From: Candidatus Chloroploca sp. Khr17
Lineage (GTDB): Bacteria; Chloroflexota; Chloroflexia; Chloroflexales; Chloroflexaceae
Direction: 5' to 3'
Length of the DNA: 60,422 nt
NCBI RefSeq assembly: GCF_004138165.1
Contig: NZ_RYFF01000035.1
Location: 1 to 60,422 of the forward strand
Part shown: positions 1 to 60,422 of the stretch, in pieces
Position numbering within the stretch: the stretch's first letter is position 1
Layout: each line of letters begins with the position of its first letter
Notes under the pieces: generated by a model
Database searches by the model: none
The model's input: the letters and a program-made list of their open reading frames with translations, nothing else
What the model was told of the DNA's origin: nothing
Program-made: the position numbers and the translations under genes

Positions 1-221
1 TTGTCAGGATGACGTGCGTCAAAGCGGAAGAAGCTGGGCGGACGGTCGTACTGGTCGACCCCGCATACACCTCGCAGCTGTGTTCGTCCTGCGGTGAACT
101 CGTGAAGAAGACGCTGCGCGACCGCACCCATTCCTGCCCGAATTGCGGGCTGGTGATGGATAGGGATCATAATGCGGCACGCAACATCCTGCATCGGGGT
201 CTCCAGTACCTTAGATCGTAG
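1..221 (+). CDS. tnpB: TnpB (IS200/IS605/IS607 OrfB) C-terminal fragment
   Basis: This is the 3' end of an RNA-guided TnpB nuclease gene; the reading frame is open to the left edge of the window, so the true start lies outside. The visible ~72 residues hold the end of the OrfB zinc ribbon, with two CxxC pairs (CSSC and CPNC) about 17 residues apart. They are followed by DRDHNAARNI, which carries the last RuvC aspartate and the conserved NxAAxNI signature. Whether the rest of the gene is intact cannot be judged from the window. TnpB proteins are dispensable for transposition and cut DNA guided by an RNA made from the element's right end, which here directly follows the stop codon. Confidence 0.9.
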   Translation, partial: VRMTCVKAEEAGRTVVLVDPAYTSQLCSSCGELVKKTLRDRTHSCPNCGLVMDRDHNAARNILHRGLQYLRS

Positions 222-283
222 CTTGATGAGTGTGGGGCGGCACACTCTGAAGCCCAGGTGCTTTAGCCCTGGGAGCCGTCACA
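222..283 (+). ncRNA. IS right end / 3' part of TnpB guide-RNA scaffold (omegaRNA)
   Basis: Two hairpins lie directly after the tnpB stop. One is a perfect 7-bp stem at 228-234/241-247. The other is a 6-bp stem at 253-258/268-273 whose loop includes CTTTAG. The block ends in GGGAGCCGTCAC at about 271-282. A CCC-loop-CTTTAGCC-GGG hairpin just before a short TCAC end is typical of IS200/IS605-group right ends and of the omegaRNA scaffold; the guide would be the host sequence beginning near 283. The exact end is inferred, because the left end is outside the window. Confidence 0.6.
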
Positions 284-1964
284 TGCGACTGATCTCGTTT
301 TTTGTTTTTGCATCCCTGGCGCGGGGCGTTCTTGTCCGTATGCGACGTGACCAGACGTTCGGTGTCTGCAAGAGGATGCGCACATCTTCGAGCCATGTGC
401 GGGTCGCGGTATAGTAGACATCGGTCACAATCACGGTGTCGAGATCCGTTGTGCTCTCGGTTTGTAGATACCAGAGTCCGGTAAGCCCGGCTGGTGCATC
501 GTGGCGACGTTGATGCCATTCTTCGGTCAGTTGCGCTGCTTCGGCGAGGCTCAGGGGCTTGACGCCAACCAGTTCGAGATCGCCACGCAACACATTGAAG
601 AATTCTGGCAATCGATGCAACTCCCACTGCTCTAGCCATTTGCCAAGTAGCGTGTAACTTCCATCGTGACGACGAGTGCGAAAGTGGATCAGTTCAAAGG
701 TGTATAAGCGTCCATTCTCTTCGTTGAGGCGCTGGCCTACCTTCACGTCGCGGATCAGCATGCGCCCGCCTGTCGTCAAGAAGTTGAGCAGGCCGATCAC
801 GCCGAGCAGCGGGCTCGTGAGCAAAACGAGGAGTAGCGCAACCAAGTTGGTCAGCGTACGCCGTAGTGAACTACGGTTGCGTTGCTTGCTTTCGACCTGA
901 CCGATGAGGAATGGATCGACTATTTCGGTCGTTACCTCTTCGACTGGATCGTTCACCGAGCCGGGTGTGACCAGTTTGTGCTCAATATGTACGAGCTGGC
1001 CGACGTAGGTATTGTTCAAGATACTACTCTGGATGATAGTAGCCTCATCGTCAATAACTACATTGCTCCCGATGATTGTTCCGAACCCGAGTTCAACCTC
1101 CCGCCCGATCCAGGTATGCTGTCCAATATAGACTGGAGGGGCGAGTTTGGCCGTCGGGTGGATCGAATGTTCGCGGCCAACCCAGATCCCGGGGGCGATC
1201 TGACGGGCGTCGAGGGAAGGATAGCGGAGCCGATCCGCCGGGCCTGTCATGGCTTCTTCAGGGGCACTGGCGGCATAGGCACTGGAGAGATAGACCTGTT
1301 GCGCTTCGTGGTAGTCACGGAAGGTCGCGAGCGGATTCCAGTACCCGGTCATCTGAAAGCCATAGATTGGTTCATTGGCCGCCAGCAGTTCGGGCAAGAG
1401 ATCGGCCACAATGTCGTAGTGCTCGTGATCAGGAATCGCCCGCAGGAGTTCAGGTTCGAGGATGATTGCTCCGGTGACTTGCAGGCCAGTCGCAGCGGCA
1501 CCGAGTTCGGTGATGCGCTGGTCGTCGTTCAGGCGTACGCGGGGGTGTTGGTCGCCAGGGCGTGGCGTATGGAGGATCGCCGTCACCTTGCCGCCGTGGG
1601 CCTGATGAAACGCCACCGCCTCGGCCAGATCGAGATCGAAGAGCGCGTCTCCCGGCAGCACCAGCGTGGTGGTTTCGAGCAAACTCCCCGCCCAGCGCAG
1701 CGAGCCTGCCGACCCCCAGGCTTTGCGTTGCGTCACATACTTGATGTCAAAGCCCCAACGTCTTCCGCCGCCCACATACGCCGCAATTTGGCCCCCACGT
1801 TCGTACAGACTGATCAAGACATCTGGACAACCATAACGACCGAGAATTTCGAGCGTGGTGGCAAGCACAGGGCGATCAATGAGCGGGAGGAGGGCTGCTG
1901 GCATCGTTGCGGTGAGCGGCCCCAGCTTTGGCTGCTCATCGGTTGCGAGAATGAGTACTTGCAT
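279..1964 (-). CDS. Sugar nucleotidyltransferase / hexapeptide / bacterial sugar transferase fusion
   Basis: A 561-residue protein with three joined parts. Residues 1-240 resemble an NTP_transferase (GlmU/RfbA-like) domain with a degenerate start motif. Residues about 258-345 form left-handed beta-helix hexapeptide turns. A hydrophobic segment near 375-400 leads into a bacterial sugar transferase (polyprenyl-phosphate glycosyl-1-phosphate transferase) domain with the RLPEFFNVLRGDLELVG motif. A role in making or priming a polysaccharide repeat unit is likely. It follows a second sugar transferase gene on the same strand after a 39-bp gap that contains a terminator-like hairpin. Its stop codon (279-281) falls inside the presumed right end of the IS, so the last few residues may be replaced or truncated by the insertion. 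The ribosome binding site is weak. Confidence 0.8.
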   Translation of the reverse strand: MQVLILATDEQPKLGPLTATMPAALLPLIDRPVLATTLEILGRYGCPDVLISLYERGGQIAAYVGGGRRWGFDIKYVTQRKAWGSAGSLRWAGSLLETTTLVLPGDALFDLDLAEAVAFHQAHGGKVTAILHTPRPGDQHPRVRLNDDQRITELGAAATGLQVTGAIILEPELLRAIPDHEHYDIVADLLPELLAANEPIYGFQMTGYWNPLATFRDYHEAQQVYLSSAYAASAPEEAMTGPADRLRYPSLDARQIAPGIWVGREHSIHPTAKLAPPVYIGQHTWIGREVELGFGTIIGSNVVIDDEATIIQSSILNNTYVGQLVHIEHKLVTPGSVNDPVEEVTTEIVDPFLIGQVESKQRNRSSLRRTLTNLVALLLVLLTSPLLGVIGLLNFLTTGGRMLIRDVKVGQRLNEENGRLYTFELIHFRTRRHDGSYTLLGKWLEQWELHRLPEFFNVLRGDLELVGVKPLSLAEAAQLTEEWHQRRHDAPAGLTGLWYLQTESTTDLDTVIVTDVYYTATRTWLEDVRILLQTPNVWSRRIRTRTPRARDAKTKNEISRM

Positions 1965-1988
1965 AAGAACGCTTATCGTCCGATCTCA

Positions 1989-2005
1989 AAAAAGGCCTCG
2001 GGCCT
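1989..2005 (-). terminator. Small intrinsic terminator or attenuator between two sugar transferase genes
   Basis: Read on the minus strand, AGGCC-CGA-GGCCT is followed by a run of six T. The stem overlaps the stop codon of the upstream sugar transferase gene. It may end or attenuate transcription before the fusion gene at 279-1964. The stem is only 5 bp, so efficiency is uncertain. Confidence 0.5.
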
Positions 2006-2732
2006 AATAGGCTCCACGACTAAAGATCACGGCGGGGATTGTGCGCGTCAGAATCTCGATATCTTTCCAGAGGCTCTGCTCGACAATATACTGGAGATCA
2101 AGCTCAACCCAGCGTTTAAAATCGAGATTGCTCCGCCCTGAGACTTGTTGCAGACCGGTGATGCCGGGTATTGCATTGAGGCGCCCAAGTTGTTCATAGC
2201 TATAGCGTGCCACCTCACTGGGAATCGCGGGTCGTGGCCCGACCAGGCTCATTTCGCCTTTCAAGACATTGAAGAGTTGCGGTAGTTCATCAATACTAAG
2301 TTTACGAATAACCTTGCCCACACGGGTAATGCGAGGATCATCTTTCATCTTGAAGACCGGGCCATCCGCCTCGTTTTTCGCCAGTAACTCGGCTTTGCGA
2401 CGCTCGGCATCAACATACATCGAGCGAAACTTATAGCAGCCAAAGGTTTCGCCATCTTTGCCCACCCGTTCCTGCTGAAAGATGACCGGCCCTGGCGAGT
2501 CGAGCTTGATCGCAACGACTGTACCAATCATGAGGGGGGCCGTGGCAACAATGGCCGCACTGGCAAGCGAGACATCGAGCGCACGCTTCAGGTTCCGCAC
2601 CACTTTCGTGCGGATTGACCACACGAGCATGCGTGCGCGTAACCGCTGGTTGGCGCGCGAACGCTCAAAGCGTCGCTCGGCGAAGATCGCGACCATCCGG
2701 GCTGTCTTGGGGTCATCTGGTGGCTGAGCCAT
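2004..2732 (-). CDS. Undecaprenyl-phosphate sugar phosphotransferase (WcaJ/PglC-type)
   Basis: A 242-residue bacterial sugar transferase. A basic N-terminus precedes a single hydrophobic segment (about 52-77). The family core follows: DSPGPVIFQQERVG, YKFRSM, then LSIDELPQLFNVLKGEMSLVGPRPA with the catalytic acidic pair, and the PGITGLQQVSGR motif. This family transfers a sugar-1-phosphate to undecaprenyl phosphate at the inner face of the membrane, the first step of exopolysaccharide or O-unit assembly. AAGGAG lies 10 nt before the ATG. It is short compared with WbaP/WcaJ because it lacks the N-terminal multi-spanning region. It is divergent from the Wzz-flippase-polymerase block. Confidence 0.9.
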   Translation of the reverse strand: MAQPPDDPKTARMVAIFAERRFERSRANQRLRARMLVWSIRTKVVRNLKRALDVSLASAAIVATAPLMIGTVVAIKLDSPGPVIFQQERVGKDGETFGCYKFRSMYVDAERRKAELLAKNEADGPVFKMKDDPRITRVGKVIRKLSIDELPQLFNVLKGEMSLVGPRPAIPSEVARYSYEQLGRLNAIPGITGLQQVSGRSNLDFKRWVELDLQYIVEQSLWKDIEILTRTIPAVIFSRGAY

Positions 2733-3216
2733 CGCTTCTTACTCCTTTGAAATGCACGCATGGCAGGTTATCGGTACTATGTCCCACTCTACTTTACCTG
2801 AAATTTTAAACTATTTCCTTACATCTTGGCAATCTGCAGATGAAGATTACTTCACGTGCTTAGTGCTGATTCCTTCTGGATAGCGCCTTGAGGGGTGATG
2901 GGAAGGATGGTTAGATGGTTAAGGATGGTTTTGGTGGGCCTCTCTGCTCTCTCTGCGTCTCTCTCTGTCGCCAGAACTCCTTCGTTGGACTGGTTTTCTG
3001 AGGCTATAGTATCACCTTTTGTTCATTCAGGATAGCCCGACTGCCATCACCAATGACAGAGATGTCAGCCTCAGGTGTGGTATGCTACCATCACAAGCAG
3101 AGTCGCATTATCGCGTGGCATTGTCCATGCATTCACTGTGTGCTGTCTGGTTATACCTATCTGGTATGCTCTTTACAAGAGGCAATGCAGCTTGAGGTTA
3201 GGCAAAGGATACGAGC
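2733..3216. other. Divergent intergenic region of the polysaccharide locus
   Basis: A 484-bp gap between divergently transcribed genes. It contains three GATGGTT copies at about 2907-2933, followed by a CTCTCTG-rich pyrimidine stretch (about 2940-2970). No convincing gene is present. A possible extended -10 (TGG-TATGCT, 3162-3170) lies 46 bp before the Wzz-like start, but no good -35 accompanies it. Confidence 0.4.
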
Positions 3217-4281
3217 ATGTCGCGCCGGTTTATCTTGCGTTTTATCGAAACATTGTTGCGTCATCGCTGGTTGCATCTCTTGCCTGTGGTGGGCCTGACG
3301 CTGCTGGCAATCCCGTTCTTACTGACACCGGTCTATATCTCGCACGCCACGATTTATCTGCAGCGTGATAATCTGCTTGAAACCCTGACGGCCATTCGGC
3401 TTCGTGATACGGCCTTTGGTGGCGTCACCGTGGTGAGCCTGGCCCAGATCACGGCCAGCGAGTTTCAGGCCCTGGCTTCAACCGAGGCGTTTGCTTCCGC
3501 CGTTATCGCCGAGACGGATCTCCGCGATCAGTTGAATGGTTCCTCTCGTGAGGTTGAGCAGGTGCTTACTCTCTACCGTGAGTCACTTACGGTCGCGGTC
3601 CCGGCTGATAATCTGATCCGGTTGGAGCTTGAGGCTGAGCGTCCTGAACTGGCCTATCAATTGGCGATGGCAACCCTTAATGCGTACCGTGCCTGGAATA
3701 TCAATCGGAGCATTGTTGAGGGCCAGATTGCCCAAACCTTTTTTGCCGAACTGATCGAACCCTATCAGCGGGATCTTGCTGAGGCGCGTGATGCCCAGCG
3801 GCGCTATCTTGAACTCTATCCCGATCCTGCCGTCGGCAATCGCCCCGTCGAAGAAGTGCTCGAATTGACTCGCTTGCAGAACGAGGTGACGCTGCTCGAA
3901 CAGCGCTTGCAGGACATCCAGGATAAAGCCGAACAGGCGCGCCTGGCTGAACTGCAAACCGATCGCGATATTGATCAGACCTACCGGATTATTGATCTTC
4001 CCGTTGTTCCTCCAGCGCCAGAACCAATTGTCGCACGTCTGGTGTTGGCAACCATCTTTCCGCTCGCTGGTCTGCTCGTGATGATGATATTTGTCTTCGC
4101 ACGGATGGCCTTTGATCGCACGTTGCTCTTCCGGATCGACGTATATGAAGAATTGGCGTTACCCGTACTCACCGAGGTTCCTCCGGCGCGTCAGCATCTG
4201 GTACCCGCGCCGCACAGCAGAGGGCGTACCGCCCCATCAACACCAATTGATGACCCATTCACCAGAACCGCTACTTCCTGA
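3217..4281 (+). CDS. Wzz-like polysaccharide chain-length / co-polymerase membrane protein (copy 1)
   Basis: A 354-residue protein with a transmembrane segment near each end (about 20-38 and 268-290). A long extracytoplasmic part between them includes a coiled-coil-rich stretch (about 180-250), the usual layout of Wzz/PCP proteins. It lacks a fused kinase domain; the CpsD-like gene lies two genes downstream. The motif YPDPAVGNRPVEEVLELTRLQ is also found, with small changes, in the paralogue at 12897. A conserved Pro-rich segment precedes the second membrane helix, as in other PCPs. It likely controls chain length of the exported polysaccharide together with the Wzy-like protein. Confidence 0.8.
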   Translation: MSRRFILRFIETLLRHRWLHLLPVVGLTLLAIPFLLTPVYISHATIYLQRDNLLETLTAIRLRDTAFGGVTVVSLAQITASEFQALASTEAFASAVIAETDLRDQLNGSSREVEQVLTLYRESLTVAVPADNLIRLELEAERPELAYQLAMATLNAYRAWNINRSIVEGQIAQTFFAELIEPYQRDLAEARDAQRRYLELYPDPAVGNRPVEEVLELTRLQNEVTLLEQRLQDIQDKAEQARLAELQTDRDIDQTYRIIDLPVVPPAPEPIVARLVLATIFPLAGLLVMMIFVFARMAFDRTLLFRIDVYEELALPVLTEVPPARQHLVPAPHSRGRTAPSTPIDDPFTRTATS

Positions 4282-4300
4282 GCTATAAGGTAGTTTCTCC

Positions 4301-5785
4301 ATGTCGCACTCCAAGGAAGTCATCTTCAAAAATGCCCGGGTCATGCTTGCATCACAGTTGATCACCTGGATGCTCACCCTCGTCTTTTCGATCATCATGC
4401 GGCGTTTTCTTGGGCCGGAAGGTTCAGGGCATATCGTGATCGCGATGTCGATCTGGTCCATTCTGGGGGTCTTTATTGGCTTTGGGATGGATATCCTCCT
4501 CGCGAAAGAGATTGCCCGTGATCGTGAGCGTGCCGCCGAGTTGCTTGGCACCTCCTATTTCATCAGATTTGTCTTTTACGTGATCAGTGTGACTCTCGTC
4601 TATTGGTACAGTGTTGCTCTCAACTTTACGCCTGAAGTTAGGCTGTTGATCCAGGTAGTTGGGATGATGGCCTTCCTGTTTCAGCTCTCCAGCGCCAGTT
4701 CAGCGGCCCTCCAGGGGCTTGAGACGATGGAGTATATCTCGCTGTCAGAGATTGTCAGCAAGTTTGCCCATATGGTCTTGGGCATCACTGTGCTCATGCT
4801 CGGTTTTCGTGAACTGGCCGTGGCGATTGTGATGACGACCACTGGTCTGTTGATGTTTCTGATGCAAGCCTATTTTCTCTATCGCTACCATCATTTAACG
4901 CCGCGGGTGCGCCTGGCGGCGAGCCGTACGATTTTGACGATGAGTCTGCCCTATGTTGCCACCATTTTTGGCATGGTTGCCTATGATGAACTGTCAATCC
5001 AGACACTCTCCATCCAATTGGATGCCACCGAGGTAGGGTGGTACGGCGCTTCGATGCAGATTTTTGGTGCATTGCTCTTTGGGGCGGTCATTTTTAATAC
5101 CGTGACGTTTCCGCCGATGGCGCGTGCCCATAAAGTTAATCCGGAAGGCATGCCTGCCCTGCTCCGTCGGAGCCTTTCCCTGATCTTGATGCTCAGTGTC
5201 CCGATTGGCTTTGGTGTTTTTGCCGTTGCTGATCAGTTTATTTATCTGCTCTTTGGGGCTGAATTTGCTCCTAGTGGTGATATTCTTCAGGTGCTCGGGT
5301 TTGTGATTATTTTCATGTATCTCAATACGCTCTTTGGACAGTATTTTGTCTCGATTGATCGGCAGCATATCTGGACGATCGTGATGATTGTGACGGCGGT
5401 GATGATCGTGCCGCTCAATTTTCTTTTTGTGCCCTGGAGCCAGCGTGTTTTTGGGATTGGCGCAATCGGCGGTGCCTTCAGTTTCCTGGTCACCCAGGCC
5501 GGCCAGGTGTTGGCCGGCTGGTTCCTCGTTCCTCGCGGAACCCTTGATGGCAAGGCAATCATCCATTCGCTCAAGGTGGTTGCGGTGGCTCTGATCATGC
5601 TCCTGTGTGTCTGGCCGTTTCGTGATCTGTTTCTCGCGCTTCCTATCTTGATCGGGGCGGTTGTCTACCCGACCTTGATTGTTCTGCTGCGGGTCATTGC
5701 TCCAGATGATTTACAGATGGTGATCGATTTTGTCCGCAGTGCATTTGTCCGCCTGCGTAAGTCTGCTGCTGATACGGTCAATTAG
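4301..5785 (+). CDS. Wzx-like polysaccharide flippase (MATE/MOP superfamily)
   Basis: A 494-residue, strongly hydrophobic protein with about 12-14 predicted membrane segments. It begins with a KNARVMLASQLITWMLTLVFSIIMRRFLGPEGSG segment typical of the oligosaccharidyl-lipid flippase group (RfbX/Polysacc_synt). The family flips undecaprenyl-linked repeat units across the cytoplasmic membrane. It lies 19 bp after the Wzz-like gene and 21 bp before the CpsD-like gene, consistent with one operon. Confidence 0.88.
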   Translation: MSHSKEVIFKNARVMLASQLITWMLTLVFSIIMRRFLGPEGSGHIVIAMSIWSILGVFIGFGMDILLAKEIARDRERAAELLGTSYFIRFVFYVISVTLVYWYSVALNFTPEVRLLIQVVGMMAFLFQLSSASSAALQGLETMEYISLSEIVSKFAHMVLGITVLMLGFRELAVAIVMTTTGLLMFLMQAYFLYRYHHLTPRVRLAASRTILTMSLPYVATIFGMVAYDELSIQTLSIQLDATEVGWYGASMQIFGALLFGAVIFNTVTFPPMARAHKVNPEGMPALLRRSLSLILMLSVPIGFGVFAVADQFIYLLFGAEFAPSGDILQVLGFVIIFMYLNTLFGQYFVSIDRQHIWTIVMIVTAVMIVPLNFLFVPWSQRVFGIGAIGGAFSFLVTQAGQVLAGWFLVPRGTLDGKAIIHSLKVVAVALIMLLCVWPFRDLFLALPILIGAVVYPTLIVLLRVIAPDDLQMVIDFVRSAFVRLRKSAADTVN

Positions 5786-5806
5786 TCAGAGAAGGGGAGA
5801 TCGTCT

Positions 5807-6604
5807 ATGTTGTCGCGACGTAAAGAGCGTATGCCAGTCGATGGTGCCGAATATGAACTGATGTTGAGTACGGCTGATGGCAAAGGTATGCTCGCCTTCT
5901 CTGGAGAAGTAGTGACGAGTATGCGGCGCATGTTGACGACGCTGATGTATCAGTCCACGCTTCCCCGTAGCATTGCCTGTATCTCGGCGCTGCAACAAGA
6001 AGGTGTGAGCTATCTTACCCTCGCCATGGCGACAACGCTCGCCCATGATGTCGAGGCTCGCGTTTGTGCCGTAGAGGTAAACTGGTGGCATCCCGGAATG
6101 CATCAGTATCTTGCGGGGCAACCGCCAGCCCTTCGTACGGGGGGCAAACGCAAGCAGCACAAAGCTGCCGCCGCAATGGCGCCGCTGCCGGGCCCTGACG
6201 ATCCGGGCCTCGGGGCGGTCGTGCAGGGTACGCTGGCGCTCGAAAAGGCCCTTGTGCCGACCGACCGCGCTAATCTGTGGCTTCTCCCGGCTGGTTTTGT
6301 GGCCCCCGATGTACGTTCCGCTATTGCCCGTAGTAGTGAACTCAAAGCGGTGTTTGCCTCGCTGGCCGAACAGTTCGATTATCTGTTCATTGATGTGCCG
6401 GCTGTGGCGACGAGTAGTGATACGCTCGCGTTGACCTCCCTGGCCGAGGCGGCCTGTGTGGTGGTGCGCCATGGCGTGACCCCGATCAATACGGTCAAGC
6501 GTGCCCTTGATGAGGTTAAGCATATGCCCGTGCTCGGTGTGGTCTTGAATCAAGTCAATCTGTCCACCCCTGATTGGATTTTGAGCCTCTTGCCGCAGGA
6601 GTAG
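5807..6604 (+). CDS. CpsD/CapB-like P-loop protein with degenerate Walker A
   Basis: A 265-residue protein that aligns along its length with the cytoplasmic BY-kinase/ParA-like partner of Wzz proteins. At the Walker A position it reads SALQQEGVSY (residues 60-69), so the expected GK[ST] lysine is a valine. The Walker A' region reads VEVNWWHP instead of an IDAD-type motif. The Walker B segment FDYLFIDVP (190-198) is kept. No tyrosine-rich C-terminal tail is present. It probably does not bind or hydrolyse ATP in the normal way and may be a regulatory pseudokinase of polysaccharide export. The start is supported by an AAGGGGAG sequence and the operon position. Confidence 0.75.
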   Translation: MLSRRKERMPVDGAEYELMLSTADGKGMLAFSGEVVTSMRRMLTTLMYQSTLPRSIACISALQQEGVSYLTLAMATTLAHDVEARVCAVEVNWWHPGMHQYLAGQPPALRTGGKRKQHKAAAAMAPLPGPDDPGLGAVVQGTLALEKALVPTDRANLWLLPAGFVAPDVRSAIARSSELKAVFASLAEQFDYLFIDVPAVATSSDTLALTSLAEAACVVVRHGVTPINTVKRALDEVKHMPVLGVVLNQVNLSTPDWILSLLPQE

Positions 6605-6608
6605 ATGC

Positions 6609-6743
6609 ATGACGCAGTTTATTGTCTTGATGCTCATTTTTAGTGTGCTCGGCATTCTTTTACGCAAGAAGCCCTTTATCTATACCCAACTTGTGCTCGC
6701 GTTGATCATTGTGCTCTTTATGGTTCGTTTATATTTTTTTTAA
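6609..6743 (+). CDS. Small 44-residue membrane peptide of the EPS operon
   Basis: A short open frame starting ATG at 6609 and ending TAA at 6741-6743. It encodes two closely spaced hydrophobic stretches separated by LLRKKPF, i.e. a possible helical-hairpin membrane peptide. It lies 4 bp after the CpsD-like stop, and its TAA shares its last A with the ATG of the next gene, so translational coupling is likely. No family recognised. The tight packing and continuous hydrophobic reading support it being real; an upstream ATG at 6605 is out of frame. Confidence 0.6.
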   Translation: MTQFIVLMLIFSVLGILLRKKPFIYTQLVLALIIVLFMVRLYFF

Positions 6744-8341
6744 TGCGTATGACTCAGCATAATCCATCTGTTGCGTTGCCGACGACGATGCCGTTGATGC
6801 AGCGTATTTCGACCCTTGGACAACAACTCGCCTATGCGCGACGCAAGCATGTGCTTTTGTCGCTGGCAGGGCTTGGCTTTAGTCTGCTGGTTGCCCTGGC
6901 TTTCTTTCTCCTTGGGCCTGGGCCGGCGGCCCTGGCCTGGCTTATCTTTATGATCGTCGTGGGCACCATTTTCTATAACCCGCGCTATGGAATCTATCTG
7001 ATCGTTGGCTTTACGGTGGCCGCAGATGGGGTGCTGCTGCCGTGGTACCCGATGAGTAAAAATCTCTCGAGTCCCGAATCGATCATGTATCTTGGTCGGA
7101 TTGCCAGCTTTAGCCCCCTCGAGATCTTGCTCGCGTTGCTGATGCTCAGCTGGTTTCTGCGTTTGCTCGCAACCCGGCGTTTTACTGTACCCTTGACCCC
7201 GATCCTCTTCTGGACGCTGATCTTTGTCGCGTTTGTTGCTCTGGGCTTTGCCTATGGTATCTTTCGTAGTGGTGATACGACGATTGCGCTCTGGTCGATT
7301 CGCTCGATGTTTTACCTGCCCATCATGATCCTGATGGTGAGTCAGTATATCGAAACCCGCGAACATGTCCGTGTCCTCTTCTGGAGTGTGCTGTTTGGTC
7401 TGACTTTTAATGCGCTCTATGGCTTCTATTTTGTCGCGATACAACTCAATTGGGCTTATGCTGAGTTGAATGAAATTGCCGAGCATCCCTTATCGATTCA
7501 GTGGAATACGATCTTTTTGTTGGCGGCGATGTTGATTTTTCTGGCCCGTGCCGAGCCAGTGACCCGCCCGATGCTCTGGTATACGCTCTTGCTCTTGCCG
7601 TTCATGCTGGTTGCGTATGTTGGCAATCAACGTCGTGCCGGCTATCTTGCCCTGGCTGTTGCGCTCATCGTCTTTGCGCTGTTGCTCTTCTGGTTTCATC
7701 GTCGCATCTTTCTGATCTTTGTCTTGCTTCCTGGCTTGCTCTTTGGCCTCTATCTCGTTGCGTTCTGGAATGTTCAGTCGGCACCAGGTGCTGTGGCGCA
7801 GATGATCCGGGCCGAGGTTGATCCTCCCCCCGAAACTCGCGACTCTTCGTCAAACCTTTATCGCGATCTTGAGAATGCGAATCTCTTGTATACGATCCGT
7901 CAGGCTCCGTTGCTGGGGATCGGTTTTGGCCATGCGTTCTATAAGCCTTTTCCTATGGCTGATATTAGCTTTTTTATCTGGGCTGATTATATTCCCCATA
8001 ATTCGATCCTCTGGATCTGGGTGCAGACGGGCCTGGGCGGTTTTTTTGCCATGATGATGTTGATTGGCGTCTCGCTTGCGCTGGGGGTACGCCGTTTATT
8101 TCAAGCACCACCTGGTGAGATGCGTGCCTTTGCTTTTGTTGCCTTTAGTTATGTGCTGATGCATGTGCTCTTTACCTACCTTGATATAGCCTGGCAGCCT
8201 CAGAGTATGGTCTATCTGGGGGCAATGCTCGGCTTGATCAGTGTGTTTGATCGCATTGTTGCGCATCCCGTTGTGGTGCCACCGCAACGCTGGCCTTGGC
8301 AACCGGTGCCTCTGCCTCCCCCTGGCCTCCAGCAACTTTGA
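6743..8341 (+). CDS. O-antigen polymerase/ligase-like membrane protein (Wzy/WaaL family)
   Basis: A 532-residue polytopic protein with about 11-12 membrane segments and a large extracytoplasmic loop in the C-terminal half (about 350-410, containing a NLYRDLENANLLYTIRQAPLLGIGFGHAF-like stretch). The G(I/F)GFG-H motif and layout are those of the Wzy_C/O-antigen ligase family. It is expected to polymerise or transfer undecaprenyl-linked glycans outside the membrane. Its ATG overlaps the stop of the small membrane peptide gene by one base. Confidence 0.82.
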   Translation: MRMTQHNPSVALPTTMPLMQRISTLGQQLAYARRKHVLLSLAGLGFSLLVALAFFLLGPGPAALAWLIFMIVVGTIFYNPRYGIYLIVGFTVAADGVLLPWYPMSKNLSSPESIMYLGRIASFSPLEILLALLMLSWFLRLLATRRFTVPLTPILFWTLIFVAFVALGFAYGIFRSGDTTIALWSIRSMFYLPIMILMVSQYIETREHVRVLFWSVLFGLTFNALYGFYFVAIQLNWAYAELNEIAEHPLSIQWNTIFLLAAMLIFLARAEPVTRPMLWYTLLLLPFMLVAYVGNQRRAGYLALAVALIVFALLLFWFHRRIFLIFVLLPGLLFGLYLVAFWNVQSAPGAVAQMIRAEVDPPPETRDSSSNLYRDLENANLLYTIRQAPLLGIGFGHAFYKPFPMADISFFIWADYIPHNSILWIWVQTGLGGFFAMMMLIGVSLALGVRRLFQAPPGEMRAFAFVAFSYVLMHVLFTYLDIAWQPQSMVYLGAMLGLISVFDRIVAHPVVVPPQRWPWQPVPLPPPGLQQL

Positions 8342-8354
8342 GGTGAGGATCACG

Positions 8355-9158
8355 ATGCGTTCTTTTGTTATGTTAATGCTAGGGTTCCTCGTTGCGCTTG
8401 GTGGCTGTGGTTCGTTTGCCTCGACGACGGATCAGCCACCCCGCCCAACCGCGACGATCGCTCCGCTCTTTACCGGCCAGGTGCCAACGATTCCGCCGGC
8501 GCTCTTCCCAACGGCGCCCCCTCGCCCTACCCGGATTGTCACTGATCCGCCCCGTGAGATGGCGACCCGCCAGGCTGAGGCGAGTCGCGATGCCTCCAGT
8601 CAGTTTTTGACGGAGTTTGTCATCTTTGATGATCAATTCGCCCCCGGTTGGGGCGTTGGCGAGAGCTGGAATATGCAAATTCAACTGCAAAATCAGTTTG
8701 CAACCTCGGGCCGCACGGCGCTCCAGGTGACGCCGTTGCAATATGGCTTCCGTGGCCTCTTCTTTGCCAATGGCCCCCAGGGTGGTGTCTATCCTCGCGC
8801 TGAGGTGCTGGGGATGCGCTTTTATGTCAGCGGTGGGGCCAATGTCCTTGAGCCTGATAGCCTCATTGTTCGGGTGATGGGCAGTAATCGCTATCCCTAC
8901 CATGTTCAGGGTGATACGTCGGTGCGCTTGCCTGAACGTGGTGCCGATCAGACGCTGGTCTTTCCTGAACTTGGCTTGAGCCAGTTTGGCTTGCGCCGTG
9001 CTCTCGAACCTGGTGAATGGGCTGAAATTGAGGTCTGGCTCGATGGTTACGATCAGGTAGACTATACCTATGTGACGGGTCTTGTGCTGATGAATGATGC
9101 ATCCTATGTCAAGACCTTTTATGTTGATCGAGTGGTGCTGTTACTGCGCCGTTCCTAG
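8355..9158 (+). CDS. Secreted lipoprotein of the EPS locus, unknown function
   Basis: A 267-residue protein from ATG 8355, preceded by GAGGTGAGG. The N-terminus is a signal peptide with a lipobox (VALGGC, Cys about 18). A Pro/Thr-rich linker follows, and then a beta-rich domain of about 170 residues beginning VIFDDQFAPGWGVGESWN. This opening and the region around FYVSGGANVLEPDSLIVRVMGSN resemble carbohydrate-binding or jelly-roll modules found next to glycosidases; that assignment is inference. It ends 24 bp before the GH51-like gene, so the two secreted lipoproteins are probably co-expressed. Confidence 0.7.
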   Translation: MRSFVMLMLGFLVALGGCGSFASTTDQPPRPTATIAPLFTGQVPTIPPALFPTAPPRPTRIVTDPPREMATRQAEASRDASSQFLTEFVIFDDQFAPGWGVGESWNMQIQLQNQFATSGRTALQVTPLQYGFRGLFFANGPQGGVYPRAEVLGMRFYVSGGANVLEPDSLIVRVMGSNRYPYHVQGDTSVRLPERGADQTLVFPELGLSQFGLRRALEPGEWAEIEVWLDGYDQVDYTYVTGLVLMNDASYVKTFYVDRVVLLLRRS

Positions 9159-9182
9159 CTCTCTCTAGCGAAGGGGTTTTTG

Positions 9183-10868
9183 ATGAAAGATAGATCGATC
9201 TGGTTGTTGGGCGTGCTGCTGTTGTGCAGTCTGCTTGGTTTGCAAGCTTGTGGCAGCCAAGCCGCTCAGGTTGCGCTCTCCCCTATCCCTGTTGATGCGT
9301 CGCCAACCCCACTCGCGCCGTCAGAGCCGGCGTTACCCTCAGAAGCAGCGCCCGCTCCCTCCCCGGTTGATTACGATGGCACGCTTCAGTTTGATGCAAC
9401 AGCCTCGGGGCGGGCGATCGATGCGCGCCTCTTTGGTACCAATGTGCCTGCCTGGCTCAATCCGAATGGGTTGGCTGATCCGACCTTGATTGACCGCACG
9501 ATCACTGCGGGTACAACGGTGATCCGGATGCCCGGCGGTAGTTGGAGCAATCACTACGACTGGCTGGGTTGCCAACTCGGTGACGAGGCGAACTGTTACT
9601 GGACCTGGGCCGCCCAGCCGATTCATTTCCTTGAACTGTTGACCCGCGTTGATCAGCAAGGGATGTGGACGATCAATTTCAATGGGACGTCACAAGAAGC
9701 TGCGGCGCTGGTGGCTTTCTTTAACGCCTTGCCCGATGATGTGCGTCCGATCGGTGTCGATCGCCGAGGCCGCGATTGGAAGACCGTCGGCCACTGGGCG
9801 CAACTGCGCGCTGACCTTGGCTATCCCGAACCAGTGCCGATCAAGCTCTGGGAAATCGGCAACGAAATCTATGGCGGGAAAGAAGATGTTGGCAAAGGCT
9901 GCACCCCCTGGGGCTGGGAAGAGGGTGGCTGGACCTGTGATGGCACCGAGTATGTGCTGGGACGTGGTGAAGGCGCTGAACGTGACGAGGGCTTTCTTGA
10001 TTTTCGCAATGCGATGCAGGCCGTTGATCCTACGATCCTCGTTGGGGCTGTTGGCGTCCCGTTCCAGGATGATTGGAATAACTGGGGCAATGATGTGATC
10101 GCTGCGGCGGGTGATGCGATGGATTTCTATGTTGTTCATCAGTATGCCTACTATGAACTGCCACCCTCGATCCAAGAACCGCTCGCTGAACCCCAGCAGA
10201 CCTGGCAGGCGATCGTCGCTGATGTCCACGCGGCCTTCGACCGCTATGCCGGTGGCCGCCGTGTCCCGATTGCCGTCACTGAATACAATCTCTTCTCGTT
10301 CCAGGATTTTGATACCGAACGCTGGATGACACGGGCGATCAATATGCTCCATCTGGCTGATACCATCGGGCAGATGGCCGTGCATGGTGTCGCTATGGGC
10401 AACCAGTGGAATCTTGCCAATGGTGAGACCGATAGCTTTGGCAATTATGGCCTGCTTGATGCGGGCAGCCTCGAACGCTACCCACAATATTATGTCTTCC
10501 CACTCTGGACGAACTTTGGGAACACGCTGTTGCCTATCGAGTCGTCGTTTGATGCCGCAACAACGCTCAGTGCCTATGCCGGACGCAAGGATGAGCGCAC
10601 CCTCACGCTGCTGGTCATCAACAAGCAGGGCCAGGCGCAACGTGCGTTGATTGCCCTTGATGGTATCGCTGAGGTCATCGGTGGACGAGTTGATGTGGCG
10701 TCGGCTGACTCACTCGAGGCGATGCAGGTGCGTTGGAATGGGGTGGCTGATCCCGCGAATGATCTGAGCGATGCGCCTCCAACCGAGTTGACCGGGCTGA
10801 GCAGTCGCTTTATCTACACGTTTGCCCCATACTCTATAAGTTTGTTACAGATCGATATCCGACCTTGA
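9183..10868 (+). CDS. Lipoprotein glycoside hydrolase, GH51/alpha-L-arabinofuranosidase-like
   Basis: A 561-residue lipoprotein (lipobox LQAC, Cys 23) with a Pro/Ser/Ala-rich linker to about residue 63 and then a clan-A (beta/alpha)8 glycosidase. The probable acid/base glutamate is in LWEIGNEIYG (E228) and the probable nucleophile in VAVTEYNLF-type IAVTEYNL (E367). The C-terminal part (about 455-561) is beta-rich, as in GH51 enzymes. It likely trims or remodels the exopolysaccharide made by this locus at the outer face of the membrane. The substrate is not known. ATG 9183 is chosen over the adjacent TTG at 9180 because of its spacing from the AAGGGG sequence. Confidence 0.82.
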   Translation: MKDRSIWLLGVLLLCSLLGLQACGSQAAQVALSPIPVDASPTPLAPSEPALPSEAAPAPSPVDYDGTLQFDATASGRAIDARLFGTNVPAWLNPNGLADPTLIDRTITAGTTVIRMPGGSWSNHYDWLGCQLGDEANCYWTWAAQPIHFLELLTRVDQQGMWTINFNGTSQEAAALVAFFNALPDDVRPIGVDRRGRDWKTVGHWAQLRADLGYPEPVPIKLWEIGNEIYGGKEDVGKGCTPWGWEEGGWTCDGTEYVLGRGEGAERDEGFLDFRNAMQAVDPTILVGAVGVPFQDDWNNWGNDVIAAAGDAMDFYVVHQYAYYELPPSIQEPLAEPQQTWQAIVADVHAAFDRYAGGRRVPIAVTEYNLFSFQDFDTERWMTRAINMLHLADTIGQMAVHGVAMGNQWNLANGETDSFGNYGLLDAGSLERYPQYYVFPLWTNFGNTLLPIESSFDAATTLSAYAGRKDERTLTLLVINKQGQAQRALIALDGIAEVIGGRVDVASADSLEAMQVRWNGVADPANDLSDAPPTELTGLSSRFIYTFAPYSISLLQIDIRP

Positions 10869-10894
10869 TTGAAACGTACCATCGCGCACGCCCC

Positions 10895-10923
10895 AAAAAG
10901 AGCCAGCATTGCTGGCTCTTTTT
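10895..10923. terminator. Bidirectional terminator, shared-core palindrome
   Basis: A perfect 13-bp stem with a 3-nt loop: AAAAAGAGCCAGC, ATT, GCTGGCTCTTTTT. A-run and T-run flank both sides, so it can terminate transcription from both the glycosidase gene and the convergent adaptor gene. Confidence 0.9.
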
Positions 10924-10932
10924 GCAATCAGC

Positions 10933-10990
10933 CCACGAAGGAAAACGGGGGCGTGGGGGAACTTGGTTCCCCCATTTTTAGCGTAGCCCT
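10933..10990. repeat. Dispersed 58-bp repeat, copy 1
   Basis: About 55 of 58 bases are identical to positions 30675-30732. It includes an 8-bp stem hairpin (GGGGGAAC, TTG, GTTCCCCC at 10955-10973) followed by a T-run and ends in GCGTAGCCCT. Confidence 0.85.
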
Positions 10991-11017
10991 CACAGGTCTC
11001 CAAGACCTGTGAGGGCT
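10985..11017. repeat. Perfect 15-bp palindrome related to the dapA-family terminator
   Basis: Arms 10985-10999 and 11003-11017 around a CCA loop. The AGCCCTCACAGGTC half is shared with the hairpin at 59719-59753. No T-run follows in either direction, so it is more likely a mobile or REP-like palindrome than an ordinary terminator. Confidence 0.75.
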
Positions 11018-11041
11018 CATGCGTCCAGGTGGGGCATGGTG

Positions 11042-12631
11042 TTAGCGCGGCAATACTTCGCCAGCTACAACATCTCCTTCGACAAGACCGCGGAGAATCT
11101 CGACTTGACTGGGGGTGACAATGCCTGTGACAATCTCAAGGCGCTGTTCGGTATCACCATCAACTTTATTCACGAAGGAGCGATCTCGTGTGACAATCAC
11201 TGCTTCAGGTGGCAACCAGAGCGCATTGGCAACGCGCCCGAGCACAATCGTCACCTCAGCAATATCACCGACACTCAGTTCGACACCGGGCGCTTCGTAG
11301 CTAATGGCATACTCACTGCTCAGGAAGGCATCATTCGTTGGGAGGCGACCGGGCACACGCGTCACCACGCCCGAAAAGACCTGCCCAGGATATCGGACAA
11401 ACTCGATTGCTACCGCTTGACCAGGCAACAAACTGGTTGTGGTTCCAAGCGGATCGAGGGCAACTGGCTCTTCAACAATGATCTCGCGGCTGCTATTATT
11501 TGCCAGCATAATCACAGGACTGGCCGCACGAACTGCGATCCCTGGCTCGGCCTCTAAGGCCACGACCTGACCGGTCATTGTCGCAATCAGGCGACGACTT
11601 TCAATCTGCTGTTCCAAACGGATCACTTCGGCTTGGCTGCGCGCAATTTGCTTGGCGAGTTCGGGATCAGTCTGGGCCTGTTGACGTGCCGCCTCGAGGA
11701 CGATCTGGGCGCGTGCCACAGCCTGTTCAGCCTGGGCAACATCAAAGGGATCAGGTCCCGCCAGCAAACGATCAAGGTCAGCCTGGGTTGCCGCCACGAC
11801 AGCCTCAGCGCGACTCACCAGCGCGACTTCATTCGACAGGGCCGTATCGTAGGCAATGCGGGTTCGGCGCACTTCATCTTCGGCTACCCGCAAATCTTCG
11901 CGAGCCTGGAGGGAAGCGTTGCGGGTGGTCTCATTCGGATTTTTCTCAAACTCAATCTGCGCTGCAGCAAAACGCTCTTGGACAAATGTCAGGCGTTCGA
12001 CCGCCGTTTCCATCTCACGGAGGGCCTGATTCTTGACTTGTGAGGCCTCGTTGCGTACATTGGCGAGATCAGCCTCGGCTTGTTGTAGCACGGCGCGTGC
12101 CCGCGAAATCTCATCGGGCCTAGCCCCACGCTGAGCGCGGGCTAATTCGGAACGGGCCGCATCAAGATCAACCTGGGCCTGGCGCACTTGTGTTTGCGCA
12201 GTAGCTCGCGCACGCTCAAGCGCAACGCGATCCTGCTCGTAAACCACACGAGCCTGGCTCAACTGGGCATTTAGGTCACGTGTATCGAGTTCAGCCAGCA
12301 ACTGACCTTGCTCGACCATCGCCCCCACTTGCACAAAAATTGCTTTGAGCACCCCGTCTTCGGTAAAAGCCTGCCCCTGTTGAACCTGAACAACCCTGCC
12401 TTCAAGGGCTAGTTCGTTGACGATTTCGCCACGTCGCACGGTGAAGAGGGTTCGTTCTGGTTCGGCGACGCTGGGTGTGGGTGTGGGTGCGGTGGGTGTG
12501 GGTGCGGGTGCGGTCTCACTCCCACCGGCGGCTGGCGTCTCGGTGGGTGGCGGTGGCGGTGGGGGGGTGGCAACCGCACATGCCCCCAGAAACAGGGCCA
12601 ACGTTAACAAAAAGAGCAATCTGAAATGCAT
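11042..12631 (-). CDS. Periplasmic/extracytoplasmic adaptor lipoprotein (HlyD/RND-MFP family)
   Basis: A 529-residue protein from the ATG at 12631 (GGAG 7 nt upstream), with a lipoprotein signal peptide ending in FLGAC (Cys about 17). A Pro/Thr-rich linker follows. It then has a biotinyl-lipoyl-like half (EGRVVQVQQGQAFTEDGVLKAIFVQVGAMVEQGQLLAELDTRDLNAQL), a very long coiled coil (about 130-330), the second lipoyl half (TGQVVALEAEPGIAVRAASPVIMLA) and a beta-barrel plus membrane-proximal domain. Such adaptors join an ABC or RND transporter; none is encoded beside it. It sits inside the polysaccharide locus on the opposite strand, so a role in export is possible but unproven. Confidence 0.85.
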   Translation of the reverse strand: MHFRLLFLLTLALFLGACAVATPPPPPPPTETPAAGGSETAPAPTPTAPTPTPSVAEPERTLFTVRRGEIVNELALEGRVVQVQQGQAFTEDGVLKAIFVQVGAMVEQGQLLAELDTRDLNAQLSQARVVYEQDRVALERARATAQTQVRQAQVDLDAARSELARAQRGARPDEISRARAVLQQAEADLANVRNEASQVKNQALREMETAVERLTFVQERFAAAQIEFEKNPNETTRNASLQAREDLRVAEDEVRRTRIAYDTALSNEVALVSRAEAVVAATQADLDRLLAGPDPFDVAQAEQAVARAQIVLEAARQQAQTDPELAKQIARSQAEVIRLEQQIESRRLIATMTGQVVALEAEPGIAVRAASPVIMLANNSSREIIVEEPVALDPLGTTTSLLPGQAVAIEFVRYPGQVFSGVVTRVPGRLPTNDAFLSSEYAISYEAPGVELSVGDIAEVTIVLGRVANALWLPPEAVIVTRDRSFVNKVDGDTEQRLEIVTGIVTPSQVEILRGLVEGDVVAGEVLPR

Positions 12632-12837
12632 ACACGAACTCCGAACCATGACCACAGAGTTAGGACTGCTATAGTCAAAACAAGAAAGCTTGCTGGTTGT
12701 CACAGCCTAGCTTGTATCTTATCATTAGTGTACCTCAAGCGCGAGTCGGATGGTGACAGATACGCACCTTTTGTCGTCTGAATGACAAACTTTTTAACAA
12801 GCATGTCGCGCTTTGCAACTCGGTGTACATAGCGATC

Positions 12838-12846
12838 TGGTATAGT
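12838..12846 (+). promoter_or_regulatory. Putative extended -10 promoter of second Wzz-like gene
   Basis: TGG-TATAGT lies 51 bp before the ATG at 12897. TGG followed by a -10-like hexamer recurs elsewhere in this window (39699, 47877). A TTGCAA at 12813 is 22 bp upstream, too far for a normal -35, so the extended -10 would have to suffice. Confidence 0.4.
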
Positions 12847-12896
12847 GATATGATAGGGATGGAACTAGTGATGGATTTTGAACGAGGATTGAGCGT

Positions 12897-13949
12897 ATGC
12901 TGCGTCTAATCACCTTGCGTTTTCTTGAAACAATTTTTCGTAACTATCGCCTCTATATATTGATTTTGGTCGCTGCCTTGCTTGCCGCTCCGGCGATCTT
13001 CTTTCTGATCCCACCCAATTATCAGTTGCGCGGTACCGTCTATGTGCAGCGTGACTCGTTGCTGACGTCGCTCTCTGATGTTACCCAGGTGACGCAATAT
13101 ACCAGCCCCTCACAGGCCACGCTCTCTGAGGTCGTCTCGCTGATCTATACCGACTCGTTTGCGAGTGATGTGCTCAAAGAGACCTCTCTGCGCAACAATG
13201 TGCTTGCTGAAGGCCGTTTTCGTGAACGTGCGCTGCGTGATTATCGCGACGCAATGATGGTGATGGCCGAAGGTGTGAATATTGTTGTCTTTGTTGCAAC
13301 GCATCCTGATCCTGTGCTTGCGCAACAAATGGTCAATGAAACCATGAATGCCTATGTCGACTGGCGGATGACCTTTGAGCGTACTGATAGCGAAGTGGCG
13401 CGCGATTTCTTTGCGGATCTCATTGTTCGTTATGAAGAAGACCTCGCCCGGGCGGAACGGGCCTTGTTTGACTATCTGATGCTGTATCCTGACCCGATCC
13501 GTGGCGAACGCCCGTCTGAGGAGGTCTTTGAAATAAATCGGCTGCAGTCGCTGGTTGCTCAGGCGGCAAATCGACTGGCCGATGCGAAAGATAAGGAAGA
13601 GAATGCCCGCCTATCGCTCGCTAAAGTGAATAGCGAGGCCTTGCAACGCTATCTGGTGATTGACTCGCCCGCGATTCCTACCCAGCCGCCTTCTCTGCTG
13701 CGACGAGCCATCTTTGTGTTTGGTGGTTTCCTGGCAGGTGGCTTCTTCCTAATCCTGGTCCATATTATCCTGTTGATGCTCGTTGATCGGGCACTCTACT
13801 TTCCGACAGATGTGCAGTATGGTTTGAAGGCACCTACGCTTGCGATGGTTCCGCTGATCCAGCATCGCTCATCCAGCAACATGCGGGTCAGTTCATCTTC
13901 ACGCTCTGATCCTGGTGCCGCAGGTGCGGTTTCGCCTGTGAAGAGTTGA
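12897..13949 (+). CDS. Wzz-like polysaccharide chain-length / co-polymerase membrane protein (copy 2)
   Basis: A 350-residue paralogue of the protein at 3217, with membrane segments at about 18-37 and 265-288. It has the same start (LRFLETIFRNYRLYILILV versus LRFIETLLRHRWLHLLPVV) and the same extracytoplasmic motif YPDPIRGERPSEEVFEINRLQ. The central region is coiled-coil-rich. It is followed 21 bp later by a GT2 glycosyltransferase gene and may serve a second polysaccharide or a different chain length. Confidence 0.8.
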   Translation: MLRLITLRFLETIFRNYRLYILILVAALLAAPAIFFLIPPNYQLRGTVYVQRDSLLTSLSDVTQVTQYTSPSQATLSEVVSLIYTDSFASDVLKETSLRNNVLAEGRFRERALRDYRDAMMVMAEGVNIVVFVATHPDPVLAQQMVNETMNAYVDWRMTFERTDSEVARDFFADLIVRYEEDLARAERALFDYLMLYPDPIRGERPSEEVFEINRLQSLVAQAANRLADAKDKEENARLSLAKVNSEALQRYLVIDSPAIPTQPPSLLRRAIFVFGGFLAGGFFLILVHIILLMLVDRALYFPTDVQYGLKAPTLAMVPLIQHRSSSNMRVSSSSRSDPGAAGAVSPVKS

Positions 13950-13970
13950 TCAAATAAAGCAGGTTCTGGC

Positions 13971-15161
13971 ATGGATATTGTCCTCACGCTCCTCCGCGCC
14001 GGTTTGCTCGCTTCTGATCTGATCCTGGCCGTCCTTGTGGCCTATTTGCTCTTGTTGACCGCTGCGGCATTCTTTGCGCCGCGCTTGACCCCGCAACACG
14101 GTGGTGCTCCACGCCACCGTTTCGCTTTTTTGATCCCTGCCCATAACGAAGAGCAGTTGCTGCCCGAGGTGCTCGCGAGCCTCCATCAACTCGATTATCC
14201 GCACGTGTTGCGCCAGTTTTTTGTCGTGGCCGATAATTGTACCGACCGTACCGCCGAGGTGGCCCGATCCGCCGGGGCCATTGTCTACGAACGCCACGAT
14301 CAGACGCTGCGCGGCAAGGGCTATGCGCTCAATTGGCTGGTCGAACAGATCGCTATCCGCAATGAAACCTATGATGCCGTCGTCATCCTTGATGCCGATA
14401 CGGTTGTTTCGCCTAATTTCTTGCGGGTCATGGATGCTCGTTTTGCTCGTGGCGAACGCGTCATCCAGTCCTATTATGCCGTCCGGAATGCCGAAAGTTC
14501 GTGGAGTACCTCCCTCCGTGCGGTGGCATTGATTGTTTTGCATTTTCTGCGCCCCCAGGGGCGCATGGTGCTCGGTGGTTCGACTGGTCTCAAAGGCAAT
14601 GGCATGGTCTTCGCTACCGATATTGTCCGCCGTCAGCCGTTTACCGGTGGCCTGACTGAGGATATTGAATACCATATGGAACTCATCCTTGATGGTGAGC
14701 GCACCATGTTTGCCCCCGATGCCGTGGTCTGGGCCGAGATGCCGAATACGCTTAAGGCCGCCGATTCACAGCACGCACGCTGGGAACGAGGGCGGGTCGA
14801 GATGGTGCGCCGTTTTGTGCCGCGTCTCTTGCGTGAGTCGCTTCAGCGCCGCGATTTTATGCTCTTTGATGCCGCGATAGAGCAACTGATCCCGCCCTTT
14901 TCGGTGTTGGCAGGGGCTAGCGCCGCCGCGCTTGGGGCCGGTGTTGTGCTGCGCAGCCGTCCGGCGGTGATCATTGGCACAGCCCTGATCGGCGGGCAGG
15001 CCGTCTATGTCTTGGCGGGCCTCGCTATGGCAGGTGCTTCGCCAAAGCTCTATCAGGCGCTCGTGTATGCACCAGGCTTGGTGGTCTGGAAGATCTTGCT
15101 CTATCTACGCGTGCTCTTTGGGGCCGGCCCCAAAGCCTGGGTGCGTACCACCCGTAACTGA
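13971..15161 (+). CDS. Family 2 glycosyltransferase, membrane-bound, processive type
   Basis: A 396-residue protein with an N-terminal membrane helix (about 7-35), then a GT-A domain. Motifs seen: IPAHNEEQLLPEVLASL, VADNCTDRTAEVA, ILDADTVV (DxD), GLTEDIEYHM (TED) and QHARWERG (the QxxRW-type motif of processive beta-glycan synthases). Two or more C-terminal membrane helices follow (about 305-375). It likely polymerises or adds sugars from an NDP-sugar at the membrane. The specific glycan is unknown. Confidence 0.88.
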   Translation: MDIVLTLLRAGLLASDLILAVLVAYLLLLTAAAFFAPRLTPQHGGAPRHRFAFLIPAHNEEQLLPEVLASLHQLDYPHVLRQFFVVADNCTDRTAEVARSAGAIVYERHDQTLRGKGYALNWLVEQIAIRNETYDAVVILDADTVVSPNFLRVMDARFARGERVIQSYYAVRNAESSWSTSLRAVALIVLHFLRPQGRMVLGGSTGLKGNGMVFATDIVRRQPFTGGLTEDIEYHMELILDGERTMFAPDAVVWAEMPNTLKAADSQHARWERGRVEMVRRFVPRLLRESLQRRDFMLFDAAIEQLIPPFSVLAGASAAALGAGVVLRSRPAVIIGTALIGGQAVYVLAGLAMAGASPKLYQALVYAPGLVVWKILLYLRVLFGAGPKAWVRTTRN

Positions 15162-15167
15162 GGAGAA

Positions 15168-15220
15168 GTTCGTGTACGTGGAAACAGCCAGCTTAGCTGG
15201 CTGTTTCCACGTACACGAAC
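15168..15220. terminator. Long perfect palindrome between GT2 gene and groESL
   Basis: A perfect 25-bp stem (15168-15192/15196-15220) with loop TTA and the shared core GCCAGC/GCTGGC. It lies 7 bp after the GT2 stop and likely ends that operon, shielding groESL. There is no strong terminal T-run outside the stem. Confidence 0.75.
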
Positions 15221-15234
15221 AGAAATCCACCATT

Positions 15235-15261
15235 CTGGCACTCAAAACAAAAGAGTGCTAA
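15235..15261 (+). promoter_or_regulatory. Second, imperfect CIRCE element (HrcA operator) upstream of -35
   Basis: CTGGCACTC, 9 nt, GAGTGCTAA. The right arm is a perfect CIRCE half and the left arm matches 7 of 9 positions. It ends 8 bp before the -35 of the groE promoter. Two CIRCE operators flanking one promoter suggest tight HrcA repression. Confidence 0.75.
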
Positions 15262-15269
15262 AATACCCC

Positions 15270-15298
15270 TTGACAAAATCCCCCCGCTTGAGTATTAT
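15270..15298 (+). promoter_or_regulatory. groESL promoter, sigma-70 type
   Basis: TTGACA (15270-15275), 17-bp spacer, TATTAT (15293-15298). The predicted start of transcription is near 15305, just before or in the downstream CIRCE. Confidence 0.85.
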
Positions 15299-15307
15299 AC
15301 ACAACGG

Positions 15308-15334
15308 TTAGCACTCGTGCTTGATGAGTGCTAA
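15308..15334 (+). promoter_or_regulatory. CIRCE operator (HrcA binding site)
   Basis: A perfect consensus inverted repeat: TTAGCACTC, 9 nt, GAGTGCTAA. It covers the likely transcription start of groESL. The hrcA gene is not in this window. Confidence 0.97.
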
Positions 15335-15376
15335 CACTTCTCACGTCAGTCAAGTCAGTAAGATGGAGGGATAACG

Positions 15377-17361
<1,985 letters not shown>

Positions 17362-17376
17362 GAGGTTCAAGCGCCG

Positions 17377-17415
17377 ACACAAAAACACGCCAGCAAAGCT
17401 GGCGTGTTTTTGTGT
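17377..17415. terminator. Bidirectional terminator after groEL, shared-core palindrome
   Basis: A perfect 18-bp stem (17377-17394/17398-17415) with loop AAA and core GCCAGC/GCTGGC. A and T runs lie inside the arms on both sides. It sits between convergent groEL and sppA. Confidence 0.9.
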
Positions 17416-17431
17416 GCCGAGGATGTATGTT

Positions 17432-18451
17432 CTAGGGTGCCCAGCGATACTCTAGTTTCACTGGCTCACGCTCGGTCAGTACCCGCAAGCCCAGCGGATC
17501 AACTGGTTGTTGCGGGGCGCTCAGCCGACTCAAGAGCAGGCTGCGTAACGAACTGCTCTGCGTATAGCGTACGACCAGCGCGGTCTCGAGGCCAGCGAGT
17601 TCGCGCGCCCCGGCGATGGCTTCGTCGAGGTTGCCCAGTTCGTCAATCAGGCCCAGCTCGAGCGCCTGGTTGCCGGTGTAAATGCGCCCGTCAGCCAGTT
17701 CGCGTACCCGAGCCTCGTCCAGGCCGCGCCCCTCGACAATGACCTGCACAAAGCCATTGTAGGCCTCGTCAACAATGGCTTGCAGCACGGCGATCTCTTC
17801 TGGCGTGGCTTCGCGGGTCGATGACCCAATATCTTTGAGCTCGCCACTTTTGTAGACAATGCTCTGCAAGCCGAGTTTCTCAAAGGCCCCTTCGATGTTG
17901 ATGGTCGAAAGGATGACCCCCAGGCTGCCCGTCAATGTATCGGGGTTGGCATAGATGCGGTGGGCCGGTGCGCTAATATAATAGCCGCCACTGGCTGCGG
18001 TTGATCCCATCGAGACAACCAGAATCTTGCCTTGCTCACGCAAGGCACGGAGTTTCTCGTGCAACTCGCTGCTTGCCACCACACCTCCCCCGGGGCTGTC
18101 CACGCGCAAGACGACAGCCTTGACGCGATTGTCGCTGCTCGCCTGGCGGATCTGGCTCAACAGTTGTCCCTGCGAGAGTTGCAGGCTAAACGGGTCGGCG
18201 GCTGCGCCAATGGCCCCACTCACCTCAATAATCACAATGCGATCGGTGCCTGAACCTTCCACCAGTTGTTCTTCCCAGGGTGGTGAAGCGATTGGCCCGA
18301 TGCTGGTGTTGCTGCTGCCCGCAGCAAGCAGCAAAGCGAACCCGCCGAGTGGCAAGAGCGCACAGGCAAAAATAATCCCAAGAATGATCGAGACCGCAAT
18401 GATCCAGCCCCGCGCGGCTGGCTTTTGCGGTGCTGGTTGTTCGACAGACAT
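17432..18451 (-). CDS. sppA: Signal peptide peptidase SppA (S49 family)
   Basis: A 339-residue membrane-anchored serine protease with one N-terminal membrane segment (about 13-46). The catalytic serine lies in STAASGGYYISAPA and the general-base lysine in YKSGELKDIGSSTREATPEE, the short (Bacillus-type) S49 arrangement. It degrades remnant signal peptides or membrane-protein fragments. Its ATG directly abuts the TAG of the upstream aminotransferase gene, so the two are probably translated from one message. Confidence 0.93.
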   Translation of the reverse strand: MSVEQPAPQKPAARGWIIAVSIILGIIFACALLPLGGFALLLAAGSSNTSIGPIASPPWEEQLVEGSGTDRIVIIEVSGAIGAAADPFSLQLSQGQLLSQIRQASSDNRVKAVVLRVDSPGGGVVASSELHEKLRALREQGKILVVSMGSTAASGGYYISAPAHRIYANPDTLTGSLGVILSTINIEGAFEKLGLQSIVYKSGELKDIGSSTREATPEEIAVLQAIVDEAYNGFVQVIVEGRGLDEARVRELADGRIYTGNQALELGLIDELGNLDEAIAGARELAGLETALVVRYTQSSSLRSLLLSRLSAPQQPVDPLGLRVLTEREPVKLEYRWAP

Positions 18452-19651
18452 CTAGCCTCCTTCTGTGGGTCGTTGTACGACCTTGATCGCCGTGCTCAGA
18501 CGACGGATCGCTGCTTCAATCTGATTGCCAGGCAACTCGCTGAAGGCCAGACGAATATACGCTTCGCCTGAGCCATCGGTATAACAGCGTGTCCCGGGCA
18601 GAATTTCAACCCCGTGCTGGAGGGCAACCGGGGCCAGTTGGCTCGCCTGGACGCCGTGTGGTAGCTGCAACCAGATAAAGAAGCCCCCATCTGGTTCGAT
18701 GAAGGTGGCTTCGGGTATGTGACGACGCAGCGCCTGACTCATCGTAGCACATTTTAGTGCATAATGAGCACAGAGATCCGTAATATGTTGTTCGAGCCGA
18801 CCGTTGGCGCTAAACCTGGCCACCAGATGGGTCACGAAGGGGCTGCTCGCCCCTTCCAATTTGAACATTTGTAGACGTGCGATCAGTTCGCGGGGGCCGT
18901 GTGCCCACCCCACGCGTAGCCCTGGGGCAAGAATCTTGGAAAATGTACCGACGCGTAGCACCCATCCTTCCTGATCGAGTGCCGCCATCGGTGGCAATGG
19001 CTCACCACGAAAACGTAGATCAACATACGCATCATCTTCCACGACCAGTACCCCATAAGTGGCGGCAAGTTCAACAATTCGCTGGCGCCGTTCCAGGCTC
19101 AATGTAACGCCAGCGGGGTTCTGGAAGGTCGGAATAGTATAGAGAAATTTGGGACGAAGATTTTTGCGCTTCAGCGCTTCCAGGGTTGTCGCGAGGGCTT
19201 CCACATCAAGCCCATGGGCATCAACTGGCAGCCCGATCATCTGTGCCCCTGCCCGCTTGAATTGACGTACGGCCCCCATAAAGGTTGGAGCCTCGACCAG
19301 CACGGTATCACCAGGCTCGATCAACACCCGGGGCAAGAGCCCGAGGATCTGCGACGAACCGTAGGCGACGAGAATCTCGTCTTCATGAGCCTGTACGCCC
19401 TCGTGGTGCAGGCGCTCGGCAATCAAGGTGGTTAACGCAGGTGCCACAGGCGCATAATTCAAGGCGTCATTCAGATGTGAAGCCAAGATCTTGGCCGTTG
19501 TGTCAACCAGTTCTTCCTGGGGAAACAACGCCGGATCAGCCAGTCCATAGGCCAGTGAGAGCGGCGGTTCTCCATCCGTCTCAAGGGAAGGCCCCCAGAG
19601 CGGGGGCAATGCTTCGCGTGCGCGGGCTGTATAGAGGTCGGCAAGTTGCAT
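18452..19651 (-). CDS. PLP-dependent aminotransferase (2-aminoadipate/aromatic class I-like)
   Basis: A 399-residue fold-type I aminotransferase from the ATG at 19651. Seen are YGSSQILGLLPRVLIEPGDTVLVEAPTF, the cofactor-contact VVEDDAYVDLRF, the Schiff-base lysine in VGTFSKILAPGLRVGW, and the carboxylate-binding YIRLAFSE arginine. The family (LysN/MocR-like without the DNA-binding domain) transfers amino groups between 2-oxoglutarate and aromatic, branched or 2-aminoadipate substrates; specificity is not readable. A 54-residue longer frame upstream runs through two hairpins and is rejected as coding. With asd nearby a role in amino-acid synthesis is plausible. Confidence 0.88.
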   Translation of the reverse strand: MQLADLYTARAREALPPLWGPSLETDGEPPLSLAYGLADPALFPQEELVDTTAKILASHLNDALNYAPVAPALTTLIAERLHHEGVQAHEDEILVAYGSSQILGLLPRVLIEPGDTVLVEAPTFMGAVRQFKRAGAQMIGLPVDAHGLDVEALATTLEALKRKNLRPKFLYTIPTFQNPAGVTLSLERRQRIVELAATYGVLVVEDDAYVDLRFRGEPLPPMAALDQEGWVLRVGTFSKILAPGLRVGWAHGPRELIARLQMFKLEGASSPFVTHLVARFSANGRLEQHITDLCAHYALKCATMSQALRRHIPEATFIEPDGGFFIWLQLPHGVQASQLAPVALQHGVEILPGTRCYTDGSGEAYIRLAFSELPGNQIEAAIRRLSTAIKVVQRPTEGG

Positions 19652-19706
19652 ATGAGTTTCTATCCTTATTCTGGGCTGACACCCTAAACCCAAGGTTCCT
19701 TCTGGC

Positions 19707-19733
19707 GAAAGATGCCAGCAAAGCTGGCATTTT
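19707..19733. terminator. Shared-core hairpin upstream of aminotransferase gene
   Basis: ATGCCAGC, AAA, GCTGGCAT, with a GT wobble and AT pairs extending the stem. It has the GCCAGC-AAA-GCTGGC core and lies in the gap between the HAD-like and aminotransferase genes (both minus strand). Confidence 0.65.
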
Positions 19734-19734
19734 C

Positions 19735-19783
19735 TTGTGCTGGCGCAAACAGCCAGCGAACCTGGCTGCTTGCGCCAGCACAA
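19735..19783. terminator. Second long hairpin in the same gap
   Basis: Arms 19735-19756 and 19762-19783 pair at 21 of 22 positions around loop CGAAC. The inner part, CAGCCAG/CTGGCTG, is a variant of the shared core. Together with the previous hairpin it probably ends the asd-HAD transcript. Confidence 0.65.
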
Positions 19784-19822
19784 GCGAAAGGTTTGGGGGC
19801 CGCAGAACCCCAAACCCCAGAT

Positions 19823-20878
19823 TCACATCACGAGGGCCGGGGTATGATGCAACGAGAGCATCCCGGCAGCGGCTTGCTCGGCTGAGGGCAGCGCCGATTC
19901 GGCTGGTTTATCTGACGCGGCCATGCAGAGTGCCCCCCGGCGGGCAAGATCCTGACTGACCTGAAAGAGATCACTACACAAGGTCAGGCGCCCATCGTGC
20001 ATTCGATCCAGCGTTGCGGTGAGTTCAGCGCGCCGAAAGGCTTTGAAGGGCGTTGGATCACCCTCGGCGACCCTGGCTTGCAATTCGACTTGCAGGCTCG
20101 CCAGACTCGCCGGCAAGCGCGGCGTGGCAAGGGCCAGAATCTCGCTGATGGTTGGTGCCGTCCCGTGCAGAATTGCATCAAGCATTGGCTCAAGCTCAAT
20201 TGCCCCGAGCGTCGCCCACAGGGCCGTTGCGACCACGTAGTCCTGATTATCAAGCGTATAACTGTGCCATTCTTTGCGGCAAAGTTCACTGTAGTAACGG
20301 CGAAACGTACTCACGTCGAGGGTTTCGCCCACCAGTTGGCTGGCGATCACCAGGGCCCCCTCGGCCCGTGCATCATCAATCGCCCCATCTGAGCGCCCGC
20401 GTGGGCCGAGCAGCGTCTTGTCAATATCAATCAGCAGGGCGGTACGTGCCCAGTCAATGCCCCGTGCTTCGAGTTCGGCAATCCATGGGTGAATCAGATG
20501 CCAGCGGGTTGCCGTTGCTGTATCGCCCTGCCAGGTCATCGCCTCGTCGGTAACAGGCCTATCTTCACCGATGAAGCCATAGGCAGGCCGTGAACCAATG
20601 ATGCGCAGGTGGGCAGCAAGCATGCGATCATTATCGGTGTCGCCAAGCACCGCAAAGGCGGTCAGCGTCGGCCCGCCTCGCAGCTGCTGGGCTGAATCTG
20701 CGAGTGCTTGCATCACCTCGGCATAGGCCTGATCACGCTTGCGTGGCGGTGGCCCGTCGCTATGGCCAAGCGATGCACGGATCGTCGCCAGCCGCGGCAG
20801 CCGGAGCTCACATGCCTCTAGATCACGATAGATCACCACATCCCCGGTAAGGTCGGCAATCGTTGCTCTGATGCTCAT
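19823..20878 (-). CDS. HAD-superfamily-like protein of unknown substrate, coupled to asd
   Basis: A 351-residue protein from the ATG at 20878, which overlaps the asd stop as ATGA. The N-terminal part (about 1-150) is not recognised. At about 160 it has LLIDIDKTLLGPRGRSD, matching HAD motif I (DxDxT with K in the fourth place), preceded by helices, and an alpha-helical region follows. Motif III/IV residues late in the protein are only tentatively visible (LTLCSDLFQVSQDLARRGALCMAASDKP). It is probably a phosphatase-like protein, but the substrate is unknown. Translational coupling to asd suggests a shared metabolic setting. Confidence 0.65.
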   Translation of the reverse strand: MSIRATIADLTGDVVIYRDLEACELRLPRLATIRASLGHSDGPPPRKRDQAYAEVMQALADSAQQLRGGPTLTAFAVLGDTDNDRMLAAHLRIIGSRPAYGFIGEDRPVTDEAMTWQGDTATATRWHLIHPWIAELEARGIDWARTALLIDIDKTLLGPRGRSDGAIDDARAEGALVIASQLVGETLDVSTFRRYYSELCRKEWHSYTLDNQDYVVATALWATLGAIELEPMLDAILHGTAPTISEILALATPRLPASLASLQVELQARVAEGDPTPFKAFRRAELTATLDRMHDGRLTLCSDLFQVSQDLARRGALCMAASDKPAESALPSAEQAAAGMLSLHHTPALVM

Positions 20879-21924
20879 GCCTTCACCAGGCCCTGTGCAT
20901 ACATCAGTTCCGCATTCAGCAGTGAACCACCAGCAGCCCCGCGGATCGTATTGTGGCTCAGGCACACCAGTTTGTAATCGAGGAGCGAGCATGGGCGCAC
21001 CCGGCCCACTGTGGTGCTCATCCCACGCCCAGCATCGCGGTCACGGCGTGGCTGCGGGCGGTCTGGCTCGTCACGCACAATGATGGGTTGGGCTGGCGCA
21101 CTGGGCAGGTTCAGTTCTTGCGGGAGACTCCGGAACGAGCGTAGTGTCTCGACCATTTCTTCAAGCTCGGGCCGCCGTGCAAAGCCGATGGAGAGGCATT
21201 CCAGGTGGCCTTCTAGTACAGGGACACGATTGCAATGGGCTGAAATTGTACACTCAATTGGCACGATGACCCCATCACGCACAACACCCAGCATCTTCTG
21301 TGGCTCAGTTTCTACTTTTGGCTCTTCACCACCAATATACGGGATCACATTGTCAATCGCATCGTAGGAAGGAATGCCGGGATACCCTGCACCCGAGAGC
21401 GCTTGCATACTCATCAACAAGATCTTGGTGACGCCAAAATGGTCATGAAGGGGGCGCAGCAGCATTGTCGGACCAGTGGCGGTGCAATTTGGATTCGTCA
21501 CGATTGCGCCAGGCCAACCCCGACGGGCGCGCTGCACGTCAATCAACGCGAGATGTTCAGGATTCACCTCGGGAATGAGCAAGGGTACATCAGGTTCCAT
21601 CCGATGATCCGAGGCATTGGAACAGACGATATGCCCAGCTCGCGCGAGGCGTTGCTCGATGATGCCTGCTGTTTTGCTGGGCAGGGCCGAGAAGACCAGT
21701 GGGGTATCGAGATCAGCATCGTCAGGCAAAATCGTCATACCCTCAACCTCGCTGGGCATAGGCGCATCAAGAACCCAGCGAGTGGCCTCGGCGTAGGTAC
21801 GCCCGGCACTGCGCTCGCTCCCCACAAGCGCGGCAAGCTCAAACCAGGGATGCCCTTCAAGCAACTGAATAAAACGCTGGCCGACGGTTCCTGTCGCTCC
21901 CAGGACACTGACGCGTATCTTCAT
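20875..21924 (-). CDS. asd: Aspartate-semialdehyde dehydrogenase
   Basis: A 349-residue NADP-dependent enzyme of the archaeal/fungal-like Asd type. Seen are GATGTVGQRFIQLL at the N-terminus, the active-site cysteine in VTNPNCTATGPTML (about residue 148), the SGAGYPGIPSYDAIDNVIPYIGGEE segment and the NRVPVLEGHLE block with the catalytic histidine region. It reduces aspartyl phosphate to aspartate semialdehyde for lysine, threonine and methionine. AAGGAG lies 8 nt before the ATG. A DapA-family gene is in the window but 37 kb away. Confidence 0.95.
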   Translation of the reverse strand: MKIRVSVLGATGTVGQRFIQLLEGHPWFELAALVGSERSAGRTYAEATRWVLDAPMPSEVEGMTILPDDADLDTPLVFSALPSKTAGIIEQRLARAGHIVCSNASDHRMEPDVPLLIPEVNPEHLALIDVQRARRGWPGAIVTNPNCTATGPTMLLRPLHDHFGVTKILLMSMQALSGAGYPGIPSYDAIDNVIPYIGGEEPKVETEPQKMLGVVRDGVIVPIECTISAHCNRVPVLEGHLECLSIGFARRPELEEMVETLRSFRSLPQELNLPSAPAQPIIVRDEPDRPQPRRDRDAGRGMSTTVGRVRPCSLLDYKLVCLSHNTIRGAAGGSLLNAELMYAQGLVKA

Positions 21925-22063
21925 CGAGCTTACTCCTTCAGTCTACATCCTCGCGTGAACCTCTGTGCTTCCCTCGGCGAGGTAGCGGTAGGGATCGGTA
22001 TAGGGTGTATTATAAGCGCTACTGCGCAGAGTGAAACATCGTCGAACAACAGGAAGAACGCTT

Positions 22064-22432
22064 ATGATCAATGCACTGCTGAGCCTGCTCGTTTTTCAAT
22101 TGCTTGGCGAGGTGCTGGTACGTGCTATGGGGGTGCCGATTCCCGGACCCGTCGTGGGGATGTTGCTCCTCTTTGGTGCGCTGAAGCTCCATGGTCGTGT
22201 GCCCGACACGCTCCACAAAGTGTCCGAAGCCCTGCTCAACAACCTCTCGCTGCTCTTTGTGCCTGCTGGAGTCGGGGTGATGGTACACCTGAATCTGTTG
22301 CGCACAGGATGGTGGCAGTTGCTCGTGACGGTCATCGTTAGCACGCTCATTACCCTTGTTGTGACGGCCCTCACGATGCAGGGGTTGGTCAGGGTGCAGC
22401 GACGCGCCAGGGGAGGACAGACAGATGGGTGA
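22064..22432 (+). CDS. lrgA: LrgA/CidA-family holin-like membrane protein
   Basis: A 122-residue protein with four hydrophobic segments, the GEVLVRAMGVPIPGPVVGMLLLF motif of the LrgA/CidA family and a VPAGVGVMVHL segment. It forms a holin-like channel or transporter with LrgB. ATG 22064 has AGGAAG upstream; a GTG at 22031 would add 11 residues and is less likely. It overlaps lrgB by 8 bp. Confidence 0.9.
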   Translation: MINALLSLLVFQLLGEVLVRAMGVPIPGPVVGMLLLFGALKLHGRVPDTLHKVSEALLNNLSLLFVPAGVGVMVHLNLLRTGWWQLLVTVIVSTLITLVVTALTMQGLVRVQRRARGGQTDG

Positions 22433-23147
22433 ACCAATGATCGAGATCTGGGTCTACCTCGCTCAGACGCCGCTGCTCTGGCTGGTGACGACGATCGGGG
22501 TGTATCAGGGTGCGCAGGCGCTTTCACGGCGGGTTGGGGCACCCCCGTTGCTCAATCCGGTCTTACTGACGATTGTGGCGCTGGTCAGTCTCTTGCTGCT
22601 CACCGCCACCTCCTATGAGGTCTATTTTGACGGGGCGCAGTTTATTCACTTTTTGCTTGGGCCGGCCACGGTTGCGCTGGCGATCCCACTCTACCAGGCC
22701 GAGCGCAAACTACGCCAGGTGCTCTTGCCCGGGCTTGGAGCGCTGGTGATTGGTGCGGCGACCGGAATCATCGCGGCGGTGCTGCTTGGCCGACTGGTCG
22801 GGTTAGACGAACCGGTGTTGCGTTCGTTGGCTCCCAAGAGTATCACCACCCCGATCGCCATGGGTGTTGCCGAGGCCATTGGAGGCTTGCCGTCACTCAC
22901 GGCAGTGCTGGTCATTCTGACTGGCATGGTGGGGGCTATCGTGGGGCGTGAAGTGCTTGACCTGTTGCGCTGTCGCGATCAGAGCATCCGCGGTTTTGCG
23001 ATGGGCCTAGCGTCACACGGGCTCGGCACTGCACGCGCACTACAACTTGACCGCGAGGCAGGTGCCTTTGCGGGACTGGCGATGGGCCTCAACGGGGCAA
23101 TAACGGCCATGCTGGTGCCGCCACTTTTGCGATGGTTGGGGTTATAA
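22425..23147 (+). CDS. lrgB: LrgB/CidB-family membrane protein
   Basis: A 240-residue, six- or seven-helix membrane protein with the LrgB signatures NPVLLTI, FLLGPATVALAIPLY, LAPKSITTPIAMGVAEAIGG, and GLASHGLGTARAL. Family members modulate murein hydrolase activity or transport glycolate/pyruvate in other organisms. It is coupled to lrgA through overlapping reading frames. Confidence 0.93.
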   Translation: MGEPMIEIWVYLAQTPLLWLVTTIGVYQGAQALSRRVGAPPLLNPVLLTIVALVSLLLLTATSYEVYFDGAQFIHFLLGPATVALAIPLYQAERKLRQVLLPGLGALVIGAATGIIAAVLLGRLVGLDEPVLRSLAPKSITTPIAMGVAEAIGGLPSLTAVLVILTGMVGAIVGREVLDLLRCRDQSIRGFAMGLASHGLGTARALQLDREAGAFAGLAMGLNGAITAMLVPPLLRWLGL

Positions 23148-23151
23148 TGTT

Positions 23152-23187
23152 ACGCGCCAACCCGCGTCACGATGCGGGTTGGCGCGT
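23152..23187. terminator. Bidirectional hairpin between lrgB and the 23196-23603 gene
   Basis: A perfect 14-bp stem (23152-23165/23174-23187) with an 8-nt loop, GC-rich, with no long T-run. It sits 4 bp after the lrgB stop and 9 bp before the convergent gene end. Confidence 0.65.
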
Positions 23188-23195
23188 CGCTTGTA

Positions 23196-23603
23196 TTACT
23201 CACGCTGCATCGTGCCATCAGGCAGCCAGCGAATGCGTACACCGTCAACTTCTGTCCAGGTCTCGCCTGGCTCGTCGTCATCTTCTTCGCGCACCATGAC
23301 CGGGCCATTGTTGCGCGACCAGAGCATCAATTCGTCAATCGTATACCAACCTGATTGGTACTGAACCTGATCAGTTGGATTCAACCAGAAGCGAATCTGC
23401 CCATCCATCCACTGCCAGCGTTCAAGTGAGCGCCACTGCTTGCCCTGATCGTTGAGTGCTGTCTTCAACTCTTCAAGCATACGCAGCAGTTCGGGGAGGG
23501 TGTGGCGGTTACTGTAGCGAAGTTGGATAAGACGATGATTGACCGCATCACGTAACTGTTCCAACTCGGTCAGACTCAAACCATCGATATCAATGTCGAT
23601 CAC
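23196..23603 (-). CDS. Conserved-looking hypothetical protein, 135 residues
   Basis: Starts at GTG 23603 with AAAGGA 8 nt upstream. The N-terminal half is helical with charged leucine-rich segments (LTELEQLRDAVNHRLIQLRY, LLRMLEELKTAL). The C-terminal half is Trp-rich and beta-like (WRSLERWQWMDGQIRFWLN, WYTIDELMLWSRNNGPVMVRE). There is no signal peptide or membrane segment. No family recognised and no function claimed. Confidence 0.65.
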   Translation of the reverse strand: MIDIDIDGLSLTELEQLRDAVNHRLIQLRYSNRHTLPELLRMLEELKTALNDQGKQWRSLERWQWMDGQIRFWLNPTDQVQYQSGWYTIDELMLWSRNNGPVMVREEDDDEPGETWTEVDGVRIRWLPDGTMQRE

Positions 23604-24222
23604 AGCAGCGTCCTTTCTGTGGACACTGGTTCAGCCGGGCGGCTGTGAACGCCGTAGAGGAAGTCGTGCGACTTTCGCAGCTGATCCGCTCCAATGTCCA
23701 TTCCAGAGCGACTCCGTGGGTTCCATCCGACGCGTACTGCGGTGTACGTAGGCCGTCGAAGCTTCTCCCCCTAATTGTATCATACCGCAAATCTATTACC
23801 AGGAACCTGGCAAAAACGTGACACTCTTGTCACCTAGAGGAAAATTGTAGCATTTATCGGGGAAAACAGGGGCCAGGATCGCCCATCTTGGTCAAAATTG
23901 ATGGCAAGTGCCATTCAGTACTTGCGAAACGTGGCCTTCGTCGGTTAAGATAGACAAAAGCAGGATACCATGACATGATTTTCTGCGCTGAGCCGTTTAT
24001 ACTAGAGCCAGGGGGATCCTACCGCGAGTTGTCGGCTATCTGGTGCGGCAACGGAAGCAATTCAGTTGATGGACTGGTCAGCCCAGTCTGGAGTTGCACA
24101 ACGCAGAGATGACGGCCCTCTTTCGTCAGCAACACGCAATGCATTCGAAGGTGGTCGCCCTGCCTCTGCTAGCACGATGGTAAAGCGGTGGGTTGCTGGT
24201 TTCCGGTTAAGGAGCAGGTGAC
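23604..24222. other. 619-bp intergenic region upstream of the two-component operon
   Basis: No convincing gene. A short operator-like inverted repeat GTGACA-CTCT-TGTCAC is at 23818-23833. A weak promoter candidate for the response regulator is TTGCGA (23922), 18 bp, TAAGAT (23946). TATACT at 23998 is another possible -10. The long leader (over 200 bp) before 24223 may hold regulatory structure, but none is clear. Confidence 0.4.
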
Positions 24223-24903
24223 ATGCATATTCTGGTGGCCGATGATGATATTCCCAGTGTAAAGTTGACGTCTTTTGTGCTGGAAGAGGCTGGTTACCGG
24301 GTCTATAAAGTCTATGATGCGCAGAATATCTTGCAAGCTGTTGAGCAGCACAATCCTGATCTGATCCTGCTTGATGTCATGATGCCCCGATCAGATGGCT
24401 TCGAGATTTGCCGTCAGATCCGGCGTAATTCGGATGTGCCGATCATTTTTCTCTCAGGTCGTTCCCTGCTGCAAGATCGGGTGATGGGGCTGCAAATTGG
24501 TGGCGATGACTATCTGGTCAAACCCTACGAGCCATCTGAATTGCTTGCGCGGGTGGAGGCAGTGCTCAGGCGTCGCAACAGTGATATGCTCAACCCTTCG
24601 TCACGCCTGAGTCAAGGTGAAATCACGCTTGATCCTGTGGAACATAAAGTGATTTTTACTGATAATCGTACAATTGAATTGACTCCGCTTGAGTTTCGGT
24701 TGCTCTATTATCTGATGAAGAATTCCGGACGCATTCTCAACATTACCCAGATTCTTAATAAGGTCTGGGGCTATGATTATGAAGGCGAGAGCAACCTGGT
24801 CGCGGTCTATGTTCGCCGTCTACGCACCAAAATCGAAGAAGATCCTGAACATCCTCGCCATGTGATTACTGTGCGTAACCTGGGCTATAAATTTGAGCCT
24901 TGA
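24223..24903 (+). CDS. OmpR/PhoB-family response regulator
   Basis: A 226-residue protein. The receiver domain occupies 1-115 with the acidic DDD at 7-9, phospho-acceptor D51 in LILLDVMMPRSDG and K100 in YLVKPYEPSELLARV. The winged-helix DNA-binding domain (about 128-225) has ELTPLEFRLLYYLMKNSGRI and VAVYVRRLRTKIEEDPEHPRHVITVRNLGYKF. AAGGAG precedes the start. It is directly followed by its likely kinase. Confidence 0.96.
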   Translation: MHILVADDDIPSVKLTSFVLEEAGYRVYKVYDAQNILQAVEQHNPDLILLDVMMPRSDGFEICRQIRRNSDVPIIFLSGRSLLQDRVMGLQIGGDDYLVKPYEPSELLARVEAVLRRRNSDMLNPSSRLSQGEITLDPVEHKVIFTDNRTIELTPLEFRLLYYLMKNSGRILNITQILNKVWGYDYEGESNLVAVYVRRLRTKIEEDPEHPRHVITVRNLGYKFEP

Positions 24904-24920
24904 GGAAGAGAGCCGATTTC

Positions 24921-27104
24921 ATGGCGGCAACCGAGACACCTCTTGCGCGTGACCCGTTCTGGTTGCGTGCGACTATTCGTACCGGTGTGCGCGCAATGCT
25001 GCCGCTCCCCGTGGTGGGCCTGGCCTGGTGGTTGGCACAGATGTCTCTTGAGACAACCACGACCATCGGGCTTGTGATCTATGCCGTTGTCAACCTGATG
25101 TTGTTAGCAGGGCTTATCAAGGCTGATCAACAACGACAGCAGCGCACACTGGTCGCCTTGTTGCTTGTGTCGGTTGCCAGTGATGCCATCCTTGCTTGGT
25201 TCGTCTTTGCCACCGCTGGTCCACTGACCCTCGGTATCTTTCCTCTTTATGTAGTGATGGTGCTGAAGGCGCTCTGCTATCGCCGCATTACCCTCTGGAC
25301 GTTGCTGGTTCCAGCCCTGGTAGGACCAGTCGATCTCGCTGTACTCTATCTGACGCAACGCCCGGAAGCTTTTTCAACCGAAGAATGGCTCGCTTTCTGG
25401 GGCATTGTGACGAGTTCTGTCTTTTTTGTGGTGTTGCTGCTCGTCCTGGCTGAACAACGCATGGCAACTACCCGACGCGTGAGTCTTCGCCTGGAACAGG
25501 ATCGCTCTGCCAACGCTGAACACGTCGCTGAACTCGAAGGCATTGCGACTGATCTCCGCTCGCGCATTCGCCGCCAGCAGACGCTCGAAGAGAGTTTGCG
25601 GGCCATTACTGGTTTGCTTAGCCTTGATGCAGTGTTGAGCCAGATCCTTGATAGTTTGCGCCAGATGCTTGGATCACGGCCAGTCAAGGCGATCGCACTG
25701 ACGCTTGCCCGGCGTGACCAGTTTGACCACCGTCTGTTGAGTGACGATTCCAAGCTGATAAGTGAATTGATCTGGGCTGAAGTGCTCGCTTCGCATGTCA
25801 TCAAGACGCGTAGGTATTTGCTGGTGGGCGATGCAAGCAGTGAGCCCGAGTGGCTCGCCCTTCAGCCTTTTGCGATCAAGTCGGCGCTCAGTGTACCCTT
25901 GATTGACCCTGATGATCAGGTGCTTGGTGCCTTGACGATTGTCAGTGATGAGCCTCACCTCTTTACGTCGGTCGAGTCACGGTATCTCACCTCGTTTAGC
26001 ATCCAGGCAAGTATTGCGATTCATAATGCTGATTTGCATACCCAGTTGACCCGTCAGCGTCTTTTGCTTGAAGCGGTTCTGCGTGATATTGGCGATGCAT
26101 TGCTTGTCGTTGATGCTCACGGGGCCTTGCTATTGGGCAATTCCCATGCGTATAAGGCGCTCCAGCATAACGATGTCCACGCAGGGAAGCTGCGCGAGGT
26201 GCTTGATCAGTTGAACCAGGAGATACGTGCGTATGAGGCTCCCGTCTTGACCCGCGAGTTGACGGTTGGTGAGGGTGACGATGAATTGCACTATGAGATC
26301 TTTGCCTCGCTTGTGCGCGTGCCTGATGAAGGGCTGTGTCCGGTTGCTTTTGCCCTCCACGATGTCACCAGTCTGAAGATCCAGGAGCGACAGCGGGTTG
26401 AGTTTATTTCGATGGTATCACATGAATTGCGCAATCCCCTCAATACGCTCAATGGCTTCCTCAAGGTGGTGTTGCAAGGCAAAGCCGGAGCTTTGAATAC
26501 GCTCCAACAAGAGTTTCTGGCGCTTGCTGATGAGCAGGCTGATGCGCTCAAAGGCCGCATTACCGAACTGCTGGAATTTAATCGTCTCGAAGCCGGACGC
26601 CTCCAGTTGCACCCCGATTGGTCTGATCTGACTGACCTCTTGCTGATGACGGTGGCGCGGTTTCAACTTCAGGCTGATCAGGCCGGGTTGTCTATTGTTG
26701 CACATATCCCATCCTCGATTCCTGAACTGTTGATGGATACAGAACGAGTTGGCCAGGTTGTAACGAATTTGATTGAAAATGCGGTTAAAGCAACACCGAG
26801 CGGTGGTACAATTACCGTTGGCGTTGATGTACACGAGCGCGATGTCGAAGTATATGTGCGTGATACCGGCATTGGCATTTCACCTGAAGAGCAGGGGAAG
26901 ATTTTTGATCGGTTTTATCAGGTCAAGAATCGCTCTGTGACACAGGGAGTGCATCTCGGCCTTGGGCTCTCGATCTGTCAACAGATTATCGAAGGCCACA
27001 ATGGGCGGCTCTGGGTTGAAAGCGAAGAGGGCAACGGAAGCCGGTTTGCCTTTGTCTTGCCCATGGTGCTCCGCGAACAGACGATTAGCGAGACGGTTCA
27101 TTGA
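24921..27104 (+). CDS. Membrane sensor histidine kinase with GAF and PAS domains
   Basis: A 727-residue protein from ATG 24921 (GAGGAAGAG about 10 nt upstream; a TTG start at 24900 would overlap the regulator stop). Six predicted membrane helices (about 20-185) precede a short coiled coil. A GAF domain (about 230-385) and a PAS domain (about 395-495) follow. The HisKA box VSHELRNPLNTLNGFLK and the HATPase N, G1 and G2 boxes (NLIENAVKATPSGG, DTGIGI, GLGLSICQQIIEGHNG) come last. All catalytic motifs are intact. The membrane domain has no recognised ligand. It very probably phosphorylates the regulator encoded just upstream. Confidence 0.93.
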   Translation: MAATETPLARDPFWLRATIRTGVRAMLPLPVVGLAWWLAQMSLETTTTIGLVIYAVVNLMLLAGLIKADQQRQQRTLVALLLVSVASDAILAWFVFATAGPLTLGIFPLYVVMVLKALCYRRITLWTLLVPALVGPVDLAVLYLTQRPEAFSTEEWLAFWGIVTSSVFFVVLLLVLAEQRMATTRRVSLRLEQDRSANAEHVAELEGIATDLRSRIRRQQTLEESLRAITGLLSLDAVLSQILDSLRQMLGSRPVKAIALTLARRDQFDHRLLSDDSKLISELIWAEVLASHVIKTRRYLLVGDASSEPEWLALQPFAIKSALSVPLIDPDDQVLGALTIVSDEPHLFTSVESRYLTSFSIQASIAIHNADLHTQLTRQRLLLEAVLRDIGDALLVVDAHGALLLGNSHAYKALQHNDVHAGKLREVLDQLNQEIRAYEAPVLTRELTVGEGDDELHYEIFASLVRVPDEGLCPVAFALHDVTSLKIQERQRVEFISMVSHELRNPLNTLNGFLKVVLQGKAGALNTLQQEFLALADEQADALKGRITELLEFNRLEAGRLQLHPDWSDLTDLLLMTVARFQLQADQAGLSIVAHIPSSIPELLMDTERVGQVVTNLIENAVKATPSGGTITVGVDVHERDVEVYVRDTGIGISPEEQGKIFDRFYQVKNRSVTQGVHLGLGLSICQQIIEGHNGRLWVESEEGNGSRFAFVLPMVLREQTISETVH

Positions 27105-27145
27105 CGCTCATAGGTGATGCTCCTGCTCGGAAACGAGGTTGATGC

Positions 27146-28252
27146 GTGAACATGGCACTCATTGCACTGGCTAGTACGCCTAACCCGGTCTGTCCTCCCC
27201 TCAGTCTCGCTTATCTGGCGGCACTGCTCGAACAGCGACGCCATATTGTGCGTATCTACGATCTTGCCCTTGAACCTGATCTTCCCCTTGCCGAGGCTCT
27301 CCAACCCCTCCGTTCCTTTTTGCCCGCGGTGGTCATTGTTGCCGGCGAATACGAGGCTGATCTCGAAGTGGCTCTCCACGCGGTGCAAGCGGTTCATGAT
27401 GGGCATGTGCTGGCGATGCCGATGAGTCGCAATGGCCTTGATGCGTGGCAGGTGAGTGTCGAAGGGCTGACATGGTTCGATCAGCAGTATGGGCAAATCA
27501 AACAGGAGCCTTTACCGGCCAGTTGCAATCAGTTGCCGTTACCTGCTCGTCACTTGCTGTCGCTCGAACGCTATGCCTTGCGTGCCGCCGGTGGTGAGTT
27601 GCAGACGAGCGTTGCGATTGCCGGGCTTAATTCTGTCGGTGCCTTTGTGTTGCGGACACCCACCCAGATTGTGGCCGAGTTGCGATCCCTTGCGCACGAG
27701 TTTGGTGTCCGTCATTATCTGCTCACCGATGTGCCGGTGACGATTGACCTTGCCTGGTTGGATGCGTTGTTGCACGCTCTGTTACAGGCTCAACTCACGA
27801 TTAGCTGGGAGGCGCACGCCTCCTTTGCCCACCTCGAGCGTGCGTTGCTGGCGCGGATGGCGCGGGCCGGGTGCGAGTGCCTGGTCTTTGATCTTGATGC
27901 CCCAGTGCTTTTCGAGTCACTCGCCGCTCGTCAGCAGTTCCGTCAGATCGTCGCTGGCGCCCGTGATGCGCAGATCTTTGTGCGTGCTAATCTGAAACTT
28001 GAACCGCCATATGAGTCATTGAACCGGTTGATTGATGTGGCTGCGAGCTTTGGCCTCGATGGCGTGAGTTTTGATGTCTCGCCCGCAGTGGCGCGGAGCG
28101 TCGGGGCTGATGCCCAGGAGGTGCGCCAACTCGCCCATCAATTGTATGTGCAAGGACGCGATCGTCAGCGCTGGGTTGATCGTTTTGGGCCTGCCCTTGG
28201 CAATCTGATCTGGCGCTTACGTGGGTTGCATGTCTCAAATCAGCCTGATTGA
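27146..28252 (+). CDS. B12-binding/radical-SAM-like protein lacking the cluster cysteines
   Basis: A 368-residue protein. The N-terminus (about 4-100) resembles the cobalamin-binding domain of radical-SAM enzymes, with the PNPVCPPLSLAYLAALLEQRRHIVRIYDL opening. The middle resembles a radical-SAM barrel, including QIVAELRSLAHEFGVRHYLLTDVPVTIDLAWLDALLHAL. At the place where CxxxCxxC should bind the 4Fe-4S cluster (residues about 157-170) it reads IAGLNSVGAFVLR with no cysteine, so it should not generate a radical. Codon use and fold are maintained, suggesting a retained non-catalytic role rather than a pseudogene. The GTG start has GAGGT 6 nt upstream; ATG 27152 is an alternative. Confidence 0.6.
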   Translation: MNMALIALASTPNPVCPPLSLAYLAALLEQRRHIVRIYDLALEPDLPLAEALQPLRSFLPAVVIVAGEYEADLEVALHAVQAVHDGHVLAMPMSRNGLDAWQVSVEGLTWFDQQYGQIKQEPLPASCNQLPLPARHLLSLERYALRAAGGELQTSVAIAGLNSVGAFVLRTPTQIVAELRSLAHEFGVRHYLLTDVPVTIDLAWLDALLHALLQAQLTISWEAHASFAHLERALLARMARAGCECLVFDLDAPVLFESLAARQQFRQIVAGARDAQIFVRANLKLEPPYESLNRLIDVAASFGLDGVSFDVSPAVARSVGADAQEVRQLAHQLYVQGRDRQRWVDRFGPALGNLIWRLRGLHVSNQPD

Positions 28253-28276
28253 TGAAGCGCACGGTTATGAGATAGT

Positions 28277-28323
28277 GATACGCATAGGAGCGCGGGCTTC
28301 CAGCCCGCGCTCCTATGCGTATC
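28277..28323. repeat. Long GC-rich palindrome at a convergent junction (REP-like)
   Basis: A perfect 22-bp stem (28277-28298/28302-28323) with loop TCC. It lies between the radical-SAM-like gene and the convergent HhH gene. The GCGGGCTTCCAGCCCGC centre has no terminal T-run and looks like a dispersed intergenic palindrome; it may also act as a terminator. Confidence 0.75.
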
Positions 28324-28346
28324 GGAAATTTTATTTCCCAGACTAT

Positions 28347-29144
28347 TTACACGGTAAGCAAATGGCCGAATTTGCCAAAGTTCCGTGGGCCGATACCTGC
28401 AATGAGGTTGAGGTCTTCGACTGTGTTGAAGGGGCCACGTTCCTGGCGATAGGCAACGATGCGCTTGGCTAGTGATGGACTGATCCCGGGCAATGCTGCA
28501 AGGGTTTTTTCGTCAGCAGTGTTGAGGTTGACAAGCTCGCGTGTTCCTTCGGCTTCGGCTTCGTCTTCCGCGTCTTCCTCGACCGCATCTTGCTCATCAG
28601 TAACAGTTTCGGCGACGGTGTCGGCGACGGCGTCGGTGATAGCTTCGGTGGTGTCGGCGACGGCGTCGGCGGCAGTGTCGGTGATAGCTTCGGCGGTGTC
28701 GGCGACGGCGTCGGTGGTGTCGGCGACGGTCTCGGTGGTTTCAGCGACGGTGTCAGTGACGGCGTCGGTGGTGTCGGCAACGGCGTCTGCGATGGCGTCG
28801 GTGGTGTCGGCGACGGTCTCGGTGGTTTCAGCGACGGTGTCAGCGATGGCGTCGGCGACGGTCTCGGCGACGGTTTCATCTTTCACGGGGGCAGGTGATT
28901 GAGAGCTGGGTAAGGGTGCGCTTGGTGGTGCACCACGGTGAACCCGCGTGGGGATGCGGCGCGGACCGCTGCTGGCGGCTGGATTTGCTGATGATGGCCC
29001 ACTTGTTGCTGGTGCAGCAGCAGGACGAGCAGGTGGTGTATACGGTGCCGGGCTGACCGGTTCGTTTTGCTGGCGTAGCCAGCGCCAGGCCAGATATCCA
29101 GCCCCGGCCAGAGTACTCAACCAGAAAAGCCTGCGTAGCATCAT
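28347..29144 (-). CDS. ComEA-like helix-hairpin-helix protein with heptad-repeat linker
   Basis: A 265-residue protein from the ATG pair at 29144/29141 (AGGAG just upstream). A single N-terminal membrane anchor (about 5-22) is followed by a Pro/Ala/Ser-rich stretch (27-88). A low-complexity region (about 90-185) is built of seven-residue units such as [14 protein letters not shown] and AITDAVA. An acidic segment precedes a C-terminal tandem HhH domain (203-265) with [18 protein letters not shown] and [13 protein letters not shown]. The end matches ComEA, which binds incoming DNA during transformation. The spacer resembles LEA-type amphipathic repeats and is unusual for ComEA. Confidence 0.75.
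28593..28877 (-). repeat. Heptad-coding low-complexity repeat inside the HhH gene
   Basis: Degenerate 21-bp units encoding [TAV]-V-A-[DE]-T-[TAV]-[DE]-type heptads, about 13 units. On the plus strand they read as GGTGTCGGCGACGGC variants. This region also creates spurious long frames on the other strand. Confidence 0.8.
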
Positions 29145-29230
29145 GATCTCCTGTGGAACAATGACCTCAAGTACCACTCCTGATGGAGGGGTGGGAGCTA
29201 CAAGCCCCCGATTAGGATCGTCTTTTTCGT

Positions 29231-30079
29231 TTACAACGTAACAAGTGACCGCAGCAGGGTCAGATTTTCGATATCTTCAAGCATCGCATCACCTTTGGGC
29301 GTCTCGATAATCTTTGGAATGGAACGAAAACGTGGATCATTGACCAGCAGACGAAAGGCCTCAAGGCCAAGGAAGCCTTGCCCGATATGGGCGTGGCGGT
29401 CAACGCGACTCCCGAGATCCTTTTGCGAATCATTCAGATGAAAGCACTTGATCCGGTCAAGCCCCACGAGCCGATCAAACTCGGCGAAGGTGGTAGCGTA
29501 GGTCGTAGGGGTACGGATATCATAGCCGGCGGCAAAGATATGGCAGGTGTCGACACAAACAGCCATACGATCATGGTGGGGAACCAGTTCAAAGAGCCGT
29601 GCCAGGTGTTCAAAACGATGACCAAGCGCTGTGCCCTGACCAGCGGTTGTTTCGAGCAGCACGGTTGTCGTGCCCCCAACCCCCTCGTCAAAGAGACGAT
29701 TCAGTGCTACTGCTTCACGCTCTAGAGCAGCCTCTTCGCCACTGCCCGTATGCGCCCCGGGATGGGTTACGAGATACGGAATATCAAGCAGTGCGCAACG
29801 CTCGAGCTCATCGGCAAAGGCACGCATTGATTTTTCCCAGAGTTCATCCGCAGGGGCGGCCAGATTGATCAGGTACGAATCGTGAACAATCACCGGGCCA
29901 ATGCCACTGCGCGCCTGCTCTGCCTTGAACGCGGCAATTTCGGCCTCGGGCAGAGGTCGCGCAACCCACTGGCGCTCGTTTTTGCTAAAGATCTGCATGG
30001 CCTCACAGCCAACCTGCTCACCACGAGCAAATGCTTTGGAGACCCCGCCCGCGATCGACATATGTGCGCCAAATGGCAT
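29231..30079 (-). CDS. nfo: Endonuclease IV (AP endonuclease)
   Basis: A 282-residue enzyme of the Nfo family with GAHMSIAGGVSKAF, NERQW, VIVHDSYLINLAAP, THPGAHTGSGEEAAL, LLETTAGQG, VCVDTCHIFAAGYDIRT, HLNDSQKDLGSRVDRHAHIGQG and IIETPKG, i.e. the trinuclear zinc site residues are present. It cleaves DNA at abasic sites in base-excision repair. Length is usual. Confidence 0.97.
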   Translation of the reverse strand: MPFGAHMSIAGGVSKAFARGEQVGCEAMQIFSKNERQWVARPLPEAEIAAFKAEQARSGIGPVIVHDSYLINLAAPADELWEKSMRAFADELERCALLDIPYLVTHPGAHTGSGEEAALEREAVALNRLFDEGVGGTTTVLLETTAGQGTALGHRFEHLARLFELVPHHDRMAVCVDTCHIFAAGYDIRTPTTYATTFAEFDRLVGLDRIKCFHLNDSQKDLGSRVDRHAHIGQGFLGLEAFRLLVNDPRFRSIPKIIETPKGDAMLEDIENLTLLRSLVTL

Positions 30080-30115
30080 ACAAACCTTTACAGACGATGC
30101 TTTGAATCATGCTTG

Positions 30116-30124
30116 ATTATAGCA
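30116..30124 (-). promoter_or_regulatory. Extended -10 promoter of nfo
   Basis: On the minus strand TGC-TATAAT lies 36 bp before the nfo ATG. No clear -35 is seen, fitting an extended -10 promoter. Confidence 0.5.
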
Positions 30125-30208
30125 TGATCTGCGCAACAGGCGTGAAGCTGTAATGGTAAATGCTGATGCGGGCTGGGTGTGACGTCGTCGCCCTCGATGT
30201 TTCTGCAT

Positions 30209-30273
30209 CCTGGGTGCGCGGGCGGCTCGCCCGCTTCGGGAGCACCAGCGGGCGAGCCGCCCGCGCACCCAGG
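30209..30273. repeat. 27-bp perfect GC-rich palindrome
   Basis: Arms 30209-30235 and 30247-30273 pair perfectly around an 11-nt loop (TCGGGAGCACC). It is very GC-rich, with no T-run; REP-like. Confidence 0.85.
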
Positions 30274-30674
30274 GGCGTACCACATCAAGAAACTTCCGTT
30301 ACAGACTATTAAGTAGGCGTCCCGCCCGCGCTTCCAGGAGAAGGGTGCCCAACTATTACGGCAGGGCTGATGTAACGTCAGTTCTCCAGGGTCGCCGTCG
30401 CCGTCAACGGCTCGGCTCCCGTCTGCGAAGCCGGCTTTCGCCGGCTGGATGAGGCAACGCAGGCGGCCTTCGCGACCCGTAGCCGAGGGCTTATGGCTTT
30501 TCAGTAAATGATCCGCTATGAACCCGATGCCATGGGGCTAAAGCCCTTCGGCTATGGGAAGCGAAGCCCACCTTTGTGGGCTAGAGCGGATTAATTTCTG
30601 GAAGACCATCAGCCCGACGGTGCTCCGGTCAGGTGGACTTTGCATCAGCACACGATGCGCCTGCCGGCGCACCA

Positions 30675-30732
30675 CCACGCAGGAAAACGGGGGCGTGGGG
30701 GAACTTGGTTCCCCCTTTTTCAGCGTAGCCCT
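30675..30732. repeat. Dispersed 58-bp repeat, copy 2
   Basis: About 55 of 58 bases match 10933-10990, including the GGGGGAAC-TTG-GTTCCCCC hairpin and a T-run. The two copies diverge right after AGCCCT. Confidence 0.85.
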
Positions 30733-30775
30733 GGCTATTACGGTTGGGGTGGTGACGGATCAGCCCTGGATCGTG

Positions 30776-30781
30776 TATTAT
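30776..30781 (+). promoter_or_regulatory. Putative -10 box placing murT as leaderless
   Basis: TATTAT ends 6 bp before the murT ATG, so transcription would begin at or next to the start codon. No Shine-Dalgarno at normal distance is present. No good -35 is seen, so this is tentative. Confidence 0.3.
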
Positions 30782-30787
30782 TAGGGC

Positions 30788-32206
30788 ATGGAGAAATTGT
30801 CGAACGTATTTGCTGTTGGCTTAGGTAAAACGACAGGTACGCTGTCGCGCATGTTGCGCTTCGGTGGGGGTACGACGCTGCCCGGAAGGGTTGCCCGTGT
30901 GGTTGCGCCTTCGGTGTTACGCGATCTGAGTGCTGCGCTGCCAGGTGGGGTGATCCTCCTCTCGGGTACCAATGGCAAAACAACAACGAGCCGGATGCTG
31001 GCTGAAATCTTGTGCGCCAATGGCGAGCGGGTTTTGCACAATCGTGCCGGGGCCAATCTGATCACAGGGTTGACGACAACGGCGCTTGCAGGCACCGATT
31101 GGCGGGGGCATCCACAGGCGACCATTGGCCTCTTTGAGACCGATGAAGCGGCGCTTCCGCAGGCGCTTGCCGAGACAGCCCCTCGTCTTGTGCTGATCAA
31201 TAACCTTTTTCGCGATCAGCTTGATCGCTATGGCGAAGTTGACACCCTAGCCCAGGCCTGGAAGCAGGCCCTCCGAACGCTCTCGCCTGAGACATGCATC
31301 GTGTTGAATGCTGATGATCCCGCCGTTGCCTATCTTGGCCAAGATCTGGGATGTCACGTTTTATACTACGGGCTCGAAGATGCACAGCATGCCGTTGGCG
31401 CGGGGGCACATATTGCCGATTCGCAGTTTTGTCAGCAGTGTGGTGAGCGTTATCGCTACAGCCTGGCCTTTTATGCCCATATCGGCCACTACCAGTGTCC
31501 ACGCTGTGGCTATCGGCGTCCCACACCCCAGGTGCAACTGGCCCGGCTTGACCTGAGCGGCATCGAGGCGAGCAGGCTCTATCTACGCTATCCTGGGGGG
31601 GGCCTCGAACTCAACCTGCCGCTCCCCGGGCTCTATAACGCAACCAATGCCCTGGCTGCGTTTGCGGCTGCGCTCGCCCTCGGTGTGCCACCAGCGATGG
31701 CCCGCCGTGCGCTCGAACGGTTCAGTGCTGCATTTGGGCGGATCGAGCGGGTGACTGCGGGGCAGGGTGGTGCGCCGATGCTGATTGCCTTGATCAAGAA
31801 TCCCGTTGGCGCAACCGAAACAGTGCGGATGATCGTCCAGACGTCGGCGGTTCCCGCGCACGAACCACGAGGGTTGCACCTCTTGATCGCGATCAACGAC
31901 CGTTTTGCCGATGGAACTGATGTTTCGTGGCTCTGGGATGCCGAGTTTGAAGCCCTGGCGGGCCAGGTTGCCTCGGTGGTCGTCAGTGGTACACGGGCCG
32001 AAGATATGGCGGTACGGCTGAAATATGCCGGCGTTGATCCCGCGATGATGCGCATTGTCCCCGAGGTGCATCCAGCACTTGATGAAGCCCTGGCGAGTTT
32101 GCCAGCGGGGGCAACGCTGGCGATCTTGCCTACGTACACGGCGATGCTCGCCTTGCGCGAGGATCTTGCGCGGCGGGGGTGGGTGAAGCCCTTCTGGGAA
32201 GGGTGA
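30788..32206 (+). CDS. murT: MurT-type lipid II isoglutaminyl synthase subunit (Mur ligase family)
   Basis: A 472-residue Mur-ligase-like protein. The ATP loop is LLSGTNGKTTTSRMLAEIL and a FETDEAALP segment follows. Two CxxC pairs (FCQQCGERYRY, YQCPRCGYR) form the zinc ribbon typical of MurT, and the C-terminal DUF1727 domain has IALIKNPVGATETVRMI. MurT with the glutaminase GatD amidates the D-Glu of lipid II. No gatD gene lies next to it; the next gene is convergent. The partner must be elsewhere if this is functional MurT. Confidence 0.88.
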   Translation: MEKLSNVFAVGLGKTTGTLSRMLRFGGGTTLPGRVARVVAPSVLRDLSAALPGGVILLSGTNGKTTTSRMLAEILCANGERVLHNRAGANLITGLTTTALAGTDWRGHPQATIGLFETDEAALPQALAETAPRLVLINNLFRDQLDRYGEVDTLAQAWKQALRTLSPETCIVLNADDPAVAYLGQDLGCHVLYYGLEDAQHAVGAGAHIADSQFCQQCGERYRYSLAFYAHIGHYQCPRCGYRRPTPQVQLARLDLSGIEASRLYLRYPGGGLELNLPLPGLYNATNALAAFAAALALGVPPAMARRALERFSAAFGRIERVTAGQGGAPMLIALIKNPVGATETVRMIVQTSAVPAHEPRGLHLLIAINDRFADGTDVSWLWDAEFEALAGQVASVVVSGTRAEDMAVRLKYAGVDPAMMRIVPEVHPALDEALASLPAGATLAILPTYTAMLALREDLARRGWVKPFWEG

Positions 32207-32211
32207 GTTGG

Positions 32212-32252
32212 TGCACTAAAAAGAGCCAGCAAAGCTGGCTCTTTTTAGTGCA
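32212..32252. terminator. Bidirectional terminator, shared-core palindrome
   Basis: A perfect 19-bp stem (32212-32230/32234-32252) with loop AAA. It has core GCCAGC/GCTGGC and internal A5/T5 runs. It sits between convergent murT and the META lipoprotein gene. Confidence 0.9.
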
Positions 32253-32282
32253 AAACGCTAGGTTGAAGGGCTAGGCCCGATC

Positions 32283-33461
32283 CTACGCACGGGCAAAGAC
32301 GAGGGTGGCCCCGTCATCAATGGTGATCGTCAGGGTCTCGCCCTCGATCACATAACTCGTGGCCCGGCTGAACTGCTCGAGGAAGGCTGTTTCCTGAGCC
32401 ATAAGCGCATCCTCGCACGCCATCATGGTGCTGCCGGCCTGGGTAATGCTGAGCGCACCATCGGCAACGGTGTAACCGGCAAAGTAGCGGTTGCAGCCAG
32501 CCGAACCTGCGACCCGGCCCTCATCGTCAAACTCGGCGGAGATTGGTGTACCCTCGCTCAGTGGCGCTGCGCCGTTGAGCTCAGTCAGCACCCAACTCGT
32601 GCCGGCCAGGGCATTGCTTGCCTGCGCAAAGACAAGGGTGGCCCCGTCATCAATGGTGATCGTCAGCGTCGCGCCGTCGATTACATAGCTCGTCGCTCGG
32701 CTCAGTTGATCGAGGAAGGCCTGCTCTTGCGCCATGACTGCTTCCTCACATGCCATCCGTGTGCTACCGGCCTGCGAAATGCTGAGTGTGCCATCAGCAA
32801 CGGTGTAGTCGGCAAAATAGCGGTTGCAACCAGCCGAACCTGTGATGCTGCCCTCGGTATCAAACTCGGCCGAAATTGGCGCACTCTCGCTCAGCGGCGC
32901 GGCGCCGTTGATGGCGGTGAGGATCCAGCTCGTGCCGGTCAGGTCATTGCTTGAGGTCATTTCTTCCTCCGCACGCTCAAAGACGAGGGTAGTCCCGTCA
33001 TCAATGGTGATCGTCAGGGTGTCGCCGTCGATCGCATAGCTCGTAGCGCGGCTGAATTGATCCAGGAAGGCCATTTCCTGCGCCATAAGCGCATCCTCAC
33101 ACGCCATCATGGTGCTGCCGGCCTGGGTAATGCTGAGCGTGCCATCGGCAATGGTGTAACCGGCAAAGTAGCGGTTGCAGCCAGCCGACCCCGCGACGCT
33201 TCCCTCGGCATCAAACTCGGCGGAGATGGGCGTGCCCTCGCTCAGCGGCGCGGCACCGTTGAGCGCGGTAAGCACCCAACTCGTTCCGGCCAGGGCATCA
33301 CTCGTCTCTGGCATCGTGGCTTCTTCGGTGACTGGTGTCTCCTGCTCGGTCGTCGCCGGTGTCGGCTCGGTTGTTGAGCCGGTGCTCGGTGCGGTGCCAC
33401 AGGCAGCCAGGACAAGCATGCCCATCAGCAGCGCCGAAAGGATCGTCATTCGCAACTTCAT
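32283..33461 (-). CDS. Lipoprotein with three tandem META (HslJ-like) domains
   Basis: A 392-residue lipoprotein (signal peptide ending LVLAAC) with a Thr/Glu/Pro-rich linker. Three near-identical ~105-110-residue META domains follow. Each begins [DAL][LA][TA]GTSW[VI]LT, has GSAGCNRYFA and QAGSTxMAC, and ends LTITIDDG[TA]TLVF. The paired cysteines in each domain could form a disulfide. Family members (HslJ, META) are linked to stress or novobiocin resistance, but biochemical function is unclear. The high DNA identity between copies implies recent internal duplication or gene conversion. ATG 33461 follows GAGGAG. Confidence 0.88.
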   Translation of the reverse strand: MKLRMTILSALLMGMLVLAACGTAPSTGSTTEPTPATTEQETPVTEEATMPETSDALAGTSWVLTALNGAAPLSEGTPISAEFDAEGSVAGSAGCNRYFAGYTIADGTLSITQAGSTMMACEDALMAQEMAFLDQFSRATSYAIDGDTLTITIDDGTTLVFERAEEEMTSSNDLTGTSWILTAINGAAPLSESAPISAEFDTEGSITGSAGCNRYFADYTVADGTLSISQAGSTRMACEEAVMAQEQAFLDQLSRATSYVIDGATLTITIDDGATLVFAQASNALAGTSWVLTELNGAAPLSEGTPISAEFDDEGRVAGSAGCNRYFAGYTVADGALSITQAGSTMMACEDALMAQETAFLEQFSRATSYVIEGETLTITIDDGATLVFARA

Positions 33462-33581
33462 TGCTCTCCTCACTTCTACTCAAGGATAATCTGTGTGCGG
33501 GGCCACTATTCTGGTGCTGTGTAGCCCTGCCATAGTGAGAACGTTGTCTTGGGTAGGAATGTTCCCACCGGGCGCTCTTTG

Positions 33582-34313
33582 TCAGCTTTTTCTCAGCCAG
33601 TCGCGCAGGGCATAGGGTAGATAGACCAGTACAAACGCAAGGAGGCCGACAAACTGCAGTGGAATGAGATACCAGGGCCACGGTCCCATGAGATCGAGCA
33701 GACTTGGGAACGCCGGCTTGCGGGCGATAAACATATAGTTGCCCCCAGTGAGCCAGTTGACCAGGCCAACAACAAGCAAGATGGCATTGGTAAGCAGAAA
33801 GACCCGCCCAAGCGCCCCCCAGGTGGGTCGGTAGTGCCAGGCTCTGATCGCAAACAGGGCCGCAAAGAGCGGTACCGCGTGCGAGGTCCAGAAGATCCAG
33901 TAGACAAAATGAGGGAAATTGAACCCGTTGCTCTGGAGATCCGGGGTGAGCAGGGCCTGAACCGAACCGGCAAAACCCCAGAAATAGATCAGTTCGAATA
34001 GGCGCACATTGCCTGTCGCCAGCATCAAAGCCGACAGTGGCACCGCCAGCGTGCAGAGGTGCAACGGCAGCGAATACTGGATATTCCAGAGTCCGTTGCT
34101 CAGTTGCCAGAGATCCCAGGCAAACCAGTTGGCAAGGCTATAGACAATTAAGCCACGTTTGAGCATGGTGCAGCCCCGCGCATCAAGGCGTGGTGTCACC
34201 CACACCAGGGCGACACATCCCAGGGCAATTGCCAGCAGCGGCAAGAGATGTTCAGGCGACCAGAGCTCAAACCGAGGTCCGACAAACGACGGGCCAAAGA
34301 TAGTGGGGAACAT
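33582..34313 (-). CDS. TIGR02206/YwaF-like integral membrane protein
   Basis: A 243-residue protein with about seven membrane helices and conserved features of the TIGR02206 family (FELWSPEHLLPLL, QYSLPLHLCTLAVP, GFAGSVQALLTPDL, NWLTGGNYMFIARKP, GPWPWYLI). Function is not established for this family. It is divergent from the histidine kinase gene at 34413. Confidence 0.85.
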   Translation of the reverse strand: MFPTIFGPSFVGPRFELWSPEHLLPLLAIALGCVALVWVTPRLDARGCTMLKRGLIVYSLANWFAWDLWQLSNGLWNIQYSLPLHLCTLAVPLSALMLATGNVRLFELIYFWGFAGSVQALLTPDLQSNGFNFPHFVYWIFWTSHAVPLFAALFAIRAWHYRPTWGALGRVFLLTNAILLVVGLVNWLTGGNYMFIARKPAFPSLLDLMGPWPWYLIPLQFVGLLAFVLVYLPYALRDWLRKS

Positions 34314-34345
34314 GACCGTTTCCTATCTCTCGTTATTCATTGAAG

Positions 34346-34374
34346 TTGCACCCATCTTCTATTCTTCGTATAAT
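34346..34374 (+). promoter_or_regulatory. Sigma-70 promoter of the GAF histidine kinase gene
   Basis: TTGCAC (34346-34351), 17-bp spacer, TATAAT (34369-34374). The predicted start is near 34381, about 32 bp before the ATG, and CGGAGG is at about 34396. Confidence 0.75.
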
Positions 34375-34412
34375 ACAGTGATACTGCTCTATCAACCGGA
34401 GGATTCCTGCCC

Positions 34413-36401
34413 ATGCCGATGTACGAGGTCGAGACATCACAGCCGCCTGACCTCGTGGCGGCGTTGTGTGAAACCTGGCCGCGCATTGCCGAATTGCTTG
34501 CCGATCTGGAGACCGAGGCGATGGCCGAGGCACGGATCGGCGGTTTGCGTCATATCGGGGCTGTCTGGTATGCGCAAGGAGGCGTGGCTGAGGTTCTGAC
34601 CGAACTCGGGCTGGCGCTCGCGGAACGCCTCAAGCTTTCGCAGGGGTTGGTGGTCAGTGAATTATTGCTGGCGTACGGGGCTGCCCAGGAAGAGCAACGT
34701 ACCCGCGAATGGGAAGCCCGTCTGCTGGCGCGTGCCTCTGAGCTTGATGGTCTTCATCGCATTATTTCGGCGGCAAACTCGACGCTGGATCTCGATACAT
34801 CACTTCAGACCGTGGTTGAAACCGTTGCCCAGGTTGTTGGGGTTGAGGCATGTTCTGTCTACCTGTACGACAAGCACCGTGACGAACTGGTCTTGCGGGC
34901 GACCCGTGGGCTCAATCGTGCCGCGATCGGGCAGGTTGTTTCGCACCTGGGGCAAGGGGTGACGGGTTGGGCTGCCCAACTTGGGCATCCTGTGGCGGTG
35001 CGCGATGTCTGGCAGGATCCTCGTTTCAATGTTGAACCGCAGCTCGGCGAAGAGACGTTTCGCTCGATGCTCGCGGTGCCGATTGTGCTCTTTAGCGCCG
35101 AGCGCTATCAGTTCAGTGCCGATAAGCTGCAAGGGGTGATTACCGGGCAGACGATCGGCCCGCGTGACTTCACTCAGGAAGAGATCTCGTTTGTTGAGGT
35201 GGTTGCAGGCGAGCTTGCCTTCTTCATTGCTAATGCGCAGCTCTATCAACAGACGGATGAACGTCTCCACCAGAAATTGCGTGAACTGACGACGTTGCAG
35301 CAGGTCTCGAAAAGCATTGCCGAGCAGATCGGGTTGCGTGATGTGCTCTCGCTGATTACCGAGAAGGCAGTCGAACTCGCCCAGGCTGACCGGGCTTCGA
35401 TCTTTCAGATGGGCGACGACGGGCATCTGCAATTGATGGCGACCTACGGTGGCGAGGGTGACGGCGTGCGGGATTTCATCATCCAGACGGTGCGGGATAG
35501 TCGCCCGCTGGCCGTGATGAATGCCTATCAAGATGCGCGTTTCCCTGAACTGGCTGCTGTCGCACGGCGCGAGCAGTTTCATTCGCTCTTTTGCATGCCG
35601 TTGCGCGCCCGTGAACGCACGATTGGCGGGATTTGTCTCTATAAACGTGAGCCGCACCTCTTTGATTATGAGCAGGTACGCCTGCTCAGCACCTTTGCTG
35701 ATGAGGCCGCGATTGCGATTGAAAATGCCCGGCTCTATGAAGAGAGTCAGCGTGCGCTCGCGATCAAGTCGGCCTTGCTACAAGAGATGCACCACCGGGT
35801 ACGCAATAACCTCCAGACTATTTCGGCGCTGCTGGCAATGCAACTGCGACGGGTTGAGCCGCACAGCCAGGGGGCCAAAGCGCTGCGCGAGAGTGCGGCG
35901 CGCATCCAGTCGATTGCGGCCATTCACAATCTGCTCTCACGCGAGGATGTGGGCGTTACGACGGTCAACGCCGTGGCCCGACAGGTCGTCGAGAGCGCCC
36001 AGTCAACGCTGGTGCATAGCGATGCGCCCGTTCGCTTTGCCATTATGGGCGATGAGGTGCGCGTTGGTTCACGGGATGCAACGGTATTGGCGCTGGTCAT
36101 CAATGAATTGATTAGCAATGCTCTCTCGCACGGGCTTGCCGCTGAGGGTGGCAGTGTCGAGGTTGAAGCTACGCTGGGTGTAAGCCAGGTGATGGTCGAG
36201 ATTCGCGATGATGGGCCGCGCCATCCACCGCCCCCGCGCCCTCCCCATAGCAGCGGGTTGGGTTTGCATATCATCGAAACGCTCGTTCACCAGGATCTCG
36301 GGGGGGACTTCCGCCTGATCCGTGATGATGAGCACGGTTGGATGCGGGCACAGGTCTGCTTTCCGCAACATATTATTGATGAAGTTGGGGAAACGCTGTG
36401 A
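34413..36401 (+). CDS. Soluble GAF-domain sensor histidine kinase (HisKA_2 type)
   Basis: A 662-residue protein without membrane segments. An N-terminal helical region (1-110) precedes two GAF domains (about 125-290 and 310-445). A HisKA_2-type phospho-acceptor segment, LLQEMHHRVRNNLQTISALLAMQ, and a HATPase domain with NELISNALSHG and SSGLGLHIIETLV complete it. This is the PdtaS/EtHK-like class. Pro-rich HPPPPRPPHS replaces part of the ATP-lid loop. The first GAF carries a stretch between RSMLAVPI and the rest that looks like an insertion. No response regulator is adjacent; the amidase gene follows after 20 bp. Confidence 0.9.
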   Translation: MPMYEVETSQPPDLVAALCETWPRIAELLADLETEAMAEARIGGLRHIGAVWYAQGGVAEVLTELGLALAERLKLSQGLVVSELLLAYGAAQEEQRTREWEARLLARASELDGLHRIISAANSTLDLDTSLQTVVETVAQVVGVEACSVYLYDKHRDELVLRATRGLNRAAIGQVVSHLGQGVTGWAAQLGHPVAVRDVWQDPRFNVEPQLGEETFRSMLAVPIVLFSAERYQFSADKLQGVITGQTIGPRDFTQEEISFVEVVAGELAFFIANAQLYQQTDERLHQKLRELTTLQQVSKSIAEQIGLRDVLSLITEKAVELAQADRASIFQMGDDGHLQLMATYGGEGDGVRDFIIQTVRDSRPLAVMNAYQDARFPELAAVARREQFHSLFCMPLRARERTIGGICLYKREPHLFDYEQVRLLSTFADEAAIAIENARLYEESQRALAIKSALLQEMHHRVRNNLQTISALLAMQLRRVEPHSQGAKALRESAARIQSIAAIHNLLSREDVGVTTVNAVARQVVESAQSTLVHSDAPVRFAIMGDEVRVGSRDATVLALVINELISNALSHGLAAEGGSVEVEATLGVSQVMVEIRDDGPRHPPPPRPPHSSGLGLHIIETLVHQDLGGDFRLIRDDEHGWMRAQVCFPQHIIDEVGETL

Positions 36402-36421
36402 AATCTGCCTAAGGAGGCGTG

Positions 36422-38398
36422 ATGAGTGATTTTCCGACTGAGGGACGTCCGCCTTTTATCAACCGCCGCCTGTCGCTTGCGGAATGGAAGCAGTATGTCG
36501 CCGGGTATGACTTTGGCTCGCTGGCCCCAAGTCGCCTGGTGCTGCACCATACCTATACGCCTACCGAAGCACAGTGGCGCGGTCTGACGACCATGCGCGG
36601 TATCCAGCGCTTTTATGCCGGCAAGGGCTGGATGGCAGGGCCACATCTTTTTGCTGGCCCCGATGGGATCTGGCTCGCTACCCCGATGTCGCAGGTCGGC
36701 GTTCACGCCGGTGTTGGCAATGGCTCAGTCGCCCAGGGATGGTATTCGCTTGGCCTCGAGATGGTTGGTCGCTTTGATGCGGTGCGCCCCGCTGGGGCCG
36801 TCTGGAACTATGCGCTGGCAGTGATGGGTGAGTTGTCGCGCCGCTTGCGTATTCCACCGCGCCGATTGATCTCTTTTCATCGTGATTATACCAATGCGAA
36901 GAGTTGTCCGGGCTGGGCCGTGACCAAAGAGTGGGTCTGGGCGAGTGTCGAGGCCTACCTGAATAATACTGCGACTCCCCCGCTCCCGCCGCCTGATCCG
37001 CCCGTTATTCAGCCTTCCGATGAGGTCTTGCTTGAGCGGTTGCTTGAAGAGACCTTTCGTCAGCGGGCAGGGAGCCAGGGGTATAATCCGGCCTGGAGTT
37101 TCCATCAATATGCGGTTGAGCAGCAACTCGGGGCACCTATCGGGCCAAGTCGTACCCTGATGGAAGGCGGGCGTCAGTACGATATGCAGCCCTTTGCGCG
37201 CGAGACGCTTTATACGGAAGTGCCCAACTGGGGCGATGTGCGGACGCTCTCGGATCTGCTTGGGGGGAGTATTCCGCCCGCAGGCCTGGGGCGGCGCTTG
37301 CTCGAAGAGACCTTTGCCGCAGGCAATGCGCCCTTCCGTCCCGACTGGGCATTTCACCAATTTGCGCTGCTGCGTCGCATGGGGCCGCCCCTTGCGCCTG
37401 GGGCGACAATCACGGTTGATGGCAAACAGTATGCCTATCAGGTCTTTGCGGTTGATACGCTCTATAACCTGATTCCCAACTGGGACGATGTGCGCCTCTT
37501 GAGTCATCTCGCTGGGGCAACCAATGCCAGTGATGTCCGCCTGCGTGAGGCGTTGCTCTCTACCACCTACCGGGTTGTTGGGCAAACGTATCGGCCAGAT
37601 TGGGCGTTTCATCAACGCGCTCGTCGCGACGCGCTTGGGGCACCACTCTCGGCTTCGTACCAGATTCTGGTGGAAGGGCGGAGCTATGCGATCCAGGTTT
37701 ACGCACTTGACACTCTCTTTAACCTCGTCCCCCGCTGGAGCGAGGTGCGTCGGATGAGCCAACTCTTTCCGGCACCATCGGTGCTCGGTGGCGCATCGCG
37801 TTCCGCTGTGGTTGAGCCAGCGATGACGATCCTCGGTGGCAGTGTTGACGCTGAAGCACCAGTTGCCACCCTTGAGACACCGGAACGTGGCGCTTTGCAT
37901 CCCGACCGGCTTGATCAATCGATTATTCGCTCGACCCTGCCATCCTGGGCACGTAGCCCCCGCGATGGGCGCAAGGTTGAACTGGTGGTGCTGCATGCGC
38001 TGCCAGGTTCCCCCGAGGATGTCCTGGCTCGGATGACCGAACCTGGATCTACCTTTGCCACCCATTATTATGTGACCCTCGCTGGCACGATCATCCAGGT
38101 GATCGACGAGACCGAGGCAGCCTGGCACGCTGGCTTCGGCTCGGCCGATGGGCTCTGGTGGAATCTCAATACCATCAGTTTGGGCATCGGCCTTGAACGA
38201 CCGGCTGACTGGCCTGCGGGTTCGCCTAGCGAGACGGCTTTGCAAGTCGCCGCACTCACGAACCTCTTGTGTGAACTGAGCATTCGGTATCAACTGACGC
38301 CTGATGCGATCCTGCTGTGGAGTAGCCTCGCTGGTGGTGATCCCGATCTGCTCGACGGTTTGCCGCTCGTGAGCCTGTGTGAGGCGATCAGCGTATGA
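36422..38398 (+). CDS. N-acetylmuramoyl-L-alanine amidase-like protein with two amidase folds and three repeats
   Basis: A 658-residue protein. Residues about 36-180 are an amidase_2/PGRP domain with likely zinc ligands H42 or H43 (LVLHHTYTP), H153 and C162 (SFHRDYTNAKSCPG). Three ~80-residue repeats follow at about 203-281, 290-365 and 372-450, each with [LP][DA]W[SA]FHQ and a late LY..[VL]P.W..VR. Residues about 515-658 are a second amidase-like domain that keeps VVLHALPG and THYYVTLAG but lacks the second His and the Cys, reading LLWSSLAGGDP. No signal peptide is visible, which is unusual for a cell-wall amidase. AAGGAGG precedes ATG 36422. Confidence 0.75.
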   Translation: MSDFPTEGRPPFINRRLSLAEWKQYVAGYDFGSLAPSRLVLHHTYTPTEAQWRGLTTMRGIQRFYAGKGWMAGPHLFAGPDGIWLATPMSQVGVHAGVGNGSVAQGWYSLGLEMVGRFDAVRPAGAVWNYALAVMGELSRRLRIPPRRLISFHRDYTNAKSCPGWAVTKEWVWASVEAYLNNTATPPLPPPDPPVIQPSDEVLLERLLEETFRQRAGSQGYNPAWSFHQYAVEQQLGAPIGPSRTLMEGGRQYDMQPFARETLYTEVPNWGDVRTLSDLLGGSIPPAGLGRRLLEETFAAGNAPFRPDWAFHQFALLRRMGPPLAPGATITVDGKQYAYQVFAVDTLYNLIPNWDDVRLLSHLAGATNASDVRLREALLSTTYRVVGQTYRPDWAFHQRARRDALGAPLSASYQILVEGRSYAIQVYALDTLFNLVPRWSEVRRMSQLFPAPSVLGGASRSAVVEPAMTILGGSVDAEAPVATLETPERGALHPDRLDQSIIRSTLPSWARSPRDGRKVELVVLHALPGSPEDVLARMTEPGSTFATHYYVTLAGTIIQVIDETEAAWHAGFGSADGLWWNLNTISLGIGLERPADWPAGSPSETALQVAALTNLLCELSIRYQLTPDAILLWSSLAGGDPDLLDGLPLVSLCEAISV

Positions 38399-39609
38399 TC
38401 CAGGCAACCACACGCCTCTATATTCATGACTCAAGTCGCTTCAATTTTGAGGCCACCGTCGTTGCCGCAGAGATCCGCGATGGCGTGCGCTGGATCGCGC
38501 TTGATCAGAGTGCCTTTTATCCTGAGGGGGGCGGTCAACCCGCCGATCGGGGCACCCTCAACGGCTTGCCAGTCACCGATGTGCAGGCGCACGACGAGGT
38601 TGTCTGGCATGCGCTTGGGGCAGCAGGCAATGACCAGAGCCTTGATGTAGACGCACATATCCACGGTGCGGTTGATCCGATTCGACGCCTTGATCATATG
38701 CAGCAACACTGTGGTCAACACATCCTGAGCGCTGCTTTTCAGGTGATCTGTGGGGCTGCGACGGTCGGCTTTCACCTGGGCGAGCGGATCGTCACCATTG
38801 ATCTGGACACGCCAGTCTTGCAGCGCAACCAGGTTCAGGCTGCCGAAGACCTGGCGAATCAGATTGTTTGGGGCAACCTGCCGGTAACCGTTCGCATCCT
38901 CGCTCGTGATGAACTGAATGGCCTGGCGTTGCGCAAAGCGCCGACGGTTGCTGGCCCGGTGCGTGTGGTCAGCATTGATGATTTTGACCACTCGGCGTGT
39001 GGCGGCACTCACCCGGCCCACACCGGCACCGTTGGCATCATTGCGGTACTCCGCTGGACGCGGCAGCGCGGCGGGGTCAGGGTGAGCTTTGCATGTGGTG
39101 CGCGTGCGCTGAACGAACTACGGCACCTGAACCAGGTCGCCAGTGAGGCTGCTGAACAGTTGAGTGTTGGCCTTGATGAGTTGCCTGTTGCCACCAAGCG
39201 ACTGTTGGTGGCTCAACAGACCTTGCAACGCCAACTCGCAACGGCGGAAGAACAACTCCTTGACCATGAAGCCGAGCGCCTCTATGCAGCGGGCGAGCCG
39301 GTGGGCACCAATCGGGTTGTTCAGGCCTGTTTTGCTGACCTGTCTGTCGAGCGCTTGCGGACCCTTGCGCAGGCGATTGCCGCCCGCCCAGGGGGCATTG
39401 CCTTGTTGGGGAGCAGGGGCGCACGGGCCAACCTTGTCGTGGCCTGCGCCGTCGAGAGCAGCTACGAGGCCAACCAGTTGCTGGCACACGGCCTGACCCG
39501 GCTCGCAGGGCGTGGGGGTGGCAACGCCCGCCTTGCCCAAGGTGGCAGTGCGCAGAGTGAAGACCTTGAGGCGGCGCTCGGCACCATACGCCAGCAGATC
39601 CAGGCCTGA
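38395..39609 (+). CDS. alaX: Alanyl-tRNA editing protein AlaX-like with DHHA1 domain
   Basis: A 404-residue protein. The editing core has FYPEGGGQPADRG, zinc ligands in HCGQH (H105, H109) and CGGTH (about 203-207). A C-terminal DHHA1-type domain (about 260-400) ends with GRGGGNARLAQGG. It matches the long AlaX (AlaX-L) type, which hydrolyses Ser- or Gly-tRNA(Ala) in trans. Its ATG overlaps the amidase stop (ATGA). Confidence 0.9.
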   Translation: MIQATTRLYIHDSSRFNFEATVVAAEIRDGVRWIALDQSAFYPEGGGQPADRGTLNGLPVTDVQAHDEVVWHALGAAGNDQSLDVDAHIHGAVDPIRRLDHMQQHCGQHILSAAFQVICGAATVGFHLGERIVTIDLDTPVLQRNQVQAAEDLANQIVWGNLPVTVRILARDELNGLALRKAPTVAGPVRVVSIDDFDHSACGGTHPAHTGTVGIIAVLRWTRQRGGVRVSFACGARALNELRHLNQVASEAAEQLSVGLDELPVATKRLLVAQQTLQRQLATAEEQLLDHEAERLYAAGEPVGTNRVVQACFADLSVERLRTLAQAIAARPGGIALLGSRGARANLVVACAVESSYEANQLLAHGLTRLAGRGGGNARLAQGGSAQSEDLEAALGTIRQQIQA

Positions 39610-39678
39610 CGCTGCATCCTGATGCGCTCGGCTCTTTCCTATTTGCCATCTTCTTAAATCCTTGCCTTCGCCCCGTAG

Positions 39679-39707
39679 TTGCAGGCCCATCTGTTGCATG
39701 GTATAAT
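39679..39707 (+). promoter_or_regulatory. Promoter of the SAM-cycle operon
   Basis: TTGCAG (39679-39684), 17-bp spacer, TATAAT (39702-39707), also with an extended TGG before the -10. The predicted start is near 39714, about 45 bp before the riboswitch P1 stem. Confidence 0.8.
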
Positions 39708-39756
39708 CCCCACCGATCTTTGCACATCAAGATACTTACTATTGCAAAGTAGATAG

Positions 39757-39879
39757 TGCTCATCAAGAGGGGCTGAGGGACTGGCCCAATGACGCCCGGC
39801 AACCCCTGGAGAGGGATCTGAACCACTCCAGTACGGTGCCAATTCCAGCGGTACCCATGGATGTACCGGGAGATGAGAG
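39757..39879 (+). ncRNA. SAM-I riboswitch (S-box leader)
   Basis: Conserved blocks in order: AGAGGGGCTGAGGGA (39766-39780), GCCCGGCAACC (39794-39804), GGTGCCAATTCC (39835-39846) and CCATGGATG (39855-39863), closed by a P1 stem pairing CTCATC (39759-39764) with GATGAG (39872-39877). It binds S-adenosylmethionine and, by family rule, turns expression off at high SAM. The genes downstream recycle or make SAM, which fits. Confidence 0.96.
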
Positions 39880-39917
39880 GAGTGATTGAAGAGCCTCTCG
39901 CCATGCGGGTGGCTTTT
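39875..39917 (+). terminator. SAM-I expression platform: terminator and antiterminator
   Basis: AAGAGCC (39889-39895) can pair with GGCTTTT (39911-39917) to make a terminator ending in a T-run. GAGAGG (39875-39880), overlapping the 3' P1 strand, can instead pair with CCTCTC (39894-39899) as antiterminator. SAM binding would hold P1 and free the terminator. The start codon of mtnA is 9 bp further on. Confidence 0.75.
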
Positions 39918-39925
39918 CGTACGTT

Positions 39926-40978
39926 ATGGACAATGAACTACGTACAGTTTGGTGGGAGCCGGGGGCTGTCTGTTTAATTGATCAGTTGCGCCTGCCTCAC
40001 GAACAGGTGACGGTACACTGTACTGACCTTGCGGCAGTAGGCCACGCGATCAAGACGATGGTGGTACGTGGTGCCCCTGCGATTGGGTGTACCGCAGCGT
40101 ATGGTCTGGCGCTGGTTGCGATGCAGAGCAAGGCGGTTGATGGCGCGGCCTTGTTGGAAGAACTTGAACAGGCGCGCCAGGTGCTGAATGCGCAGCGGCC
40201 AACGGCGATCAATCTGGCCTGGGCCACCGCCCGCATGCTTCGTCAGGCCCAGCTGCTTGGCGCTGGTGGCGTTGAAACCGTCAGGCATGGCCTGCTCGCC
40301 GAAGCCCATGCGATTCTCGCTGAAGACCTCGCGATGTGCCATGCGATTGGCGATCACGGGGCAGCGTTGATTCCCGCACGCGGCCAGGTGCTCACTCACT
40401 GTAATGCGGGTGGCCTGGCTACCGCAGGGTATGGCACGGCGCTGGCCCCGATTCGCACCGCGTTTCGTCAGGGACGCTCCCTCCACGTTCTGGTTGACGA
40501 GACCCGCCCCTTCCTTCAGGGGGCACGCTTGACAGCCTGGGAATTGCAGCAAGCCGGGATTCCTCTCACCTTAATTACCGATAATATGGCTGGCTATATG
40601 ATGCGTCAGGGCCAGGTTGACTGCATTATCGTTGGGGCTGATCGCATTGTTGCCAATGGTGATGTCGCCAACAAAATTGGCACCTACAGCCTGGCTGTGC
40701 TCGCTCAGGCTCATGGAATTCCCTTCTATGTGGCGGCCCCTTCTTCAACCATTGACCTGACTCTAGCGCATGGGGATCTCATCCCGATCGAAGAGCGTTC
40801 GCCTGATGAGGTGACGCATCTTGCTGGGCAACCCATTGCCCCGATCGGCGTGCGGGCGGCGCATCCGGCTTTTGATATGACCCCTCATCATCTGATTACT
40901 GCGCTCATCACCGAGCATGGGGTTCTCTTTCCCCCTTACGACGACGGCTTACGACGTTGTGTCGAGGCGGGGAACTAG
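39926..40978 (+). CDS. mtnA: S-methyl-5-thioribose-1-phosphate isomerase
   Basis: A 350-residue MtnA/eIF2B-alpha-like protein with KTMVVRGAPAIGCTAAYG, the catalytic cysteine in THCNAGGLAT and aspartate in VGADRIVANGDVANKIGTY, and YVAAPSSTID. It converts MTR-1-P to methylthioribulose-1-P in methionine salvage. It is the first gene after the SAM-I riboswitch. A clear Shine-Dalgarno is missing because the terminator hairpin ends just before it. No other mtn genes lie nearby. Confidence 0.95.
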   Translation: MDNELRTVWWEPGAVCLIDQLRLPHEQVTVHCTDLAAVGHAIKTMVVRGAPAIGCTAAYGLALVAMQSKAVDGAALLEELEQARQVLNAQRPTAINLAWATARMLRQAQLLGAGGVETVRHGLLAEAHAILAEDLAMCHAIGDHGAALIPARGQVLTHCNAGGLATAGYGTALAPIRTAFRQGRSLHVLVDETRPFLQGARLTAWELQQAGIPLTLITDNMAGYMMRQGQVDCIIVGADRIVANGDVANKIGTYSLAVLAQAHGIPFYVAAPSSTIDLTLAHGDLIPIEERSPDEVTHLAGQPIAPIGVRAAHPAFDMTPHHLITALITEHGVLFPPYDDGLRRCVEAGN

Positions 40979-40984
40979 TCACGC

Positions 40985-42061
40985 ATGGTGATGCAAGCCT
41001 CAACCACAAGCTCGCCTGCCTTAACCGAACCTGGGTTTCGTGACGATACGCCTGGCTGCTTGCCCGTCCCGCGTGTTGGAGTACCTGTTCATGCCAACGT
41101 GACGGTTCAAGGCCGTCTGGCTGCACTGGCTCAGCGCAATGGGGCTGAACAGCCGTTTGCTCTTGCCATGGCCGGGTTCCCCGGCGGAACCCTCGAGCTG
41201 AAACAGGCACGGGCAGTCATTGATCATCAAGCAGCCGAAGCGTCGCTGGCGCGCCTTGCGCTGGCTTACCTCAATCATGAGGAAGCAGGGGCAGTTCCCC
41301 CTCCTGAGCAGACCCGCGTCATTGCTGAGGCGCTCCGCCAGTTCGAGCAGATCGGGGGGGCCTGTGCACGCCTTGAATTGACTGGCCCGGTGAGTCTCGC
41401 ACTCCAGGTCGTTGATGATCACGAACGGCCCCTGGCCTACGATCTTCCCTTGCGTGAGGCCCTGTGTCAACACACGATCCTGCGGGCTAATTGGTATTTC
41501 AACCAGTTGAAGGGCGTCCCTGGCTTGCCGATGGTCTGCTTTGATGAGCCTTTTCTTGATGCGTTGAGTTCGCCCCTGTGTCCGCTTGACTGGGAAGCGG
41601 GTACCGACATGCTGATGCGTACGCTGGGCGAGTTGCCCCCCACCCGTGCGCTGTGTGTGGCGGGGGTTCCCAACTGGGCGGCTGTGCTGGCCTTGCCAGC
41701 CGAAGTGGTCTTTTTTGACGCCTATGAACACAGTGCCGGGCTGATCCAGGCGGCAAGTGCGGTAGCCGGCTACCTTGACCGTGGCGGGATGCTCGGATGG
41801 GGCATTGTGCCTCACGATGAACACGCGCTTGGTCATGAAAACGCTGCGACCCTGGTGCAGCGTTTCGAGTTGACGGTGGCCTATCTGTCCGCCGCAGGAG
41901 GCATCAATGCCAACAAAATCTATGCCTCTGCGCTCATCAGCACGAGTGGACGTCTGTGCCATCTGCCATCCGACCGGGCAGCCTATGCGGCCCAACTCTG
42001 TGCCGAAGTGGCAACAAAACTGCGGTCGGTGCATTTTCTAGAAGCAACAACCAGTACCTGA
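40985..42061 (+). CDS. MetE/UROD-like barrel protein with altered zinc ligands
   Basis: A 358-residue protein resembling the C-terminal barrel of B12-independent methionine synthase and the stand-alone core-MetE-like family (ELTGPVSLALQ, MVCFDEPFLDAL at 183-194, VVFFDAYEHS at 241-250, GWGIVP). Catalytic MetE-type proteins carry HxC and a later Cys as zinc ligands. Here the first site reads RALCVAGVPNW (Cys 224, no His) and the second reads LISTSGRLC (no Cys in the normal place). It sits between mtnA and ahcY-metK in a SAM-I operon, so a role in methionine regeneration is the natural guess, but the active site seems changed. It starts 6 bp after the mtnA stop. Confidence 0.7.
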   Translation: MVMQASTTSSPALTEPGFRDDTPGCLPVPRVGVPVHANVTVQGRLAALAQRNGAEQPFALAMAGFPGGTLELKQARAVIDHQAAEASLARLALAYLNHEEAGAVPPPEQTRVIAEALRQFEQIGGACARLELTGPVSLALQVVDDHERPLAYDLPLREALCQHTILRANWYFNQLKGVPGLPMVCFDEPFLDALSSPLCPLDWEAGTDMLMRTLGELPPTRALCVAGVPNWAAVLALPAEVVFFDAYEHSAGLIQAASAVAGYLDRGGMLGWGIVPHDEHALGHENAATLVQRFELTVAYLSAAGGINANKIYASALISTSGRLCHLPSDRAAYAAQLCAEVATKLRSVHFLEATTST

Positions 42062-42077
42062 GAGAGGAGCCTGTATC

Positions 42078-43052
42078 GTGCGAATTGTGGTCACCGGGTC
42101 ATTGGCCTTTGATTACATCATGAGTTTCCCTGGTTATTTCAAAGACCATATGCTCTTGGAAAAGGCGCATATTCTGTCGGTCAGTTTTCTGGTCGACTCG
42201 ATGCGCAAGATGCGCGGTGGGGTTGCGGGCAATATTGCCTACAATCTGGCCCTGCTTGGTGAACGTCCGTTGCTGGTTGGTGCCGCTGGCAGCGATTTTC
42301 ACGATTACCGCACCTGGCTCGAACGCCAGGGTGTTGATACGACAGGTGTGGCGATCATCGAAGATGAGTTTACTGCCTCATGTTTTATCAATACCGATCA
42401 GGCGAATAACCAGCTCGTTGCCTTTTATCCGGGCGCGATGGGCTATGACCACACCAATTCGCTCGTTGCCCGCGGGTTGACTGGTGATGACCTAGTCTTG
42501 ATTTCCCCCACGACGCCCGAGGCGATTGAGCGTTTTGCGATCGAATGCCAGCAGATGGGCGTGCCCTATATCTTCGATCCGGGCAAGCAGGCCCCACGCC
42601 TTGCCCCCGAACATCTTGCCCTCGGCCTTAAAGGGGCCAGAGTGCTGGTTGGCAATGACTATGAGTTCGGGATGATGGCGAGGAAACTTGACATAAGTGA
42701 AGAGGAGTTGATCGCGAGTACGCCGCTGACGGTGATGACCAAGGGTGAGCAGGGCTCGCTGATCTATACGGATGGACACCTAGCCGCGACCATTCCGACG
42801 GCACCGGTGCAGGCTGTTGTTGATCCCACTGGGGCTGGTGATGCCTACCTCGCCGGGCTTGCCCTTGGCATTGCCCGCGATCTGCCGCTCGACGTGACCG
42901 GACGAATCGCCGCACTTGCTGCGACGTATGCCATCGAGCACCGTGGCTGCCAGGAACACGGTTATGGGCGAACCGACTTTGCTGCCCGGTATCGGGAAGC
43001 TTTTGCTAGTGAGTATCCGCTGGAATTACTTCGTTCCGCAGAAGTTGCGTAG
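42078..43052 (+). CDS. PfkB-family sugar/nucleoside kinase, probable adenosine kinase
   Basis: A 324-residue ribokinase-fold enzyme starting at GTG (GAGAGGAGC 7 nt upstream). Seen are GGVAGNIAYNLALLG near the N-terminus, TASCFINTDQANNQLVAFYPGAM, and the anion hole plus catalytic Asp in DPTGAGDAYLAGLALG. In this operon AhcY releases adenosine, so an adenosine kinase that removes it is the best inference. The sequence alone allows other PfkB substrates. Confidence 0.8.
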   Translation: MRIVVTGSLAFDYIMSFPGYFKDHMLLEKAHILSVSFLVDSMRKMRGGVAGNIAYNLALLGERPLLVGAAGSDFHDYRTWLERQGVDTTGVAIIEDEFTASCFINTDQANNQLVAFYPGAMGYDHTNSLVARGLTGDDLVLISPTTPEAIERFAIECQQMGVPYIFDPGKQAPRLAPEHLALGLKGARVLVGNDYEFGMMARKLDISEEELIASTPLTVMTKGEQGSLIYTDGHLAATIPTAPVQAVVDPTGAGDAYLAGLALGIARDLPLDVTGRIAALAATYAIEHRGCQEHGYGRTDFAARYREAFASEYPLELLRSAEVA

Positions 43053-44342
<1,290 letters not shown>

Positions 44343-44347
44343 AAGGG

Positions 44348-45559
44348 ATGGCAACAACATTTACCACCTCGCCCCAGTTTTATTTCACCAGTGAGAGCGT
44401 CTCGAGCGGGCATCCTGATAAAATGTGTGATCAGATCAGCGATGCGATCCTGGATGCCTTTCTCTCGCACGATCCGCGTGCACGGGTGGCCGTTGAGACA
44501 GCCACGACGACGGGCTTGATTGTGGTGCTTGGCGAGGTGACCTTTGCCCGCGGGTATATTCCGATCGAAGAGATTGTCCGCACAACTGTCAAAGAGATTG
44601 GCTATACCAGCGCCGAGTTTGGTTTTGATGCCGATACCTGTGGTGTGATGGTCGCGATTCATGGTCAGTCACCTGACATTGCGATGGGCGTTGATAAGGC
44701 CCTCGAGGCGAAGACCGGGGCGATGACCGAGGATGAGGTTGAGGCGGTTGGCGCGGGTGATCAGGGCATGATGTTTGGTTTTGCCTGCAACGAGACGCCC
44801 GAGTTGATGCCGGCAAGCATCGCACTGGCCCATCGGCTGATCCGCCGCATCGAGAAGGTGCGCAAGGAGGGAACCCTCACCTACCTGCGCCCCGATGCCA
44901 AGAGCCAGGTGACGGTCGAGTACAGCTATGGCAAGCCCGTGCGCGTTGACACGGTGCTCATCTCGACCCAGCACGCGCCTGAGGTTACCCAGGAGCAGAT
45001 CCGCGCCGATGTGATCGAGCATGTGATCAAGGCCGAGATCCCGGCCGAGTGGCTCGACGCCGAGACAAAGTACTTTGTCAATCCGACGGGGCGTTTTGTG
45101 GTTGGTGGGCCGATGGGTGATAGTGGCCTGACCGGCCGCAAGATCATTGTGGACACCTACGGCGGCGTCGCCCGTCACGGTGGTGGTGCGTTCAGTGGCA
45201 AAGATAGCAGCAAGGTTGACCGCAGCGCTGCCTACGCGGCCCGCTGGGTGGTCAAGAATATTGTTGCCGCTGGGCTCGCTGAGCGTTGTGAACTGCAACT
45301 GAGCTATGCTATCGGTGTCGCCAAACCGCTTTCGGTCAGTGTCGAGACCTTTGGCACCGGCGCCGTTGCTGACGAGGTCATCCTCAAGGCCGTCAATGAG
45401 GTTTTTGATCTGCGCCCCGGTGCGATCATTCGCGACCTCGGTTTGCGTCGCCCAATCTTCAAGCAGACCGCCGCTGGCGGCCACTTCGGACGTCCCGATA
45501 TTGAACTGCCCTGGGAAGAGACCAATCGCGTCGAAGCATTGCGTCGCGCAATTGGGTAG
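44348..45559 (+). CDS. metK: S-adenosylmethionine synthetase
   Basis: A 403-residue MetK with [63 protein letters not shown] and [26 protein letters not shown] 44348 is chosen because it restores the family N-terminus and follows the ahcY stop by 5 bp. It makes SAM from methionine and ATP and is the last gene of the riboswitch operon. Confidence 0.98.
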
Positions 45560-45571
45560 TTTCTAAGATCG

Positions 45572-45618
45572 TTTGTGTGCGCAAAAGGCCAGCTTTGCTG
45601 GCCTTTTGCGCACACAAA
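45572..45618. terminator. Bidirectional terminator after metK, shared-core palindrome
   Basis: A perfect 22-bp stem (45572-45593/45597-45618) with loop TTT and core GCCAGC/GCTGGC. It sits between metK and the convergent FAH gene. Confidence 0.9.
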
Positions 45619-45625
45619 ACAAAAG

Positions 45626-46489
45626 TCAGCCCTCGACCTGATTGGTCAAGACCCCAATACCCTCAATTTCACACTCCATCACATCCCCTGCTTTGAGCCA
45701 GACCTGGGGAGTCATGCCCATGCCGACGCCACTCGGCGTACCAGTGGCAATGATATCACCAGGCTCGAGTGTCATGCCACGGGTCAGGGTCGCCAGGCAG
45801 ATGGGAATGTCAAAGATCATATCGCTTGTCACTGAATCTTGCATCGTCGTGCCATTGAGCCGCAGTTGCAGGCGCAAGGCGTGCGGATCAGGGATCTCAT
45901 CAGCAGTCACGATCCAGGGCCCCATTGGGGCTGAACCATCGAGACTCTTGCTAAAGAAGAACTGCTGGTGGTTTGTCTGCAGATCCCGGGCCGACACATC
46001 ATTGAGGATGGTATAGCCGAAGACATGGCAGAGGGCCTCTTCAGGTTTGACGTTGCGGGCCGGCAGCCACATAATCAAGGCGAGTTCGACCTCCCAATCG
46101 CGTTGTGACGAGAGCTCGGGCATCAGGGGAACCGGAGCACCGGGATGGTTGATGGCGGTTGGGGCTTTGGTAAAAAAGACCGGATAGGCGGGCAGTTTTT
46201 CAGGCAAACCCTTGGCGCGCAACGACTCGATCGCGTGGGCGGCATAATTCATGCCCAGGCACATGATATTTTTGCGGGGACGCGGGATCGGGGCGAGCAA
46301 CGTCACCTCACTGAGCGGTATGACCGTGGTTGCCGTTGCAACATAATCACGGGCCTGCTTTAGCAAGGCCGGGCCACCCTCGATCAACGCCAGCATTGAG
46401 GCGGCCAGGCTGCTCAGATCGACCACACCATCGTCACGCACCGCACCGACCGCTTCGACCGCACCGTTCCGATACGTCACCAGTTTCAT
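45626..46489 (-). CDS. Fumarylacetoacetate hydrolase (FAH) family protein
   Basis: A 287-residue FAH-fold protein with IMCLGMNYAAHAIE, PVFFTKAPTAINHPG, metal-binding glutamates in the DWEVELALIM region, LNDVSARDLQ, KSLDGSAPMGPWIVTADEIPDPH and GDIIATGTPSGVGMGMTP. Members act as acylpyruvases, oxaloacetate decarboxylases or 2-hydroxyhepta-diene-dioate isomerases; the substrate here is not determined. It follows the M50 protease gene by 19 bp on the same strand. Confidence 0.92.
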   Translation of the reverse strand: MKLVTYRNGAVEAVGAVRDDGVVDLSSLAASMLALIEGGPALLKQARDYVATATTVIPLSEVTLLAPIPRPRKNIMCLGMNYAAHAIESLRAKGLPEKLPAYPVFFTKAPTAINHPGAPVPLMPELSSQRDWEVELALIMWLPARNVKPEEALCHVFGYTILNDVSARDLQTNHQQFFFSKSLDGSAPMGPWIVTADEIPDPHALRLQLRLNGTTMQDSVTSDMIFDIPICLATLTRGMTLEPGDIIATGTPSGVGMGMTPQVWLKAGDVMECEIEGIGVLTNQVEG

Positions 46490-46508
46490 AGACCGTCCTC
46501 ATGCTAGA

Positions 46509-47633
46509 CTAGGGCATTATCACATCGGTAATTGGCATAGGGGTAAAGACCAGGGCAAAGACCACGAGGCCAAGCAGGGCCAAGAGCCGCCAGGATCCCC
46601 GCAGGGGCGTCACCTCATTGAGTAGCGGGCTACGATTCTGCCCAAGCAGAGCCACAATCACCGCCCAGAGAAACCAGCCACTCCAGAGAAACCCGAGTGC
46701 GAGCAAAACCACGGCAACCAGCATACTCATGATCTGGGCTGCCTTGGGGCCAAAGAGCGCAAAAAAGATATGCCCGCCATCGAGTTGACCAGCCGGCAAG
46801 AGATTGAGCCCGGTGACCAGAAGACCGGCCCAGCCAGCCAGGGCTACCGGATGCATAAAGACATCATACGCGCCATCGGGGAGGAAGCGTCCGAAGACCA
46901 GTAGTTTCAGCCCGGCATAGAGCACCGAATTGCCTTCGGTAAAAAAGATCATGTCAGGCAACTGGGCCTGCATCTCGGCAAGATTGCGTACCTCAGAGAG
47001 CGCAAGCCCAATCAGCAACACAGGAATGGCCACCACAAGCCCGGCCAGGGGACCAGCAATGGCAATGCCCAGGAGGGCACGTCGGTTGGGGACGGGTTCT
47101 TTGATCGAAATAAACGCGCCCATTGTTCCGAGCAAAAAGAGTGGCATCGGGATAAAGAAGGGATAGCTCACAGCCACACCTTCGCGGCGAGCCATCAGAT
47201 AATGGCCAAGCTCGTGGGCCAGCAGAATCGCGAGCAGTGAGACACTGAACGCGAGCCCGTGGCCCACGTTAAACGAAATCGCTCCGGTTGCCCAATCGAC
47301 ATCTTGCCCGCCCACATAAAATGTTGAAGCAATCGTCAAGGCAAAGAGCAACAACGCCAGCCAGAGGCGTGACGGGCGGGGAGGGGCGAGCGCAGGCAAA
47401 ACCAGCAAGGCCACGCGATCACCCTCTTGCTGCAACAGACCAAGCAGCCCCATCGCTCGCAGACGAGGACTAATCTGATCGTAGGCCGTTTGCGCTTCAA
47501 CCTTCAGGCGGCCCAGAAAACGGGGTGACTCAAAATCACCGCGTCGCACCATTTCAATATCATCAATGAGCATCACCTCGGCCACTGTTGCACGTAGTGC
47601 TTCAGGAACCGGGCTTGACGTGTAGAGATCCAT
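46509..47633 (-). CDS. Site-2-type membrane metalloprotease (M50, EGY-like)
   Basis: A 374-residue protease with an N-terminal soluble part (1-85), about seven membrane helices, zinc motif LAHELGHYLMA and the third ligand in NLLPAGQLDGGHI. The GNSVLYAGL stretch is like the chloroplast/cyanobacterial EGY group. These proteases cut membrane-bound proteins in regulated proteolysis; targets are unknown. The start has GAGGAAG upstream. The putative extended -10 (TGG-TATAGT, minus strand, 47663-47671) is about 30 bp before the ATG. Confidence 0.88.
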   Translation of the reverse strand: MDLYTSSPVPEALRATVAEVMLIDDIEMVRRGDFESPRFLGRLKVEAQTAYDQISPRLRAMGLLGLLQQEGDRVALLVLPALAPPRPSRLWLALLLFALTIASTFYVGGQDVDWATGAISFNVGHGLAFSVSLLAILLAHELGHYLMARREGVAVSYPFFIPMPLFLLGTMGAFISIKEPVPNRRALLGIAIAGPLAGLVVAIPVLLIGLALSEVRNLAEMQAQLPDMIFFTEGNSVLYAGLKLLVFGRFLPDGAYDVFMHPVALAGWAGLLVTGLNLLPAGQLDGGHIFFALFGPKAAQIMSMLVAVVLLALGFLWSGWFLWAVIVALLGQNRSPLLNEVTPLRGSWRLLALLGLVVFALVFTPMPITDVIMP

Positions 47634-47943
47634 ACTTCCTCGTGTGCAGATGTTTAACGGTTACTATACCACGATCAGGTTCAAGGCTGTCGCCCTAAAA
47701 CCAATAACTGGAGCAAACAACCGGCGAAGCCGATCGTTTGTCTCAGTCCAAGCGAGCTTCCTGGGGGCTGTAGACCTCCGCAACCCCGCAGCTGGCGCGT
47801 ACCTTGCAGGGGCCAGGTGCGACCTTGCATTCTTGTGCAGATATGGCCGAGATCTTCGTGCAGGCGATCTATGATGTGGTATAATTCCAGGTAAAAGAAC
47901 ACTAATAATAGACTTGTATACTTCTCCTCCCTTAGGTTTTATC
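47634..47943. promoter_or_regulatory. Divergent promoter region of M50 and cyclase genes
   Basis: A 310-bp gap. Minus-strand extended -10 TGG-TATAGT at 47663-47671 serves the M50 gene. Plus-strand extended -10 TGG-TATAAT at 47877-47885 lies about 58 bp before the cyclase start. No convincing gene in the remaining stretch. Confidence 0.55.
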
Positions 47944-50412
47944 ATGGAAACCGTAAAAATCTCCAGAAAAAATCTGGCTGAGCCAGCACATATTTTCGTC
48001 ATTGATGATGATGTGCCAGTTCGTCGTATTTATGCTGACATGCTGATCAATGATGGCTATCGTGTTTCGACCGCAGGTAGTGGCGAAGAAGCGCTGGCCT
48101 ATTTGCAGTTGATCACGCCTGATCTGATCTTGCTGGAACTTGGCCTCACCGGTTTGGATAGTCTTGGTTTTACGCGCCGGATGAAGGCCGATCAAACAAA
48201 ACCCTTTATTCCCATCATGATCATGTCGTCGCATGACGACGTTACCTACAGTGTGGCGAGCCTTGATGCAGGTGCGGACGATTTTCTAGTCAAGCCGATC
48301 CTGATGGATAGCTTGCTGGCACGGGTACGGGCAATGCTGCGCTTGCAACGGGCACAGCGCCAGTTGCAACATGCCCAGCGCAAGACCGAGTTGCTGCTGC
48401 ATCTGACCCGTGATCTTGGTGCCAGCATTGATCTTGATGTGTTGATGACTGGCTTTCTCGATCATCTGGCCGATTCGCTCGGGGCGATCAGGGCTTCGAT
48501 CATTCTGGCTGAATTTGAGGATCATCAGCCCGTCTGTTACTCGAGTAGTCGCAACCCCTCGACGCTCGTCTTGAATGATCTCTTGCGTCAGGGCCTGGCT
48601 GGCTGGGTTTTGCGCGAGCGCAGGCCCGCGATTATTCAAGATGCGCGTCATGATAGCCGCTGGGTAACAACAAATACCTATCACTCGAAAGTACGTTCGG
48701 TGGCCGCGATTCCGCTGATCCGTGAGGGCCAAGCCCTTGGGGTGATTACACTGGTGCATCATACGCCCGGTTTTTTCACCGAAGAGCATGTCGAGTTACT
48801 CACGTCACTTGCCGCGCAGAGTGCGGTGGCCCTCGAGAGTGCCCGCCTGTTTCGTCTGACCCAACGCCAGAAAGAACTGCTTACGCGCCGTGCCGAAGAG
48901 TTGCGTAAGGTCAATGAGATCAATGCGTACCTGTCGGAACTGATGGCACCTGAGCAGATTACCCGGCTGCTGGTGCATATGATTCAACAACAGTTTGGCT
49001 ACCCGCTGGTCTGTCTGATGATGCGCGAGGGTGACGAACTGGTGGTTCAAGCGGTGGCAGGCCCCATGGTCGAACATAGCCATCGCGACATTCGCTTTGC
49101 GTTGCATCGTGGTCTCTATGCAGAGGTCTTTCGTACCCATCAACCTGTGACCGTGACCGATGTGACGCGGGAAGATCGCTTTGAGGTGCTACTGCCCGAT
49201 GATGCACAGGTGCGCTCACAGCTGATTGTGCCTATTATTCTGCGCCGTGAAGTCCTTGGGGTGCTTGATGTCAGCAGTTCTGAGGCTGACGCTTTTGGCA
49301 GCAATGACGAGGCTGTGCTGAGTGCGATTATGTATCAGTATAGCATTGCCCTTGGCAATGCACACCTCTATCGGGCGGTCGAAGATGAACGCTCAACCCT
49401 GAATGCCGTGCTGCGGAGTGCGACCGATCCGATTTTGTTGCTTGGGCCTGACGAGGATCTCTTGCTGGCGAATCGTGCGGCCGAAGAGCACTTTGGCTTA
49501 CCGCTTCAGGAGCATTATGGCAAGCCGATGCATGCGCTGGTTGAGCAGGGCAATGGGGTGCTGGCCCATCTGCTGTCGCTCGTTGAGGCGTCTATGGATC
49601 ACGCCTCGAGCGTGACTGAGATGACCCTGCCTGGCGATGTCAGTTACAGTGTGAGCATTGCCCCGGTGGCAAGTGGTGAGCATGTGAGCCTTGGTAAGGT
49701 GCTGGTCTTGCGTGATATTACGCCGATCAAGCGCCTCGAACGCCAGGAGCGGGATCGGGTGCGTGACGTTTTTCGGCGTTATGTGTCACCGCAGGTAGCC
49801 GAGCAATTGCTTACAGCCGGAGGGAGCTTTGGTCAGCCGACTGAGTGTCAGGTGGCGGTCATTTTTGCCGATATCCGCGGCTTTACGACGATTACCGAAC
49901 GCACCGAGCCTAAGGTCTTGATCGAGAAGATCCTCAATCGCTATTTTACCGCGATGACGGAAGTGCTGTATGCCTACGATGGGACGATTGATAAGTTTCT
50001 CGGCGATGGCATCATCGGGGTCTTTGGTTCACCGATTGCGCATCCCGATGATCCGCAACGGGCGCTCTCGGCTGCTGTTGCGATGCAGCATGCGTTTACG
50101 ATGCTGGCCGCCGAGTGGAAGGCTGAGCTTGATTATACGATCGGGATGGGCATTGGGGTTAGTTTTGGCCGGGCCATTGTTGGCAATATTGGTTCGGAAC
50201 AACGCCAGGATTATACGCTTATTGGTGATGTGGTCAATACCGCTTCACGTCTTTCGGGCATCGCTCATCCCGGTCAGGTGATTGTTTCGCATCACCTCGC
50301 CGATGTGCTCGCTGAAAACTGGCTCTCGCCCTGGAAACTCATCCCCCGTGGCCCGATTCACCTCAAGGGCAAAGAGCAACCTCATCAAGTCTTTGAAGTC
50401 GGTCTGTTGTAG
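47944..50412 (+). CDS. REC-GAF-GAF-PAS class III adenylate/guanylate cyclase
   Basis: An 822-residue cytoplasmic protein from ATG 47944. The receiver domain (about 13-130) has the acidic IDDDV pair and K in FLVKPI, but the phospho-acceptor position is Glu (E65, LILLELGLTG). Two GAF domains follow at about 155-310 and 335-480. A PAS-like region spans about 500-610. The cyclase domain (about 640-815) has FADIRGFTT and KFLGDGIIGVFG metal aspartates and GDVVNTASRLSG transition-state residues. All cyclase catalytic residues look present, so it likely makes cAMP or cGMP. The N-terminal REC seems locked or phosphomimetic. A start at 47914 would add 10 residues. Confidence 0.88.
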   Translation: METVKISRKNLAEPAHIFVIDDDVPVRRIYADMLINDGYRVSTAGSGEEALAYLQLITPDLILLELGLTGLDSLGFTRRMKADQTKPFIPIMIMSSHDDVTYSVASLDAGADDFLVKPILMDSLLARVRAMLRLQRAQRQLQHAQRKTELLLHLTRDLGASIDLDVLMTGFLDHLADSLGAIRASIILAEFEDHQPVCYSSSRNPSTLVLNDLLRQGLAGWVLRERRPAIIQDARHDSRWVTTNTYHSKVRSVAAIPLIREGQALGVITLVHHTPGFFTEEHVELLTSLAAQSAVALESARLFRLTQRQKELLTRRAEELRKVNEINAYLSELMAPEQITRLLVHMIQQQFGYPLVCLMMREGDELVVQAVAGPMVEHSHRDIRFALHRGLYAEVFRTHQPVTVTDVTREDRFEVLLPDDAQVRSQLIVPIILRREVLGVLDVSSSEADAFGSNDEAVLSAIMYQYSIALGNAHLYRAVEDERSTLNAVLRSATDPILLLGPDEDLLLANRAAEEHFGLPLQEHYGKPMHALVEQGNGVLAHLLSLVEASMDHASSVTEMTLPGDVSYSVSIAPVASGEHVSLGKVLVLRDITPIKRLERQERDRVRDVFRRYVSPQVAEQLLTAGGSFGQPTECQVAVIFADIRGFTTITERTEPKVLIEKILNRYFTAMTEVLYAYDGTIDKFLGDGIIGVFGSPIAHPDDPQRALSAAVAMQHAFTMLAAEWKAELDYTIGMGIGVSFGRAIVGNIGSEQRQDYTLIGDVVNTASRLSGIAHPGQVIVSHHLADVLAENWLSPWKLIPRGPIHLKGKEQPHQVFEVGLL

Positions 50413-50517
50413 TGACACAAGCGCCTGGTTGCCCTGCATTCCCGAGAAAATGGTGTACAATGTCCTCGTGTTGATCATATCTGGTATCGCTGCGTCTATT
50501 TGAGGAGTTATGCGCGA

Positions 50518-52614
50518 ATGATCCGTCGAGGACGTGTGTATGCTGTGCAGCGTGGGTTCACAACCCTGCTTTTCCTTTTGCTTATCCTTGTCGTCGTTGG
50601 TTGTAGCACAACTCCAGCCACTTTAACCGGTGTCATTACCGATGCTTATACGGGTGAACCAGTTGCAGGTGCGCTGGTTGAGGTTGGTGCGAGTACGAGT
50701 ACGACGAGTGATGAGGGTGTCTTCAGCGTTGCCGGATGGAGTAATCGTGATACGCTTGAGGTACGTGCTCCGCAGTATGAGGCGCTGGCTTTGCCTCTTG
50801 CAGGACGCCCCGAATTGGCTGGGACAAATGCGTTGACGGTGACGCTCAATACGTCGTTGCGTCCCAATGGTCTGACGGGCGTTGTGTTCGACGAATTTAC
50901 CGGCATGCCTGTCGACGATGCTCAGGTGGTGGCGACGTTTGATGTGACGCAGACGCTTACGACGACAACCGATCTCGAAGGGCGGTATACGCTGAGCGGG
51001 TTGCCCGAGCAGTTTACCCTTGCTGTTGAAGCCGAGGATTTTGCCGCCGCATCCGAAGAACTCGTTCGCACAACAGCCTTCGATCTGAACCTGAGGCCGA
51101 ATGTGCTTGCCGGTACGATTACGGATCGGTATACCGCTGAAGGTATTGCCGGGGCAACGGTGCAAGTCGGCGATGTGCGTGCCCAGACGGATGCCTCGGG
51201 TACCTATCGGGTTACGGGGATTCCCGTTGATGCGGTCACGGTCGAGATTAGTGCTGATGGTTATGCCACCCTCTCGCAGGAACTCGGCCAGGTGACGGCG
51301 CTTGATGCGGTGTTGCGCCCTGATACCTTGAGTGGACGTTTGATTGACAAAGATAGTGGTCAACCAATCGTCAATGCCGCCATCCTGGCGACGACAACGT
51401 TCCCTGGCACAGATGTGGCCTTTGAGCGCATTGTCGATAGTGAAGATGGCAGTTTTACCCTCCCCGGTCTCCCCGAACAGGGCTATCTGCAGGTGCTCTC
51501 GCCTGGGTATCGGACGGAAATTATCCCGATTGAACCTGGTAACGTGCCGACCGAAATTGCCCTGGAACGCTTCCGTGTTAAGGCGCTCTATGTGACGTCT
51601 GCGGTTGCCAGTGTGCCCAATCTGCTCGAAGAATATATCGAGTTGATTGAGCGGACTGAATTGAATGCGATCGTGATTGACATCAAGAGTGACTTGCGTG
51701 ACGATCTCGGTATGGTCTATTATGACTCACAAGTGCCGCTGGCCCGTGAATTGAACCTCTCGCGGCCCTATATTGATATGCCGGCGCTGGTGCAAGGCCT
51801 CAAAGATCGTGGCATTTATACGATTGCACGCATTCAACTCTTCTCGCATGATAATGTGCTTTCCGATGCCCGTCCCGAGTGGTCGATTCGCGTGCGGGAG
51901 ACCGGTGAAGTTTACGCAGATTATCCTGGCCCTGGCATTCGGTATGCCTACCTCGATCCGACGAATCGCAATGTCTGGGACTATAATATTCAGCTTGGCG
52001 TGGAAGCGGCCTTGATGGGCTTTGATGAAGTCAATTATGACTATATTCGCTTCCCCGATTGGTTTGGCCCAAAGGCTGAGTTTGGCGAGAAGTTGCTCTT
52101 CTCTGAGCCAATTGATGCGGTGAATAATCCAGATCGAATGTTCGAGGTTATTACTGAGTTTATGGACGAGGCGCATCGTGCAGTTAATGGGGCCGGGGCC
52201 AAGATGTCGATCTGTGTCTTTGGCCGGGTTGTGCTGGGTGGATCACTCACGATTGCCCAGGATATGCAGTTGATGGGCAATTATACTGACTACATTGCCC
52301 CGATGCCCTATCCTTCGCTCTGGTGGCCTGGCGCGTTTGATCTGCCTTCACCGGTCGAAGAGCCATACAAGGTGCTTGAGGCCGCGAATGCGGCTGGCCT
52401 CGAAACGATTGAGGGCGAGTATGCTCGTCTGCGCCCATGGTTGCAGGATCATACCGATCCGTGGGCTTACAAGGTCGTGCGGTATGGCCCTGAAGAGGTG
52501 CGGGCCCAAATTGATGCGACCGAGAAGTTTCCCGAAATTGATGGCTGGATGCTCTACGACTCGGCGAATGCCTATCGCGGTGCCTTTGGCGGCGCTGCGC
52601 GAGTTGCTCCATAG
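50518..52614 (+). CDS. Lipoprotein with regulatory-like beta repeats and a putative glycoside hydrolase (DUF4015) barrel
   Basis: A 698-residue lipoprotein (VVVGC lipobox, Cys about 29) with four tandem carboxypeptidase-regulatory-like beta domains (about 35-340). Each has a G-x-[IV]-x-D-x-[YF]-TG-x-P-V-x-x-A start and a [ST]x[SADE]-[DE]G-x-[YF]-x-[VIL]-x-G turn. The C-terminal barrel (about 350-690) has ELNAIVIDIKSDLRDDLGMVYYDS, ARIQLFSHDNVL, GFDEVNYDYIRFPD, and PMPYPSLWWPG, as in DUF4015/putative glycoside hydrolase proteins. The acidic residues in EVNYDYIRFP are likely catalytic or structural. GAGGAG lies 10 nt before ATG 50518. It is followed 9 bp later by the PGRP/DUF5719 gene. Confidence 0.82.
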   Translation: MIRRGRVYAVQRGFTTLLFLLLILVVVGCSTTPATLTGVITDAYTGEPVAGALVEVGASTSTTSDEGVFSVAGWSNRDTLEVRAPQYEALALPLAGRPELAGTNALTVTLNTSLRPNGLTGVVFDEFTGMPVDDAQVVATFDVTQTLTTTTDLEGRYTLSGLPEQFTLAVEAEDFAAASEELVRTTAFDLNLRPNVLAGTITDRYTAEGIAGATVQVGDVRAQTDASGTYRVTGIPVDAVTVEISADGYATLSQELGQVTALDAVLRPDTLSGRLIDKDSGQPIVNAAILATTTFPGTDVAFERIVDSEDGSFTLPGLPEQGYLQVLSPGYRTEIIPIEPGNVPTEIALERFRVKALYVTSAVASVPNLLEEYIELIERTELNAIVIDIKSDLRDDLGMVYYDSQVPLARELNLSRPYIDMPALVQGLKDRGIYTIARIQLFSHDNVLSDARPEWSIRVRETGEVYADYPGPGIRYAYLDPTNRNVWDYNIQLGVEAALMGFDEVNYDYIRFPDWFGPKAEFGEKLLFSEPIDAVNNPDRMFEVITEFMDEAHRAVNGAGAKMSICVFGRVVLGGSLTIAQDMQLMGNYTDYIAPMPYPSLWWPGAFDLPSPVEEPYKVLEAANAAGLETIEGEYARLRPWLQDHTDPWAYKVVRYGPEEVRAQIDATEKFPEIDGWMLYDSANAYRGAFGGAARVAP

Positions 52615-52623
52615 GCGGTACCC

Positions 52624-55047
52624 ATGAGCCAGCGCTCTCCTGCTCTGTTTGTTTCGTTCATCGTGCTCGCTGTCGTCTGTGCTTCGTTTGCCCTGCTGCC
52701 TGCCGCTGCGCAGCAGCAGGGTCCTCAGACAAACCTCGCGGCGCTTAGCCTCACGACCGTCACTGATTGGGAGGCTGGTGTTGCTGAGGGGGCGTTGGTG
52801 ACGAATAATGCTGGCGGTGAGGTGCGCCTTGCCGATGAGCAGCGCGAGGGTTCCTTTGTCTCGCCGTCTTTTGTCACCGACTTTGCCTTCAATGCTGTCG
52901 GGGCAAGCTGGCAGGCTGATGTGCCCGAGGGTACCCGCCTGGCCCTTGAAGTGCGTGTGCGTGATAGTGAGGGTGACGATAATGTTGAGGCAGGGTGGGG
53001 CGCATGGCAGCCCCTCAGCGCGATTGATGCCGCGACAGCTGCGTCTGATGATGAGGGTACGTTTGTGACCCCTGCGGTGCTCGCTGTGCCAGCTACCAGC
53101 CAGGCGCTTCAGGTGCGGGCGAGCTTTACAAGCGAAGTGGAACGTGCTTCAGCGGTGCTCGAAGCCATCACGCTTACCTACTTGAGTACGGCTCCACCTG
53201 AGCCTATTTTTGCCACGGGGTTGCCCCGCCGTCCGCTGCTCGCAGGAGGCAAGACCCTGACCCCACGGCCTGCGGTTATTCCACGCGCCGATTGGCGTGG
53301 CCGAGCGGAAGCAGCGCAGCCCCTGCGACGTACACCACGTGGCCTGGTATTGCATCAGATCGATGCCGAAGTGAGGGCCGGGACAAGCCTTGACATGGTG
53401 CGTGCGCTGGCAAGCTATCAACTGGATGTGCTCGGGTGGGAAGACCTGAGCTACCACTACCTGCTTGATCCCGAAGGCAATCTCTTTGAGGGGCGCCTCG
53501 GTGGGCCAACGTCATTTGTGCCCCGGATGGCCGCCGGGGGTGACGCTGTCCATATTGGTGTGCTTGTTCCGCGAGGGGGGGCACTCTCTCCGACGGCACA
53601 GGGTGTGTTGATCAACCTGATGGCCTGGCTTGGTGAAGCCTATGGCATCGATCCGATGGGGACACATCGCGTGGCCGGTGATGCTGCGGCGACTGATCGT
53701 CCTAATATCGTTGGGTTCGATACACTCATTAATGCTGCGTCCGAGCGTACGCCTGAGCTCGATGCGTTGGTGCCGCAACTGCGCCTCTTGACTGACCAAT
53801 CTACTGTGCGAGCACGCTGGTATTTTGCCGAGGGCAATGTAGCCGAGTATAGTCAACGCTTGGCCCTCTTTAACCCGACTGAGGCCGAAACTGAAGCGAC
53901 AGTGACGCTTGTGCGCCCTGGCGATACGCCGGTGACCAGCATTGTGCGTATTCCAGCCAATGCCCGGGCCGACCTGACCGTGAACACCTTGCTGGATAAT
54001 GCGCTGGCGTTGCCGGCGATTGTCGAGTCGAGTGCGCCCATTCTGGTTGAACGGTCGATGAGCCTGACGACCGATATTGATGGAGGGCCGGGTATTACCG
54101 AACTCTCACGGGTCTGGTATTTTGCGGAAGGTTCAACTGAAGGCACCCAGCGCACCTTTTTGTTGCTCTTCAACCCCAATCCGGTCAATGTGCAGGCAAC
54201 CCTGATCTATATGCAGCGTGATGGGGCCACCTTTGCGCAGGATGTGCAGATTGCGGCCCAATCGCGTCTGGTTATTGCTGTCAACGACATTACCCTGCCT
54301 GATGGCAGTCTCCCGCTCGTTGGGAAGAATTTCGGTGTACAGATTGTTGCCAGTCAGCCGCTGGCCGCCGAACGTACGATGCGGTTTGGCGAGAATGGCT
54401 CGGGATTGCATACGGGGCGTGGGATCGCGACGCTGGCACGGCGCTGGTATTTTGCCGAAGGCACAACCCAGAGCGATTTCCAGATGCACCTGCTCGTGCT
54501 CAACCCCAACCTCCAACCAGCCAATGTCACGGCAACCTTTATGGGGCCTGAAGGCGAGGCTGCGGTACGCCAGTTTGCGGTGCCACCACGCACGCAACTT
54601 GCCATCAATGCCAATGCGATCATCCCAGATCTTGGCGTCAGTTCCATGGTTACCGCAGACCGCCCTGTCGCTGTAGAACGCTCGCTGCGCTTCAATAACG
54701 ATGCGGCTGGTACGATTGGTACCGGGGCCACGGCTCCAGCCCTGCGCTGGGCGTTTGTTGATGGGCGCACCAGCGACGTCACCTACTATCTCTGCGTCAG
54801 CAACCCCGACCGTTTGCCGACCACAGTGACGGTTGATTTCAGCTTTGGTGATGGGGCCATTGGTTCACAGAGCATTGTGGTGCCGGCTGGCGCACGTTAC
54901 ACGATGGCTGTCCACGAAATCTACCCCGACGAAAACATTGTCTCGGCCATCGTGCAGAGCACGCGCCCGATCATTGCTGAGCGTTCGCTCTTCCCCGGTG
55001 GTGGCCTCCGTGGTGGGTCAACGAATTTGGGCATTCCGATGCCGTGA
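52624..55047 (+). CDS. Secreted PGRP/amidase-like protein with RWYFAEG (DUF5719-like) repeats
   Basis: An 807-residue protein with a signal peptide ending near ALLPAAAQQQ. A beta-rich N-terminal domain (about 35-195) comes first. A PGRP-like domain (about 215-375) has PRADWRGRAEAAQPLRR, LVLHQIDAE, LSYHYLLDPEGNLFEGR, and THRVAGDAAATDRPN. The late Cys of true amidases (xCPG) is Arg here (TDRP), and the first His is followed by Gln. Four repeats of about 100 residues follow, each opening [RW][WY]YFAEG or RWAFVDG, with L.L.NP and an ending A[ER]RS. The domain may bind peptidoglycan without cutting it. Confidence 0.8.
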   Translation: MSQRSPALFVSFIVLAVVCASFALLPAAAQQQGPQTNLAALSLTTVTDWEAGVAEGALVTNNAGGEVRLADEQREGSFVSPSFVTDFAFNAVGASWQADVPEGTRLALEVRVRDSEGDDNVEAGWGAWQPLSAIDAATAASDDEGTFVTPAVLAVPATSQALQVRASFTSEVERASAVLEAITLTYLSTAPPEPIFATGLPRRPLLAGGKTLTPRPAVIPRADWRGRAEAAQPLRRTPRGLVLHQIDAEVRAGTSLDMVRALASYQLDVLGWEDLSYHYLLDPEGNLFEGRLGGPTSFVPRMAAGGDAVHIGVLVPRGGALSPTAQGVLINLMAWLGEAYGIDPMGTHRVAGDAAATDRPNIVGFDTLINAASERTPELDALVPQLRLLTDQSTVRARWYFAEGNVAEYSQRLALFNPTEAETEATVTLVRPGDTPVTSIVRIPANARADLTVNTLLDNALALPAIVESSAPILVERSMSLTTDIDGGPGITELSRVWYFAEGSTEGTQRTFLLLFNPNPVNVQATLIYMQRDGATFAQDVQIAAQSRLVIAVNDITLPDGSLPLVGKNFGVQIVASQPLAAERTMRFGENGSGLHTGRGIATLARRWYFAEGTTQSDFQMHLLVLNPNLQPANVTATFMGPEGEAAVRQFAVPPRTQLAINANAIIPDLGVSSMVTADRPVAVERSLRFNNDAAGTIGTGATAPALRWAFVDGRTSDVTYYLCVSNPDRLPTTVTVDFSFGDGAIGSQSIVVPAGARYTMAVHEIYPDENIVSAIVQSTRPIIAERSLFPGGGLRGGSTNLGIPMP

Positions 55048-55050
55048 AAA

Positions 55051-55111
55051 GAAGAATTCCTGTGACGAACAAAGCCAGTTTCGCTGGCTTTGTTCGTCAC
55101 AGGAATTCTTC
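55051..55111. terminator. 28-bp perfect palindrome, shared-core variant
   Basis: Arms 55051-55078 and 55084-55111 pair perfectly around a 5-nt loop (TTTCG). The inner part, AAAGCCAG/CTGGCTTT, is a variant of the shared core. It is the longest perfect stem in the window and sits between convergent genes. Confidence 0.88.
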
Positions 55112-55126
55112 GTCAATGCCGTGCTC

Positions 55127-56362
55127 CTACCGGGTGATGGCTGGCAGATAGACTCGCGATAAGAGGGTTCCGCTCTTGACGATCTGGATGGTCAGGGTCT
55201 CTTCGCTCAGGCAATACTGGGGTGACGTACTAAAGATGCGCACGGTGGCGGTATGTATGCCGACTGGGAGAGCGTGTGGATCAACCAGGAGGGTCAGCGC
55301 TTGTCCCGTTGTACCAGTCGCGGGGGTCACCTGCAACCAGGGTGTTTCGGCAAGATTGGTCACCTGAGCCTGCCATGAGAGGCTGGTTTCCGTTGAACTT
55401 TCGACGATAACCTGATACGTAGTGGTGGGCGACTGATCATCGGCGAGCATTGCCACGCTCGTTTCTGATAGCTCAACTGTGGGAACCTGGAAGAGATCGG
55501 CGAGGGTCTGGTTGGCTTGGCCAACAAAGGCATTATTGTAGCGTACCACCCCACTCCAGACATCTTTATCAAGCCACATCGCCATCGCGGTATGCTCGGG
55601 ATGCGCCAAGCGCTCGACACTTACCGGGTTGAAATCGAAGTAAGCCTCATACGCTTCGCCAAGGGTCTTGCCGGCAAAGAGTGAGCGTAGGTACTGTTGG
55701 AAGGCATCACCAAACCAGTTGGCATAGTAGCCAGCGGCCCCGATGTCAAAGAAAGGATCGGCGTACTGGGCCACCCGTCGTTGGGCCTCTTCGCTGCTGA
55801 TCGAGCCGTCGAGACTCGAACTGCCTGCGGTGAAGCAGCCATAGAGCATCACAATGGCATTGGGGGCGAGTTGAAGCTGTTGCCGAAGATCGTCGGGTAG
55901 CACAAACTGATCCTTCAGCGCCAGGCCACCCACATCCGGTGAAGGCATATCACTCAAAAAGACCCCGTGGCCCCGGTAGAGCAGAAAATGGGCACCTTGC
56001 GCAGCCGCCTTGATCGCGTCCCAATTGGTATCAGGGGTATAAAACCGCATCACCGTCACGCCATTTGCTTCGAGCTCCTGAGCGGCCAGTTCCATATTGC
56101 CGCGTTCTTTGTTTGTCCAGCTACCTTCGTCGCCATCAATGGGCCCGACGATCAAGACGGCCTTGAGGGGGGGCAAAGCCTGGGCCGGGTTTGATGTTGG
56201 GGCAACCCTGGGTTCAACGTGGACCGCTAACGGGGCGACTGGCGGATGCAAAGGATGTGCAGGTGTTGTGATTTGAGCATAGGTCGGCACGGGCGCGCGG
56301 GCCAACAAAAGGAAACACAGGAGCGAACAGCATAGATATGATGCAAGATAACGGGTTTTCAT
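55127..56362 (-). CDS. Secreted caspase/CHAT-like cysteine peptidase with BACON-like domain
   Basis: A 411-residue secreted protein with a signal peptide (residues 1 to about 29, cut near TYAQ). A Rossmann-like N-terminal part (65-130) precedes a caspase-fold dyad: H132 in LLYRGHGVF and C176 in AIVMLYGCFTAG. Both are set at the ends of hydrophobic strands, as in clan CD/CHAT proteins. Residues about 300-395 form a beta-sandwich of BACON type (WLQVTPATGTTGQALTLLVDPHALPVGIHTATVRI). It ends with VYLPAITR, which I recall as a recurring tail of secreted Chloroflexota proteins. Most CHAT proteases are cytoplasmic, so secretion is unusual. Proteolytic activity is inferred. Confidence 0.72.
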   Translation of the reverse strand: MKTRYLASYLCCSLLCFLLLARAPVPTYAQITTPAHPLHPPVAPLAVHVEPRVAPTSNPAQALPPLKAVLIVGPIDGDEGSWTNKERGNMELAAQELEANGVTVMRFYTPDTNWDAIKAAAQGAHFLLYRGHGVFLSDMPSPDVGGLALKDQFVLPDDLRQQLQLAPNAIVMLYGCFTAGSSSLDGSISSEEAQRRVAQYADPFFDIGAAGYYANWFGDAFQQYLRSLFAGKTLGEAYEAYFDFNPVSVERLAHPEHTAMAMWLDKDVWSGVVRYNNAFVGQANQTLADLFQVPTVELSETSVAMLADDQSPTTTYQVIVESSTETSLSWQAQVTNLAETPWLQVTPATGTTGQALTLLVDPHALPVGIHTATVRIFSTSPQYCLSEETLTIQIVKSGTLLSRVYLPAITR

Positions 56363-56480
56363 AATGATGGTTCCTCGCGCCCCAACTCACAAGCACAAGT
56401 CATGCCAATGATGGTGGAATGGTATCACAGGTTACACTGGCTTCATGATCTATTGTAGTAGCCTTCATATGGCACAACAA

Positions 56481-56510
56481 TAGGAGCGAAGTCCTTAGAC
56501 TTCGCTCCTA
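56481..56510. repeat. 13-bp REP-like palindrome
   Basis: A perfect 13-bp stem (56481-56493/56498-56510) around CTTA, with GGAGCGAAGTC arms. It lies between the SRPBCC gene and the CHAT-like gene, both on the minus strand, and could end the nadK-SRPBCC transcript. Confidence 0.7.
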
Positions 56511-56538
56511 GGGTACCAGTTGTTTCTAAGACAAAAGG

Positions 56539-57150
56539 TTAAGCAGCCCGTGCGCGCGACTTCTTCTTCATCGCAAGCAAGAGGGTCGCCAGGCCACCGG
56601 CCATTGCGGCGCCCTGGATCAAAGGCGATGGCAACAAAACTGACACCATTGAGGGCGGGTCATAGGCGGCCGTCAATTGCGTTGGCGCGGCCACACCGAG
56701 GAGTTGCGAAATATTCGAGATGGTCGGATACATGACAGCAATCAGGCGGCGTGCAATCTGCTTGCGGATCATACTGAAAGGGAAGACCGAGGGCACCACA
56801 AAAGGCAGAACGACCCCATTCTCGACCAGAGTTCCGCCGAAAGCCGGGGTAAGAGTGAACATCCAGATCTGGGCGACGCCAGGGGCAAAGGGGAAGCCGA
56901 TGCGCCAAGCAATATTATAGGGTGGTTGCCAGATCACGACACGATTGGCCGTCGTATATTCTATGCCGCGCATATTTTGCCGCGACTGAAAGATCGCATC
57001 AAGGCCCATCGGCCCACTGACGACCTCAACCGACTGCACTTCCCCACTACCAGCCAGTTCGGGGTGGCGGACTGGATTGCTAATCAGATCCCAGATCGCC
57101 TGCATAGGTGCATCAATCACACCACCAACCGATGCTCCAACGTATTGCAT
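56539..57150 (-). CDS. SRPBCC (START-like) protein with C-terminal membrane segment
   Basis: A 203-residue protein. Residues about 1-150 look like a polyketide cyclase/START fold (VGGVIDAPMQAIWDLISNPVRHPEL start and W[KR]IGFPFAPG later). The C-terminus has a hydrophobic stretch (about 172-192) and a basic tail KKKSRARAA, typical of a single tail anchor. It binds a small hydrophobic ligand by family analogy. It follows nadK after 15 bp on the same strand. Confidence 0.78.
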   Translation of the reverse strand: MQYVGASVGGVIDAPMQAIWDLISNPVRHPELAGSGEVQSVEVVSGPMGLDAIFQSRQNMRGIEYTTANRVVIWQPPYNIAWRIGFPFAPGVAQIWMFTLTPAFGGTLVENGVVLPFVVPSVFPFSMIRKQIARRLIAVMYPTISNISQLLGVAAPTQLTAAYDPPSMVSVLLPSPLIQGAAMAGGLATLLLAMKKKSRARAA

Positions 57151-57165
57151 ACTGAATCCTCTCTC

Positions 57166-57999
57166 TCACGCATCGCGACGCAGCCGTTCTACCAGCCGCG
57201 TATAAAACTGACTACTCGGACGTAACCTGACAAACGTACAGACCTTGGGACTACGCCGAACAACGACCTCATCGCCATAATGGAGCGGGAGATTCTCGCG
57301 CCCATCAACCGCTAGGATAGCATGATAATGGCTTTCGACGCGAATCGAGACCACAGCATCCTCGTGCAGCACCATCGAGGGCACATTGGTGAGATGGGGG
57401 GCAATGCCAACCAGCACAAGCGAACGCGAGCGCGGGTCAACAATGGGGCCTCCGGCAGCCAGTGCATAGGCTGTCGAGCCTGTTGCGGTTGCTACAAGGA
57501 CTCCATCAGCGAGATAGGTGGTCAAGGGTGAGTCATCAATCGTCACGTGGGCCTTGATCACACGGCTAATATCGCTGCGTGAAAGCACCACATCGTTGAG
57601 CGCCGTAAAGGCGGCGATTGGTTGCCCTTCGCGATAGAGCGCCGCTCGGATCAACGAACGTTCATCGTGCCATCCCCCACCTTGGATCACCCGCTCGAGG
57701 CCCTCGTAAATCTCTTCGGGCTGGACTTCAGACATAAAACTCAGGTGTCCAAGGGCTACGGCGAGCAATGGAATATCCAGAGGAAAACAGAGACGAGCCG
57801 CCCGCAAGACAGTGCCATCACCCCCCATTGCAACCATCAAATCAGTGTCGTGCAGTACTCCCGGCGTGTCACGTGCCTCTTGCGAGATGCCACGCCAGGT
57901 CATGACGCCTCGCTCGCGGAGCCAGGTTGCGACTTCGATCGACAGTGCCGAGGCTGGCTCGGCAAATGGATTGTACATTATTGCGACACGCCTGAGCAT
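57166..57999 (-). CDS. nadK: NAD kinase
   Basis: A 277-residue enzyme with the diacylglycerol-kinase-like signature MVAMGGDGTVLRAAR, NDVVLSR, the glycine-rich GVLVATATGSTAYALAAGGPIVDP and the later LTNVPSMVL segment. It phosphorylates NAD to NADP. Length is normal. The two-base GGDG/NE-type residues are all visible. Confidence 0.96.
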   Translation of the reverse strand: MLRRVAIMYNPFAEPASALSIEVATWLRERGVMTWRGISQEARDTPGVLHDTDLMVAMGGDGTVLRAARLCFPLDIPLLAVALGHLSFMSEVQPEEIYEGLERVIQGGGWHDERSLIRAALYREGQPIAAFTALNDVVLSRSDISRVIKAHVTIDDSPLTTYLADGVLVATATGSTAYALAAGGPIVDPRSRSLVLVGIAPHLTNVPSMVLHEDAVVSIRVESHYHAILAVDGRENLPLHYGDEVVVRRSPKVCTFVRLRPSSQFYTRLVERLRRDA

Positions 58000-58320
58000 A
58001 ACTTTTCTACCTTAAGGCAAGGCAAAGCCTTGCACTGTTCACTGTACCTTTTGACAATACCCTATCCTGTCTATCATGCCAAGGATACCACGGAATATAA
58101 TTTGCAACATTGTACTGCAATAGTACTTTATGGTGATACGACAACAGTACCAGGGGTGTGACTAGACCATACCGTTGTGTGATTGCAGAAGTCCTTGCAA
58201 GATGTTACGCTTGGGATGTGAGTGTTTTTGTTCTCTGGCATCTTTGTTCCAGCACTCACGACGGTTTATCTTGATGGTTAGACTGATTTTCTGGAAGTCG
58301 CAACTGTATTTTACTACAAT
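58000..58320. other. AT-richer leader before the 24-bp repeat array
   Basis: No convincing gene. TTGACA at 58051 with TATCAT 15 bp further and a TATAAT at 58096 are possible promoter parts. GTACT-GCAAT-AGTAC (58112-58126) is a small inverted repeat. Confidence 0.35.
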
Positions 58321-58661
58321 TCTTGCACGACATCACAGCACCGCTCTTGCACGACATCACAGCACCGCTCTTGCACGACATTACAGCACCGCTCTTGCAC
58401 GACATCACAGCACCGCTCTTGCACGACATTACAGCACCGCTCTTGCACGACATTACAGCACCGCTCTTGCACGACATTACAGCACCGCTCTTGCACGACA
58501 TCACAGCACCGCTCTTGCACGACATCACAGTACCGCTCTTGCACGACATTACAGCACCGCTCTTGCACGACATCACAGTACCGCTCTTGCACGACATTAC
58601 AGCACCGCTCTTGCACGACATTACAGCACCGCTCTTGCACGACATTACAGTACCGCTCTTG
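58321..58661. repeat. 14-copy tandem array of a 24-bp unit
   Basis: Fourteen full units TCTTGCACGACATYACAG plus YACCGC (24 bp), then a 5-bp partial copy. Only two positions vary: position 14 (C/T) and position 19 (C/T, mostly C). Units 1, 2, 4 and 8 are C,C; 3, 5, 6, 7, 10, 12 and 13 are T,C; 9 and 11 are C,T; 14 is T,T. All differences are C/T transitions. The unit is open in all three plus frames and two of three minus frames, so long frames there are artefacts. It lies between nadK and the DapA-family gene. Confidence 0.95.
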
Positions 58662-58752
58662 TCTGCGCAGTTGCGTCAGGATATTAGCTGCATTACTCAG
58701 ACACAAAACCAGTACGTTGCTACGCAAGTGCTCTAACCCTCTGATAAACAGT

Positions 58753-58785
58753 CAACAGCGCCCCGGCATTGCCGGGGCGCTGTTG
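58753..58785. terminator. GC-rich palindrome upstream of the DapA-family gene
   Basis: A perfect 15-bp stem (58753-58767/58771-58785) with loop ATT, 32 bp before the ATG. It could end a transcript coming from the repeat region or act as a leader hairpin. A GAGGAG sequence follows at 58802. Confidence 0.65.
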
Positions 58786-58816
58786 TGAAGTTCGCTGTTG
58801 TGAGGAGTTGAAACAT

Positions 58817-59704
58817 ATGGCCGAGATCAAAGGCATTATCAGCGCGATGTTGACCCCATTCATCAGTGAAGTGGGACCAGTGGATTACGAATGGCTACCT
58901 GGCTATATGCGGTTTCTTGAAACAGGCGGTTTGCACGGGGTCTTAGCGCTGGGAACCACCGGTGAAGGTCCCTCGATGAGTGTGGCGGAACGCGAGCGTG
59001 TGCTCGATCTGATTCTTGAGCATCGTGGTGCACTTGCGGTGATTGCAGGTACGGGTTGTGCGGCCTTGACCGAAACGATTGCGCTGAGCAACTATGCGCT
59101 TGCTCGAGGGGCAGATGCGGTACTGGTGATGCCACCGTTTTATATCAAAGGCCCGCCTGAAGCCGGGATTGTTGAATATTATCGTGCGCTCTGTGATGCC
59201 TTGCCAGCGGATGCTCGGCTGATGCTCTACAACATCCCGCAGGTGACAGGTGTGCCGATCACGCCGCCCATCATTGATCAATTGCTTGAGAGTCACGGGA
59301 ACAAGATCTACGGGTTGAAGGATAGCAGTGGGAACTGGGACAACTCCAAACTGTTAATCGACCGGTACCCAGACCTGAACGTCTTTACAGGCAGTGACAA
59401 ACTCATTGCGCTGGCCCTTTCGGGCGGGGCGGCAGGTGCAATTACCGCGCTGTCGAGTGCCTTCCCACGGATGGCGCGGGCGGTCTATGATGCCCACATC
59501 TCAGGCGGCGATGTGCAGGGTGCCCAGGCACGCCTGACGGCGTTGCGCAATCTGCTTGATCCAGTAAATACACCACCGGCGCTCAAAGCGGCGTTGACCT
59601 GGACAAGTGATCTGCCCAGAACCAGTGTCCGCTTGCCGCTGATGCCGCTCTCGGGTGAAGAGGAGGCTGCGTTGCAGGTAGCCTACGCAGACGTGATGCG
59701 TTGA
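58817..59704 (+). CDS. Dihydrodipicolinate synthase (DapA)/aldolase-family protein
   Basis: A 295-residue class I aldolase of the DHDPS/NAL family. The pyruvate-binding motif is LALGTTGEGPSMSVAERERVLDL, the catalytic Tyr is in LMLYNIPQVTGVPI and the Schiff-base Lys in IYGLKDSSGNW. True DapA usually has GIKEASG; GLKDSSG is more like other family branches, so lysine synthesis is not certain. The start is at ATG 58817 with GAGGAG 9 nt upstream. Confidence 0.85.
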   Translation: MAEIKGIISAMLTPFISEVGPVDYEWLPGYMRFLETGGLHGVLALGTTGEGPSMSVAERERVLDLILEHRGALAVIAGTGCAALTETIALSNYALARGADAVLVMPPFYIKGPPEAGIVEYYRALCDALPADARLMLYNIPQVTGVPITPPIIDQLLESHGNKIYGLKDSSGNWDNSKLLIDRYPDLNVFTGSDKLIALALSGGAAGAITALSSAFPRMARAVYDAHISGGDVQGAQARLTALRNLLDPVNTPPALKAALTWTSDLPRTSVRLPLMPLSGEEEAALQVAYADVMR

Positions 59705-59718
59705 GCAGGTCGGTAGAC

Positions 59719-59758
59719 AAGCCCTCACAGGTCGAGCAGACCTGTGAGGGCTTTTTTC
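59719..59758. terminator. Intrinsic terminator, shares arm with 10985-11017 palindrome
   Basis: A perfect 15-bp stem (59719-59733/59739-59753) with loop GAGCA and six T ending the right side. AGCCCTCACAGGTC is shared with the palindrome at 10985-11017. It sits between the aldolase gene and the convergent GNAT gene. Confidence 0.92.
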
Positions 59759-59764
59759 ATCGTC

Positions 59765-60319
59765 TTAGGCAGCATATTCGCTGCGGATGATGCCGTAATT
59801 GACACAATCCTCAAACTGGCCGTTTTTGACGAGGTGTCTACGCTGGCATCCTTCGAAGTGCATCCCGATCTTTTGCATCACCCGACCAGAGGCGGGATTG
59901 CGGGCGAGATGACGAGCAAAGATTCGTTCAAGGCCAAGCTGGTTGAAGCCGTAGGCCAGGACGGCCCGTGCAGCTTCGGTCGTGTACCCTTGGCCCCAAT
60001 ACGGCAAGCCCATCCAGTAGCCAACTTCGGCGTGATGATAGGATGGACGCACAATCAGACTAATGGCGCCATAGACCTCATCTGTTGTCAGATCACAAAT
60101 GGCCCAGGTCAGTTCATTGGAAGCAGTGGCTTTATCGGCGTGCGTACTGATCCATTGTTTTGCGCCATCTTCGGGATAGGGATGGGGTAGATTGAGGGTC
60201 GTATCGGCAATTTCGGCAGCACTGGCGAGCACCTGCACGGTCGGGGCATCGTCGAGGGTAAAAGGCCGTAGACGCAGGCGTTCGGTGAGCAGGAGTGGGA
60301 TTGGTGGTGTTTCTTCCAT
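59765..60319 (-). CDS. GNAT acetyltransferase (RimJ/RimL-like)
   Basis: A 184-residue N-acetyltransferase with LLTERLRLRPFTLDDAP, GAISLIVRPSYHHAEVGYWMGLPYWGQGYTTEAARAVLAYGF (CoA-binding R/Q-x-x-G-x-G/A region is WGQGYTTEA), and ARHLARNPASGRVMQKIGMHFEG. It may acetylate ribosomal or other protein N-termini or small amines. The upstream partial gene probably lies in the same transcription unit. Confidence 0.9.
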   Translation of the reverse strand: MEETPPIPLLLTERLRLRPFTLDDAPTVQVLASAAEIADTTLNLPHPYPEDGAKQWISTHADKATASNELTWAICDLTTDEVYGAISLIVRPSYHHAEVGYWMGLPYWGQGYTTEAARAVLAYGFNQLGLERIFARHLARNPASGRVMQKIGMHFEGCQRRHLVKNGQFEDCVNYGIIRSEYAA

Positions 60320-60347
60320 TGGGCCTTACCTTTAGGGCTAACGCCCC

Positions 60348-60422
60348 TCACCAGGTGTCACTTTTTTGAGCGGGCCGTTCCAACACGGTAACCGGCCCCT
60401 GGGTGCGTGCCAGCACCTTTCC
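60348..60422 (-). CDS. C-terminal end of an unidentified gene
   Basis: An open minus-strand frame enters from the right edge and ends at TGA (60348-60350). The ~24 visible residues include VLARTQGPVTVLERPA and look like coding sequence. They lie 28 bp before the GNAT start on the same strand. No family can be named. Confidence 0.4.
   Translation of the reverse strand, partial: GKVLARTQGPVTVLERPAQKSDTW

Follow-up and report, generated by a model that had tools for sequence, protein, structure and literature searches.

Proteases of the CHAT stock are best known for sensing and defence inside the cell. Gingipains are exported clan CD enzymes, and PorU, of the C25 family, is the sortase-like processing enzyme of type IX secretion. 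Clan CD families C11 and C25 have been reviewed (PMC4357240), and clostripain, also of clan CD, is described as secreted in PMC11296011. A 2012 survey of prokaryotic caspase homologues mentions N-terminal helices that are possibly signal peptides and had already raised extracellular or fratricidal roles for these proteins (PMC3501461), and pseudo-orthocaspases are documented (PMC6426788). Of a secreted CHAT protein we found no report in the open-access literature searched, a scope outside which most subscription papers fall; PMC10907252 concerns other systems.

The locus described here lies in a window of 60,422 nucleotides, the whole stretch of DNA that was analysed, from the 6.38-Mb genome of Candidatus Chloroploca sp. 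Khr17 (G000), a filamentous phototroph. An open reading frame with H132 and C176 is present at 55127-56362, as an earlier note on this DNA had said, and runs on the minus strand. Its 411-residue product has, in this order, a signal-peptide-like start, a proline-rich linker, a caspase-fold domain, a BACON-like Ig domain and a YLP tail. The features of the locus, in window coordinates, are the following.

55127..56362, minus strand: whole gene of an apparently exported CHAT-like protein of 411 aa (open reading frame, Chloroploca orthologues and dN/dS)
56276..56362, minus strand: predicted signal peptide, residues 1-29 (hydrophobic core of 2.94 after two basic residues; probable cleavage at TYA-Q)
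56183..56275, minus strand: proline-rich disordered linker or propeptide, residues 30-60 (pLDDT <50 at residues 25-59)
55490..56182, minus strand: predicted caspase/hemoglobinase-fold domain, residues 61-291 (pLDDT 95.4, pTM 0.93; structure matches; CHAT profile match)
55967..55969, minus strand: codon of H132, the predicted catalytic His, in YRGHG (His in 45/46 members; aligned to the His of CHAT, C14 and C25)
55835..55837, minus strand: codon of C176, the predicted catalytic Cys, in LYGCFTAG (Cys in 46/46 members and in L036; aligned to the Cys of CHAT and C14)
55163..55489, minus strand: BACON-like/Ig-like beta-sandwich, residues 292-400 (PF19190 at 22.4 bits, cut-off 25; ASH/PapD-like and other Ig-type structure matches)
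55130..55150, minus strand: C-terminal tail YLPAITR, YLP-box-like (similar tail in Chloroflexota members without BACON; the tail class tracks signal-peptide-like starts in the Khr17 genome)
55051..55111, no strand: long hairpin, likely a bidirectional terminator (MFE -54.5 kcal/mol, z -12.7; conserved in three Chloroploca genomes)

The reading frame is a real gene, because intact copies exist in Ca. Chloroploca mongolica, at 93% identity, and in Ca. Chloroploca asiatica, at 88%, and because its dN/dS, calculated according to Nei-Gojobori between the Khr17 gene and these two orthologues, is low over the whole gene (0.12 and 0.23, respectively). Its most constrained part is the caspase-fold domain, with values of 0.058 against mongolica and 0.072 against asiatica. 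The BACON-like residues 292-400 gave 0.126 and 0.207, and residues 1-60 the highest values of the gene (0.236 and 0.578). Between the gene and its convergent neighbour stands the hairpin, its stem about 29 bp long; all three Chloroploca genomes have it, and the three other genomes searched lack it.

The AlphaFold2 model of the whole protein, built with 23 related sequences, has a mean pLDDT of 86.7, and the high values listed above for the caspase-fold domain were obtained when the domain was modelled alone (238 residues from residue 60). The model predicts a caspase/hemoglobinase alpha/beta fold, the fold of clan CD, in which the hydrophobic strand 124-130 would precede YRGHG with H132 and the hydrophobic strand 165-174 would precede the GC with C176, as is the arrangement in this clan. 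A structure search with the domain alone by VIA-align 2, whose best 50 matches listed span Z 10.7 to 14.3, placed SAVED-CHAT first among the solved structures (8tl0, Z 14.3, 175 residues, 3.4 A), followed among others by DdvA, which has a CHAT-like domain (8rw5, Z 13.6, 167 residues, 4.2 A), gingipain RgpB (4ief, Z 13.0, 185 residues, 4.0 A), MALT1 (7ak1, Z 11.5, 180 residues, 4.4 A), caspase-6 (3s8e, Z 11.5, 173 residues, 3.9 A) and a plant legumain-type chain (5h0i, Z 11.3, 170 residues, 3.0 A). Foldseek returned 14 chains for the domain at E<=0.001, namely five of SAVED-CHAT, seven whose titles name Craspase, TPR-CHAT or Csx29 complexes, the chain 7x8a (titled only 'bacterial protein complex') and flavodoxin 5veg; the TM-scores are modest (0.45 for SAVED-CHAT, query-normalised), and a secreted C11 chain, 6n9j, stands at rank 23.

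Family models do not report this domain. For the Khr17 protein Pfam gave BACON_2 only, whether E was limited to 1 or to 10, and no match to CHAT, C14, C25 or C11; NCBIfam gave no match (0 families at E up to 10), PADLOC matched 0 defence families at E up to 10, PHROGs gave a single match outside the caspase-fold domain (E 0.045 at residues 301-332), and a sequence search of the PDB returned nothing for the domain and one chance match (E 1.4). When 19 members of the family were scanned against Pfam, clan CD families, the CHAT model included, were absent among the 25 of 28 families listed, and a second family scan of members, with 25 of 30 families listed, likewise named none of clan CD; both scans come without match positions. 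A weak NCBIfam match inside the domain of L031, the homologue carried by Anaerolinea thermolimosa, to a terpene cyclase of encapsulin cargo type (E 0.064; 12.6 bits where the cut-off is 400) was taken as chance.

Profile comparison reaches further. Alignments for CHAT, C14 and C25 were assembled from 24 proteins picked from the 30 PF12770 loci listed in related genomes, 22 picked from the 30 PF00656 loci listed, also in related genomes, and 11 picked from 17 PF01364 loci; near copies, fragments, broken frames and weak matches were dropped by hand. With hhalign, whose percentages and E-values here are single-comparison values for these three profiles, the profile of 23 family members matched CHAT at 96.3% over 142 columns (97.7% in global mode), C14 at 27% (9.5% in global mode) and C25 at 15.6%. 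YRGHG falls on the His-Gly of CHAT and LYGC on its Cys, and the stretch between them and the region after the Cys are aligned as well; His and Cys are also aligned to the C14 dyad, and His to the C25 His. As controls, the reversed CHAT profile gave 0.11% and the reversed C14 profile 0.9%, and the best of 60 column-permuted CHAT profiles reached 1.2%; the best permuted value for C14 was 1.9%. Compared with one another, CHAT and C14 score equally well (96.1%; CHAT against C25 gave 59%), and the 96.3% is therefore read as kinship at the level of the clan only, which is why we name the family CHAT-like and do not file it as a CHAT member. Judged by these profiles, it belongs to clan CD with CHAT as the nearest of the neighbours tested, a placement that does not imply membership of the CHAT subfamily.

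A scan of genome contigs yielded 23 loci, which are found in Chloroflexota, two Bacteroidota, two Spirochaetota and one Actinomycetota MAG (Ca. Oleimmundimicrobium), and a profile search of 400 Chloroflexota genomes detected the domain in 42, the best 30 loci being read. With the single protein as query, matches occurred in 14 of 61 genomes, six in the domain (G000, G001, G002, G012, G015 and G025) and the other eight in the BACON-like part. The maximum-likelihood tree of 46 members splits on a starred branch into 19 core and 27 outer members; the Bacteroidota and Spirochaetota rows cluster (100/99) inside the core, the inner order of which is mostly unresolved. Transfer of the family between phyla is likely. 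What follows the domain differs from member to member. Among the 19 members scanned, eight have a BACON-like part (BACON_2 at E<=10), two a LamG part (assigned by eye to L030 and L032), one a copper amine oxidase N domain (by eye, L034), one a FlgD-like Ig domain and one, L029 of the Cytophagales, thioredoxin together with PA14. The thioredoxin fusion fits a thiol enzyme located outside the cytoplasm and suggests a thiol that has to remain reduced there.

H132 lies within FLLYRGHG and C176 within IVMLYGCFTAG. The two columns were read by profile search, as a first motif regex had missed 7 of 26 loci, and among the 46 distinct members from four phyla (loci showing both motif columns, duplicates removed by hand) the Cys is kept in all and the His in 45. 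L036 has the Cys, and its His region reads N, which places it outside the 46. The sole exception, with Arg at the His position, is a Chloroflexaceae homologue read as L005 and again as L026, where 6001-7155 encodes RGRG in place of RGHG and retains the Cys; this homologue is likely a pseudo-enzyme.

We consider it probable that the Khr17 protein is an exported cysteine endopeptidase from an unnamed CHAT-like branch of clan CD which acts on extracellular or surface proteins, and we infer its export, catalysis, substrate, surface retention and role from the features set out here; what the analysis shows directly is the gene and its constraint, the family of homologues, the predicted fold, the conservation of the dyad and the order of the domains. 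The best of its competitors, which we nevertheless regard as unlikely, is a pseudo-enzyme that retains the clan CD fold for binding or as a scaffold, without catalysis, while the BACON-like domain and the YLP tail do the work at the surface. Strong conservation indeed reaches well past the dyad, one homologue has lost its His, and pseudo-orthocaspases offer a precedent (PMC6426788). However, near-invariance of His and Cys across four phyla speaks against it, as does the distribution of constraint, since a decaying active site would give the reverse of what is seen, that is, 0.06-0.07 in the caspase-fold domain against 0.13-0.21 in the BACON-like part.

The BACON-like assignment of the C-terminal part rests on a BACON_2 match with an E-value of 1.1e-4 that stays below the Pfam threshold, and on a modelled beta-sandwich with block pLDDT values of 81-96. 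Residues 292-400 match Ig-like domains of ASH/PapD type and a part of a Bacteroides GH5 enzyme, in keeping with the sub-threshold BACON_2 match, and the gingipain structure 4ief spans both domains (aligned 61-393, Z 12.7, 249 residues, rmsd 10.3 A).

Export is suggested by the start of the protein, in which the n-region MKTR is followed by a stretch with an 11-residue Kyte-Doolittle mean of 2.94 and by TYA before Q30; by our home-made hydrophobicity rules this is a plausible signal peptide. A hydrophobic, basic-led start was seen in 16 of 16 core members checked, with starts picked by eye and without threshold or background; the contig end truncates L022 and L024, and the check covered the core subfamily. 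What the earlier note had read from the letters, a start like that of a signal peptide, a caspase/CHAT-like protein with a His-Cys dyad and a BACON-like C-terminus, stands, as the predicted fold did not turn out to lack the caspase-like sheet on which that reading depended and the dyad proved to be lost in one homologue only.

At the other end, the protein closes with YLPAITR, which puts Tyr-Leu-Pro at its extreme C-terminus. A tail of the type [YFHM][LMI]P, a class defined after seeing them, is found in every one of the 15 Chloroflexota core members whose end is visible (the window protein, L020-L028, L031, L033, L035, L036 and L047), three of which have no BACON (L027, L028 and L033), and in none of five members from other phyla, the end of L030 being unsure owing to a run of N. 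A search with the C-terminal part led to 12 relatives that carry BACON, of which 10 end in YLP and a further 4-6 residues. In an early scan of sampled stretches the tail was seen in only 7 of 625 open reading frames, five of the seven with a lenient signal-peptide call. Across the Khr17 genome the codon pattern for Y-L-P-x-x-x-R, which requires T as second base of codon four and so excludes the protein's own tail with its Ala in fourth place, occurs 61 times and is directly followed by TAA or TGA in 23, whereas the same pattern read backwards occurs 48 times and never with a stop. Sixteen of the 23 stop-linked tails end long open reading frames, two are cut by contig ends and five end frames of <=88 codons; 15 of the 16 long frames (e.g. 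L213-L226) pass the home-made signal-peptide rule, as compared to 32 of 137 background frames. At least one tail-pattern match is present in 75 of 201 Chloroflexota genomes, most of all in Khr17 (23, the next having 10); the genomes of several relatives have matches and no control matches, but for G033 and several genomes of family f3 the control is equal or higher, which, like the low count in the early scan, weakens the argument from the tail. The idea of the tail as a new signal was dropped, and we do not claim it as such, because the NCBIfam models NF050076 and NF053834, which do not report the Khr17 protein's own tail, already bear the name 'YLP-box putative sorting motif'. By its sequence YLPAITR resembles this described but uncharacterised putative sorting signal.

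Taken as an exported endopeptidase, the protein would work as follows. A Sec-type signal peptide would carry it out of the cytoplasm, and beyond a flexible proline-rich segment the compact caspase-fold domain would use the thiol of C176, activated by H132, to attack peptide bonds. The BACON/Ig-like domain probably binds surface, glycan or substrate, and the YLP tail probably sorts the protein to the cell surface or retains it there. Its likely targets would be proteins outside the cell or at its surface, which it would process or break down in the setting of the filament and the mat.

Was such a location to be expected? The Khr17 genome encodes two C25 proteins, which end in IFLPVVGR and LFLPLVNR, and one C11 protein (L213, 124-3609), which is YLP-tailed, has a PD40 repeat and passes the signal-peptide rule. 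Since clan CD proteins tailed in this way occur repeatedly in this genome, an exported location is not surprising in itself; clostripain and the gingipains are known exported enzymes of the clan. The earlier note had presented secretion as unusual for these proteases, which was overstated, and had thought of cell-wall turnover or competition as a role, which is so far unsupported, no immunity-like or wall-binding partner having been recognised by eye in the neighbourhoods read. Its observation thus holds and its interpretation holds in part, that is, for the start, the fold, the dyad and the BACON-like end.

The neighbourhoods themselves bear on a further reading, in which the protein would be an exported effector drawn from the defence stock of CHAT proteases and directed at neighbouring cells or kin, in competition or extracellular cell death. 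This we regard as improbable. Its nearest relatives by fold and profile are indeed CHAT proteases, the solved ones of which come from defence systems, the Khr17 genome has 13 CHAT matches, and extracellular fratricidal action has been suggested for prokaryotic caspase homologues (PMC3501461). Against this, PADLOC gave no match, selection is purifying and not diversifying, and the gene lies downstream of an SRPBCC-type gene and a NAD kinase gene on the same strand and faces a convergent gene. By eye, no conserved operon or partner was seen at L023, L025, L028-L035, L037, L047 and L002-L006, and no immunity-like, wall-binding or proteolysis-linked neighbour was recognised in the neighbourhoods read; in the loci read, neighbours are common to close pairs only (L031/L035, L030/L032, L005/L006 and the Chloroploca set).

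Some further observations concern the surroundings. The convergent neighbour (52624-55047) matches amidase-2 weakly, at 15.8 bits under a cut-off of 26, and DUF5719 above the threshold. A 24-bp tandem repeat of 14.2 copies (96% match) at 58321-58661 of the window separates the NAD kinase gene from one that we take to be dihydrodipicolinate-synthase-like. Another tandem repeat, with a unit of 351 bp, 3.0 copies and 79% match, is found at 32293-33298. Near the Cyclobacteriaceae homologue in L037, 11845-12705 encodes what by eye is a signal-peptide-like start followed by an apparent C14 caspase start.

It is a long shot that the same fold serves other hydrolase or ligase chemistry, for instance peptide ligation as in some legumains, since legumain and plant peptide-ligase chains, with Z about 11 in the best 50 matches listed, are indeed among the closest structures but are no closer than CHAT, caspases or MALT1, and no sequence feature examined points to ligation. 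The idea of a sortase-like processing enzyme for YLP-box proteins, after the manner of PorU, was prompted by the fact that the genome richest in tail-pattern matches of the 201 sampled encodes a clan CD protein with apparent export, and we reject it as largely refuted by failed co-occurrence, for G006, G020, G042 and G037 have several tail-pattern matches without the family and G068, G080 and G089 have the domain family and 0 tail-pattern matches.

With the protein read as an exported CHAT-like endopeptidase, clan CD gains a family that, as far as we found, has no Pfam or NCBIfam model, and a CHAT-like domain of catalytic type that seems made for work outside the cytoplasm. Should the protein be active, the CHAT fold would be separable from its intracellular sensing role, and there would be a small stand-alone enzyme with which to probe the substrate choice of CHAT proteases. 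The Khr17 protein also offers an easy case in which to test the YLP-type sorting tail of Chloroflexota, so far uncharacterised. A wider picture, which we offer as a doubtful possibility, is that of a distinct, phylum-crossing family of exported CHAT-type proteases, a branch of the CHAT stock at work outside the cell. Its members would be surface-sorted effectors in bacteria that are filamentous or form mats, and their targeting domains (BACON, LamG, thioredoxin with PA14, copper-amine-oxidase N and FlgD-like Ig) would be interchangeable.

The family extends the well-known clan CD, in which exported enzymes are not new as such. With clostripain (C11, PF03415), an exported bacterial clan CD protease, it would share this general character, and the Khr17 genome has its own YLP-tailed C11 protein, but the C11 model does not match the protein studied here. 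The gingipains (C25, PF01364) are alike in that an Ig-like domain directly follows the clan CD fold, whereas the profile match is low (15.6%), the C25 model is silent and no C25 prodomain was recognised in the Khr17 protein. Orthocaspases and metacaspases (C14, PF00656) have the fold and the dyad in common with it, with His and Cys aligned, but the profile match reaches 27% only and the C14 model gives no match. The tail is that of YLP-box proteins (NF050076, NF053834) in so far as Tyr-Leu-Pro stands at the C-terminus of an apparently exported Chloroflexota protein, even though the NCBIfam models miss it. Different from the CHAT proteases (PF12770), as known from SAVED-CHAT and from TPR-CHAT/Csx29 of Craspase, the Khr17 protein stands alone, begins like a secreted protein, has no sensor domain that could be seen and escapes the Pfam CHAT model; like them, however, it has the predicted fold, and its His-Gly and Cys motifs stand in register with theirs.
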